Positions 1 to 64,000 of a stretch of 64,000 bases of DNA are shown one piece after another. Source of the DNA: Lepidurus packardi. Its lineage: Eukaryota; Arthropoda; Branchiopoda; Notostraca; Triopsidae. The position numbers and the translations under genes are program-made. The notes under the pieces were generated by a model, which was given only the letters and a program-made list of their open reading frames with translations, was not told where the DNA came from and did no database searches. Numbering within the stretch: position 1 is the stretch's first letter; each line of letters starts with the position of its first letter. Location: NCBI GenBank assembly GCA_023053545.1, contig JAKZAN010000001.1:9754565-9818564 (forward strand). Reading direction: 5' to 3'.

Positions 1-1838
1 TAATACTGTATTCATTTACGAGGCAAGTTTTAGGGCACTCTTTATCTAATTATGTATTTAATTGTATTTTTAAATATTGGTTTCAGAATTTTTCAAAAGG
101 ATTCAAATAGTTACTTGGAATTCCTTTGTTAAACAAGGAAAGTGACGGTAGATTTCGTGAGGCTTTCAAGTACTGCATGGGAGAACATATAGGATACAAT
201 GAATCTGTGACAAAAGATCGTATTCTAAGAAAGATAGTTTTGGAGGTGCAGGGAAACGTTTACTTGCAGCAGGGAAAAGCATAGTAGAGCAATTAGATAC
301 TTTTTTAATGCGTTTTTCTTTCAATGTTGAAAGGCAAGTGGCTTCGTTGTAATTTGGATAGTCTGGTATATCCGTACTTAAGTTAAACTCACTCCGAATT
401 GTGCAAGTGTACGGAACTTTCATAAATGCTTCTCGCAAACCCGTTATATCAAACTAAAAGAATGTTCAAATCACGTTAATCTTTTCTAACATATAATCTT
501 GGTCATATTTGATATCTGCTCTTGGGGAATGAGACCTCTGTCTTTTTTATGACGTTGCTGGTCCAAGAAATGAGAGGAGCAAAGATACCGTTTTTCAGTA
601 AACTTGGCAAAAGAAACTCCTCGTGATCCGATACGGAGTAAAATATCCCGTCTTTGTTGCCGTAAGTTGCTTTGAGCACGAGAACACTGCCATTTAAATC
701 TGACATGCTTGGGTTAGATTTTTTTATGTATGTGAGTATTTTTTTACAATTTTACCGATAGCATGATCTCGGTTAATTTTCATCCGTACAGTAAACCCAT
801 AATCTCCCCCTTCGAATTTCTGTGGTGTTCTTTTACCGTGAGTCGTAATACAACTTCCGTACATGTTGATCCAAGTCTTGTCTGCGAAATACGTGTCGCA
901 ACAATTGTTAGCCGGGTAGAAAATATTGTTGACAGAACAGTCCTCGACCATATCCAAACATCTAAGAAACGAATTGAAATCCTTTGCAGACTTCTTATAA
1001 CGTCTTAGTGGACACATTGATACCTTTTACATAGGAATGCAAAATTGCAGAATATAGGAAAATAGGGTACAGAGTGTGTTAGATGTGGATTAGAATTATA
1101 ACGTAATAGGGTTTTACACTTTGTATTTTAAAGTAAACAATCAGCATGACTTAGGCTTAACTTATTATACAGTACATACTTGAGACTTGCCAAATTAAGT
1201 ACTTTTGCCAGAGTAGAGTTTAGCTGCTTGATACGTTCTAATAGCGACATTTCCATTTCTGCGAGCTTACTCTTATCATTCATCAAAGACACACTCAAAG
1301 ACATGGGCGAAGTTACCGTAAGCAGGTACCAAGATAATGTCTGATCGAATCCCAATTCTTTTAGAAGAAACGACAACAAAATTTAGATTTATTTGTATTA
1401 AGGCAAAATTCGTTTAGCTGAAACACTATTTTGTATACCTTCCAATACTGTAGAATTCAGCGCAGTATAATCGCACAAATGGATATCCGGAAAGGGCATT
1501 TCTGTTTCTTCCATTTTGACCAACTCGGTGGTCAAGCCAGGGTTGAACAATTGCGTAATGCTCTCTTTCAGAAAGTATAGAATGCCAAAAACGGTTGCAA
1601 TGATGAGCACTGTCCAAATGAGTTTACAACAACAGCTTTCCCCCTTATCCGCCAAGCGTGACAAACCGTGGCCACTTGTATTTTCGCAAAACCGAACCAT
1701 TTCTTCTTTAACAGTTCTGGGGTTGCCAGAAGCTCCAGATTGTTGGGTACCAGTGGCTTGTCTCAAATCTGGCAAGTAAATTACGGCATTGTTAGTTATT
1801 GGACTTAGCCAAAAACATTTTTTATTGTAATCTCCCAT
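1..1838 (-). CDS. DEG/ENaC (pickpocket-like) sodium channel subunit, 5' part, cut by window edge
   Basis: Amiloride-sensitive-type cation channel subunit of the plasma membrane, two membrane segments with a large extracellular loop; family members act in mechanosensation, chemosensation or salt handling. Start ATG at 1838. Exons on the minus strand: 1838-1439, 1357-1180, 1003-756, 699-536, 453 to about 264 (last end uncertain); phases agree. The N-terminus has the family His-Gly gating motif (NTSGHGLSRLAD), then the first membrane helix (KLIWTVLIIATVFGILYFL), then the FPDIHLCDY segment that matches the conserved FPxhxxCN after TM1. The third exon has the extracellular CCDTYFADKTW...YGSC stretch and the fifth a Cys-containing YNEATC segment. 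The second transmembrane helix and pore would lie beyond base 1. Family assignment is firm; orthology to a named pickpocket gene is not possible here. Confidence 0.82.
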
Positions 1839-3150
1839 AGCTGGTATGCAAGTTCTAACTTTCTTTGACTGATCCTGTAGCGACTAACACCTTTATTGAA
1901 GCGAAACCGCTACACTACTGAAGAGAATTTCTGAAGGTGTTGTTATATAACAAGGACTCTTTCGTGCGTAGGTGGGTTTAGCTTCTGTTCCTTATTGTTT
2001 TCTTCAAGCATTCAATTTATTTGTCGGGCCCTATATCGTAAGTGACACCTTGTTGTTAACCATTTGCTTTATGACACGGATCACTCTATATTGGGTGTGG
2101 GCTGAATAGCGTTGCGTGAAAGCCTTCATTATTTCAACTAATAGAGATCGACATCATGTCATACCTGAAAGAGTTACGCAGAGCACTTTTTTAATTTTAC
2201 TTTAGCATGCATAGACATAGAGGCGCAGCATTTACTCCCATATTTATAAATAGATTTGTGAGGAGTTGCTTCATTGTTACGTGCACACCCTCTTAACGTT
2301 ACCCGATCGCTTTTCGGACGGCGGCAATGATCATGATCATCCATCATATTAGGTCAGTGGTCGACCATGTCACACTCCACTGCCTCGCATTTTTTCTCGA
2401 CATCCGTCCCTAACCTTTGTAATGTATCTGTGCTTGAGTATTTTGTTTGTTATAGTCAAGAAAATAATAATAAAAAAATAGTAAAAAGCAACAGAAAACT
2501 ATTCCTTTGGCTTTTTTGAGAGCATTGTCACCTTGTAAAACTGTATGTGAATTGGTGGAGATTTATGTAACTTCTTTCATCGCCACTTCTCATTCGATTC
2601 ATGGTCAACGCGCTCTAAGGGTGTTGATGATGTTTCGAATGACTGGATTTTCAGATTATCTGCCGCTTTGCCGAGTCTGATGGATGATTGTTCAACAATA
2701 GATACTTGCTTTGATATGGTGAGAAATGGTTTGCATTTGACTTTCCCCCAAAACAACTATATAGATACGTTCACTTTCTGCCTTTAGATTTGCAGTTGCA
2801 GTTGCATAATCCCACAAGTTGCTCTGTTTTGCCCTAAAACTAAATCCCGTACGTAAACCCTGTAATTCTTCGTAGTGCTGTCATCCATCATTTGGGTTGA
2901 CAGTCGGCAGATATCCGATCGCTCGCAGGACAATATCGACAAGACGACGGTATCGCCACGCCTCCGCTACCCCAGCAATTTTTGCAAGGGAACAACTGGG
3001 AAAATAGAATAAGTCCTTTTTCTTTTGGGGAAAAAAGTGATCCATTTCCCTGTTTTTCAAGGGAGGTACCCGCTATATACCTCCTATTATAAAACAAAGC
3101 TGATTTTCTCGGTTTGTCGGTGTGCGCGTGGGGGGACGCTTTGGGGGAGC

Positions 3151-6100
3151 CACGTGGCCGCCGTTTCCCGCCCATTCTTCTCACGTGACTGGGCGGTGCC
3201 CGTTTCCCCGGACTGTATTCTCGTTAGCAACCCGCCCACCACGTGCGCCACCAGGTTTTCACGAGTGCTAATCACAGGGCTCCCAAAGCTGCAATATGCT
3301 TTGCTCGGTTCTTCATGCGAAAGCGATTCAACAGATGATGCATTCAAATCTCTGGCTTGGGACAGGGTTTATAATACCTTGTAACGCAGACGTTAGGGGC
3401 GGGAAGAGTCCCCATACCTTTTAAAAAGCTTTTACTCGCATTTCCACCAGTTTTACCAGCCAGAGCTATAATTAGGTACACGTGGCCATCAACTGGCCTG
3501 TGACAATGCTTTTAATCAAAAATCGTATTGTAAAAACGTTTTCATCCAAAGTGGGAGTAGGAAAAGATGTCTCTAACTTAAATGGTGAGTGTTTCACGTT
3601 AACTTTTCAAGTCCTGTAGTGAGGCGGTAAATCCTTTGAGGGTGAATATATGGAACTAGTATCTCTCGTGTGTTTTTACCTCCTTAGGGGGTAAGAAACG
3701 GAAAGTTTGGGGGAAGCTGTTGAGTAGGGAAATTGGATAGTATTTTCACGCCTTGACAAATTTGAGAGGGTGAAGGAGGGAAAAATGAGGTCTTTTTTTC
3801 GAGGGAATTCTTCGAGTAAGCGCAATTGATACAATGGCGGGCAATTGACAGGTCATTTGCATACGTGGATTGGGTGCGAGACAGAGACAAAGTTCAGGAA
3901 AAGGGAAAGCAACCGAGTGGACACTAATCCCACCGTTCTTTTTTCCCCTTTTTCATCTCCTTTTTTCCTTTTTTTGGGGGTGAAAATCCTCTAGTCGGAT
4001 TGTTGGACTTGACACGTGACAGAGTGCACTATAGTATAATGCGTTCAGCAGACTTTGTAGACAACTCTGGGACAGCAGCCTTAAGAAACGTGGACAAGGG
4101 TCATGTGGGCAGTTGCAACTGACCTGATTTGACCATTAAAGGATGAAAACGAGAAACCCCCTTTTCGTTAAGCCGCTGGGCTCACTTGCATCACTTGGAA
4201 GGCCTGATAAGAGATACTTTGTAATGAAGACATTTATCCTTGTGAGTCCCCAAATCAGATCACACACTGCTCGCTAAGCTCTTTTGCTTTCGGAAGAAAT
4301 GAAAGAGAAACGGGAGGAAGAGAAAAAGATGTTGCTAATGTGGGGCCAAGAATGAAGGAATCAAACGTTGTTAATCATGGATAAGAGTATTTCCAGTGTC
4401 GTTTGTGTGATGACAGGGGCGGTCCGAGAAAAATTGCGTTCCGTTCTAGAGACAATGGGTTTATCATTGCGTGCAGCTGGTAGCGACGCTCCCGCTCCGG
4501 GTCCCGGTTACGTTGTTGTGCTATTAATGGCTCCCGTTCGCACTGTGACAACCCGCTTTATCAAAGACATTAGCTTCATTGAGCAAGAGCAACAGCATAA
4601 TTCGCTGAGGCCCCTGGATCTTTCCTGTCGAAACTTTAATTTAGGGTTAATTTTTTTTAGTTCGCCCATGAGAATTCTTCTTGGTTTTCGATAATTGAAC
4701 ACGGTATTAAAATGGTGTACAGTGACAAATTTCTTTTGATTACAGACGTTAAAGCGGTTAAATTTTTCTTTACGATTTTCCCTTTTATTTTAAACCTTCA
4801 TGTGTACAGAATGGATTTTATAGGATAGCATTTATATTTAACATGTATTACTACATTAATATTTATAAAAGCAGAATGCTTTAAATTTTGTTTCGTAGGT
4901 GAAATTTTTACTGCTTTGTTTAATTTGATTTAAAATTTAGAACTTTACTTCATTTTTAGAAAGGAATAATATATTTACTGTGTCAATAGCGTGGAAACAG
5001 TTTGTGTATAGAGGAAGCAATCTGTTTGTAATTGAGTCTCTGTGATGGCCATTGTCGAGGTCCATAAAAAGTTAAGAATTCGAATATAAGGCTGGGGGGA
5101 TATAGGGTGAAACGAAACGGGCGTAGTTTTTATAGTTGTGCCGGATTGAATAAAAGAGTCTAAAAGAAGGAGGGAATTTGTATGGAGGGAAACGTATTGC
5201 ATTTAACGCTATAAGAAAGGGAAGTCAGGTGCTAATTTAACATGGTATGGAGCGTGGCTGGAATTTTTCAATTCGGGTCCAATGCAATTTTAAGCGCTCT
5301 TTTGACACGGCTACAGTCTTTGCCTTGATTTGGTGCCTTTTTTTCCCTATGATATTTTCTGCTGCCTGTTTGCTCGTGTTTAGATATACTGAACAAGCGC
5401 ATTCGCTTTATTCTGTTTCTAGTCGGGTCTTATAATGCCACCGACCCCTCTCTGTCAAGAAGAATGACTCCAGTGTAGCGTGTACATACACATACATCGC
5501 TACAATCTGTTTTTTCTTTTTTTGTTCTTTTTTTCTTCTTTTTGGCCCCCTTTTTCTAACTTTTTGACCAAAAAAGTCAGATGACCTGTCAAGCGCGCCT
5601 ACGGATTAATCTGTAACAGACCGACGTCCACACCGACTTCGTCAACTTGTCAACGTCTTCTTACAGATCCCCTTGTTCACTTAAATTCTTCCCAATCTTG
5701 TTAAAACGGATAGGGTATATAGCAAAGTCGGAACTCCAAATAGTCAGTTGCAGCATCCTCCAAATCTTGGTCCACTAGGAATCTGAATTCATTACAATTA
5801 TCTCATTCGCGAGAAGTTAAACTTCCAAAGCTCATACAGGACCCTGCTGCGTATGAGTCATATGATATAATCGGGTGTCCGCTGTATACCCGAAAACAAA
5901 GATGGATGATTGGGCTGTAGGGATCAGCGTGGGTGGAGATGGCAAAACCTAACCGAGAGAGAGAGAGAGTTTTTGTATGCTAAAGCTAAATTTGACGCCG
6001 CGTCGTTGAAGAGCGTAGTATTACAATTGTATTGTCAGCTTACAAATCGAATTTTTGTGGAAAAAAGGAGAAAAAAGTTAGCTTTTCAATAGACGGTCCC

Positions 6101-8081
6101 AAAAGGGCAGCCAAACGTGGAATCTGAGCTGATTCTAATGGTCCTCTCCCTGCCTCTCGCTCAGCGTAGACAATTGTATGTATCCAAACGGGGTTGGGCG
6201 GGTGGGCAGGAAGAGGGTGATCACGGACGCCATAAGTTATTGTATTTTTCTAAAGTGAGACAATTGACGGACATTATGCAAACGTCGTTAGTCATCGGGA
6301 GCTCTACTGAGGGTGGCTTTTTTCTTTTTCGTAGGTAAAAATGGTCTAACTGCTTCAGGTTTCCTGTTTCCTTAATGCAGTGGGTTTCCGTTTTCATGGG
6401 CCACTGGGTTTGATTTGTGTGGTTCGTTATAAGTCTCCAAAGGAGCCTCTGCGACATATTAGTATTTGCAAAATATGTTAAGCGAGGCATAAGGTTTCAA
6501 ATGTCTGTGAAATATTTCACTTAAAAAGTGCCGTAGTTACGTAATTTGGTCACGTGGGACATGTGTTGTTAAGTTTTTCTGTAAAAGGTTTTGTTTTACG
6601 TCAAATAGCTAATAAGTTTTAGTGCATATGTAAGGTATTAAGACGAGATTGACTGCAAAATGTATTCATGTCAGTACCATCGATCACAAAAAATAATCCG
6701 TATTAGTTTGTTGACAAGCACTTTGTGCTAATTGGTGACTTTTTTATGCTAAGCCCAATGACTCCCACCGGATGCCATACATATGCGTCAGTTTGATGGT
6801 TAGAAAGGGGTAATATACAATATAGCGATGAGTTTCGTGTTGAAAAGACAAATATCGATCATCACCTGTCGTTAGTCAATGACTTATAGGGTTTGTCTTA
6901 TTCGGGTGCGTAATAGCCACAATGACTTTAACCCTTTTTTCTCGGTTGTTTGGGAGATTGTATATTGGGGTAAAGGGGTGACTGACCACCTGCTGTTGAC
7001 GAGATCACATGTCGGTCACGGAACACGTGGCATGAGGTCACTTCCAGGATCATGTAGGGTCAGTCGGGAGTATTTTTAACAAACTTTACTACTATAGTTG
7101 TAAACAAGAGTAACCCTATCCTACCCTTGTTTTACATTTCACCCTCGATATTGCATTTGAACTGTCTAAAAATATAAAACCCGAAACTGTCAATCGCTTT
7201 GTTGGATTAAAGAACTTTTCACCCCAACCTCGACAGCTGGCCACGTGACTTGTGAGTTTTTGAGCAGGGGGAACTTTAAAGTTTGCTCTTCGGCCTTGCG
7301 ACGTGTAAGGTCAAAGGTACTAACAACAAAATGACCACACACATGTCCATCTGATCAGAGTTTGACCCTAAAGTGGACCTATAACCGCGTTCAATTGAGC
7401 AGTGGTCACTCTAGGGGTGGTTAAAGGGTTACATTAATTTTCCGCCAAGAGGGGGTGAGCGATGACCAAATAGATACAATAATGAACAACACGTATACAG
7501 TATAGCCACCCTAGGAAAGTCAATTGGGCATGGAGCCAGGGAGAAGAATTGTTATTATCATTTGCATGGTGATGGTTTTACCCTTTTCACCTTCACGTTG
7601 TCATAGTAATTAATTAAAGTTTCGAACGGCGTCCGTCTGGCTCTCACCTTATGCGCAGATTATTGCAATTAAGAGAGCAAAAGTTGCAAAGGAAAGTTTT
7701 TTAAAGGGCATGAGTGATTAACGTGTGACTGACTTCTTCAAAGTGGGGTAATGAATGTATGTGTGTGGCTTAATGTGTCACGCATGTGAAGAGAATAATA
7801 AAGCAAGGTGCAGATGACTGCGGGATGAGTCTCTCGTCTCTTCCCGAAGCTAAAAGTCTGGCCATCTGTCCATGTGTACTCGAGCATGTGTGAGGATGGT
7901 GTCACGGTTAGTAAAAGCCCAGAAATTCTTCCCCCTTGTCATGCATACATGTAGCATTCATAGTATGACCATGCAAACCCTTGTGGGGATCTTGTGTTTC
8001 CAAAAAGGGCTTGTCACGCCCCCTTTTGTGTTCACTTGTGTGTCGATTAAAGCGAATTAAATGTGAGAGTCCACACACGTG
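3151..8081. promoter_or_regulatory. Cluster of nine CACGTG E-boxes
   Basis: CACGTG occurs at 3151, 3182, 3240, 3479, 4013, 6551, 7024, 7242 and 8076. For a roughly 40% GC sequence about one would be expected in 5 kb; by eye only about seven more occur in the remaining 59 kb, several of them inside exons. CACGTG is the core site of bHLH factors such as CLOCK/CYCLE, Myc/Max and MITF/TFE. Function is inferred from clustering only. Confidence 0.35.
7308..7320 (+). promoter_or_regulatory. DR1-type nuclear receptor site (candidate)
   Basis: AGGTCA, one spacer base, then AGGTAC: a direct repeat of two half-sites with one mismatch, as bound by RXR/USP, HNF4 or similar receptors. It lies in the E-box-rich stretch. 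A single match of this quality can arise by chance. Confidence 0.25.
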
Positions 8082-8812
8082 GGTTTCATAAACCTACGCC
8101 AAGAATGACACAACAATCCATCAATTAAAACAAAATAATCATACAGCATCGTAACTTATTCTTGCCCGTCTCTGTACCCGTGTGTTTCCTTAAAAACTCA
8201 TTGTTGACAATATCTAGTCGTTGAGCAATTTTGAGTTCATATTAACACAAATCATTGTCTGGTTATAGCAGTTTTAGCAAAATATTCGTTGTTGACAACT
8301 AGTTAATCGTATCGCTGTCCACCCAAAATAGGAAAATGCTGTCTTTTTAGCTAAAGGGAGTTAAGTAGTATTTCGAGAGACGTGTTTTGGGAAGTGGAAG
8401 GATCGTGTATGCGTAGAAGATTTTATCGGGAAGAAAACGACACAACCTGTGCTGTAATCCTCAGGGGAGTCCGGGAGGAGAAGGGGGGATTGAAAGTCGT
8501 GTTTACTGTAGTGAGAGCTGCGAGATTAATGAATGGCAGGCAGAAGATCAAATAGGTTTGCATGCAGTGTCATCCTTCATGCATAAAACTGCATTTATCT
8601 CTCTATATAGTCCCCGTTATTTTCATTCTCTCGATATGTGTATTTAATTTGGGGACAGGGTAAGATTGGAAAGATGTAGGGGATGTCTAACTGTGTGCAA
8701 AGCTTTTAGGCACACAAAACACCACACTGTCTTGTTAGAGAAATTGTCAGTTTTTCTGCCTTTTTCTGTCGAGTCTGTTAAATCCACATAAATCTCCTAG
8801 TAAAGAAAACTA

Positions 8813-9288
8813 CAGTACACCTCGAATTGCGAGTAACTTGGGTTGCGAGTGTTTCACAAGACGAGAAAAAATGTTTAACAAATTTTGACTCGATGTACGA
8901 ACTGTCTAGATATACTAGCAGTATATACGCTTTATAGTACGTTCTAGGCTATACACTGTATCACTCGTACAGTGCACCACCCGAATGGGCTGTAGCATGC
9001 GAGCGATTAATCTGTTTAACGAAATGCAATGTCAAAGTTCCATAAGATCATCAGGAGGCAAAAGCAAGTGTCACTGGATACGTTCCTTGTTAAAGTCGCA
9101 CAATAATGAATAAATTCGATTAGTTTATGCGAGTATTAAATTATGTTTATATTGAAACTTTTTAGCTTTTGGAACGAAAAATCTGAGTTTCGTCGTTTCT
9201 TATGGAAAAATTCGGTTTGATATACGAGTGCTTTGGATTACAAGCACGTTTCCGGAACGAATTATACGCGCAATTCGAGGTTTTACTG
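8813..9288. mobile_element. Internally deleted Tigger-like (pogo, Tc1/mariner superfamily) element
   Basis: Flanked by TA at 8811-8812 and 9289-9290, the target duplication of Tc1/mariner elements. The left end reads CAGTACACCTCGAATTGCG and the right end, reverse-complemented, CAGTAAAACCTCGAATTGCG: inverted repeats differing by one indel and one substitution. Inside, 9029-9107 (+) is a short open stretch ending in a stop with the residues RRQKQVSLDTFLVK, which resembles the C-terminal end of Tigger-type transposases. The rest of the transposase is missing, so the copy is non-autonomous. Confidence 0.75.
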
Positions 9289-9692
9289 TACTTCGATTTT
9301 CCCTGATTTCAAGCACATCAATTCGCCTTGTACTATTTAGCATGGCGTTTCAATTCGCGCATCTCATTGTCATTGTTGTGGTGTTTATAATAGTGCAAGC
9401 CGGCATTTGCATTCAAAAGACAGAAGAACATACGATAACTCATCCTTTCTAATCTGATTTGTCTAAAAACAGATCCCAAAACATTTAACACTTCACAACC
9501 ACAGTAGACGCAAACAAATGTAAGAAAAACATCAAACCGGAAAATTCAGAAAATCTTTGTGTGAACAAAGACAAACCAAAGCCAAACGCCGAATTACTGT
9601 TTAAAAAAACTAAATAAAACTCCATGGTATCGTCCTAGCATTTCCCGAATTTCTAGACTCAATTACGATAAATCGTTGTTGGGTTAGGTAAC

Positions 9693-12249
9693 ATGGATCG
9701 TGTTGTGGCTTTGATTGACATGGACTGTTTCTACGTACAAGTGGAAGAACGAGATAACCCAGAGAATAAAGAGAAACCTGCTGTCGTTTGCCAGTACAAA
9801 ACATTCAGGGGAGGAGGGTAGGAACAAATTTTCAAAAGTGTTTAAGGATACAAAATATTTTTACCTTTTCGTTAGGATTATTGCGGTAAATTACGAAGCC
9901 CGGGCAAAAGGAGTGGGTCGAAACATGAGAGGAGATGATGCCAAGGAAAAATGCCCAGAAATCATTATTTACCGTGTCCCCGAACAACGGGGCAAAGCTG
10001 ATCTCACGAGGTAATTGATTATTTTCTCAGATCTGACCTATACAAATTTCATAATTTACGCTACACAAATTTGTATTAGGTATCGCAACGCTGGGAAAGA
10101 GGTAATAGACGTCTTATGTCAATTCGGTGTATGTGTAGAACGAGCCAGTGTCGATGAAGCTTACGTTGACCTCACGGAAATAGTTAGGGATCAGGTAAAC
10201 AATCTAAAGGAATCACCTGTGACAGCTGAAGATCTCCCTTCAACGTATATTGTTGGCTTGGAAGGGAATAAAGACAACACCGAGGAAAGAAAGAAAGGTA
10301 ATTTAGTGTAGTTCTAAAGTTCAGTGGGTCTTTAATGACGTCGTTTTGTTTTGTAGAATTGCAAAATTGGCTGGAGAATCTTAACGAGATGAACGACGAT
10401 GATTTACGGCTCACTCTTGGTGCCGTAATTGTAGAGAAGATGCGAGCTGCTGTGGAAGCCCAAACCCAGTTCCGGTGCTCCGCTGGAATTGCACATAATA
10501 AGGTGAAAACTCTTTTAAAGGTTCTTTTCTTAATTAACAGTTAAGAATTAACAACTGGTATTTTTTTAAGATGTTGGCGAAGTTGGCATGTGGTGTTAAC
10601 AAACCTAATAAGCAAACGGTGTTGCCGATGAGTGCTGTGGCCGAGTTCTTCAAAACGATGCCCTTAAAGAAAGTGCGGAATTTAGGCGGGAAATTAGGAT
10701 TGTCCTTGCGGAATGAATTGGTCTGTGAAACTATGGGTGACTTGGCGGCAATTCCCTTGCAAACGCTTCAACAACATTGTGACAAAAAGACGGCGTAATT
10801 GGAATCAATCCGCACCGAGTCGAAGTACTCTAACGACTAATATTTTTCTATCCTAGTTCCTGGTTGTTTGATTATGCGCAGGGATTCGATTACGAGCTTG
10901 TCAGCGCAAGACGTTTGCCCAAGTCGATCGCGTGTAACAAGAATTTTCCGGGGCGGGAGGCTTTGGATACGCCCGACAAAGTGGCTTTTTGGCTTAGTCA
11001 ACTTGCAGAAGAGGTTTCCGAGAGATTGATAGCCGATAAAGAAGAGGTAAGCCTGTTTTTTTGCATTTCGCTAATAAGGGCTTTAGATGTCTCGATTTTT
11101 AACTAGCACGTAGTTAAATACTCTGCTTTTCTCATAGAAAAGTATCGAATAGTTTGCTGATTTTACTGCAATACTTTTTCTACTTTTCAGGTAGTTTTGT
11201 CGTGATCATATGATTAAAAACATTTCTATTTTTCTAGAATAATCGGACCGCCCATTCTTTAACGTTGACTTTCCAACTAGAGTCCGAGAAAAGACCCTTG
11301 TCCTTTTCTCGCGCCGTTCCATTGATGAGTTATGATGCCAACCGATTCACTAAAGACAGTTTAATGGTTCTATTGAGAGAATGCGGGATTTCTGCTACAC
11401 AGATGCAGTGGTAATTTATTTTCTTTATGAAAATAATTGAACTTCAGTACGTTAAACGTTTTTATTTTGGAAAGGAGTCCTCCGATTACTGGCATGGGTC
11501 TGCAAGCTAGTAAATTTGAGGAAAACGTTTCCTCCAATTTCGGCAAAATTGACCATCTCTTTGCGAAACAGGCGGAACGGAATTTGAATAGGTCTGGTGC
11601 TTCCGCTTCCAAAGAAAGTAGTGACGCTTCCAGCAGTCATGCAGAAGACGATGAAGAACCAGAATTGGATACAAAATCCAAAGAAAGTCCCAAGACCAGT
11701 TCACTTTCTTTTTTTGCGCAGTTCAAAGCGGCTGGATCATCGAAAGCTGCAAGTCATTGTTCCCCTTCATCTTCAACGCACGAAGATCCCAAATTTCGAG
11801 CGCCGGGAATGGCGGAAGTAACAGAGACGGTAGACGTGCATGAAATTTTTCCCAATTTGGATGACGTGGATGAAGAAACGCTGCTCTTATTGCCCAATTC
11901 GATCCAACAAGCAGTCAAACGCGAACTTGTAGCCCACAAAGCTCGTCAGGCTGGGAAAGATGCTTTGCGTAACGTAGGAATCGCCAAATTCGCTACCCAA
12001 ACCGATGCTAAAAATGAGAATTTTTCCGCTTCGGATTCAGAAGATATCGTAACGTGTGAACAGTGTGAAAAGCGCATCCCAGTGTGGGATTTGCCTGAGC
12101 ATTCCGACTATCACATGGCTATGGAAATGCAAAAAAGTTTTCGCCAAGAATCTGCCATAAAACGGAAAAAGGAATCCAGTTCCAATCCAAAAAGTAATTC
12201 CGAGAAAAAAATGCGAACGTTGGACTCCTTTTTTATTACTAAACAATAG
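9693..12249 (+). CDS. POLH: DNA polymerase eta (Y-family translesion polymerase)
   Basis: Nuclear translesion polymerase that copies past UV photoproducts. Exons: 9693-9817, 9876-10010, 10080-10297, 10357-10502, 10571-10794, 10857-11046, 11238-11410, 11475-12249; 661 codons plus stop, phases all consistent. The catalytic metal ligands are visible as D9-M-D11 in ALIDMDCFYVQ and D112-E113 in ASVDEAYVD. The little-finger part contains LPKSIACNKNFPG, close to human POLH. In the C-terminal region FF in SLSFFAQFK looks like a REV1-interacting motif, C598, C601, H613 and H617 form a UBZ3 ubiquitin-binding zinc finger (VWDLPEHSDYH), and residues 650-661 (MRTLDSFFITKQ) are a PCNA-interacting PIP box at the extreme end, as in human. 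Introns are 58-191 nt. Its stop lies 103 bp from the stop of the convergent protease gene. Confidence 0.97.
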
Positions 12250-12352
12250 GTAACGACATAAAAAGGGATTTGTGTATATACAACAATATAAAAACTGAAT
12301 TTTTGTATGTTTATTTTCCTTTTACGAAAAATAACTTGAACTTCAAGGCGTA

Positions 12353-13875
12353 TCAATAGACGTGCGAACGAATCCAGTCTATGTAGTCAGACACTTTTGT
12401 GTATAATCCGGGCAAACTGGGTCTAGCACAACCAAAGCCAGCAGAAACAATGCCAACAATTGTTGTCCGACCTTGGCGTTCTAACATTAACGGTCCACCG
12501 CTGTCCGCCTTTTCAGGAAAATAGGAGCAATTAAAACAAACAAATGTACGGGATTATAACAAACAAATAAAATTGAGGTCAAGCAATAAAAATTGGTCTA
12601 GAATTCTACCATTGATCTAGTAATTAGTTATGCAAAGAGTTCATGACGTACCCGACAGGCATCCTTGCCTCCCTCTCGTAGTCCAGCACAAATATGACTG
12701 GAATGTAATTGGAAGTTTCGCTTCATTCCACGTGCGATCCATTGCTCACACTCATCCCTCTTAACTGTAGGTACCTGAACTTTGTGCAGGATGTCAGTTC
12801 GGCGTCCATCTGGAGTAAAAAAACGAGTTAAGAGAAATGAAGCGAATCTGTAGACGCGGCGGAACCGTTACAATTTCAAATTTTCGTTTCTACAAATCTG
12901 TGCGTACAGAAAAGATTTAAGCAAACAATACACATGTTTTGACTCGTAAACGAGTTTAGGTCATGTAGATTTGCATACGTATTTTTTACGACTATAGGAC
13001 CCGCGTAAACGACTTCTTTTTTCTATTTTTTAAGCGATTTTTGTCACCATTTATGTGACCATTATTACAAGCATCGAAAGCCTATTCACATTTGGGATGG
13101 GCTTCATTTCTTAATTTTAGTTAGTTGTCTTAAGTTGGTAAATTCGGCTACAGATTAAGATAGAAACTTACGGAAATAACATTAGCGTTATAGAAAAGTT
13201 TGTATGCAACTACCGAATAAACAGGATGGCTTACTTTCTGAGATCCAGCCCCAGCCTGCTACCGTCAAAATAGATGCATCATTGGCACTAGTAGGACTGG
13301 GTAAACAAACAGGTTGAGCGCTCGAGGACCATTCTACTGGTTCGGAAAGTTCGACTAGACCGATATCATGATGGAACAAGGTATCTACGTAGTTCGGGTG
13401 CGTAATCATATCTTTCACGCTGTATTCCTTCGCTTCTTTCTGGAAAACATTAGTCTGTCCCACCACTACTTTCATAGTACTGGTACGTAGCCTATATTAA
13501 ATCGTTTAAGAGTTTGTTTCTATGTTTCTAGTTGATTAACCGTGTTTTGATTACTTGTAGATACAGTGACTGGCTGTGAGCACCCATCGCTTATTAATCA
13601 ACACTCCCCCGCAGTTATGTTGTCCTCGATATTTGAACGCTACTATCCATGGATACTCCAAGATATTCGTCTTTTCTCCGCCTACAATTCGTTCGTTTCG
13701 CGAATTTTCACTTCGCAAACCACACTCACAGCCACAAACTAAGAAGTGAACAGAAAACTAAGATCTCCGTATCTGAGTGCTAATATTATATTTGTTTTTT
13801 ACCATTGGAGTTGGCTGAGGCGATAGATCGGAATGGAGAAAGCAGAAGCAGGATGAACACTGGGTTAACCCACAT
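12353..13875 (-). CDS. Secreted trypsin-like serine protease (S1 family)
   Basis: Exons: 13875-13803, 13738-13555, 13491-13235, 12809-12652, 12508-12353; 275 aa. The start at 13875 gives a signal peptide ([21 protein letters not shown]). A short Cys-containing linker (VCGCEC) leads to the activation site R41-IVGG. The catalytic triad is H82 (LTASHC), D128 (HHDIGL) and S227 (ADSGGP, with Ala where Gly is usual). D221, six residues before the serine, predicts trypsin-like cleavage after Arg/Lys. No clip domain is visible. A TATA box sits upstream at 14086-14093, and AATAAA on this strand at 12310-12315. Role (digestion, cuticle or immune cascade) cannot be told from the sequence. Confidence 0.93.
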
Positions 13876-14909
13876 CTCGAAGGGGATCCTGATGAGCAAC
13901 TGCAAAACGAGTGCCACAGAGAAGGCGAAGGGACCTTCCGAGAGTTCTCGTTTATGCCCTGAACAACTGCACGTACTTTTCCCCACTTTGCTTTTTCCTT
14001 TCTCTGTTTTCTTCTCAAATCGCCAGCATTGCGTCAGAGAGGGTAACTTGCCAACAAGTAGAGAAGCGTGTTCTAGATCCGTGACCTTTTATAGGCTAGG
14101 CTCGCTACTACGTTCAAATCTTGAAGGAAATCTTAAAGGCTTCACCGTATAATATTTGAAACGTTTCTGGGGAAGATCTCAGGTCTTTTCCAACCTTTAT
14201 GCAAATGTGAAGCGGTTACCGGTGTATTGCGTGTGGTAGTTGGCTACGGGCGACTAGCTTCTTATCGTTACCATATCCAATAGGAAAACTTTTGGGGAGA
14301 TAATGAAGAAAAGCTAACCTTTCAAAGACGTCTCTCAAATTTCTCTCCGAAGTGTGGTGTACCATAAAACAGCAAGTGGAGAGCAAAAATGTCTGCTTTC
14401 TCCGACCGCTTTTGACTTTTAACTTTCCCTTTTATCACAATAAGAAGACCGAGGGAAGAGCCATGGTGGAGGAAAGCTCGTTTGCATATGTGGGTTATTT
14501 AAGCTGGGCTAGCGGCTTCCAATACAGCTTTCCATTTTTTTCTTCACTCTTTAGACGGTTTCTTTATTCTAAAGAGACATTCCAAAAAAGACTTTATTCT
14601 AAAGACATTTCCCGCCATGAAAATACTTTGATTTCCAAAGCGGGGGAAACTGCTTTTGCTGGTTTATGTTGCGCCGGGCCACGTGTCTAACCTGCATTCG
14701 AACAGGAAAGAAAATGATAATCTCCCATATTTAATCAAATACATAAGCCAATTATTAATTGTATTCTTAACGTAAAGAAGAGCCGCTTGTGAGAAAAGGG
14801 ACTTTCTTTCTCCGAGAAGTAAAGCGATTTTTGAATTGTTTAATGTCAGAAAAGGCCGGTAGGGACTAAAAGTTAACCAGCGCGGTTGAAAACAAAGTTG
14901 TGCTTAGTG
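13876..14909. other. Divergent intergenic region, protease / NUP133
   Basis: About 1 kb between divergent genes. It holds the protease TATA box (14086-14093) and a CACGTG at 14680-14685, 225 bp before the inferred NUP133 start. The open frame at 14352-14690 has no recognisable domain and no splice context. Confidence 0.4.
14086..14093 (-). promoter_or_regulatory. TATA box of the serine protease gene (candidate)
   Basis: CTATAAAAGG on the minus strand about 210 bp before the protease start codon, placing transcription start near 14060 and leaving a 5' leader of about 190 nt. Good consensus and correct orientation; not otherwise supported. Confidence 0.5.
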
Positions 14910-17900
14910 ATGGATCGTAAATCGTTAATTAAAATTGGCTATAAAGGGTAATTTGATATACGTGTTTACTTTAAAAACCAACTTTTAACTGTTAGGAATA
15001 GCGTATTAAATGTTAGCAATCGTTTACTAAATACGTCGCGTTCCCATGTGGTTGCCGAGACTTCAAATTACAGGCTTGAAAGTTATGTGGGAATCAGCCT
15101 CCCTGTAACCATTATCGAAGTCCTATCCTCAGTTGACAGTAATTAGGAATTTATTAAAAACTGTTTCAGGTGGAAGGTTAATTATTTTGTCTAAATTCAT
15201 AGGAAATGTAGAGAGGAGTGTAAAGCTTTCAGCCGCTGGCTGGGCTTGGTTCGTCTGTGCTAGGCATTTGATTGTCTGGCGTTTTGCAAAAGCAAGTGGT
15301 CCTGCAGCTAAAAAAGGCGCTCAAACATCCAAAGCCTATGAATTGACCCTTCCACCCACCGATTTAGCTCATCGAGCTGAATTAGTGTCCGTTTGGACAA
15401 CTTCCGATTCCAAAATTCCCTCCTGTGTAGCCGTTTCTCCTGAAGGAACTGCCAGATATTGGCCTAGTATAGCACACGAAGGTGCTTCAGTCGAAACTCA
15501 AGCTGATCTGCAAGTAAATTAGGAAATTCCTATTTTCTAAAATATTTTCTGTATCCTCATAAATGGATTTATTATTAGGGCCAAGAATGTGACAGTTTGA
15601 TCCTGGTTCCCAATATTGGGGGCGTTGTGGGAACCACCACTGGTAACGTAATGCTGCTTCAGCCCCAAGACGAGGATAACAGACGTACTTTGTCTTACCG
15701 TATGCTAAAAATGCCACAGGGTTTACTGGGATCTTTTAGCAGGCGAATGTCTTCGTTTATCTTTGGGAGTATGTCTTTTCACCCTGCAGACTTGGTAAAT
15801 TTAATTCTTATCATATTATCACACAAGATCAAAAGCGTCCGTCTTCTATCTTTAATCAGCGCTTGGTTAAACTATTGGGCGTGAAGGAAGATCATGAGCA
15901 ATATCTTTTGGTCGTCACCAGCTACAGTCTCCAAAAGTGGTGTTTATCTGAAAAAGACAACGAAAGATTAGTGTATCAAGCTGAAATCGAGAAATTGGCG
16001 CGAGAAGCCTTTATTGCAAACATTTGGGTATAACTTAGATTCCTTATCAATGTTTGAACTTGTTCAGGGTATCGTAATAGATTCATTAAAACCTGTATTG
16101 TTAGAGTCGAGATACTGCGTCTTTAAACATTCTCAAGCTTTGGATGCTTGATGCACAGCCTACAGCTCATGGAATCATAATTATGATGGCTGCTATGAAT
16201 CCAAACATTTCCCAGCAGGTCCATTACGCTTTAGGTAATTTTTTAATAAAAAATCGATTTTTTTTTTATAATTTACATTTTGTTTCTTTAGTCGGAATGG
16301 ACACACGAGGCTCTGTTCCGGCCCATGGATTCGATTCCTTTTGTGTGCTTAAAATCTCTGCCACATACCAGAACGACGAATCGGTTTTAAGCTACAAATT
16401 TGTTTTGGCGGACCAATTGGGCTTTTTGTACAATACGGGTGGGATTTTGGCTGTTCCTGGTAAGCTCTTCTTAAGCAAACACAATGCGTTCATCTAAAGC
16501 GTTTGTTTGTTAGTAAACGAACCCTTGGAAGATCCTGACCGTATCGAGTTGAGAACACCTGGAGATGCCATTTTGGGGGCTGGGCTCTACGAAAACCGGC
16601 CTTTGTTTTTCTCCATACGTCATGGTCTAGTGGTACTCAAAACCATAGGCGAACCCAAAGATGACTTGACCATTAGGTAATTTCCCTTTTTATTTACTTT
16701 CTTTTCACGGTTTTATCATTTTCCGTTTGCAGTTTTAACGATTCTGTTGCTTTTGAGCAAGCTAACAAACTGTCAGAACCCTTGGTTATATCTTCTGCAC
16801 GTCCTGATAGCACTGCCACTGCCCCAGATGACACTGTCGACGTGAAAGGAACAAAAACCTTGAAAACGGCATTTATTCATTACTGCAGGAAGAATCAAGT
16901 AATAAAATGAATTTTTCTCTTTAATAAAAGCAAGTCTAATTTTCGCTTTTCTATATTATTTAGAGTCAATCTCAGAGCGTTTTACAAGAATTATTCCCAC
17001 CGCAGTCAGCAAATAAAGGCACATTGGATTCCTTACTGGACAGACTCGTGGTTACATTGAGCCAAGAAATCATTGACGACTATCCGGCATCGGATCCGCG
17101 CTGGACAGGTTCCATGCCCCCCGGCTACGAATCCACTGGCACTACCGTTTCTCTACTTATGCTGCACCAGTTAGAGGACAAACAAAAGGCTCACGACGTT
17201 TATCTCAATTTTTTAATGCAAACGAGCTTGTGGAACGAGGTAGCTTCTTTTTTTTCTCTTGTGACTTTCTCTTGCTGTATCAATAATTTCTTTTCTTTAC
17301 TGTTCTAGCTCACGTTGGTTACGCAAAGGCGCTTAGCGCTTGCGACGACGTACGTTTTAGGTGAACACGCGGAAAAAGTTCGCGCAGCCATTGCCCTTCG
17401 AGCCTTACATGTGCCCCACATGACCATAATCGACGATGCGATCAAAAAAGTCCTCCAGGACCGTAATTCATCTCCCACGGGCAAGCTAACGCACCAAGAC
17501 CTCTTCTACAGAGAGGTAAATATGTCTAAGCCCGAAAGGCACGCATGTCTGTCCAAACTTTCGTCATAATTTCCGTTGCGTTTTATTTAGGTCTCCGGAA
17601 TTGGCGACATTATTCCTGCCTTGGTGGCAGTGGAGAAGGAGAGCCTGTCGTCCAACCAAACGCCTTCTGAAATGGCTCTTTTAGTGTCGTCCACCAACCA
17701 GATTATCTTGGTGAGTTCACAATGCTTACGAAAGGGGCTTCGTAGAAAGTTTTTATTTTTGTATTGACGTAGGGCATGTTGCAAGAAGCGTTGGCCCATC
17801 GAATGAAGAAGAGCGAGTTTATCGAGCCCAGCGAAGCCATAAGTAATCCCGAGTTTTGGCCCTGGACAGCCAGTGCGGGTCCGAAAGGGGTTCGTCCCGC

Positions 17901-20817
17901 CCTTACAGCCCAAGTAGAAATTTGATATATTAGTATTTGAACGTTAAGCTTCTTGTGTTTCATTTTTTGTGCTTTTTTAGCATAATCTTATCCTGGAAAG
18001 TGGGGTTATGGAAGTGGAAGACTTAAGCACGCGAAACACTTTATGGCAACAACTCATGCAAGTTACGGACGTTTTATTGGACGGCTATAAAAAGCACGTA
18101 GAGAGTGTGCAGGACACGCCCAGTTATGTTGCTTTAGCCAAGGAATACCAAGCCGAGCGAATTCGCTTAATTCAACCCTTCCGTAAGCTTTTATTCCAAT
18201 CTCCCTATTAGAATTACTGACTGATGTTAAGGACGGTAGTAATATTACTAATACTTCGAAAAATAATCATATTAATAATACGTATAATAGTAATAATAAT
18301 AAAACAACGGAAAATGTTGCTTAAACTCTATATTATTTTAAAATTTTAGTACATTCTATAAAGTGTCTGCGATAATTTAATGTTGTGGAACTAATAAAGG
18401 TACAGTAGATACCTCTTATAGTGATCACGTTTGTCGAGTGAATATTGACTACATTAGGCTGAGATTCCAATAACCGAAGGCAGTTACTGGCTTGTTTAAA
18501 CCAAAGGAACAAAGCGTCGTCTTCTGTTTGACATTTTCCCGCACGTATTCTTTTCCTAGATTCACTAGACCCACTATTGTAGTTTAGTTCGGAACGATTT
18601 TAAACAATTTTGATAGTGATGATTGAGGAATTCCTAATTTGACGGCCGCTTCTTTTTATGGCAAATCTTTTAACTTTAACTTGTCGTAAGTTTCAATGAG
18701 CCGCAACTTCTCTTTTACATTAAATCAATTCCTTTACTGATCGTCGCCATTTTTGTAAAACCATACCTTTAAAACACAACACTGCGCCTTCGGAGCCTAC
18801 TCCTACGGTGTCGATTAAAGGAAGTGGTCATTCAATTGAATAACCTCATTTAATTGACTGGGGAGTTTTAGAAGGGATTTCCCCCTAAGCGTAGTAGTTG
18901 GCTGGAAATGACAGGATTGGTCAAAACGACGTGAGAGCAATGTCATTGGTCAGTATGCAAAGTCCGTGTAGCAATCACTACTGTAGTTTCATTACTGTAA
19001 ATGTGAAGATTCTTTTGAAACTGATTCTAATATCCAAAAGTGTTATTCTAATAACCGATTAAAATGCTTTGAATTTTATAATTTTTAATCGGTCCTTTAA
19101 AATTTGATTCACTAAAGCGGCAGATTCTAATAGTGATCTCAATAAGCGGCATCTACTTTAGTTTGGAATCTGTTTTGTTTGTATTTCGATTAATAATTTT
19201 TTACTTGTCTTTGTACTGAATTATAGTTGAGCATCACCAGTTTGAAAGGGCCTCAGCATTGGCGGAAAAGTACAACGACTATGCAATTTTAATAAAGTAT
19301 TGCGAAGATACCAAAAATGAAGGCAAACTAGACGATTATATGGATCGCTACGGAGATCAAGTAGGATAAAAAAAAAATATTCAAAATAAATTGCAAGCGT
19401 TTTGTGTAATGGTTGGTCTTTAGGGTTTCAGCGAATTTTTGTGCTCCTGGTACCTGAAACAAGGCAAACGAGAAAAACTGTTGCGGTTTGGTCGCTCTGA
19501 CATTACTTCATTTTTGGAGACTCAGCCGGCGTTGCAATGGGTACATTTACAATCTCAAGGAAGGTTTTTGGAGTCTGCAAACATCATCCGGCATTTAGCT
19601 ATGGAGGAAACGGAGCGATTTACGAAAAAGAAGGTAAAAAAAATGAAAAAAATCCTTTGAAATTTTGAGGATATTTTTTTACTGTTGCTTGTTTGTTTGC
19701 TTATGGTAGTAGTTCTTTTCCTTGTTATACATTGAAACTGTTTTTGTTATGTAGACGTTGCTGAGTTTATGCAAATTGGCGATGCTGGCCGCCCAGGAAG
19801 CAGACACGGAAGTGATAGAGAGTGAACTGGAACATGTGTGCGAAGACTTGGATTTGTTGACCCATCAGGAACAATTGCCTGAACCCGTCCTGCAAGCGTA
19901 TGGTCTAGAAGCTGAACATATGCGCGTTTTAACACCGCAAGAGCTCATTGAAGTAAGATTAAAAACAAAAAATCAGTTCTTATAAACCACAGAAAAATTA
20001 TTTCTCGGTCGGTTTTTATTATAAAACAAGTATTAGCTGATTTGATGAGATAATCCCTTACATTAAAAGTTGACAAACGGGATACCAACAGGCTTCTCGA
20101 AAACGAATTATTACACAATTATTTTTTCTTTACATTTTTTTTTGTAACTCCGAATTCCGAAGTGGAAAACTATTGATTGAGTAAGAAAAAAGTAGCACTT
20201 TAATCTTAAAGAGCATGCACTTTTGGTGGTGTTACCTTTGACATTTAAATTCAGAGGCCTGTGGGAATTGCTATATCTCTAAGAATTTGAAGCCTTAAAT
20301 AGGCAACATTGTTAATGTGGCGTGAAATTTGGTCGTAGATGTACGTCAGCGAAGAAAACAAGTACGCGAACGAATTGGATTTTAAGAAAGCATTGGATTT
20401 ACTGCATTTGATCCGAGGCAACTGTGAAGACAAGGAAAACTTACGGTTGTTTATTTGGTCGCGTGCCATTCTGCGCGATTCCTGGAAAGATTTTGACACG
20501 GATAATTTACATGAAGCTTTACGCCATACTTTCGTATTCCGTTTGGTCGACTTTGCCTTTTCACAAGGTATTTTCTTTTTTCTTTTCTTGCTCTTTTTAT
20601 GTATGTGTATTTCGCCAGTTTCTTACAAAGAGAACACTAGATTTTCCTTTATTAATGGGATTTTTTTTCTTTTTTTTTAGGTATGGAATTGAAGGAGTTG
20701 CTACCAAGTGTAGAAGAACTTCTCGTGCATCCGAATTTGTCTACCCTCAGCGCCAATACCACCTTCACGTTCCTTTTACGTGCAGGCTTTGAATACGTTC
20801 AAAAAACGTTCGCTTAG
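14910..20817 (+). CDS. NUP133: Nucleoporin NUP133
   Basis: Scaffold subunit of the Y-complex (NUP107-160) of the nuclear pore. Nineteen exons: 14910-14947, 14996-15138, 15203-15513, 15579-15794, 15860-16027, 16105-16234, 16292-16459, 16514-16676, 16733-16898, 16964-17239, 17309-17515, 17591-17710, 17773-17913, 17981-18182, 19227-19360, 19424-19633, 19755-19952, 20339-20567, 20681-20817; 1118 aa (human 1156), all phases consistent. The first exon and its 48-nt intron are the least certain part. The N-terminal half is the beta-propeller ([23 protein letters not shown]); [18 protein letters not shown] matches the ALPS membrane-curvature helix of the family. The C-terminal half is the alpha-helical stack, with [24 protein letters not shown] and [16 protein letters not shown] close to human. 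Intron 14 (18183-19226) hosts a decayed transposon. Confidence 0.96.
18403..19158 (-). mobile_element. Decayed Tigger/pogo-like transposon in NUP133 intron 14
   Basis: The left end (CAGTAGATACCTCTTAT after TA) and the right end, reverse-complemented (AAGTAGATGCCGCTTAT after TA), are imperfect inverted repeats flanked by TA. On the minus strand, roughly 18770 down to 18430, broken frames still read [17 protein letters not shown], [19 protein letters not shown] and [19 protein letters not shown], the two helix-turn-helix parts of the CENP-B/Tigger DNA-binding domain. Stops and frameshifts interrupt it and the DDE catalytic domain is absent. It lies antisense to NUP133. Confidence 0.72.
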
Positions 20818-22107
20818 GTAAAAAGAAATTTGTTTTTATATTTCAAGGTTCCCGTATTTCTTTCAAATAGGTCTAAAAATCTGTTACATTGAAAATTCTT
20901 CTCGATCTTTTTTTATATCTTCAGCATTCGAAACTTTCTTTAATTCAAGCTTAAGAGTGAATTTTAATTAATTGATTTTGGTAGTTAGTTAATAGAGTTA
21001 AGGATAATGAATTTGGCGATTGTTCGTGTGAAATTCTCGCTTTGTTTCCTTTTGCAAGAGAGAAAAGCTTCTGAAAATTAGGTTAACTATTGTTGAGTAT
21101 TCCTTGGTGCAGTCTCTGCGCAATTACAACCATGGAACTTCCGTGCATGCATCGTTGGCTAATGTGTAGAAGAATTATTTCCGATATACTGGGAGCCTTG
21201 AGTTATTTCCCTTCATTTCCTCTTTTCTGTCAGGCTTCGGTTGGCTATACTAGAAACATGCATGCGTCTATCACGCATGCACTTGATGAATTACGGGTCA
21301 TTTATTGTCATGTCCGCCGGAACTATATTTCTTTCAACACTGAGATCCTTTTTTAGCGAAAATGCGTCACGATTTGCGAAAAAGAAGAGCAGAAGAGTCG
21401 ATTAAGGCAGGGAAGACCATCATGTGGACAGAAGGAAGGCTTCAAAAAGTCAGCGTGACCCCATATTTGTTGTTTTTATTGACAGCTGAGAGAACTTCGG
21501 CGGAAATGAACGCCGCTTGCTTTGGGTTATTTTCACGAGAAGGGGCATGGCTTGTTTTATGCTTGAGGGGATCAAGTCGAGCTGCAAGCGCCTTTTGAGT
21601 AATTTTCCCCGACGTTTTTTCTTTTCTTTGGTCGATATGTTTGCATATATGATGTCTCATCTTTTAGTATTGGTGACAAAAATTTCATTCTTGTTGACTT
21701 TATACTTATTCAGGTTCCTTTCCGTCGCTTGCTGTTCAGTGAATCGATACAAAGGTTTTCCATGAGGGATTTGGAATTTCTTGGCATTGACTGGGCACTT
21801 TTCCAAGAGTTCCATTAAAAAGAGACCCCAAGTGCTACTGGACTCAAAGTGAACATCTCTATTCCCATTACGTCGGCTGGTCGTTTGCGTTGTCACGATG
21901 ACCACTGGCCGGGAGTTCTACGAGATTTGTAATTGTATCCAAGTCCGATATAAACAACTTTTTCCTGCACTATACAACTTTTCCGTTTAGTAGTCATGAA
22001 GTTCTTTTCCAGTATTGGAGGTGAATTAACTTTTGAAAACTCTAAACTCTACCGCTTTATAAGTTATGTTTTTCTCAACTCTTTAAAAAAAAAAAAACAA
22101 TTGTGGA
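20818..22107. other. Convergent gap between NUP133 and the InaF gene
   Basis: About 1.3 kb between two converging 3' ends. AT-rich; several short open frames (21090-21356, 21362-21598, 21517-21765) lack domains or splice context. I see no gene here. Confidence 0.5.
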
Positions 22108-22662
22108 CTATCGATGAATGGGTGTTGAAGATAGGTTCTGGTTGGGGTTGTTTGTTATTTGGGCAGTGTTACTTGTCGAGTTTGTAGATGCGGGGGAATT
22201 GCTGGCCTGAGGCAAAAGTACAGATAACAATAGGGAGGGTTTGCTCGGCATCCCGCCGGCACAAAGAGCAGAAGCGTTTAACCATCGACCACCATCTGTG
22301 GAAAATAGAAGAGTAAAATATAGTACTGTTAAAAAAGAGCAATTGAAAAGACGAGCGTAATACACGCCCAGACATCGATTTCTCTACTTTCACTTTTAAC
22401 ACTAAATTACGATACCCTGTTGAGTTCTATAGCGCAATAAACAGAAGGAATCTAATACCAAGGGAGTTCTTTGTAAAACATTCTCAAAAACTAAAAAGCA
22501 AGAGTCATGCATACAGGTTTAAAAAATTTAGATGATCTGGAATAGACTAAAAAAGTATTCATTCTATTAACAGCTAACTGAAAAAAAGAAGTCGTTCTAC
22601 AAGCCTAAACATCGATCTTTCTTCCAACTTTTCTCTAGCTTTTAGTGCGAAAGTTTTAGTTT

Positions 22663-22755
<93 letters not shown>

Positions 22756-23607
22756 AGGTTGTACCCTATTGTTTACGTTTTGTTTGCATCATATGCCTTA
22801 TTTTGTCTTTGAGTAATAGTATATACACAGACCGACCTTACATTTGTTACTGGTTTTCAGTCAATCCTGAATTATTAGAAGAAAACTAATTAAATAGATA
22901 GAAGTCAGCTAATTGGTTCTGTTTCTTTCACTGGAAAGGTTTCCCGAGTTAGGGGTTCAAATCTACTTAACTAAAGTTTTTGGTTGCACTGGCAATTGTA
23001 CCCAGAAGTGAACTTCGAATACTCTTCGACGCCCAATAAGTGGACACCAATACTACTTGTCCGGGGAGGCACTGCCACGCGACTATTTTGTTATTCCATA
23101 GCGGCTTTCTTTATAACGGATTTTTAACGGAAACTTTAAGAGATAAATGATGCCGGATGTAGACCTTCGACAAAAGATTTTAGACGAGAAAGAAAGAAAA
23201 AGAGAGAAGGAAAAGGACTGAACCCCAATGGAATTGCACATTATCTTACCGGAATTTAGAGCAGGAGCCTGAACAAACGCGACGGGCAGATTTTCGTGCC
23301 GCTCGTTGAGTTGTCCGGGGAGGATCAGATCGTTGGTGGCTGGCACATAAGGCTTGTTATAGGTGCGAATATCGTCCTTCTGGGCGGAGGCTGAGGGTGA
23401 AGGGTCCCAGAGAAACACGTAGTAGAGTGACAGCATTACTGCCGCTAAAGACACGGAGCCTACGTAGGCTAGCACTGTGAGGATGCGGACAATCTTCGTA
23501 TTCTGTTTCGTCTCCATGCGTTCTTTGTCTTGACCGGGCATTTTCACGCCCATGGTGGAACCCCTAGAGGGCAGTCCCCCGTTTCCGTGTGGGTGTGCAG
23601 CAGACAT
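22108..23607 (-). CDS. InaF-motif small membrane protein
   Basis: Two exons, 23607-23250 and 22295-22108, joined by a 954-nt intron in phase 1; 181 aa. Residues about 36-68 (TKIVRILTVLAYVGSVSLAA followed by VMLSLYYVFLWDP) match the InaF motif: a single transmembrane helix found in Drosophila INAF proteins and vertebrate INAFM1/2. Drosophila INAF-B is an accessory subunit of the TRP channel in photoreceptors; a similar channel-helper role here is inference. The N-terminus is Gly/Pro-rich; the C-terminal tail is Ser/Thr/Asn-rich and poorly conserved. The second exon is supported by a strong acceptor and phase only. The intron carries a (TA)43 microsatellite. Confidence 0.82.
22665..22750. repeat. 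(TA)43 microsatellite
   Basis: An uninterrupted run of 43 TA units inside the intron of the InaF gene. Such runs mutate quickly in length and may be assembled with the wrong length. Confidence 0.95.
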
Positions 23608-26033
23608 TTTGCAGAAATTCCCGTCAAGTTTTTCTATTTCTTTTTCAAGTTGCTTTCTAAGTATTCAGGAAATAACCAGAACACTGTGACTTGAGTCGTT
23701 GAGGGGAATATTTCCTGGTGCGATCTGAAGCCCGTGGAGGAACATGCATCTCGTTTTCTTGTCCTTTCCAAAGACGAAGCATGCGCGTTTGAAACACGAG
23801 CCTCCCAATAGCTTCAATTTGGGCCTGTCATTAAACCACTGACTCAAGACTGACGTCAGGGATGGATAAATCGATTTATAATTCTAATCTTGTAAAACAT
23901 ATGTGAAGACCCGATGCTTCTAGGGCTTTCACTCAAAAGTTTTCGTGAAAGAAAAGCCATTATCCCTCACTGAACCTCGAAACTAATCAGCAAAGCTGAC
24001 GGGTAAAGAACAGTACTTACCAGGTTTCGTAGATTGCGTAATGTTTAGTTTCGTAACGCGTTTAGTTTCCTAACGCGACTTTTTATATAAGGAAACCACT
24101 CGGAATGTAAGATAATTTTCTGGAGGTAGTTTCCTCATCATTTCTGGAGATATTTTCCTCAAGCCCTGAATTGCTGTACTGAAGTACAGACTACATTATA
24201 TTAGTACTTGATTACTAAACAAGACTCGAGTAGAGCTTATTGCTTACAACACGACATAGCCAGTTATACCGCAGCTAAATTAGAAAATGATGCGGTGTCC
24301 AATTTGCGCTTATACATTGCGTTTTCAATAGGTATAATAATATAGGGTCGAATTAAGAATAAAATTTAAAAACTAATAATTACTATGTATATATTAATAA
24401 TAAATATGTATATGGGTTTATGGAACAGTATACATGACGTGTTCTTGCCTCTTTCACTAAATTCTCGAATTTTCGACGTTACAACCAACTTTATCAGCTC
24501 AATTATATATATATATAAAAAAAAAAAAAACTTCGTGCCAATGTCCCTTACACGCCATGTGCCCTACAAACCCGAAGCGGTCCGAGGCTCCGAGCAACGG
24601 CGACGGTTCTGGCTCGCAAGAGATAAAGCCGAACCGAAAACTCGTTTACGGGCTCTAAAGCAATCAGGATAACGTCCTGAAGCTGCGAGTCGAGCGAGAC
24701 ACACTTGCCGAGAACAAAATAATAGGACATACAAAAACTTAAACATACAGGACGAAATGTACGTTTAATTGTTTTTTTGATTAACTTTTTGTTTACAACC
24801 ATTTTACAGACGCTGTTTTTATTACTTGCCGTCTTTCTACGTGCCTGCGTAATTGTCCGTGGATGAATAAACAATTTTCTAGTGGTTATATAAACCGTGC
24901 TGTGAAACTTTTGCCTACGTGTGCAAGTACCCAAATAACGTTGATCAGTTCAACGTTGCGGGTATGCGGTTTGTGCTCCGTCCCCGTCCTGTTTTTAGCA
25001 AGCAGCACCAGCAAAGAGTTGTTTATATTTACTTTGGGTCCTTCGATCAACGTGGTATAAATTCTGAATTTTTCTTGCTCCGTGCCAATTTAAAAATAAC
25101 AATGAACCTTGGATAAACAAGTCACTTTCAACTTATTTCGTTATAACAATAAAGTTTGCTCAACCTTTTGTTTTGATTACTTGTCAGTTACTGTTATCAT
25201 TGTTTTGACTAAGAACAGCTGCGTAATATAATTGAATTTATGTTGTATTGGGTTGCATAGTCCTAGTGTAATGGGGTAGCGGACGAAAGAGCCCCGTTCT
25301 AAAAGAGTCCAGATTCAAAAGAGTCCACCCATAGAACAGAAGAGCCCAATTCCATGAAGCATGAAAGCTCGTTTGGATCTGGGGTCTTTTGCACTAGGTG
25401 GTCTCTTTTGGAACTGGGCTCTTTCGTCGCCTTCCCTTGTAATGTGTACGCACGTATATATTGAAAGTCAGTACTGTTACTGTTACACAATACGGAGGTT
25501 AGGTAGGGAACACCTGTATATATCTTACTAGTGCTACGGTGTTGCGTTCAAAGATAAAAGTCAGACTGACTTCTTAGTTAACGTCTCTTTAACTTACCTT
25601 AACGTAGATCTAAACCAACTTAACCTATATCGATTTACAAAGTCTACGTTTCACACTGATTTACTGTTGACAATTCTATCAATTAATGATTGCTATTGCG
25701 ACGCTCTTACCAATTGCTTATTAGCTATTGCAACGCCATAAATACCCTAACTAATTAAGGATTATTGAAGTAATTTGTTACGTGTTTGTTTCTTAGTTTT
25801 CATGCTCCATATGGCGTTGCAATAGCTTTAGTGGCATAAAAAAAGTATCATTCACAATCTTTGGGTTAAAATCGTGACATGGAAGTCTTTAATTTTGTCA
25901 TTTCTTATTACCCGTTGATTTCTTTCTTACTTTCCAATTTATTTTATTGTCCAATACTTTTGTGTAACTTATTTAACGTATTTATAGACGTCAAAAAATT
26001 ATTTTATGATTTTTTGTGTACTTTTCTAGGGGA
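23608..26033. other. Intergenic region, InaF gene / SRD5A1
   Basis: About 2.4 kb between divergent genes. It holds a 17-bp tandem duplication at 24044-24077 (tttagtttcNtaacgcg twice), a short inverted repeat (AACGTTGA / TCAACGTT, 24937-24957), and the inverted-repeat element at 25274-25437. A good acceptor (TTTTCTAG) ends at 26029, just before the SRD5A1 start, so a 5' non-coding exon may lie in this region. Confidence 0.4.
25274..25437. mobile_element. Small inverted-repeat element (MITE) with 7-bp target duplication
   Basis: About 164 bp. The left arm GGGTAGCGGACGAAAGAGCC and the right arm, reverse-complemented, GGGAAGGCGACGAAAGAGCC continue as similar sequence for about 37 bp. The same 7-mer TGTAATG lies outside each end (25267-25273 and 25438-25444), with one extra base on the right. 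Target duplications of 7-8 bp suggest a hAT- or P-type origin rather than Tc1/mariner. No coding sequence. Confidence 0.65.
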
Positions 26034-27435
26034 ATGTGGGGAGACGATTTAATTCGGAACCATATCATGCCTTTCTTCTTGCCCAGTGCCATTCAACCCG
26101 AACCGGGGATTTTAATAGATCGGCTCGTGATTATTTTATATATCTATACTGTCAGCGTTTTCCTGTACTCGCTACTTCAACCTGCTCCATATGGCCGTTA
26201 TGCGAGTGCAAAGTTTGGCTGGCTGCTCCCGGGCAAGCCGGCGTGGATGATCCAGGAATCTCCCGCGTTTGTCGTACCCTTGTTGTTGATCAATTTCACG
26301 TCTGCTCCCTCATGGGGGTCTGGTGTTAACAAGCTCTTAATTTACAGCTTCATACTTCATTACTTGCAAAGGTAAAACAGCGTGACAGTCGAATTTAATA
26401 GACGCAATTAATTTAATTCCGATCTAACGTTATATTTGGTAGGGCCTTGGTTTTCCCGTTTTTAATCCGAGGAGGAAAACCCACGCCAATCTCTGCTTCA
26501 TTAGCGGCGTTTTCTTTCTGCATTTTCAATGGATTTTTGCAAGGCTACTACTTGTTAAACTACCATCGGTACCCACATAGTTGGCTATCACAATGGAACT
26601 TCATTTTGGGTAAGCATTTTGGGTAAGAAGGCTGAGTTTTTATAAAATTTTAAAGTAATCTTTAAGGGTGAAACCAACATAAATAATGCGATTGTTCGTA
26701 GAGATTTATAAATCTTGCATGCATAATCTTTGGGAATTTTTTTTATATTCATAGCTATCGTCATTGTTGTTGCTGCAATAATGACAAAAATTAATGTGCT
26801 ACTACCGTAATTAAGAAAAGCTTTGAAACGTCAATCCGTTCGGAAGCCATAAATTTATTCTGTTGCTTTTTGTTTTTCTTTTTTTAAAAATTTACCGACG
26901 TAGGCTTGTTCTTGTAGGATCGTAAAATTATTTATTTGTATCTAAACGTGTGCCTGTTATAATGTTTAAGTTTGAGATAATTTATGGTATTTTTTTATTA
27001 TTTAATTTTGCTTACTGCGTCGTTATGTTTATTACTCAAAGTTGAGTGTAAATGTACGTTTCTTTTTGGCTTGTACACGCATTATTTGATATTTTTTTCT
27101 ACGTTTAACTAGGAATGAGCCTGTTTTTCTTGGGAATGGGCATGAATGTCTACTCGGATCGGATACTACGGAATTTGCGGCAGCCGGGTGAAACGGGCTA
27201 TAAAATTCCCACAGGCGGTATTTTTGATTATGTAAGTGGAGCCAATTACACCTGTGAAATAGTGGAATGGTGGGGTTTCGCCCTGGCAGCATGGAACGCG
27301 CCCGCCGTCGCATTTGCCATCTTTTGTTCCTTGTTCCTCGGCGTCCGTGCATGGTGGCATCACCATTACTACCTACAAAAATTTGCTTCAAATTATCCCA
27401 GAGATAGGAAAGTGGTAATTCCTTTTATCTTTTAA
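26034..27435 (+). CDS. SRD5A1: 3-oxo-5-alpha-steroid 4-dehydrogenase 1-like (steroid 5-alpha-reductase)
   Basis: Multi-pass ER/nuclear-membrane NADPH-dependent enzyme that reduces the 4,5 double bond of 3-oxo-delta-4 steroids. Exons: 26034-26371, 26443-26609, 27113-27435; 275 aa (human about 259). ATG at 26034 is the first in frame. E75 (in PAWMIQES) and Y110 (in LHYLQRA) correspond to the catalytic Glu/Tyr of human SRD5A2 (E57, Y91). The last exon is highly conserved: SDRILRNLRQPGETGYKIP, ANYTCEIVEWWGFALAAW, and the C-terminal RKVVIPFIF. A tandem 13-bp duplication repeats the second 5' splice site (26602-26627). AATAAA follows at 27535-27540. Its substrate in an arthropod is unknown; ecdysteroid or dietary sterol metabolism would be a guess. 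Confidence 0.95.
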
Positions 27436-27997
27436 TTACCAAAAGAAAAAGTGCAATTGTATCCCTGCCATACACTCACACCATTCTTTAACCTTTACGT
27501 TCATATTTGTATACTTCTTTTTCCCTACTTTGACAATAAAACTTGGTGAGAACCATAGTGAAATGAAGAGCTTTTGGGACGAACGGTGTATATTTCTATG
27601 GAAATACAAGAAAAGAATGTTTTTATGGTCCATATGTTTCCCGTTTGTTAGACGGGAAGTTACGGATATGTAACTATGCGCCGCAGTGCTCCACTGTACG
27701 TGAGGAACGCGAAGAAAGTCAGTGTAACGGCAAATGTGGGCCTCTTGCCGCGGCGTTGTTCCCCTTTCAGTTTGTGAGCGTTTTAGCCGTGGTATTAAGC
27801 ATGTCGGTGTGTTTCCCACCGCGTTTCCCCCAGTTGTTCCGCAGCCCACATGGCGAACGGTGAAACGCCAGAAATAACTCAGAAATGTTCGCCTGCCGAA
27901 GTCCACACAGACTTATAATGAAGATCCGTAAGCGTAAAGTTTGAGGCTGAGCCAAGGAGACGCAGCAGACGTAGCCCAGAAGTTGTGCTTATGTGAC
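27436..27997. other. Intergenic region, SRD5A1 / kinesin
   Basis: 562 bp, GC-richer towards the right (27640-27990), fitting a promoter for the kinesin gene that starts at 27998. An open stretch at 27645-27863 (+), with an acceptor-like TTTGTTAG before it and the residues QCNGKCGPLAA, could be a stray exon, but no partner exon or known domain was found. Confidence 0.4.
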
Positions 27998-30900
27998 ATG
28001 GCCAATGTTAAAGTCGCAGTGCGAATACGGCCCTTAACTGACAGGTATATTCTCCACATTTGTGCAATTATTTTTTTTTTGCTCATCCGTCCGACGTAGT
28101 TATTGATGTATGCGAAGACTCATATTGTCGTTGCGGACTTATTGAAGACTCGTATTGTCTATGTGTGTCGTTGCGGGGGCTAAAGAAACGTCAAGTGTAG
28201 AGGTCAGACACATCGATCTGACCCTTTTCATGTGTTCACATCAACCGAGACTGTTTTTAGCCGAATAATGTTGACTTTAGGTCGTTTCGTGTGTGTTATG
28301 TGTTCTAGTGTGGGATTCAGGCTACAGCATGCTGAGACGAGTTTCCCGCCCTATATTTTCATTGTTGCCTCTTGTTGTGCTTCCTGTGAAACCTCGCAAG
28401 TTCATTAAAAGTGTAAGATCAGAAAATATTGTAATGATTTGTATTAGCTATATGTCACACTTAATATCTTAGTTGAATTTCATACAATTCCGGTGCAAGA
28501 AAAAACTGCGTTTCGAATAAGGGATACCGTGCTTAAAATATAGTGTGAAGGTACTTACAAAGGCAATCAATTTATGACGTTGTAGAATTGAGAGACTAGA
28601 TTTCTTACAATTTTTCTTGTTACTTTTTTCGCAAGATCGTTTTTTATTATTTAAAGAGTATATTTTAACTGAAATAAATCACAGTTACACGCACTAACTG
28701 TGTTCGCAGATTGAGAGCTTTGAATACTCATTCAACTGTGAATGGGCTAATGTCGTAATCTCGACTTTCTTTTCAACTGCAACTGTCTATGTTTAATTTG
28801 TCGCAAATATGTGCAACACCCTGTAAATATAGCGAATATCTGGTACATTTTACATCTTGTAAGCTGTTAACGTCTATTATATTTAGCATCTTGAAATTTC
28901 CCTCGTGAAACGCAGACATTTTGGTTCGGATTTTCTCATTTCACCATTTCGTTCGCGATGAATCTTGGCTGCTTTATTTATGTTTGTCCTGTTTCTAAAC
29001 TCCGCTTTTCAACTGCAGACTAATTTTAGTTTCCCTTGGCGTTTCCTGTCTAGGGAAAAAGCGGAAGACGGTTACGAGGCCCTGCAAGTAGAAGGAAATT
29101 GCATATCCTTGCTAACACCATATGTAATGAGTATTTACTTTCCTGCACCTCTAAAAGCTCGGATGTAATGTTTTTTTTCATCCTTTCTTCTGAAAAAATA
29201 AAAAATAGTTGAACCAGTCAGGAGAAGCGGATAGCCGGGAGCGTGTGCGGTACTTCTCTTTCGACTATGTGTATCCTTCAGTACTTGAACATGGGATTTG
29301 GCCTTCTTTGCAACAAAACGTAAGTTGATGTTTATGTCTCATACAACAGTTCTCTAAATTCCTTAGGCTTGCATGTCTGTTGATTGCAAGGGCTCGACTC
29401 GACGTCGTTTAGTCTTGAAGTTCGACATTGCGTGAGAGAACGTGGAAAACGTTCCTAAATTTCACTCATAAAAAATTACGTTTAGGGCCTTTTTTCTACT
29501 TTTACAGCTACAAAAAGTAGCTTGTGTTCCCCATTACTCTCTTAGCGAATTGATATGTTTTGTAATTTGGAAGATGTTTGTTTCTATACCGGTTCAAATC
29601 CAGTGCGTAATCTTTGCTTGGTTACCATGTCCCAAAATAGTCGATAGCGCATTTGTTTTGGTAGTTACCGGGCATTTGGTCTCTATGCCAAACCCGTATA
29701 AAGAATTCTTGTAACGTCGTGCTTTCTATAGTTCATTGTTCAGCCTCTTATAACATATCTTAATTATGAAGAAACAAATTATATATAATAAGGAATGGAA
29801 CATTTTACGTTTTCATTGTTTAGGTATATAAAGACTTGGGCATTGAAGCGTTGAATGCGTTATTTGAGGGTTATAATGCTTGTGTCCTGGCCCATGGACA
29901 ATCCGGCGCTGGCAAGACGTATACCATGATGGGAACAGAGGTAAAAATATATATATTTATATTAAAAAAGATTCTTTCAGCTCTAAAATTATTATGTTTC
30001 TTAACGAAAAGGAAGCACCTGGCCTAATTCCCCAGATTTGCACGGGCTTTTTTGCTCGCGTAGCACAGGTTTTGCTGGCTGACCAGCTTTCTTTCCGCAC
30101 GGATGTTAGTTACCTGGAAATCTATAATGAGAAAGTTCGGGATTTACTCAGACCTCCCGTTAACCGAAGAAGATGCCATTTGCGAGTCCGGGAACATCCT
30201 AAACTGGGGCCTTATGTTCAAGGTAATTACCCCAGTGTGCACACATTCCTTCAGTTCTTTGTGTAAGCAGTTTGATTTCATTCTTTCTTTGCGTCACAAC
30301 TAGCAGTTAGGGAATAAGAAGAGTTTTAATTTTGTCTTAGCCGCTATGTGTTGTATTGCATAATTAGTGAATCCTGGTTTCGAAGCTTCATATATGTTGT
30401 GTTCCTTTTAGTTTACAAGCCGATGGTCAGTTCAAAATCTTTTTTTTTTTTTTTTTACGGCCATGTGCTCATAGTTGGTTTATGCTAAATTTAAATTTCC
30501 TTTTGAAGCCAAATGTATGGCCACGAGATAAAAACGAGTTAAAACTAGATGCTAGGAAACACCTTCGCTTCAACTCGGGTAGGCAATACTATTTCGCTTG
30601 TTATTCGCTTTCGTCTGTAACACTTGTAAGGCGTGAATCGATTAATTTTTTATATCGCAAGTTTTTTAAAGTTTCTTTTTGTGGGGACCGAATTACCCAG
30701 CAAGTCTGCTAAAAGAAACTGACAAGCCGGTAATAATGAATGTATTTCCTCACAGATCTGAGTCGGCATGTGGTGAATGATGCAGGCGCTATGCTTTCTT
30801 TGGTGCAGCGTGGTAGCAAACGTCGTGTTTCCGCTGCGACACATTACCACAGTTTAAGTAGCCGTTCCCATGCCATTTTTACTATTCACTGCACGGCTGC

Positions 30901-33900
30901 CGCCTTGGAAGGCAATTTGCCCAGGGAAACTACTGCCAAATTGCACCTGGTAGACTTAGCTGGAAGGTATTGAAGCACCAAACTTCTTTCTTTCGCTTTC
31001 ATTCTTATACGTACTTAATTTACGTGGTATCGTATTATAGTGAGCGTGCCAACAAGGAATTAAGTCGAATTAGGTTAAAAGAAGGATCCACCATCAATAA
31101 ATCGTTAGTGACGCTGGGTAATGTCATAAACGCCCTAGGTATAAAATATTTTATCAAATTTTCCAAATTTGGGGAATTTATTCGTTTTCTTTTCTTTTGG
31201 GTAGCGGAAAGCTCTTGGTCACGGTCAGGATTGGGCAGTTTGCACGGTTCGTGCCATAGCTTATCAAGCAGTGCTTCAGGTGGTAATTCTACTTCGCCTG
31301 CAGCTTCACCTCGCAGATACCGCCAACCTTACATCCCTTACCGGGATTCAGTCCTGACTTGGCTGTTGAAAGACTCGCTAGGAGGAAATTCACGCACTGT
31401 GATGGTCGCAAGTATAATAAATGTTTTATGTACTCCTTAGTACATTAAGATACCTGTTGTGACCTTTTCTGTCGCTTATTAGCCGTTTCACCGTCCAGTA
31501 CGTGCTACTCCGAGACGTTGAGCACTTTGCGGTATGCGTCAAGAACCAAACACATCGTTAACCGCCCGGTAGTAAACGAGGAGCCAAATGTCCGTGTTAT
31601 ACGCGAATTACGAGCTGAGGTCCAGCGACTCAAAGGTCTTCTCCATACTTTGCAAACGGTAAACCGTTGTCTACAAACCTACAGCTAACTTTTTCATTAA
31701 AAGACTATCTAATTGTCGTAATTATGGTTCCAGAACGGTGGCTTCCATCATGTGCGTCAAGGAGGCGAAATTCTGTTGGAGTTACTTAACGCCAATGAGA
31801 CCCGTGCCCAGGAATTGACACAGGAGTGGATGAATCGATGGTATCAACGAAGTTTCCATCGCGAGCCAGCAGTCTTAGTACCACTTTCTCTGCCCATTGA
31901 TCCTGACCGTCTCGCTGATGTTTCCGCTCTAGAGTTTCACGTGCAGGTATAATAAAATCTCTCCCACAAGCCAATCTTTTCTTTGCGTGTAGTATACGGA
32001 CATAGTCTCTAAGGATTCGTAATCGTGTTAGGAGTCAGATCGAACTCGAACCTATCCAATTATGTGTAATAAGATCAGTGTAAAAAGGAGACCTTGTAAT
32101 TCGCTTCCTTTTTCTCTCGTCTTTCACCCACAGAGACGATTTAGTGATACTGGAGTTCAGACCTCGCCTTCGCACCTTCCCACCAGGTAAGCTATCTTAA
32201 AACGAGTTACTTGCAATGAACTTGGGCAAAATGTAAATATAGGGACATTTTTAGCTAGAAGGTAAGGTGAACTTATTATTTGCTTGTCAGTGTTATTTTT
32301 CTTGGCTAACATGTATACGGTTGCCAAATAAGAAAAAAGGGAAGAGCTTTTAAAGACAGAAAAGAGTTTCAGGAACACAACGTGTGTCAAAAATACTTGC
32401 GATGACATCTAACGGCGTCAGCCAAATGTGTTCTGTAAGCCAAGCCAATGAAACTTTCACTTAAGCATAAAGCAAAGAAACGCTTTGAGTTATATTACGT
32501 GTTGTTACTAAAGTATGCTTATGTTACGTTAAGCAACATTACATTCATGTGATTCATTACCGATAGTTTATTATTTCGCCATGATTTCTAGCGCAAGCTA
32601 AAGAAGTCCATTCCCACATTTGTAAGCTTACAAAATAACATAATTTAGCAAAATTGTTGTATTTTTTATATACTTTAGTATCTTTTTTGAAATACTTTTA
32701 TTGATTATTAACTTTGCATTAAAGAACATTTCCTTTTTTTTTAAAGGGAGATCGAAGTCGAAGTCACTAACAGCTATTTCACGCTGAACTGGCCGGCTAT
32801 GGGCCAAAGTGCTGCCAAAGAAAATTCTTCATTTGCTGCCTCGACAGCTGTCAGACTCTCAGACTTGGAACAACCGTCATCTGTATTGTATGATTTTGCA
32901 GCCAGTGATTCAGGATGCACTGATTTAATTCCTGTACGGGACAATCATTATCAAAAACCCCAAGCTAAAATCGACCGAGCAGAAGTGTCCTATACAGGAG
33001 AGCTCAAACGACCTGCGGAGCTCATTACTACGCCGTATTTCTTCGACGGGTCTCAGAGTTTACCTACGACTCCCCGTGAAAGCTTACCGGAACACGAATT
33101 GCCCAATTTAACCTTACGGTTTATCACTCCCGGGGACCTCAGGCGAGGGGTTTCTGATCCCCAATTGGAGATCGATTCTTCCGAATCCCACGAAAATTCA
33201 CGATCTTTGTCTTCCTCTTCTCAATTGAGTCTAGATTCCTTCTTTGGTCCCAAACTTGACTCGCAAACGCCAGAATCACCAAGAAGGCCTTTCGTTGCCG
33301 ACGGAGAAGTATGGTCCGTATCGCCCATATCACGGTCTGATCAGCGTCAGTCGTCAGCGCCTTCAGAAATACGATCGAGCAATGCCAAGCGTCGTTTGAT
33401 CCCCAGTCGAATCAGTTTTGAGCCTGATTTTCAGAACTCGCCTGTGGCTAACGAGGAAGTTTCCCTGTCGCCTCTACCTAGCCAGCGGCGGATCGGGGTG
33501 GACCCTGTTATTTACGCGTCCCCTAATTATAGTAGCTCGGCTGATTCATTTCGTGCGATTCCGGAAACTTTAGCTTCAACCATCGTATCAAACAACCATC
33601 CCGCCTTCTTAGTGACAGAAATGGATCCGGCAACGGAAGTTGATAGTCCGTCGGATGAGATCGACAGCGTCAATCTGTCCGAAGATAGCTTGGAGGAATC
33701 GCAGATATTCCAAACGGGGCCTAAAGCAGCGCTTGATATGGATTCTTTGGAAGATCTGACAGAAACTATAACGCTTGAACCTGATGTGGGTCGTTTGGGT
33801 AATTTCCATCGTCTCGAGTCACAGTTTCGCTATCCGAGTGGCGAATTGACTGATGAAGAGGCTCCACTGCCAGAGATGCCCAAAAAGAAAGCTAAAAGAC

Positions 33901-36476
33901 CAGACCGGTTACTGTCCTCACGCTTAGTTTATGTAGGGGACAGCCATAACAGTAGCGATGAAGAAAGGGAGAGAGGTAAAAAAGAAGAGGGCGTGAGTCA
34001 CCCCCGTTTGAGACCAAAACGTCAACGCGTTTTGGAGAAACGCCAAGACACTATCTTGCCTCATAGTAGTTCCGAAGATGAAGAGGAATCGCAAAAAGAT
34101 TGTTCCAGTTCCGGGATCGAAGGAAATTCGCACGTTTTGTTATTGAATCACTTACCTTCGGTCAAGGGACCACCCTTAGCGCCTTTCCATACCTTCGATT
34201 TGGAAGACCCAGAAGTTTATGACGTTTACGAATCTTTAAAGCCGCTGCGTGACCAACGGCCTCTCTTGGTACCTTGCAACACTATCGAGCTTAGCGATAT
34301 TCAAATCGAAAGGACTCCGGATCCAACAATCGACGCTTCTGTGATTAATCTCGAAATTCTTAATTCTTTCATTCAAGACGAGTGTGAAGTTTCTTTAATT
34401 CATATCGAAACTGAGAATTCATTAATCGACATAGAAACTAAGGATCCCATTTTCGATACGGAAGTTGAAAAGCCTCTAATTGATATTGATAGAGATCCCT
34501 TGGAAGGGTTAAATGAACCGCATTTTATATATTCGAGAGAAGACGTGGAGGAGAACGATTTTTCGGTAGAGTACTGGGAACAACCCAACGACTACTTGAC
34601 TGAATCGCAGCTGACTTTAGGCACCCTGGCGGCAGAAGATGTCAATTCTGGAAATTTATATACCATTAATGAAGTTCCAGAAGATTGCAGTTTGCCCAGT
34701 CAAGAATATGAACTTTTGGCACCTGAAGTGGAAAATAATGTAGAACGTATAATCTTAAACTTGGAAATTACATCTTTAGAACATCTGGGTGACCTTCCAG
34801 AAGTTTCTGATCCCCAAACAAACATTCTCGCAATTTCCCAGGCGGAAATTGCCGTAGAAGCAGTAATAAATATAGAAGACGAGATTCCTCATTGTTTATC
34901 TCCACATAAATACGTCAAAGGAAGTTTCGAGAAAAGCGACTTCCCTTCTCATCGAGAGAAGCGAATGCGATCACGATCCCTTGATTCGGTTGAGCCTCCC
35001 CTAATTTTTGACAATACGAACCCCAAGCTGGTGACATCATCCAGTGTGGACCACATCTTCGAGCAAAGCGAAATAACAGAATTACAAAACGAGCAAAGTT
35101 TCAGGCAGAATATCTGGCAAGACATGAAGCAACTTTTGTTGGGCTATGTGTGGGATAATGACGATTCTAAAGACGACATTCGCTCCGAAATTTCGGGTGA
35201 AGGAATTGGAAATGGTAAATCGAAAAGGAAATCCGTGTCATGGACAGACTTGAGTGGCTGCGGAACATTGGAGACCGATATGGAGAAGAATCTCATTCCC
35301 AAATTCCAAGAACAGGAGCAGCAAATTCGACCTATAATTAAACCTGGACTCGTCATGCTGGAAGACGTCGAAGAAAGCAATACGGAATTCCAACAACTGC
35401 AGGACGAGAAAGATCTAGTGGATTGGGAAGAAGATCCATACACGTTTTACGACCGGCACCGCGGACGCTGTTTCCCAAAGGTTATGAAACGTCGGAAGCT
35501 ATATCCTTACAACACTTACAAACCTGCGCCCAGGATAAATTACGGTAGTTGTACAGCAGAGCAAACTGGCTCGGATAGCGGCTTTCACCAATCTAACTTA
35601 ATTAGCGAGGCCTGCTATCTTATGACACGATTTAATGACGTCATATCAAATCTTCAGAACTGTCCCTCGATTTCTCTGGATTTAATTTACCCGGAGCAAA
35701 ATGCCGAAGAAGAAGATGACGATTTAGACTTAAGTTCGCCCTACTTGGAATTGTGCGATCGATGTTTCCAATTGTTTGACGCTACGCCTCAACCTAAATT
35801 ACCTAGTCGAAGTTCCACGCTTGTACTGTGCCCAACGTGTTCTCGAGACCATACCAAACCGCCTGCTTCTGTGGTTCCAAAGCCGCAATCTATAGTAAAG
35901 AGTACCCATCAGTGCCATTCTACGCCAATGCCTTCTTTTTGTCCTGTGTTACCAATGAATCCTGACTGTAGAAAGTTGACATTCTGCCCAACGCCTACAC
36001 TGCCTAATCCGAGCAACAAGGAATGTTGCTTCCATCCGAACTCAACCACGAATCGTGGTAGCAACAACGAATTCTGTCCAACCTCAAAAGCAGATTCGGG
36101 TTGCAAGGGTGGTGCAGCTTGTCAGCCTTGTTATATTTACGTTCATCACGTGTTTAACGGAAATCATTGTTGCCTTCCTGACCAGCAAGGTTGTCCTCAT
36201 TCGCGTTCTTGCTCTTGCCACACGACCAAACCGGCATTGAAAGTAAACCGAAGTTGTCAGACCGAAGCCGAACCGTGGGTTTTAAGCAGTTCTACTCCTT
36301 CAGAAACAAACCTGAGAACTTTTTCTACTTCGACGAGCTTAAAGCGAAGTGTTCACTTGGGAAGTATGGAGGCATTAAGTCAGCAATTATTGGCGATGAG
36401 GAGGAATTTGGTGGCGAAAACGGCTAGTAGAAAAACGTTAGAAGCTTTGAGGCTAGCGGAAGCCGAGTGGTTATAA
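27998..36476 (+). CDS. Kinesin-3-family motor with very long unrecognised tail
   Basis: Microtubule motor. Exons: 27998-28044, 29054-29123, 29209-29319, 29824-29940, 30012-30222, 30756-30966, 31041-31138, 31205-31411, 31483-31658, 31734-31946, 32134-32186, 32747-36476; 1747 aa, phases consistent. The motor domain starts at residue 1 ([13 protein letters not shown]) and has the P-loop GQSGAGKT (101-108), switch I LSSRSH (219-224), switch II DLAGSE across an exon junction, and the neck [20 protein letters not shown] typical of kinesin-3. It looks ATPase-competent and closest to KIF16B/STARD9. After the neck I see no FHA, PX or START domain. The last exon encodes about 1240 residues: Ser- and acid-rich low complexity, an Ile/Asp/Glu repeat-like stretch (34340-34510), a CxxC pair of pairs (CDRC near 35753, CPTC near 35829), and a Cys-rich C-terminal part (35910-36270). 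The tail function is unknown. Confidence 0.93.
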
Positions 36477-36644
36477 AAAGAAAGAAAATGGTAATACAAT
36501 TCCTTCAGCTACTATTAGGCCAGCTCCTTTCCAATGCAACAGGAACTACATTGTCCTTATTTGAACCAACAAATGTAAATCGAACGTTTAAGTTATGTAG
36601 GACATGGCTGAGAAGTTTATTGTATATATAAGTCATACATATTC

Positions 36645-37240
36645 TTATAAGCGTTGCATATGGATTTGAAATTTACACGCAGGCATGGAAGTTACTTCCG
36701 CAGTTACTACGCAAGTGAGACCCAGGTTAGCTAACGCTCCACGCAACAAGCCGCAGGTAAAGAGGAGAAACTAATATAATCCATTAATACATTTTAACTA
36801 ATACGTTGAATAAAATGTTGATTACTTTGGGGGCTAATTCAAGATACTGCCGACCAGCCGAGACTTGGGTTAAGAATCTGAATCGGTTATCTTGTAGTAC
36901 ATAGACTCCTTGATGGTTCGTACGAAGGTTGTCGATTTGTTTCTTGAAAATACCCATCCAGAAGTCTTTACAAATAGCTTTCATTATGTCTAGCTCATCT
37001 TTAAATCGGGGAAATCCTTTGGTGAGTCGCTCAATAAGACGGTAGCCTGTCGAGAATCCAATGTGTTCGAGCTTAGACATCGCTTCATCCTTTCAAAAAA
37101 ACGAATTAGATATCGTTCGAATATTTTGTTTTCAAGTTTTCCAAAAACTTTACTTTATCTTCCTTCGATTCAGGGTTTGGATCAATCAATGAACCTACCA
37201 GCTCCATATGCAAGAAATCAAAAAGAACTTCCTCTGCCAT
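36645..37240 (-). CDS. TRAPPC6B: TRAPP complex subunit 6
   Basis: Core subunit of the TRAPP tethering complexes (Rab activation in ER-Golgi and autophagy traffic), cytosolic face of Golgi-related membranes. Exons: 37240-37154, 37089-36826, 36770-36645; 158 aa, the same length as human TRAPPC6B. Near-identical blocks include RFKDELDIMKAICKDFW, KKQIDNLRTNHQGVYVLQDN and VVTAEVTSMPACKFQ. It is convergent with the kinesin gene; the stop codons are 168 bp apart. Confidence 0.97.
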
Positions 37241-38045
37241 TATGTTAAACTTCCGCTCGATTGTCGATATAAATCTACAACAGCTTACAAAATTAGTATG
37301 AATTCATAGTAATTATATTAGTTACTATAACACCGTATCGTACTTACATTTTCTTTGTTTACGCAGATTACAGGGGTCGTAGTCTTTTAACAGCTTATAA
37401 GTTAAGGAAGTTAACACGACAGTAGCTGAATATTTTTTATGAATGCTGCTGTCCTCACGAGTGAAGAAAAAACAGCTACTAGTATGATTAACTATTAGAA
37501 TTATTTTCTTTCAACAACTGTCTGATCCACAAATTAATAGCAAACCTGTAGTTAGAAGAGTTATTGTTAGATGGCATAGACGTTGCTACAGGACTTCGAG
37601 ACTGAAATCGGTTGAGAACGGATCCGAACGACCCATAGACAAAATGAGGTAACCTAAATGACCTGCTACACAAGGACATTAAAGTTTTACGTGAACGAAC
37701 TTTAAGGCCACATGTTTTTAAAACCGTCAGTATAAAATAAAATATATAAGTAAAACATCGAAATGTCAGCTTCTCGTACGTACCTTTGAAAATTTGGACA
37801 ATTAACCGCCAAATTATCCACGCTCTTTCTGTTCGCAGGTTGCCATCAAATTTTTCGACTTGCATTGGCTGTTGTTTTTTGTGCTGTTTGGTGTTGCGAA
37901 TTTTAAAAAGGTTGCATGCGGAGGTCTAAGTTTTAAGGATATCCGGTAAAAACCTAATCCTTTTAATTTATTGCTAATTAGTTACTATGGGTGGCTTTTA
38001 GGATTCGTGTAGGCTTCGTTCAGGGACGTCTTGTGTGTTCATAAA
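37241..38045. other. Intergenic region TRAPPC6 / UBXN7
   Basis: Apart from the doubtful small frame at 37488-37865 I see only AT-rich sequence. It must contain the promoters of both divergent neighbours. Confidence 0.4.
37488..37865 (-). CDS. Possible small gene divergent from UBXN7 (unrecognised)
   Basis: An open frame begins at 37865 (MQVEKFDGNLRTERAWIIWR...) and a perfect 5' splice site (CAAAG/GTACGT) follows the residues LIVQIFK. Spliced to the acceptor near 37669-37672 it would give a protein of about 52 aa; unspliced it reads 125 aa. The start lies 181 bp from the divergent UBXN7 start, so a shared promoter is possible, or this is only promoter antisense transcription. No family recognised. 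Confidence 0.25.
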   Translation of the reverse strand: MQVEKFDGNLRTERAWIIWRLIVQIFKGTYEKLTFRCFTYIFYFILTVLKTCGLKVRSRKTLMSLCSRSFRLPHFVYGSFGSVLNRFQSRSPVATSMPSNNNSSNYRFAINLWIRQLLKENNSNS

Positions 38046-39932
38046 ATGGCTTCAAATGGAGGATCGTCGAAAAATTCCCTTACTTCCTCCAGTAAAGGAA
38101 AAGCAAAAGCAGACAAGAAAATCACCGAAGTTTCTGAAGACCAAATAGAACAGTTTTGCAGCATAACTGGAAGTATGCTTCTCTTCTGTTCTCTTTTTTT
38201 ATGAAACCAATTGCAGGAATAAGGGTTATACATTGTTTTAAATTAGGTGATGACAAAGTACTCGCCAAATCATTAATTGCTGCCTGTTATGGGAATTTGG
38301 AAGTGGCTATAAATATGCAGTTAGAAGGAAGTACCTCATCCGTGACCTCAGGAGAGCAACCCTCAACCAGTACCTCTCAGGACGAAGTTCGAGCACCTAT
38401 CCCTCAAAAGCAGGAAGTACTAGTGGAGTCTAACTACTCAGATTATTCCTTTGGCTTCAGAGGACGGAGACGAGTTGTTCGAACCGTTTTTGATGGGTTT
38501 AGAAACTTCGAAGTGGAGTCAAGTAAGCCAGAACTGAATCGAAGATTATTCTTGTGAATAATAATAACATTTAATCCTAATGCAGGGCTTCAAGAAGATT
38601 TGCTCAATCAAACTGATCCAGCTGGCTTTGCTCAGAAACGAAAAACGCTGGAAGACTTATTTCGGCCCCCACTTGATCTCATGTTTCGAGGGAATCTGCA
38701 CAGTGTACGTTTTTCGTTAATCTTCGCATAGTTTGGGTCAATGTGTAACAAAAGTGATGACATTTTGGTTTCAGGCAAGGGATGCTGTTCGGCTGCTAGT
38801 AAATGGTTAATGGTGAATGTCCAGAATGTTACTGAATTTGCTTGCCAAGCTCTGAACCGAGATCTGTGGTCAAATGCGGCTGTGAAGAGCATTGTGAAAG
38901 AACACTTTATTTTCTGGCAGGTTGGAAGTTCGAAAGATCAACTAACAGTGGTAGTACTCAATCCCGCTTGTAGGTTCACAGTGCAGGGGAAGAGGGACAG
39001 CGTTTCATGACTTTCTATCCCGTAACTAAGTGGCCTCACGTTGCCATATTGGACCCAAGAACAGGGGAATGCTTGCGTACCTATTCAAATATGGATGCAG
39101 TCACGTTTTGCGATGCAATATCCCAGTTTCTCGAAGAAAACCCATGGGATCATGTGGTCAACAAAACGGAAGATAAAGAAGATCAAAAGCGAAAAAGAAA
39201 ATGGGTGTGTATATGCCTTCTTTTATAAGGATTACTTTATTTGTGTTTTCTACATTTTAGGACTGCAATTTACAATTCTTGTATTCGTCTGTTTATTTTT
39301 TTATTACTTTGCCTCGTTTTTTTTATTAACAGGAAAGCCTGATAGATGACAGCGAGGATGCACAAATGGAAGCAGCCATACGAGCTTCTTTGACTGAAAC
39401 TGAATTTTGTACCCGAATGAAAAAACTAAAGACCAGCAATGACACTGAGGAAGACAGCAGCGAGGAGAGTGATTTAGAAGCTTGCGAGTCTGATTCCGAA
39501 TCTCAAGAAAATTTCTCAGGGACCAACGACACGGCCACAGAAAATGAAACTGACTTGGTAACGGAAAAGGAGGTTCCGACAACCAATGGAGAAAAGGTGG
39601 AAGGTGATGAGAGCTGGAGGCAGTATTTGGGGGCGGAGACAGACCCCTGTTCATCGTTACAGATCCGTTTCCCTGATGGAACCAAGACCATGCTCTCTTT
39701 ACCTTGTTCTTCTTCTGTTAAGGTATAATTAGCAATAGAGTGTTCATTTGTATTTTATTTCTTTTTTCACTCGCAGGCTTTGGTAAGTTATGCTGGGTGT
39801 AAAGGATATCCTTCTAACAAGTATGAGCTGGTAGCAAATTTCCCTCGGCGATTGCTGTCCGAGACACAAGATCAGACGCTAAAGGAGGTGGGGCTTTACC
39901 CGCAAGATACTGTGTTTCTCCAAGCAAGATGA
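38046..39932 (+). CDS. UBXN7: UBX domain-containing protein 7
   Basis: Adaptor that links the p97/VCP ATPase to ubiquitylated substrates and cullin ligases. Exons: 38046-38172, 38247-38522, 38586-38702, 38775-38920, 38974-39204, 39333-39722, 39777-39932; 480 aa (human 489). Domains in order: UBA-like (about 33-73), the family-specific EVRAPIPQKQEVLVE, the UAS thioredoxin-like domain (about 165-285, HFIFWQV, ILDPRTGEC), a ubiquitin-interacting motif (EDAQMEAAIRASL, about 306-320), an acidic Ser-rich linker, and the C-terminal UBX domain (about 405-480). The exon 3/4 junction was fixed by phase: donor CACA/GTGTAC. Confidence 0.97.
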
Positions 39933-42608
<2,676 letters not shown>

Positions 42609-42854
42609 GCATTTTTAACAAACAAAAATATCCAACACGAGTTTGCTTGGTTAAAATCATTCTATTAAGACAATACAATGTCACTGCATAGTTCGAAATG
42701 TTTATACGAAGCGCTTTCTCAGTCAACCTCCTCTCTTTTCTTCCCAGCTGTTCTTACAATTAACTATCAAAAATGAACTACCCCTATAATATGTTCGATT
42801 GGGCCCCATAACAGAAGGAAAGAATCACAATGAATATTTTGCATACGCATTTTT

Positions 42855-45800
42855 TCAGTTAATATGCTCTTGTGGCAAAGGCTTCCATACATTCTGGCGA
42901 CCCTCAGCCATCACCTTTTCGATCTCTTCGACACTAATATAAATACGAAAAAAACTAATTTAGTAGATTGCGTCTTGTACTTTTTACCCTTTTTATCTAC
43001 CAAATTGGTACCCCTCGCGTTATATACGGAACAACTTTATACTTGAGTATATAGGGTAAATTTAAAAATACTACACCTTACCTCCTAGGTACGATTGTGA
43101 GTACCTCACAACCAGTTTCCGTGATGGCCACATCATCTTCAATACGAATGCCTCCAAAACCCCGAAAGCGATTAAGTACTTCTGGTACCAAAAACTCTTT
43201 TTGCTTTTCATCGTTCAAAGCTTGGTCCAGCAACTTTCATTAAAACAAATAATAAATAACGTTATAAGAAGGATAAAATAAATTTTAATAGCTTAGATAG
43301 TGTACCATGTCGATAAAGTAGCAGCCTGGTTCTACTGTGATCACCAATCCTACTTCCATAAGTCGCGCTGTACGTAGACATTTAAGGCCGGGTTGCGTAG
43401 GCCGTTCAGGAAGTCTTTTCAAGTACCCGCCCACGTCGTGTACATCCAAACCCACCAAATGACCCAATCCGTGAGGCTGAAAAATCGCTCCCAAGTACAC
43501 CTAACACGGTCCTTCCGTTATAGTATTTCAAATGAGAAAAGAAAAAGGGCATATCAGTACGAACCTTCATCATGTCGTCAACTTCTCCCTGGAGTAACCC
43601 ACCCGCTTTAAGTTCTTGGAGCATTACACGGTTAGCCAACAGATGCATATCCACCCAACTCACGCCTACCAACGACAAGGCAATTATACCACCAATCATA
43701 TCGTAAAACTGCTTAAAGTTACCTGGTTTCAAAAATGCTATGACAGCACGACTGGCTTTTAACACGGCGTTATACACGAGTTTCTGGTCTTCTGTAAATT
43801 TGCCATTGGCTGGGAAAGAGCACGTGATATCCGACGTGTAGCAATAATACTCGGCGCCCATGTCAAACAAGCTGCAAAAGAAACAAGAGAAATTAGCAAA
43901 ACTTCATTTGCTGTGAATATTAGAGACAAAGTACCAAATATCGCCATCTTGCATGGTCTTCTCATTCGGAGCTCCGGCATGTCCATAATGCAAAACCGAC
44001 GCATTGTCCCCAGTGCCACAGATACAAGTATACGAGATATGGCGACAGCCTCCGGCAAAATAGCATTGTTGCAAGAAAATGGCTTCGCATTGGTATTCCT
44101 TCATGTGCGGCCGAGCATTCTGCATCACCGATACGTGAGCTTTCGACGAAACACGGTTCACATAGCGCAAAACATCCAACTCCATTTCAGTCTTTACCGC
44201 TCGACTAGAAAATCCCCGAAATCGCTCATAAATCACATATTTGTAACAACCTAAAACCACACATCAAAATCATCTCTCCCTAGGACTACTGGGGAGATCC
44301 CCATTTATAAACTTAAATTACAAAACTGCTTGGGGCACAATCGGATGTTCGATCTTAGTTCTCAAGTAATCCAACAACACTTCCGGGTGCAAAGCTAATT
44401 TGTTAAGTGTGTTCAATTCCAGGTTGATTAACCTAAAGCCCAGTTTCAACAAATGTCGACATCGCATACTCTGCGGGCCAATTAAACAATTTCTATCGCT
44501 CGTAAAATGCTCTGACGGATGAATCAGAACAGCTACTGCATTTTCCAAGTGTTTCTTCCCTTCATAATAGCTTTCCACTTCAGGTTTCGGAGCAAGGACC
44601 AGATCCACGATATAGTAATCAACTAAGGGCATATGTGGTAACACGTGTGAGTAAATCGAGGTCCAATTAGGATCTAATTTGGTCATCGGTTCTCCTAATA
44701 ATTGCGCCATTCGTACGATTCTTGCGTCTTTGACTCGACTCTTGCATTGATAATCCCATGGCAGATGCTGGTTCGGGTAAGTTTTACACTCTAAAGACAA
44801 GGCCACATCCAAAACCTGCAATTTCTGCTTGCTGCTTTCCAAAATTTCCGCTTCCTTCCCCGAGAAAAGTCGATCCATGAAAAACGGGCAGAAAATGCGA
44901 TTGACAAAATTTAGAGGAAATCGCTCTAAATAGACGCACGCCAGCATTAGATTCACCACCGCTTGAGGTCGGAACTGCAAGAATTTCTGACTGAGAACTT
45001 CCTCCACGGTTTGCCAGAATTCGTAAGTTTCAGGAACAAAATTCAAATGACCTAAACTGGTTAAAGTTGTTTCTACGCAATTCGGGCTTAATTGCTGGCC
45101 ATGTTTAATTAGGTAGCGTGCAGCGGTAGCGCAAATGCTTGGAGATCGCAGCCGAAATTTCTGACAATATCCCATGACGGCTATGACTAAGCGTTCATCT
45201 TGGATCAAGTGCGCTCGAACCTTCATATAACGCTCAAGGATTTTTTGAACCGTGCTATCTACGTAATCCAGGTCGTCAAAGCCCCGAATCAGACTGATAA
45301 CGCTCGTTTCGTCTAAAGTGTGCAACGTCAGACTCACCCACTTGGCGATGTACGAACAAATACGATACGAAGGAAGTTTTAGCCGTTTCACGACATCCAA
45401 AATGATCGTAATATCTTCTTTGCTTAATCTGTTCACATTCAAAGGAAGTTTGCGCTCCAAAACGTTGAAAACGGCTCGCTGACTGGCTTTCAAGTGAGGC
45501 AACGTGCTAAAAGCTGATACTAAATTCGAGTCGATTTCCTGTACCGAATTTTGGTTCTGGAGCAGCGCAGACCAGAGTTGATCATGAATTGGTGACGGTC
45601 CAAGCTGACTTAGTATGCCTATGATTTCGCAAACTTGTGGGACGCTGAGCTGGTTACCCCAAATGCGAGCAAGACATTCTTCCACGAGTTTTTCGCGGTA
45701 AATCTGGGTTTCGCCAGGAAACGAGGTTTCTTTTAGGACATCAAGGGTTTGGATAACATAATACGGATCAGGGGCTTGGCGTAAGGTGTGAATAAGTTGC

Positions 45801-47319
45801 AGGAGAATGGCATGGAGCGTGAAGGAAGCATTTTGAAGTTTTAGGCCCTCTTCTTGGTCCATTTCGGAACGTAGTTGGGCTATTCTTTTTAGCGCTTGAA
45901 GGGCGATCAGGGGCGTAACTTGTTCGGCATCAAGACTGGACAGTTGCTGGAAAAGGAGCTGGAAATCATTGCAGTTTTCTAGATTAACTTCCAAACTAGG
46001 CAAATGTTGGGAGAAACGAGGTGGTGAGCTTTGGAACTCTTTACTTTTCACATTTCTGCAAAGGGTGAGCACATCATTCGTTTTTCGGACGATTATGGGC
46101 AGTTCCTGGAAACTTAACCCGTCCTGCAGCAGAATCATGGAATGGCCGAAGTTCCCGAATTTCCCTGACGAGCTAAACGATCTCTTATGACTCATACAGC
46201 ATTCAACATGCAAATGATCACAGACATTGACGATCCAGCTTGTACGCAAATTCACTGAACTAGTTGGCAAGTTATCTCTAACGCGAGTTTTGAATCGCAT
46301 TAATAACATAAAAGCCCAACGACTCTGCATGATGATAAATTTTTAAAGAACTTCCTAAAAATTTAAACTCATTGTTGCTCACGAACGCGCATGCATTACG
46401 TAAACAAACACAGAAATCATGTCATGAATCGATGGACTTAAATATCGATTACACCTCAGCACACCTTTGCGTATCGGAATGAACCACAACTTACCATTGG
46501 AAAAACAAATAATCGTTATTGAACTTTCGATATTATCGATTAAAATTAAAAGCGGCGCTTTATTCAAATTTTTTATTTAAAATGTGAGATTACTCACTTA
46601 CCATTCGCAAATCTCCGGGTACAGTAATTGATTCTCAACCTTGAACCTACTCATGAAAACTAGATTACAATCTAACCATAGAAGGAAAATAAATTTACTT
46701 GTCAATGCCTTCAAACGTAGCTTGTGGTGTAGTTTTGCCGCTATCAGAATTCACCCCAGTCTAGAAAAAAAACCGTCAAGGGTTAAATAACTGCCGACTT
46801 GATACATGCTTACTAAGGTGAGTAGCATTGAAGGTTTTTGCTTGGTAAGCACATCTACAATCTCATCTACATAATAGACGTTGTCAACTGCGTATTTTTT
46901 CTTAAAATGCTCAGATGAGTGAATTTTGCCCATCCATACAGCATACGCTTCAGGTAAACGAGGCATAAACAGCGATGCCTTACCGGTATCGACCTCAATA
47001 GTTCCGTACCAGTCGGGTTCAAGTACCCCAAACGCCCACTGGAAAAACGATTCCTGTTTTGAAAAAGAGGGGGTTTTAGAATCCATCTAGGAATCCCCGT
47101 TAATGCAAAAAAACAAGAGAAAAAGTGTACTTGTCTAAAAGGAAGTTCTACGTCCGAGCAATAACGGGCAGTGGACTCGGAGCAACCGCCCTGAAGCAAA
47201 ACAATCGACTTTGGGGCCATTTTCTTGTCACTTTTTAATTTTTCGCACAATCTCGACCGGTTCAAGGCGAACAACGCCATGGGAACCGAATGCGTATGTG
47301 GGCCTTGTGAGTATGACAT
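42855..47319 (-). CDS. PEPD: Xaa-Pro dipeptidase (prolidase)
   Basis: Cytosolic M24 metallopeptidase that splits dipeptides with C-terminal proline. Exons: 47319-47131, 47053-46814, 46760-46699, 46646-46602, 44204-43935, 43871-43723, 43665-43565, 43500-43306, 43233-43082, 42933-42855; 493 aa, the same length as human PEPD, all phases consistent. The dinuclear metal ligands are D272, D283 ([15 protein letters not shown]), H366 (PHGLGH), E409 (TVEPG) and E449 (GIRIED). The N-terminal domain is clear ([27 protein letters not shown]). Intron 4 (46601-44205, 2397 nt) contains the complete FASTKD gene on the same strand. Convergent with the beta-glucosidase gene; the stops are 246 bp apart. Confidence 0.97.
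44318..46330 (-). CDS. FAST kinase domain-containing (FASTKD) protein, intronless, nested in PEPD intron 4
   Basis: Mitochondrial RNA-binding protein family that controls maturation and stability of mitochondrial transcripts. Single exon, 670 aa. The N-terminus is rich in Arg/Ser and poor in acids ([20 protein letters not shown]), as expected for a mitochondrial presequence. A helical-repeat middle region is followed by FAST motifs ([29 protein letters not shown]...LPWDYQC) and a C-terminal RAP domain (about residues 580-640, [28 protein letters not shown]). Which FASTKD paralogue it corresponds to is unclear. It lies 271 bp downstream of PEPD exon 4 and 113 bp before exon 5, so it must have its own promoter or share PEPD transcription. 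Confidence 0.9.
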   Translation of the reverse strand: MQSRWAFMLLMRFKTRVRDNLPTSSVNLRTSWIVNVCDHLHVECCMSHKRSFSSSGKFGNFGHSMILLQDGLSFQELPIIVRKTNDVLTLCRNVKSKEFQSSPPRFSQHLPSLEVNLENCNDFQLLFQQLSSLDAEQVTPLIALQALKRIAQLRSEMDQEEGLKLQNASFTLHAILLQLIHTLRQAPDPYYVIQTLDVLKETSFPGETQIYREKLVEECLARIWGNQLSVPQVCEIIGILSQLGPSPIHDQLWSALLQNQNSVQEIDSNLVSAFSTLPHLKASQRAVFNVLERKLPLNVNRLSKEDITIILDVVKRLKLPSYRICSYIAKWVSLTLHTLDETSVISLIRGFDDLDYVDSTVQKILERYMKVRAHLIQDERLVIAVMGYCQKFRLRSPSICATAARYLIKHGQQLSPNCVETTLTSLGHLNFVPETYEFWQTVEEVLSQKFLQFRPQAVVNLMLACVYLERFPLNFVNRIFCPFFMDRLFSGKEAEILESSKQKLQVLDVALSLECKTYPNQHLPWDYQCKSRVKDARIVRMAQLLGEPMTKLDPNWTSIYSHVLPHMPLVDYYIVDLVLAPKPEVESYYEGKKHLENAVAVLIHPSEHFTSDRNCLIGPQSMRCRHLLKLGFRLINLELNTLNKLALHPEVLLDYLRTKIEHPIVPQAVL

Positions 47320-49330
47320 TTTTACAGAAGTAATACTTGCCAAATATTCTTCGAATAATTCAAATACTATGGAAAGTAGACCCAAAATCAAATAACACCG
47401 CAGACAAACAAGATAACGAAAGGCTTGTGCACGGAGAAGCAGATTGTTTCCCACTTGTGGTCCCCAGCTCTTTGAACTTTGTTTTGAGGAGACGAGTAGA
47501 CTGACCTTCGTGCAATGAAAGGAATTAAATCCTGATCAGTTCACATGGGGGCGTGGTTCCCAATGGCATTCGATGTCACATTACTCGGTGACTACGGAAA
47601 TACATTTCTAACGAAATTACACCCAGAAATTCTCAATGACAAAAGAATTAAAATTTAGAATAATTGGTTGAAAATAGTTTTAATTGACTTTTGGTCCTTT
47701 TGGGGTACATGAAATTGCATATATAATGGATACACACGTTGGAAAGTTGGTTCCCACGGAAAGTTACAGTCCATTCTCATACCCACCCCCCTTAATTATA
47801 ATGACGTTCAGCTTTCAGTCATGCGCAGTTATCTTCTAATCTCAATTTCAAAAATTGTCACCGTATTTAGAAACTAGGTTTTCCTAGAACTACCCAAATT
47901 TTTAAGCCCTTGAAATGGACAGGAAGGCAGAAGAACACAAACCCTATGTACAAAACTGCGTCAAAATGGTAAATGGAAATTTTTAAAAAAGCATTAGAAT
48001 TAGCTTGGACCACTCTTTTTCAAAAAGGCTTTACAGGTTGGTTAGACACTATCTACAAGCCTTTCAAACAATTGAACTGCGTAATGGAAATGCTCCCGTA
48101 TGACTACATCTCATGTGTTAGGCTCCTCTGCTTTAGTAAACGGCATAGTACAAACACCGATTGATTACTCTAACCAGCAAACGTCCTGAGAAGTACTGCA
48201 GCATCCGTTGAGACTTAGAATGGTTCTTTTCATGCTCCCCGTGCAAAACAGAATTGCGCACAGTTAGCTCCTTTTACTCATAGCATTCCTAGAAATGAAA
48301 AAAGTAAAATATTTTCAGTAAAATATTTCAACGAATAGAAAGTAATGTCAAGAGAATGAAAAAGCCACAACATGATTAAGCTAATACTGTCGTTAAGATA
48401 GTTAGACGTTATTACTAGTTCACGGGAAATAAAGCTAATCTACAAGTAAATGTCATGGTCAAATGGTGTTCCAGGGACAAAAATTTCGTTCTAATCTCAA
48501 ATTTGCTTAAACGTTTCTATTACATTTGCGTTAGCTTTTCAGTAATTGAACACTTTTCTACCCTAGGTCGCTTTGCCAGAGATATTAAAAACAACGTCGA
48601 GTATTTTGGGTCTAGCTCAAGAATGCGTCTTGTGCCCGAATCCATTATCGCAGAAAGTACCTGGACGTCTGATAATTTCGTTGCTTGCATCATGACCTGC
48701 CAGATTCTTTTCAGTATGGCTATCATCTTCTATCCTGCTTACAAAACAAGCGAAGAGGTGCAGATTAATCTTAAGAGGCGAAAAAGATTATCATTAACAA
48801 GCACATTTGCAAATGGATTTATAAACGTGAGCTGCCAGACACCAATAATAACTATCCCGAACTAGCAAGAACTTCGGCCCTTGTACCAAATCATTTAATT
48901 TAACAAAAATAATATTTGCTGCTAAGGTTTACAACGCTGTCAAAGACCAAGCTCCCACTGTATATTACTTCTTTATTTTGAAGGGGTGGAGGAGGGGATT
49001 ATGAACAAATTGTCCTTGAGTTACGTTACGGGGGATTACTACTTGCCCACTTCGGTCCAGTTCGAGTTTAGACCAAGTGTCAATGGCGTTTCTAATAAAC
49101 ATGAGTACCGTGACTACACACTTGAATTCGTCACGAAAAATGACTACATACATAAAAATTCTGAATTAGTAAACCTCTACCTTATAGCAAGCAAACACGG
49201 CGCATCGCTTCCAACGCATTACTGCGCAACAAAGAATGTCTTTCGTCTTAACCTTTCTTAATGTCTATCCCGTTGAGTTTTTCTGTGTAGTCTGTTCCTT
49301 TCGTGCGTTGATATCACAAGTTTTTCTTAA
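47320..49330. other. Intergenic region PEPD / gustatory receptor 1
   Basis: About 2 kb. The PEPD promoter lies at the left end. Open frames at 48455-48865 and 48986-49261 show no known domain; I compared them with gustatory receptor C-termini and saw no match. Nothing else stands out. Confidence 0.4.
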
Positions 49331-50758
49331 ATGACAACAATACCTTACTGGAAAGCGGTCGTACACAAAGAAAACCCAAACAATCTGCACAGATATTTGG
49401 GTCCTGTACTGAAGGTCTTTCAGGTGATGGGGTTTCTGCCCGTACTTAGTAATGACAGTTCGCTATGCGTTTGTAAATCCGAAGAAAAAACTATTTTTCC
49501 TTACGTTATCAAATGTCTGCATCCATGTACCCTCTACGTAGCAATACTCATACTAGGCCAGATAGCAGAAATATCCCTTACCCAGTACATGCACGGACGC
49601 TATCTCAAAACTGACACCGCATACCAAATCATCTACATCTACAGTGTTCGCATCAAGTACATGTGCTATGGGATATTGGGTAACTTCTGCCTGCCTCGTT
49701 ACTTCCTCTTCAGAATCTCTACCTTAAAACGTCTTTGCCTCAATCTTCAGCCGTTTGTATCCACATTTCCAATTCAAGCTTTCCAAGAAATGCGTCGCAC
49801 ATTAATTTACTTGCTGGTTTTTCATTCAATATGGGTACGTGTTCAGTTTTAGATGCTCTTGTTGTTGTAAAGAAATATCAAAAGAATTGACAAGCGTTTG
49901 GTTAGATGATTTGCTTTGTGGCGATTACCCATCACTGGGTTTTCCAGTACTCTCAGTACTACAAGTCCATTTACATCGGCTTTTTCATGTACGTTCTACG
50001 GTTCCTGAACCACGCCTTTTCCATCAACTTCCTCATATTATTCACCTCCGTCTGCCTGGCCACCACCCACAGCTTCCAAGCTTTGACTACAGAGCTGTTA
50101 AAAGAAATTAAAGAGGAAAGCCCGATGAAATTAGTGGAGGCTTTAAGCACAGCTCGGCAGAAATATCGGAGCTTAACCGAGGCTATACAAACAATTTCAA
50201 ACCTTTTTCATCCCGTCCTCTTCTTCTATATTTCTGCAGCTTTACTAAGTGGAATAGTGAACCTGTACGGAATCGTTCGCTGTTATTTCCGTAGCCCCCA
50301 GCAACTGTCCAAAGACTATAATATAATTTCTTCGCACATGGAGTGGGGATTACTGCTTCTCGTCCATGACATTTTCAACCTAGCCGTTTTAATCTGGGCC
50401 GCCGAATTAATCCCGGATGCAGTAATTCAAAAACTAGCTTAATTTTATACATTTCTTTACTATCATCCCTACAATTCAGGCTCGAACCGCGCCTCAGGTC
50501 TTGCAACAAATCCCGTTGCAAGAAATAAAATTAGTGAGGTTCGTGAACTCGGTTTTGCTAGAAATGCAGCTAAGCCGAACTGAAATTTCTTCGAGTGGTA
50601 TTTTCATGTGCACCAAACGGATTTTCCCTGCGGTAAGCATCTAAGCTCACGGTGACTATGGGTATTAAAAGAAAATATATTATGTATTTATTTAGATCTC
50701 GGGCAGTGTTATTATCTATATGTTAGTGCTACTTCAATTCGAACAGTCGACAGAGTGA
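49331..50758 (+). CDS. Gustatory receptor (insect-type 7TM chemoreceptor), copy 1
   Basis: Ligand-gated seven-transmembrane chemoreceptor of the insect Gr superfamily, in sensory-neuron membranes with inverted topology. Exons: 49331-49834, 49906-50421, 50480-50632, 50696-50758; 411 aa, phase 0 throughout. Family marks: several hydrophobic segments, FMCTKRIFPA before the final intron, and a last exon with a seventh helix ending in VLLQFEQS, matching the Gr C-terminal TYxxxLxQF signature. The last phase-0 introns near the C-terminus are typical of the superfamily. It is 306 bp upstream of a second, divergent receptor. Ligand unknown. Confidence 0.88.
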
Positions 50759-51064
50759 CTCCCCAACCCTGCCCAAACTTGACCTGACAGACCTCTGACT
50801 TTTCAGAATTTGAGTCAAATCCACTATATGCTATATTCGAATCCACTATACGCTACAACCGCCAACTGACAGTACTTCGATACGGCGCTCCTAACTTGAA
50901 GTGACTGCATTTGTAAAGTAAACTGTTGCACATACACAAAATGACGCCATAAATTCCGTAGACTTGGAAAGTATTGGCAGGTAGATTAACGGTATTCGAA
51001 AATCCATTGCATTTTAAGTTCAAACTTCGAGACCAACAGAGCACCAGTATTTCTGTTGGGAGAA
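50759..51064. other. Spacer between tandem gustatory receptors
   Basis: 306 bp; no gene seen. It must hold the 3' UTR of copy 1 and any separate promoter of copy 2. Confidence 0.4.
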
Positions 51065-52835
51065 ATGGCAGTTGAGAAAAGAAAAGTGATTCAGGTTTGG
51101 CAAGAAAGTTACGAAAAAGAATCTTCAGATTTAATTACTGGCCTTCAACCTTTAATTTTCTTGTCAAAGCTCTGGGGATTTCTGCCCTTTAAAACAGTGC
51201 CTCTGCAGCAATATCCAATTCTGGCTAGCGTCTGGCATACTGAGTACATTTACTGCTGCGTAATCATAATCTTGCAATTAATAGACGTCCTGCCGAGTTT
51301 CTATGCATTTACCAATTTCATGCCTAGTTCTGCTGACGAGCTGACATACATTGTTGCTGTGCGAATCAAACATTTCTGCTATGCAGTCTGTGTCAACTTC
51401 CTTGCCCCGCGTTGCCTGTTGTTACGGCTACACCACTTGCAGTCAGCCGGCCAGAAGTTGGCGCAATTTGACAACTATTTTGGCACGGCCACTCGACAAA
51501 TTTATAGACACGTTTGGGCCATTTCTGCCACCCTCCTAGTTCTTAACACGGCTTGGGTAAACGTATTTATCGCTCTTCTACTTTTTAAACCTTTGAAACT
51601 CTTCCAACACAAGCATCTGACTTGATCAGCATTTCGGAAGGCATTTTGGAAGTCCTTAATTCTCCAAGTCTTTAGTTAATTTAACTCTTTAAGTGAATTT
51701 TAACTTACTTTAAATTGCACATATCTATCCCTGTACGATATTTCCAACCCAGTTGTAAACTCTTACCTACCCCTTAAGTTCTTCAACCCATCAAATCTTT
51801 CGTTTTCTAATTAATTTCGTTACTTGGGTATAATCAGGTGCTGACTTCCTGTTACATAAACTTGGACTGGATTGACTGGTACACGAATCGTCTCAATTCA
51901 CCCATTTTGGGACACATGGTCTACATTGTTCGCTGGTTCAATCATTCTTTGTCCATTATCCCCTTAATCTGGTTCTGCGTACTTTGCTATATCGTCGCCC
52001 AAAAATTTTCCCAACTTCGACTCAAATTAAAATCCACTCTCGCGACTTACTCAATCCACTGGTTCGCTGGGAGAACTGCCCCTTACCTCATTGATGACCC
52101 CAAGAACAATTTACCCTCGTTAGCCCACTCTATCGACGATTTACGCGCCGCTTACTGCTTCCTAGCAGAAATTGCGCAACAGATTTCCCATTTTTTCTCT
52201 ATGGCTATGGTTCTGATTTTCACTCCGAAGTTGGTGGAAACGGTGGTTAACATCTTTGATATATTTCGTTGCTGGATGAAATCCTTTGAGAATGGGTCGC
52301 GCGATCCTTCGCAATGGATTCCTACCTGGGTCCCACTATTACTGGGTTATGATTTAATGTGCATCACTCTCTTACTTTGGGCAGCAGACATCATTCCGCG
52401 AGAGGTATACAACTTGTAAACACAACAAAAGCTAAAGTCTGCTCTATTTCAGGCTCGTCTAGTAGTGGAAGAACTCAAAAAAGTCTCACTCCGAGATGCC
52501 GATCCCCTGATCCATCAACAAGTAATTTCCAAAAGCACTCACGCTATACAGTACTTTATTTTCGGGGGTGTATAAGGTTCAAGCGTTCCAAGTTCAAGCA
52601 GTGAGCACGTCAGTAAAAATGACAGCTGGTGGCTACTTCACGCTCGGCAAGAAACTAGTACCTTCGGTAATTACTTTCCTTTCTATGAATGACTACTTCA
52701 AGACAAAATGATGTACTCGTTTCATTTGCGCAGATGGTGGGAACTATTACAACGTATATCATAGTACTGATCCAGTTTGAGCAATCAGGCTCTAACAAGA
52801 CGCGGATTGCCACTTCAAACATAACTATCTCTTAA
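51065..52835 (+). CDS. Gustatory receptor, copy 2
   Basis: Same family as its upstream neighbour but strongly diverged. Exons: 51065-51556, 51838-52404, 52453-52521, 52577-52666, 52734-52835; 439 aa, phase 0 throughout. First ATG in frame is 51065. The first intron falls after a matching Trp (NTAW here, HSIW in copy 1), and the C-terminal exon reads TYIIVLIQFEQS, the Gr signature. It has an additional 55-nt intron (52522-52576) that splits the region encoded by a single exon (50480-50632) in copy 1. A poly-A signal AATAAA lies at 53136-53141. Tandem duplication followed by long divergence is the simplest reading. Confidence 0.88.
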
Positions 52836-53717
52836 GTGCATCTTTTTGAACAAATGTACCTAGTTTGCAGACCACTTTCTGAGGACAAACAGCATAAGAT
52901 TTATCTACTACTAAACTTACAGGTCAACAGAACTTTGGCGGTAAAAAAGGTCCAAATTATAAGAAGAATTAGACTTCGACTTTTTGGTTAAATTAGACGT
53001 TAGGTTTTTATATTAAAACATAATTTTAAGAGTTAGAATGTTTCTTCCTTTTAAAATCAATGCAAAATTCAAGTTACCTGTATAGAAAAATGAATAATAC
53101 ATTCAAAACGGAAGAAAGTAAATTAACTGACAACCAATAAAAAGTTAATCCAAGTTAAAATTGTGGCCGTATCGTTATCTCTTGACTAGTTCTGCCTGCG
53201 CATCTTTACAGCAGGAGCTATGCGCAGACTTTTCCTCAATAATTTCCACCTTCACTTTCAGCTCCTTTCAGTGTCATTACTGTAGCCCTTCGAAGTGGCA
53301 ATAGCTTTGAGCAATCCGCATCAAATTGGTTATAATCCTGGCTGTGGATAAACTTATACGCTAACTTAAATTTTTTAGTAGACATAACATTTCAAGTGCA
53401 TAAACAGCAAGAGATGTGTGTTGACGGACAATGGCCAGCTTAGAGTAGAGCAGCAGCTATTGTCCGGTGTATTTCTACGTGAGAAAGACCGACATTTACG
53501 TCACTGAAAAAGAGGAGCTGGGTTAGGCAAACCGAACACAAATAAACCCGGTTCTAGGTAAGGAGCTGAAAAATGCTGCGGTGGGTCACAAAATTGCTGC
53601 TGCAGCTTTGACTTTCAGTCCGCTGTGTTATTGCTGTGTTATTGCTTGCTTCCTGCCCAGTCTCTAGCAAATAACAGCGATTGTCTTGAAGGGATAAGGT
53701 ACAGAACTCCACATGCC
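52836..53717. other. Intergenic region, receptor 2 / GPCR
   Basis: About 0.9 kb. A likely 5' UTR intron of the GPCR gene lies at 53558-53618 (GTAAGG...TTTCAG); the upstream exon ends in an in-frame TAG, so the coding start must be later. Confidence 0.4.
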
Positions 53718-55931
53718 ATGAAGGGGGCCGTTTATGAACAGTGGCTCTTATTTATGACAATTGCTGAAATGCTCGCTGTGATAAGTGTTAATACTATCAT
53801 GATCCTAATGTTCTTACGTCATCAACAATTGCTCTCAGCATTGAATCTGTACATTTGCTCTATGTGCATTTCCGGATTAATTAGCGGGATTTTGGCGCCA
53901 TTCGGCATCGGACCTTACGTTGGGTAATACTTGTGTAATTTTCTTTAAACTACAGCTTTTAAGAGTTTTTTTTAAAATATTCTCTTGCATTATTCAGAAT
54001 AAGGTAAAATTGAGAAGTATTTGAAAGCTAAAATTTTAAATATCACTTAAGTTCGTATTTTTTAAATAAAATTACTAAGTATTGACGTTTTTGTAAATTA
54101 TTTTCATAACTCGAGATTTTTTATGTAACACCTACTTAAGGTTAGGAACTGATGCAGGCAATTAAGCAATTTATATTCGTAAGGGCTTTTTCCAAAAAAG
54201 CTTACCAAAAAAGTGAAAACTAACATTTTAATAAGAATTTTGCTTACATTTCTAAACATACGCTGTTTACGGTTCTCTTTAAGAGAAACGAATAATGACT
54301 GAAACTAGTTATTTTTACAACACAACTTTTCCAGCCATACGACCTTTTTTAAGTGTAACAAATAGTGAGAGTTATCAACATTTCCAAAAACCACCGCTAA
54401 TATTCAAGGATAGTCATAAAGGCGACAAACCCTGTGCCGAAAGATTAAAAAAGTCGACGCGGTGAAAAAAGCCTCGTGCTCACATAAAAGGCGACCTCGG
54501 CTTTAAATACCCTATATTACTTTACCATGCTATAACAGAACCGACCCGCGTTCTAAGAAACGCCAAGCGAGCTGACACCGACACAGTTTGGGTTCCGATA
54601 ACCCTATTCTACGTATATCAAGTCTCGCCTATCTCATGATATCTCGTGTATCATCGCGTCTAATCTAACTGTTTCAGTACCAGAAGAATAAAACTACAAA
54701 GAAACGAAATTTAATAAGTCAATAGTAAACGATAAAAGGACTGGATGTCCAAATCATTACGAAATACGATATTACGTTTAGTATATAGATACTAGATTTT
54801 CGCTTTTCTGTCTATTTCACTGAATTACACTGGATTAAATTAAAAACCTTTATACTGAGATACTTAGAGTTCTACTTGAGGGTTTACAACTAGTATCAAA
54901 ACCCCATTTACATTAGATTTTAAGGTTACTAACAATATTTCTGATAGTTTGCCAAATATTTTTGCTAATCAACTATTACTTCTACTTTTCAAAACCGCAG
55001 GCCGTACACCTATGTGGGAGTGTTTAGTGCAAACCCTTGCGTAGGGCAAAAATGGAAAGCCGTAGTATTCTACGCCGCTGCTTTCAACAACATTCTCTGC
55101 ATGCTGGCCATTGCGGTGGAGCGTTGGCGGTCTCTCTCCTCGTCTACACGCCACAACAGCTCCTGCAAGATCGCGGGCATAGTCACGTCCATCCTCTGGA
55201 TAGTCTCCGCTCTCTACGCGGTAATTCTCTTCCAAAAAAGCAGCTACCCTCTACCCATCACCGTTTCTTTCGGTTCCCCCTCTGAATCCTTTGTATCTGA
55301 ACGGCAAAACCTCTTTTCGACAGCAACAAACCTTTCCTCTACAGAAACGTTAGACTATGCGACGTCAGCGACGAACCAAACAAACTTCCAAATCATCATG
55401 TGTTTCTCACAAAAAAGAACTTTGGTTCTCATAATTGCCACCGTAACCTTCGCTGTCAGCTACTTAGGCCCGTTATTAATTATGGCTGTCATTTACAGCC
55501 GGCTCATCTTGCGTCTAATGGCAGACATGCGTCGTGCAGCAAGTCGCGCGAGCAGTTTACAGCGCGCCAAGTTACGCGCGGTGCAAGCAATGATCCTCGT
55601 GGTGATTATCTTCGCCGCGTGCTGGCTGCCGGGCCAGGGTTTGCAAATCTGGCTCGCGTCCCGTACCACGGATTATATCCTATCCAAAAGCCACGTGTCC
55701 ATCATCGAGAAACTCGTTGTGGATTTTGGAACGCATTTTGCCATATGGAACCACTGGATTCACGCCCTTGTTTACCCGCTCTACAGTCGCCAAATTAGTT
55801 GTGCTCTCCGCGAGACTTTATCTTTTATTTTCTGTTTTGGTTCAATGACATGCCTCCGCCCTTCAACAACCAACCCGTCAATTGTGGCCAGTCCTGACGG
55901 TAGGATATCATCAATTGTTGCAAGTACTTGA
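53718..55931 (+). CDS. Divergent class-A (rhodopsin-like) GPCR, orphan
   Basis: Seven-transmembrane plasma-membrane receptor. Exons 53718-53923 and 55001-55931, joined in phase 2 by a 1077-nt intron; 378 aa. ATG 53718 is the first in frame after the acceptor at 53618, leaving only about seven residues before TM1. TM6 has the canonical CWLP. Other class-A landmarks are altered: ERW instead of DRY after TM3, no Asp visible at the usual TM2 position (NLYICSMCISGL), and HALVY where NPxxY is expected at the end of TM7. The second extracellular loop is long and Ser/Thr/Asn-rich with possible glycosylation sites. It could be a peptide receptor; no ligand can be proposed. AATAAA follows at 56041-56046. 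Confidence 0.8.
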
Positions 55932-56448
55932 CCTTTCCTTCCACCCTGGCTAAAAATACAACTGTCTTGTCTTGTTGTGTGAATAGTACTTATTTCTTTC
56001 CCTTTGAGGTAGATTCCAGCCCCGGGCTTGCCGTCAGATAAATAAACGTGAACACAAAAGCATGCGAAAACAAACTAAACTGTCGCGTCCTATACTTCTT
56101 TCCAAGCTAAATGCTCTCAAAACCTTTAGAAAACACACTCGATGGGATTTCATTCTGAGGTCTTGTTTGATCATTTTAAACTATTTTGTTTAGAAAGACA
56201 AGGATCGCGAATTGTGGCACCCTAGATAAACACTTTGGAAAATGTGACGTTTCGAAAAACAAAATCTTAAGTTTACCCAAGAATTTTTTTTTCGGAAAAA
56301 GGAAAATTTTGACTTAGTCCAAGTAAGGGAAAAGACAAAATTCATGTCTTTTGAGCTGCTCTATAATGCGCGTGTTTTGTGTTTGCAACTACGCTCAAAG
56401 TTCTAGTGCGATAGTCTAATTAGCAGGTACGTAAAAAGCGTTCGTACC
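55932..56448. other. Convergent gap between GPCR and MTFR genes
   Basis: 517 bp, containing the GPCR 3' UTR and poly-A signal (56041). No gene seen. Confidence 0.5.
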
Positions 56449-58543
56449 TTATCGTCCTTCCTGGGTGGCATCGGAGGCATTATGGAGCCGATTGCCGGTC
56501 TTGCGTAGCAAGTGTTGACCGAACTATAAATAAAAACGAAGCATATGTTATTCGCATTTTTGCAAAATACACTAGTCTGACTAGTAAAGACCGTGTAAAT
56601 ACTGTTACGCCGCAAACCAATTAACAAACTTACTGGAAGATCTCCATCAGAAGAAGTATCCATGTCCAACTTCATGCGAATATGATTCTCGCGACTAACT
56701 CGGCGATTTAACAAAGGTTTTAAAGGCTTGTTATGGATGGGGCTTGGAGAACGGGAACGTAACTTGTTGGGGATCTTCAAGGTGACGTTTTCAACGTCTT
56801 CGAAGACATCAACGCTTTCCGAGAAGGAATCACGTTCATCATAGTCCTTCTCCGGAGACTCGTGGATTTGATGCATCTGTGCGAAACGTTTACGCAAAGC
56901 CAAAGCAATTAGCGAAGCCGGATCTTCCGAATCTGGCTTGGACCGCGACGGAGTGCCACCTGGGGACCTACCATTAAATACACGAATGTTTTACAACGAC
57001 GAATGAGAACAGTTCTGAATCTTATTAAGAACTAATAGTCATGCACAATTTTACCGACATTGTTTAATTTGTTAGTAATATTAAAAAAAACAATAATTAC
57101 TAGAGGCGTATTGAACAATATTTTTACAGAAAGAGTTGTAAAGTATTATAAGAAAGAGAAGCCATACAGACTACTGCAGAAATGCACAATATATATGTTA
57201 ATAAAGAGAATTACTTTATGCTTAATTAGGTACTACAATAACTTGCTAAATGAAATTAGAACTACAGAAATGAATCAGGAACGTCACAATTACTTCTCAA
57301 ATAAAATCAACTGATCAACTACGGAATATTGGTCCATTGATTCAATTTAGACATAATAATTAACCAATTAAATTTAGCAATAATAATTAAGCAATTAAAT
57401 TTAACGATAATAGGCAATAAAGACAACAGTTTACCTTCAACTGTCACGGAAAGTTTGCAAAGAGTAAAATAAATCTTTTAATAGTTAAAGATGATTTGTT
57501 ATCTTATTTTTACCTTTCGACTTTCTTGAGTCTGACTTTACCCATGTCCTTTAAGACATCGCTCATTGAAGGTACGCTTTTCGTCCTCGTAGACTTATTA
57601 TTACTATTGACAGCACTTTTTAAGGTTGGTCCGCCTCCAGCTAGTTGTTCTTGTAAAGACATTTTCCTATTTAAATTGTTTGGGGTAGAACTTTGCATAC
57701 TAAACGGAGGTGGTGGTGGGGGCGGCGGTGCCGAATTGCATAGTGGAGGTGGTGGTGGAGGAGGCGGGGCATTAAATGGTGGAGGTGGGGGAATTGGCGT
57801 GCATGGGAGGCTTCCATACCCTATAAAATAAACGACAAAATTTTAATAAACAAAGTTTTAACATTTCTGTGTGATTTACCAGAGCTATGATTTTGGGTAT
57901 TGTTCACATCTACGCTGACGATTTTAGCTACAAGTTCGCGTAGCTTGGCAAGTTCATCTTCTAAAGCTGAGATTTTGCTAAGCGCAACAGTATCGACTGT
58001 GCTTTGAGAACTGATTAAGGAATCGGCACAAAAGCTCGAAGGACTATCTGAGCGCTGTGTGTCCACATCAATGTCGTCTGGCACGCCTTCGTCTTCGAGT
58101 TCGACGCGAGAGGACGAGAAAAGACCATAATTCTTCTCGCGAGTTAAACGAGCGTTACGAGCACGTTGATTTAACTTGCCCCATTTTTCAATTTTGGCTA
58201 CTGGATCCAAAACAGGAATGTTAGCTAAACCTTTGGGCTCTTTACTAACTTTAAAAACTGTGGTTCCACTGGCTATGCTTAGAAGATCAGAGTCTAAGGG
58301 TATGTAGGTGAAATGCAGACGTGGAAGGGATTTTAAGGGCAACTTGGTGCCTACTTTTCGGACAAAACTGCGTTTGTTGCCATACGATTGTGGGGGACTC
58401 CACAACAAGGCACGTGTTTCTTCCCCAAAGCGTGCAACCACCCAATTTACTCCGAGCTGTTCTCCAATCAACAACACTACATCTTGGATGTCCAGTCTCA
58501 ACTCCTGTAAAACTCCAACGACGAAACTCCATGTTTCAGCCAT
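56449..58543 (-). CDS. Mitochondrial fission regulator (MTFR1/MTFR2 family)
   Basis: Mitochondrial protein that promotes fission and affects respiration. Exons: 58543-57880, 57820-57514, 56967-56634, 56523-56449; 459 aa (human MTFR1 is 333), phases consistent. Family blocks in order: ALLWSPPQSYGNKRSFVRKV, a coiled-coil-like ISALEDELAKLRELVAKIV, a proline-rich stretch with runs of seven prolines (about 57700-57800), MSDVLKDMGKVRLKKVER, DPASLIALALRKRFAQ, and a C-terminal FGQHLLRKTGNRL that matches human FGPHMLKPTGKM. The extra length is a Ser-rich linker before the coil and an acidic/basic stretch after the RKRF block. Vertebrate paralogue identity is unresolved. Confidence 0.9.
57353..57413. 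repeat. 27-bp imperfect tandem repeat in MTFR intron 2
   Basis: Two AT-rich copies of about 27 bp (starting ataataattaac at 57353 and ataataattaag at 57380) and the start of a third. Only three differences between the first two copies. Confidence 0.6.
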
Positions 58544-59718
58544 GAAATAAATTCGTCCTGGGGACTAAGCTAGTGAACGTTTACACGTAATATAACTCCC
58601 AACAATAAATCAGCGGTGACAACAAATATGAAGAGAATGAAAGCACCTAGAGCAATCTAAGTAAAAAGGATATAATTAGGAAAATTTAAATTGACATCAT
58701 TCCACATACTTAACGGGCATCAAGGAGTCGTAGCTTTATGCAAATTAAACGGAAGTCAAAGAAAAGCAAAACAGTTCGGACAACAAGGAACCTTTCCTTT
58801 CTTTAAATTGTTTGATATTGAGTTTAACAGATGGCATTATGAAACAGAAAACGGCTACATTCAAAATTGGCGCGGAATTTGAAAGGGTCACGAAAACTTG
58901 CGATTTTAAATGGAGAAATCAAAATTCAGTTCCAAAAAGTGTCCTATTTGTACTTAAGCTAAAAGAATCCTGTAACTTAAGTTACAAATATAAATTTACG
59001 TATATAAAATGTATGACTGCTGTACGTTTTGCTTTGTCATTATTTTCGTAAGTTTACAATAAATGTCCGCCATTTTTGTGACAAAATCCTAATTCCGACG
59101 TCGTTTGCAATGTTTTATTTGCAAAATTAATTATTTTAATAGTAAATTTTTATATTCTTATATTATAATATGACTTATAAGCATTTTTATTGACATTAAA
59201 AGGTACCAGCTATAGCCGGTAAAACTCTGCGGTGAGTTGGAGCTTGACAATACTGAACAGAAATGGGTCCGTTTTATCACTTCGTGACAAGGGTCAAATA
59301 AATTGTGTGTCCCTTTGGGCAGTAATAACTTGAATTAATCTGTATGTTCCCAGGTAATACTTGGACGACTGGCGTAAAACGAATTGTCACATTTTCATTT
59401 TTTTTTAGTTACAGAGCACCTATTGTACTTGCACAGTAATTCAGACCACAATCAGGTGACTAACAAAAGGTACAGAAACGAACCACATGTGCAGAAACGA
59501 ACAAATGCGAACTTCCGTCCAACGTTTATCAAAGCATTATTCAACTGCGAACTTCAAAACGCCTCCCAAATCTGAAGGACATTCAGATATGAGCAGTTGT
59601 TTTTAGCAGGGTATAAAAAGGTTGGAAGAATGCTTCAAAACCACACAAGTTTTGCGAACATCAGTAGATTTTTGCTAATATTTCCAAAACAGTATCCCGA
59701 ATATTTTACTAGACGAAA
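58544..59718. other. Divergent intergenic region MTFR / OBP-like gene
   Basis: About 1.2 kb, AT-rich. A TATA box (TATAAAAA, 59612-59619) stands 100 bp before the start codon of the OBP-like gene, and an ATCAGTA initiator-like site at 59660-59666. Open frames 58691-58882 and 58812-59051 have no support. Confidence 0.45.
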
Positions 59719-61149
59719 ATGTCTTTCCTTGTGGTGTTGATGATTTCGGCGCACGCCTTGGTAAACTCTTAATCTATTTGTTCAGTTAAATAGAAACGCA
59801 ACATATATTCAAAATAAACTTGTTACGTAGCTCCAAATACTAATATTCATATAACACAGATACCAACGTCTTCCGCAGCCGGTTATAATGCCACGGGTAA
59901 GCTGTCGTACTCCACACAAATTCTATCAATTTTTATTCTAAATAGTTTATATCAAATATAGATAACCCTGTAAGATGAGGTATTTACAACTAACTTTCAC
60001 AGTGCTAACGATAAATCCTATTTAGTTTCCATGCTTGTTGGAAAGTCATCGTAGTGGAGCGAAAGCTTGCATGAATCAACGTAAGTTTCAGGCTCTCCTT
60101 ATATTGCATACCATGCAAATTATATTTTAAATTAAATATTTATGTGTTTAGTTACGGCCCTTCTCAATCAAAATACAGTAATATTGTAAATTAGTTTTAA
60201 TTTTAATTTAAAAATAATTATTAACCATTTTGCAAACAAGTTCACGAGCACCAATGTTAGAATGGTAAGCTGAGATATTTTACATATTCGAAATTGTCTA
60301 ATCCCATTCAACGGTATTTTAAACAACTTTAGTGCCTTCCGAAATGCGCCTTACAACAATGGAACGCGGTAAATTTAATTTTACTAGATCAAACAATACT
60401 TGATTTTCAATATTTTTAAATAATACAAATGCGTTTTTTATTTTGCTCATTAAACTAATCTTTACAGATTGATTCAGCAGGAGTGATAAGCTCTACCCGT
60501 CTGGCGGCGGTGATCACAGCCTCTAATTTAACCTCAACTAGAAAAATTAACGCTACTACAATTTTGACCAGTTGTTTGGCCTCAAATGCTTCCGTAAACT
60601 CTAGCGGTAATAATCCTATTAATTTTATTTTTGGAGCAATTCAAATCAACCCCACATAATTTAAAAATACTAACAATGTTTTATCATTATCCTAAAAGCC
60701 TTAATTTAAAGTACTGTAGAGTTTACAATTTTGTAGAATCCTAGAAGACTTCCAACTAATTTTCTGTCTTATCATTTTCTAAGACACTTGTCTGTGCTCT
60801 CCGCCTTCCAATGGCCGACCCCAACAACCTAATGAAAAGCCTTCTTCTTCCGGCTTTCCTGGCGGCTTTCGTCCAGGCCAAACCGGTGATAATACCAAGC
60901 CGACTTTGTCGGCGGATTGCCTGCCCAGTGCTCAAGCCCTCCGCTGCCTGAAAATTGCCCTTCATGCCAACGTAAGTTTACTTTTTACCACTCCGGGGCT
61001 TATTTATTGTTATAACTTTCTTTTCTTTCTAATTTCTGAATTCATCTGATTTCTTTTCTGACCTTGGGAGGACTTTTCTATACCTTTCTCTTACCTAGAG
61101 TTGTGGGCAACGATGCCAAAAGCCAACACAAAAACCAATGACCGGCTAG
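59719..61149 (+). CDS. Secreted cysteine-rich protein with odorant-binding-protein-like cysteine spacing (novel)
   Basis: Ten small exons: 59719-59760, 59860-59896, 59962-59969 (8 nt), 60026-60080, 60152-60177, 60241-60264, 60333-60368, 60468-60606, 60784-60971, 61099-61149; 201 aa. Every junction has GT-AG ends and the phase holds throughout, strong support for a real gene. Signal peptide MSFLVVLMISAHA. Eleven cysteines: 32, 44, 65, 69, 112, 125, 127, 168, 177, 187, 191. Six of them follow C-x32-C-x3-C-x42-C-x55-C-x8-C; the x3, x42 and x8 gaps are those of insect odorant-binding proteins, and CLPKCALQQ...IDSAGVI resembles the OBP C2-C3 helix. The fourth gap (normally 8-14) is enlarged by a Pro/Gly-rich loop (about 128-165). 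Several NxS/T sites. AATAAA at 61315. A small-ligand carrier is inferred; a different helical secreted family remains possible. Confidence 0.8.
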
Positions 61150-64000
61150 AAACCAGTACCTCAACTATCGACGTCAGGTTTGGTCCCAATAATGTATCCA
61201 AGAAATACACGTATACTAATATTCCTGCATATCTACAAGTTGTTTTCACTAATACCAGGATCTATGAATTCCTCTCCATTTTTTAAAAAATGTGTCCTCT
61301 TTCTTTATTCGTTGAATAAAAATGGTGGGATGGAGAAAATGTTCAACACAGCATTGAGGAATGAGAAATACAAACGAGGAATTTCGTTCCAGACGACTAA
61401 AAAACTCTTGGAAATGGTTCAGTTTTCATAAAACATAAAAAATACTCGACCCCCTCGCTCTAACATGCTTCCCAAACAACTTTTTAATTAACTGTTTTCC
61501 CTATACGAAAATCTACCATACACAATGAAAAAAAAACAGCGTGCTCAATAACCACTCTGTGTATCATTTTCCCCTGAAGCATTCATTCATTTATTTAAGA
61601 AACCAACAATTTCATACAAAACTTTTTACAGAAATTACAACAACCTTAAAATTACCCAACTCCTCACCCCAACCCTTTTTATCTAGAAATATATGACGTT
61701 GACAGGCTAAAGCCTACAAGCCGTATTTAAAAAACTAATACTTTTACAACTATAAATAGCAATCGCACATCTTCGCTTATTCTAGGATTCAATATTTAAA
61801 TTTGGCTAACTAAAATATAGTTAGAAAAGGCTGACGAAGCGCGACTCTTCATTGTATTTTTTTTAAACTGTAGATAATTAAAGATTTTGTTTAATTGAAG
61901 ATTCACGAAGTAAAAAAAACGTAAAAAAAACTATTGGTACAAAGCTCAATTTAAGACATATACAGAATTGACTCTAAGACTGTACGTAAAACTATAGTTT
62001 ATTACAATAACATAATTATTAATATATAATTAAGTAAGAATCATTATTAAATTAAGTGTTATAGCCGCAAGGGAGTTAAAACTAGGTTAAAAGCCCTGGT
62101 ATCCCAAACCAACTTGGGTAAAAAAAATAATAAAAAAAATCGTAGATGACGAATGATTCAATTCATGACAATGCCATGCTGTATAATGTATAAGAGACAG
62201 CTGGGCTGACTAATCATATGATCTTTTATACTTTGGAAACAGTTATAGAAGATAAGGGCGAGGAAGAAGACCTAGCTGCTTCTCCTTGTGCTTTGGTAAT
62301 CGAATGCTTATTTCTCAGCCATCCAGGGAGCCCAGCACGGCCTCGTGACCCATATTTGACAAGCTTTAGGGAAACAGAATGTCTTCACAGAGAGAAGAAA
62401 GAGAAGACGGAAAAAAAACTCAATGGTTGCCTATTTTTTTTTTTGCCTGTTTGCTTGTACCGCGTGAGGCAAACTAACTAACCTCTTAAAAAAAAGCTTT
62501 GAAAATATGTACTTGCTGGCTAAAAAGCCATAAAACGTGTACGCCGTTAATTTTCCTTCCGCGTGTTGGGATTTGGGATCACCGGGATGGTGCGATGATG
62601 GGAGGAGCCTGTGTAAAATGAAGCAAAGGCGAAAATTTTGGGATTTTGATCCACTGTTTTCTCCTACTGTTACAGCAACTCCAAGCTGCCCAAGGATGGA
62701 CGTTCGCGGTTGGAAAGAAAAAGTTCTCTTTTGAACCCTTCGGGAATGTGTTATAGTGGAATAATAGTGTGGAGCAAGTTGCAGTGTGCCCAAGGTGGTC
62801 AGTCCAAGTTGGTCCTCGTGGAAGCACGAAAGTAGAGGGAAGAAAATAGCCCCTTCCCTTTTGCCCAAATTTGTTGCCGTGTCAATGGTGAAGTTTAGTC
62901 CACGACCCACTCTTTTTCCTTTACACTCTTCAGTGCGCAAATATTTATATAACTCTTCAAAGAAGAATATAATTTCCTCTTTCTTCGCAAGTCTTCGAGT
63001 TGGGGTAACTTTATGAAACTCGCAAAAAAATAGTATAAAACTGAAATCCATTTCCATGTGCGAAATTGAGCAAATGCGGTAGTGAAAAGCAGCTTGTTTG
63101 TTTAGCGGATTTAATTGGCAAGACTTAAAGAAATCGTGAATCAAAGAAATATTTAAGAATGGGTCAAATAACGACAGTAAAGAAGACTGGCTGCCTCCGC
63201 CAAGCGACGTCGTGGATGACAAGACGCATGGAAACGTTTTTCTGCAGGTAGGAAATGGAAACAACCGGAAAGAGAAATTGCTAAATTAAGAAACCTGCTT
63301 TTCCTGTCCCAAAATTCTTTTCACTTCGGGATTTCGCTGAATAATTACCGGTGAAAGGGAAAGTTTTATTTTTCCTGATTCACTTACAGGATGGATATGA
63401 TACATAAACCGATAAACCGCAAATATGATCCACATTTTTCAGATCTGCGGACTAGCTTTTATGGCTAGTCAATAAACCATGAACCCTTATCATCTCTTAA
63501 TTTAATAAAAAGTTATGTTTTAATTTAAGAAAAGCCGCAAATAGGACGATAGAACAGCCAAGCAACCTATACGAATTCGAACACCTATTTGGCCTCTAGG
63601 TCAGTGTAGGTAAAGGCCAAGGCCGTCTCTTTAGGGAGAAGGAGATTTAACACGTGGCCTGTTAGACCCTTAAATGCATTACTACGAGACAAAAGATAAG
63701 AGCAAGCAGGGAGAAATGTCAGTGGTTAGTAGTCCTGTGCATCTTTCTGAAAAGTTACTTCATCCTCACCCGAAGTTCATTATCACACGGAAGGCCGTCT
63801 GAAAAAGCTGGCATAGTGGTACTCGAAGATGAAAAATATAGGCCAAGAGGCACACATTCCGTTAGGTTTTGATACTTGTAGCGTTTACTGGTCCTCGTGT
63901 AACGCGTTTCACACGTTAAGACGCATATGACATTACGTAGTTCCGGATCAACATGGAATTCGTTGTTGCCTTCTTATAAGCAGGATTATTTGAAGTTAAC
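61150..64000. other. Mostly non-coding right end
   Basis: About 2.85 kb. 61440-62180 is strongly AT-rich. A 14-bp match to the Tn5 mosaic end lies at 62187-62200. The only long open frame is 62431-63264 on the minus strand, listed separately. From 63300 to the end I see no gene. Confidence 0.4.
62431..63264 (-). CDS. Long open frame of unknown status (277 codons)
   Basis: Uninterrupted from the ATG at 63264 to the stop at 62431. No signal peptide, no recognised domain; the composition (many Phe, Ser, Lys runs) looks like translated non-coding DNA. Yet an open run of this length is unlikely by chance at about 40% GC. It could be a real lineage-specific gene, a 3' exon of a gene on the minus strand, or chance. 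Confidence 0.2.
   Translation of the reverse strand: MFPFPTCRKTFPCVLSSTTSLGGGSQSSLLSLFDPFLNISLIHDFFKSCQLNPLNKQAAFHYRICSISHMEMDFSFILFFCEFHKVTPTRRLAKKEEIIFFFEELYKYLRTEECKGKRVGRGLNFTIDTATNLGKREGAIFFPLLSCFHEDQLGLTTLGTLQLAPHYYSTITHSRRVQKRTFSFQPRTSILGQLGVAVTVGENSGSKSQNFRLCFILHRLLPSSHHPGDPKSQHAEGKLTAYTFYGFLASKYIFSKLFFKRLVSLPHAVQANRQKKK

Follow-up and report, generated by a model that had tools for sequence, protein, structure and literature searches.

The probable product of the gene at 59719-61149 of the window (the whole 64,000-nucleotide stretch of DNA analyzed here) is a carrier of the PBP_GOBP superfamily that is secreted, largely helical, and braced by disulfides. The gene belongs to a lineage with nine or more members, and the genome is most likely that of a branchiopod. 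The best reading classes the product as a secreted OBP-like carrier with additional cysteines and, between C4 and C5, an insert rich in Pro and Gly. It is not filed as a classic odorant-binding protein (OBP), because its C4-C5 gap and its size fail to fit that class.

Direct inspection located all ten exons on the + strand (Table 1). The nine introns (56-177 nt each) are all bounded by GT-AG, and the spliced frame is open through to the TAG at 61147-61149, giving a product of 201 aa; the gene is thus as internally consistent as the sequence-only reading, made before this analysis, had described it. A spliced-alignment script recovered the identical ten exons, which is a consistency check only, since the script was guided by the same window protein. 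The weakest piece of the model is the micro-exon ahead of the FPC exon. This 8-nt exon is supported by paralogues L003, L006, and L004, which have tiny exons (11, 11, and 8 nt, respectively) at the same place and in the same phase. The exon at this position is 24 nt long in L008 and L009, and no counterpart was found in L010, L012, and L054.

Table 1. Location of the window gene and its signals (positions in the window), of its paralogues with their PBP_GOBP E-values, and of the globin loci (contigs of the genome).
Feature	Location	Strand	Content or basis
TATA-like box TATAAAAA, upstream of exon 1	59612..59619	+	weak promoter candidate; read in sequence
Exon 1	59719..59760	+	start codon and hydrophobic N-terminus (probable signal peptide)
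Exon 2	59860..59896	+	
Exon 3	59962..59969	+	8-nt micro-exon; exons at the matching place in L003, L006, L004
Exon 4	60026..60080	+	FPCL...AC with C32 and C44 (C-x11-C)
Exon 5	60152..60177	+	
Exon 6	60241..60264	+	
Exon 7 (CxxxC exon)	60333..60368	+	C65-x3-C69 (OBP C2 and C3); 36 nt and phase 0 in 9/9 paralogues
Exon 8	60468..60606	+	IDSAGVI... region and C112 (OBP C4)
Exon 9	60784..60971	+	C125, C127, Pro/Gly-rich insert, C168-x8-C177 (proposed OBP C5 and C6)
Exon 10	61099..61149	+	C187, C191, stop codon
AATAAA polyadenylation-like signal, 3' of stop	61315..61320	+	read in sequence
L003 and L004	C4, in tandem		spliced models / reading by eye; E 7.1e-4 (L003), 6.2e-4 (L004)
L006	C1		spliced models / reading by eye; E 0.028
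L008	C2		spliced models / reading by eye; E 3.6e-5
L009	C6		spliced models / reading by eye; E 2.6e-5
L010	C1		spliced models / reading by eye; E 0.049
L012	C5		spliced models / reading by eye; E 0.055
L054	C1, adjoining L006		ninth gene, found by a search with L006 as query; E 0.0019
Globin loci L056-L064	C3:8691666-8698346, C3:8583227-8584012, C1:8303282-8304135		

The window protein contains 11 cysteines (positions 32, 44, 65, 69, 112, 125, 127, 168, 177, 187, and 191), and 14 hydrophobic residues at its N-terminus are signal-peptide-like, as judged by eye. The spacing given in the sequence-only reading, C32-x32-C65-x3-C69-x42-C112-x55-C168-x8-C177, was correct in itself but omitted C44, which falls within x32, and the pair C125 and C127, which fall within x55. 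The same reading had noted extra C-terminal cysteines, a Pro/Gly-rich insertion in the fourth gap, and three gaps equal to those of insect OBPs, and all of these were found: C187 and C191 are present, the insert lies between C4 and C5 in exon 9, and the x3, x42, and x8 gaps are constant in 9/9 paralogues. It had also counted C32 as the first OBP cysteine, a position that the PDB profile alignments assign instead to C44, which aligns with the first cysteine of an aphid OBP.

The gene first described as a single one is real, but it is not alone: its family numbers at least nine paralogues, spread over five contigs. A tblastn search with the window product against its own 108.56-Mb genome returned, apart from itself, matches at seven other sites, with E-values from 6.8e-6 to 0.46; the first matches to L010 (0.285) and L012 (0.462) were weak. 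Searches of the genome with L009, L054, and L010 as queries revealed no additional paralogue, and nine is a lower bound because the searches score the best candidates only. A C145 match in the search with L054 had an E-value of 0.34. The models of L010, L012, and L054 are without first exons, those of L003, L004, L006, L008, and L009 are possibly incomplete at their ends, and those of L004, L010, L012, and L054 were completed by eye.

All nine members align with the spacing C-x11-C-xN-C-x3-C-x42-C-xN-C-x8-C-x9-C, in which the second gap (7-35) and the C4-C5 gap (27-68) vary. Eight cysteine columns are invariant throughout, with 8 to 11 cysteines per model. Because eight paralogues hold x11, x3, x42, x8, and x9 exactly, the spacing in the window protein is beyond chance. 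The shortest C4-C5 stretch (27) belongs to L012, which is without the Pro/Gly-rich insert, suggesting that the insert may have been gained later. L012 (locus L039) is a divergent member with an acidic, serine-rich C-terminal tail of ~90 residues. The recent pair L008/L009 differs by 14 synonymous and 25 non-synonymous changes (dS 0.111, dN/dS 0.53), with an intron divergence of 0.058; these values would be consistent with mild constraint on the pair and are not decisive.

A search of this product with the PF01395 profile had been proposed, and we compared the product with the 24736 models of Pfam-A. PBP_GOBP (PF01395) was the sole family listed for the window protein at E-values up to 10, with E 6.1e-4 and 20.3 bits, slightly under the curated cut-off of 22 bits. 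We looked for a confident match to the profile of some unrelated family, which would have spoken against an OBP-like protein, and found none. PBP_GOBP was also the top family in 9/9 paralogues (E 2.6e-5 to 0.055); L008 and L009 (24.3 and 24.7 bits) exceeded the cut-off and the remaining seven fell below it. Other families appeared among the paralogues once each, at E 0.057 or worse, and none recurred in the nine. When five shuffles of the window protein and five of L009 were made with the cysteines fixed, PBP_GOBP was matched by 0/10. Some other Pfam family was matched by 4/10 (E 0.071-0.16), so the three weakest family members (0.028-0.055) are individually near noise. A six-frame PF01395 search of the whole genome gave no match and no classic OBP exon, a negative that is uninformative given the short exons and the equally silent controls.

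With phmmer, the window protein had just two weak matches in the PDB, both unrelated. Family profiles brought OBPs forward: they ranked 1-3 of the six sequences listed for a five-member profile (E 0.19-0.22) and were 6/8 of those listed for a nine-member profile (best E 0.10), in which an unrelated phosphoprotein nearly equaled the best OBP (E 0.12 vs 0.10). None of these single matches was significant with either profile. In a second, low-scoring segment of the nine-member alignment, C168-x8-C177 pairs with C5-x8-C6 of the aphid OBP. A comparison of the family profile with five insect OBPs by hhalign scored 28.8 (E 7.3e-4, probability 25.8%) over 67 columns from C2 to C4, with C1, C5, and C6 outside the alignment. 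When the eight cysteine columns were fixed and 180 other well-filled columns were permuted, 200/200 controls scored 16.6 or lower, compared with 28.8. Taken together, the Pfam, shuffle, PDB-profile, hhalign, and permutation results point to likely homology with the OBP superfamily, based on more than the cysteines.

The host genome is very probably that of a branchiopod crustacean, because it combines a pancrustacean mitochondrial gene order with paired globin exons. These features support the crustacean origin on which the sequence-only reading had made the significance of the gene depend. A mitochondrial insertion has the order nad2-cox1-trnL2-cox2-atp6-cox3-nad3, followed by trnA, trnR, trnN, trnS1, and trnE (genes and tRNAs recognized by eye). 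With trnL2 lying between cox1 and cox2, this is the pancrustacean order, given in the available part of one survey for all Spinicaudata, for Notostraca (one with an unassigned region), and for 17/32 Cladocera (PMC8942981). Globin matches number 13, of which three are single and the other ten are paired ~0.6 kb apart; three pairs stand in a tandem row on C3, another is on C3, and one is on C1. These five pairs were the main clue to the host group. The two loci that were read (L060 and L062) begin with a hydrophobic segment, contain a stretch rich in threonine, and encode two globin domains in adjacent exons, and the paired exons would join into one transcript. Two-domain secreted globin chains with a threonine-rich stretch are typical of branchiopods. 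An accessible section of PMC7457136 describes hemoglobin as replacing hemocyanin in branchiopods, with expanded hemoglobin copies and a di-domain hemoglobin in Daphnia pulex.

The 18S in the genome measures 1811 nt. Arginine kinase does not discriminate between hosts, since its identity ties at 294/356 with one chain, which we take to be that of Daphnia, and 293/355 with another, presumably from shrimp. The wording of cox1 is, as we take it, crustacean-looking. Contig C1, which carries the window gene, also bears rDNA copies, mitochondrial insertions, and globins, and the gene is therefore nuclear and not a contaminant. Many mitochondrial insertions occur in nuclear contigs (L017, L018, L019, L020, and others), one of them several kilobases long with its gene order intact. 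In addition, COX1-family open frames that are stop-free in the standard code were found on the small contigs C52, C214, and C43, and these probably derive from associated or contaminating bacteria.

Two alternatives to this identification deserve weighing. An unrelated helical, cysteine-rich secreted family could have acquired an OBP-like cysteine spacing by convergence, as the weak individual Pfam and PDB scores, the extra cysteines, the long Pro/Gly insert, and the low probability of an hhalign match limited to the C2-C4 core would allow. We consider this unlikely, given that permuted controls with fixed cysteine columns stayed far below the observed score, that the Pfam match was lost in 10/10 cysteine-fixed shuffles, and that no second family recurred among the nine paralogues. 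A true OBP family in a hexapod genome would make the finding ordinary, and this is very unlikely. The pancrustacean mitochondrial order is common to hexapods too and arginine kinase is non-discriminating, which leaves room for such a host; OBPs are also known from Collembola (available text of PMC4145409). Against a hexapod stand the five globin exon pairs, three of them in a tandem row, with two domains and secreted-looking starts of the branchiopod type at the two loci read. No 7tm_6 odorant receptor was matched in a search run without a positive control, and the six-frame search, with its silent controls, gave no classic OBP exon.

As a PBP_GOBP-type carrier, the product would be secreted and would fold into a bundle of helices held together by disulfides of the OBP type. 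If the cysteines pair as usual (C1-C3, C2-C5, and C4-C6), the predicted bridges are C44-C69, C65-C168, and C112-C177, and further bridges may form among C32, C125 or C127, C187, and C191. The Pro/Gly-rich stretch would then form a flexible loop joining helix five to helix six, and a small lipophilic ligand could be carried outside cells in a hydrophobic cavity. Candidates for this ligand are a signaling chemical that receptors detect and an internal lipid. From the sequence homology, ligand carriage appears somewhat more probable than its absence, and a chemosensory role is rather doubtful. A member of the OBP superfamily with another role, as a carrier or structural protein of hemolymph, gut, egg, or cyst, stands at about an even chance; it is one functional version of the best explanation, and both can hold together. 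Passages of PMC4145409 describe certain insect OBPs acting outside chemoreception, and the use of the Varroa OBPs is called unclear by their own authors in the portion of PMC8222343 available. These reports favor the non-chemosensory variant.

The sequence-only reading had placed two gustatory receptors and a GPCR on the same contig. One receptor was borne out: 51811-52416, part of a receptor-like stretch at 50990-52416, matches 7tm_7 as a chemoreceptor fragment (E 7.2e-8). The three other pieces taken for gustatory receptors in the 49331-50439 and 50990-52416 stretches, those of 49331-50439 among them, had no Pfam match at E 0.01. A rhodopsin-family receptor also lies near the gene, at 54969-55928 (E 4.5e-14). 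Linkage to receptors says little about the function of the OBP-like gene and is not counted as evidence. Additionally, TGTATAAGAGACAG is present at 62187-62200; we take it to be identical to the final 14 bases of a transposase adapter end, and it either arose by chance or is a trace of the library left in the assembly.

A crustacean PBP_GOBP-type family would close the gap that separates hexapod OBPs from the OBP-like proteins known in chelicerates and myriapods, and branchiopod genomes and transcriptomes would then allow a direct test of how OBPs originated. In the sections available, published accounts report OBPs as not found in Crustacea (PMC8222343, 2021), as not recognized in Crustacea, Myriapoda, or Chelicerata, with a database table listing Artemia, Daphnia, and Triops (PMC4145409), as missing from 18 copepod transcriptomes and insect-specific (PMC9692914, 2022), and as "specific to hexapods" (PMC13372173, July 2026). 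OBP-like proteins in chelicerates and over 20 in myriapods are reported in part of PMC8214410, and the accessible text of the first Strigamia report found no OBPs (PMC4244043). The portions available of a Triops transcriptome paper (PMC5192490, main text) and of a CSP-family review (PMC12940638) contain nothing on odorant proteins and no treatment of OBPs, respectively. In the open-access literature, as far as its available sections extend, we found no earlier report of a crustacean PBP_GOBP family, and Temora "odorant-binding protein A5" was the sole crustacean "OBP" met. We rate as possible, a little short of even, the wider reading that OBPs are older than hexapods and life on land. On this reading, an aquatic pancrustacean ancestor already had the insect cysteine pattern, which would survive in the branchiopod in nine or more genes whose products share eight invariant cysteines. 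The cysteine spacing of these products would be closer to that of insect OBPs than the spacing of the Varroa OBP-like proteins is, and the products might still serve to sense chemicals in water.

Compared with classic insect OBPs (PF01395), the window family shares the C2-x3-C3, C3-x42-C4, and C5-x8-C6 spacing, all in 9/9 paralogues, as well as profile similarity over C2-C4; the hydrophobic N-terminus of the window protein, judged by eye, would add a probable signal peptide. The family departs from them in the C4-C5 gap, which is C4-x8-14-C5 in classic insect OBPs but 55 residues in the window protein, with a family range of 27-68. The window protein also has 11 cysteines rather than six (the family models have 8-11), a Pro/Gly-rich insert, and 201 aa, whereas classic insect OBPs are given as 120-140 aa with six conserved cysteines in the part of PMC8222343 available.

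The extra cysteines of the window protein recall the Plus-C OBPs in their distribution. In Plus-C OBPs, additional cysteines occur ahead of C1, in the C4-C5 interval, and beyond C6, with a proline immediately following C6; by this description, the extra cysteines of the window protein fall in the same three regions, but C177 (C6) is followed by L and not by proline, and the extra C4-C5 cysteine is at another distance and is absent in some paralogues. The chelicerate OBP-like proteins (Varroa VdesOBP1-5 and tick OBP-like proteins) are likewise non-hexapod relatives with weak similarity. VdesOBP1-5 have a PBP/GOBP domain and tick OBP-like transcripts are without it, according to a section of PMC5638865, and the cysteine positions and bridges of the Varroa proteins depart from the insect pattern (PMC8222343, in part). 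The copepod Temora protein resembles the window family in bearing an OBP name in a crustacean; in the accessible text of PMC7541278, its authors assign most transcripts to the phosphatidylethanolamine-binding class and not to PBP_GOBP.
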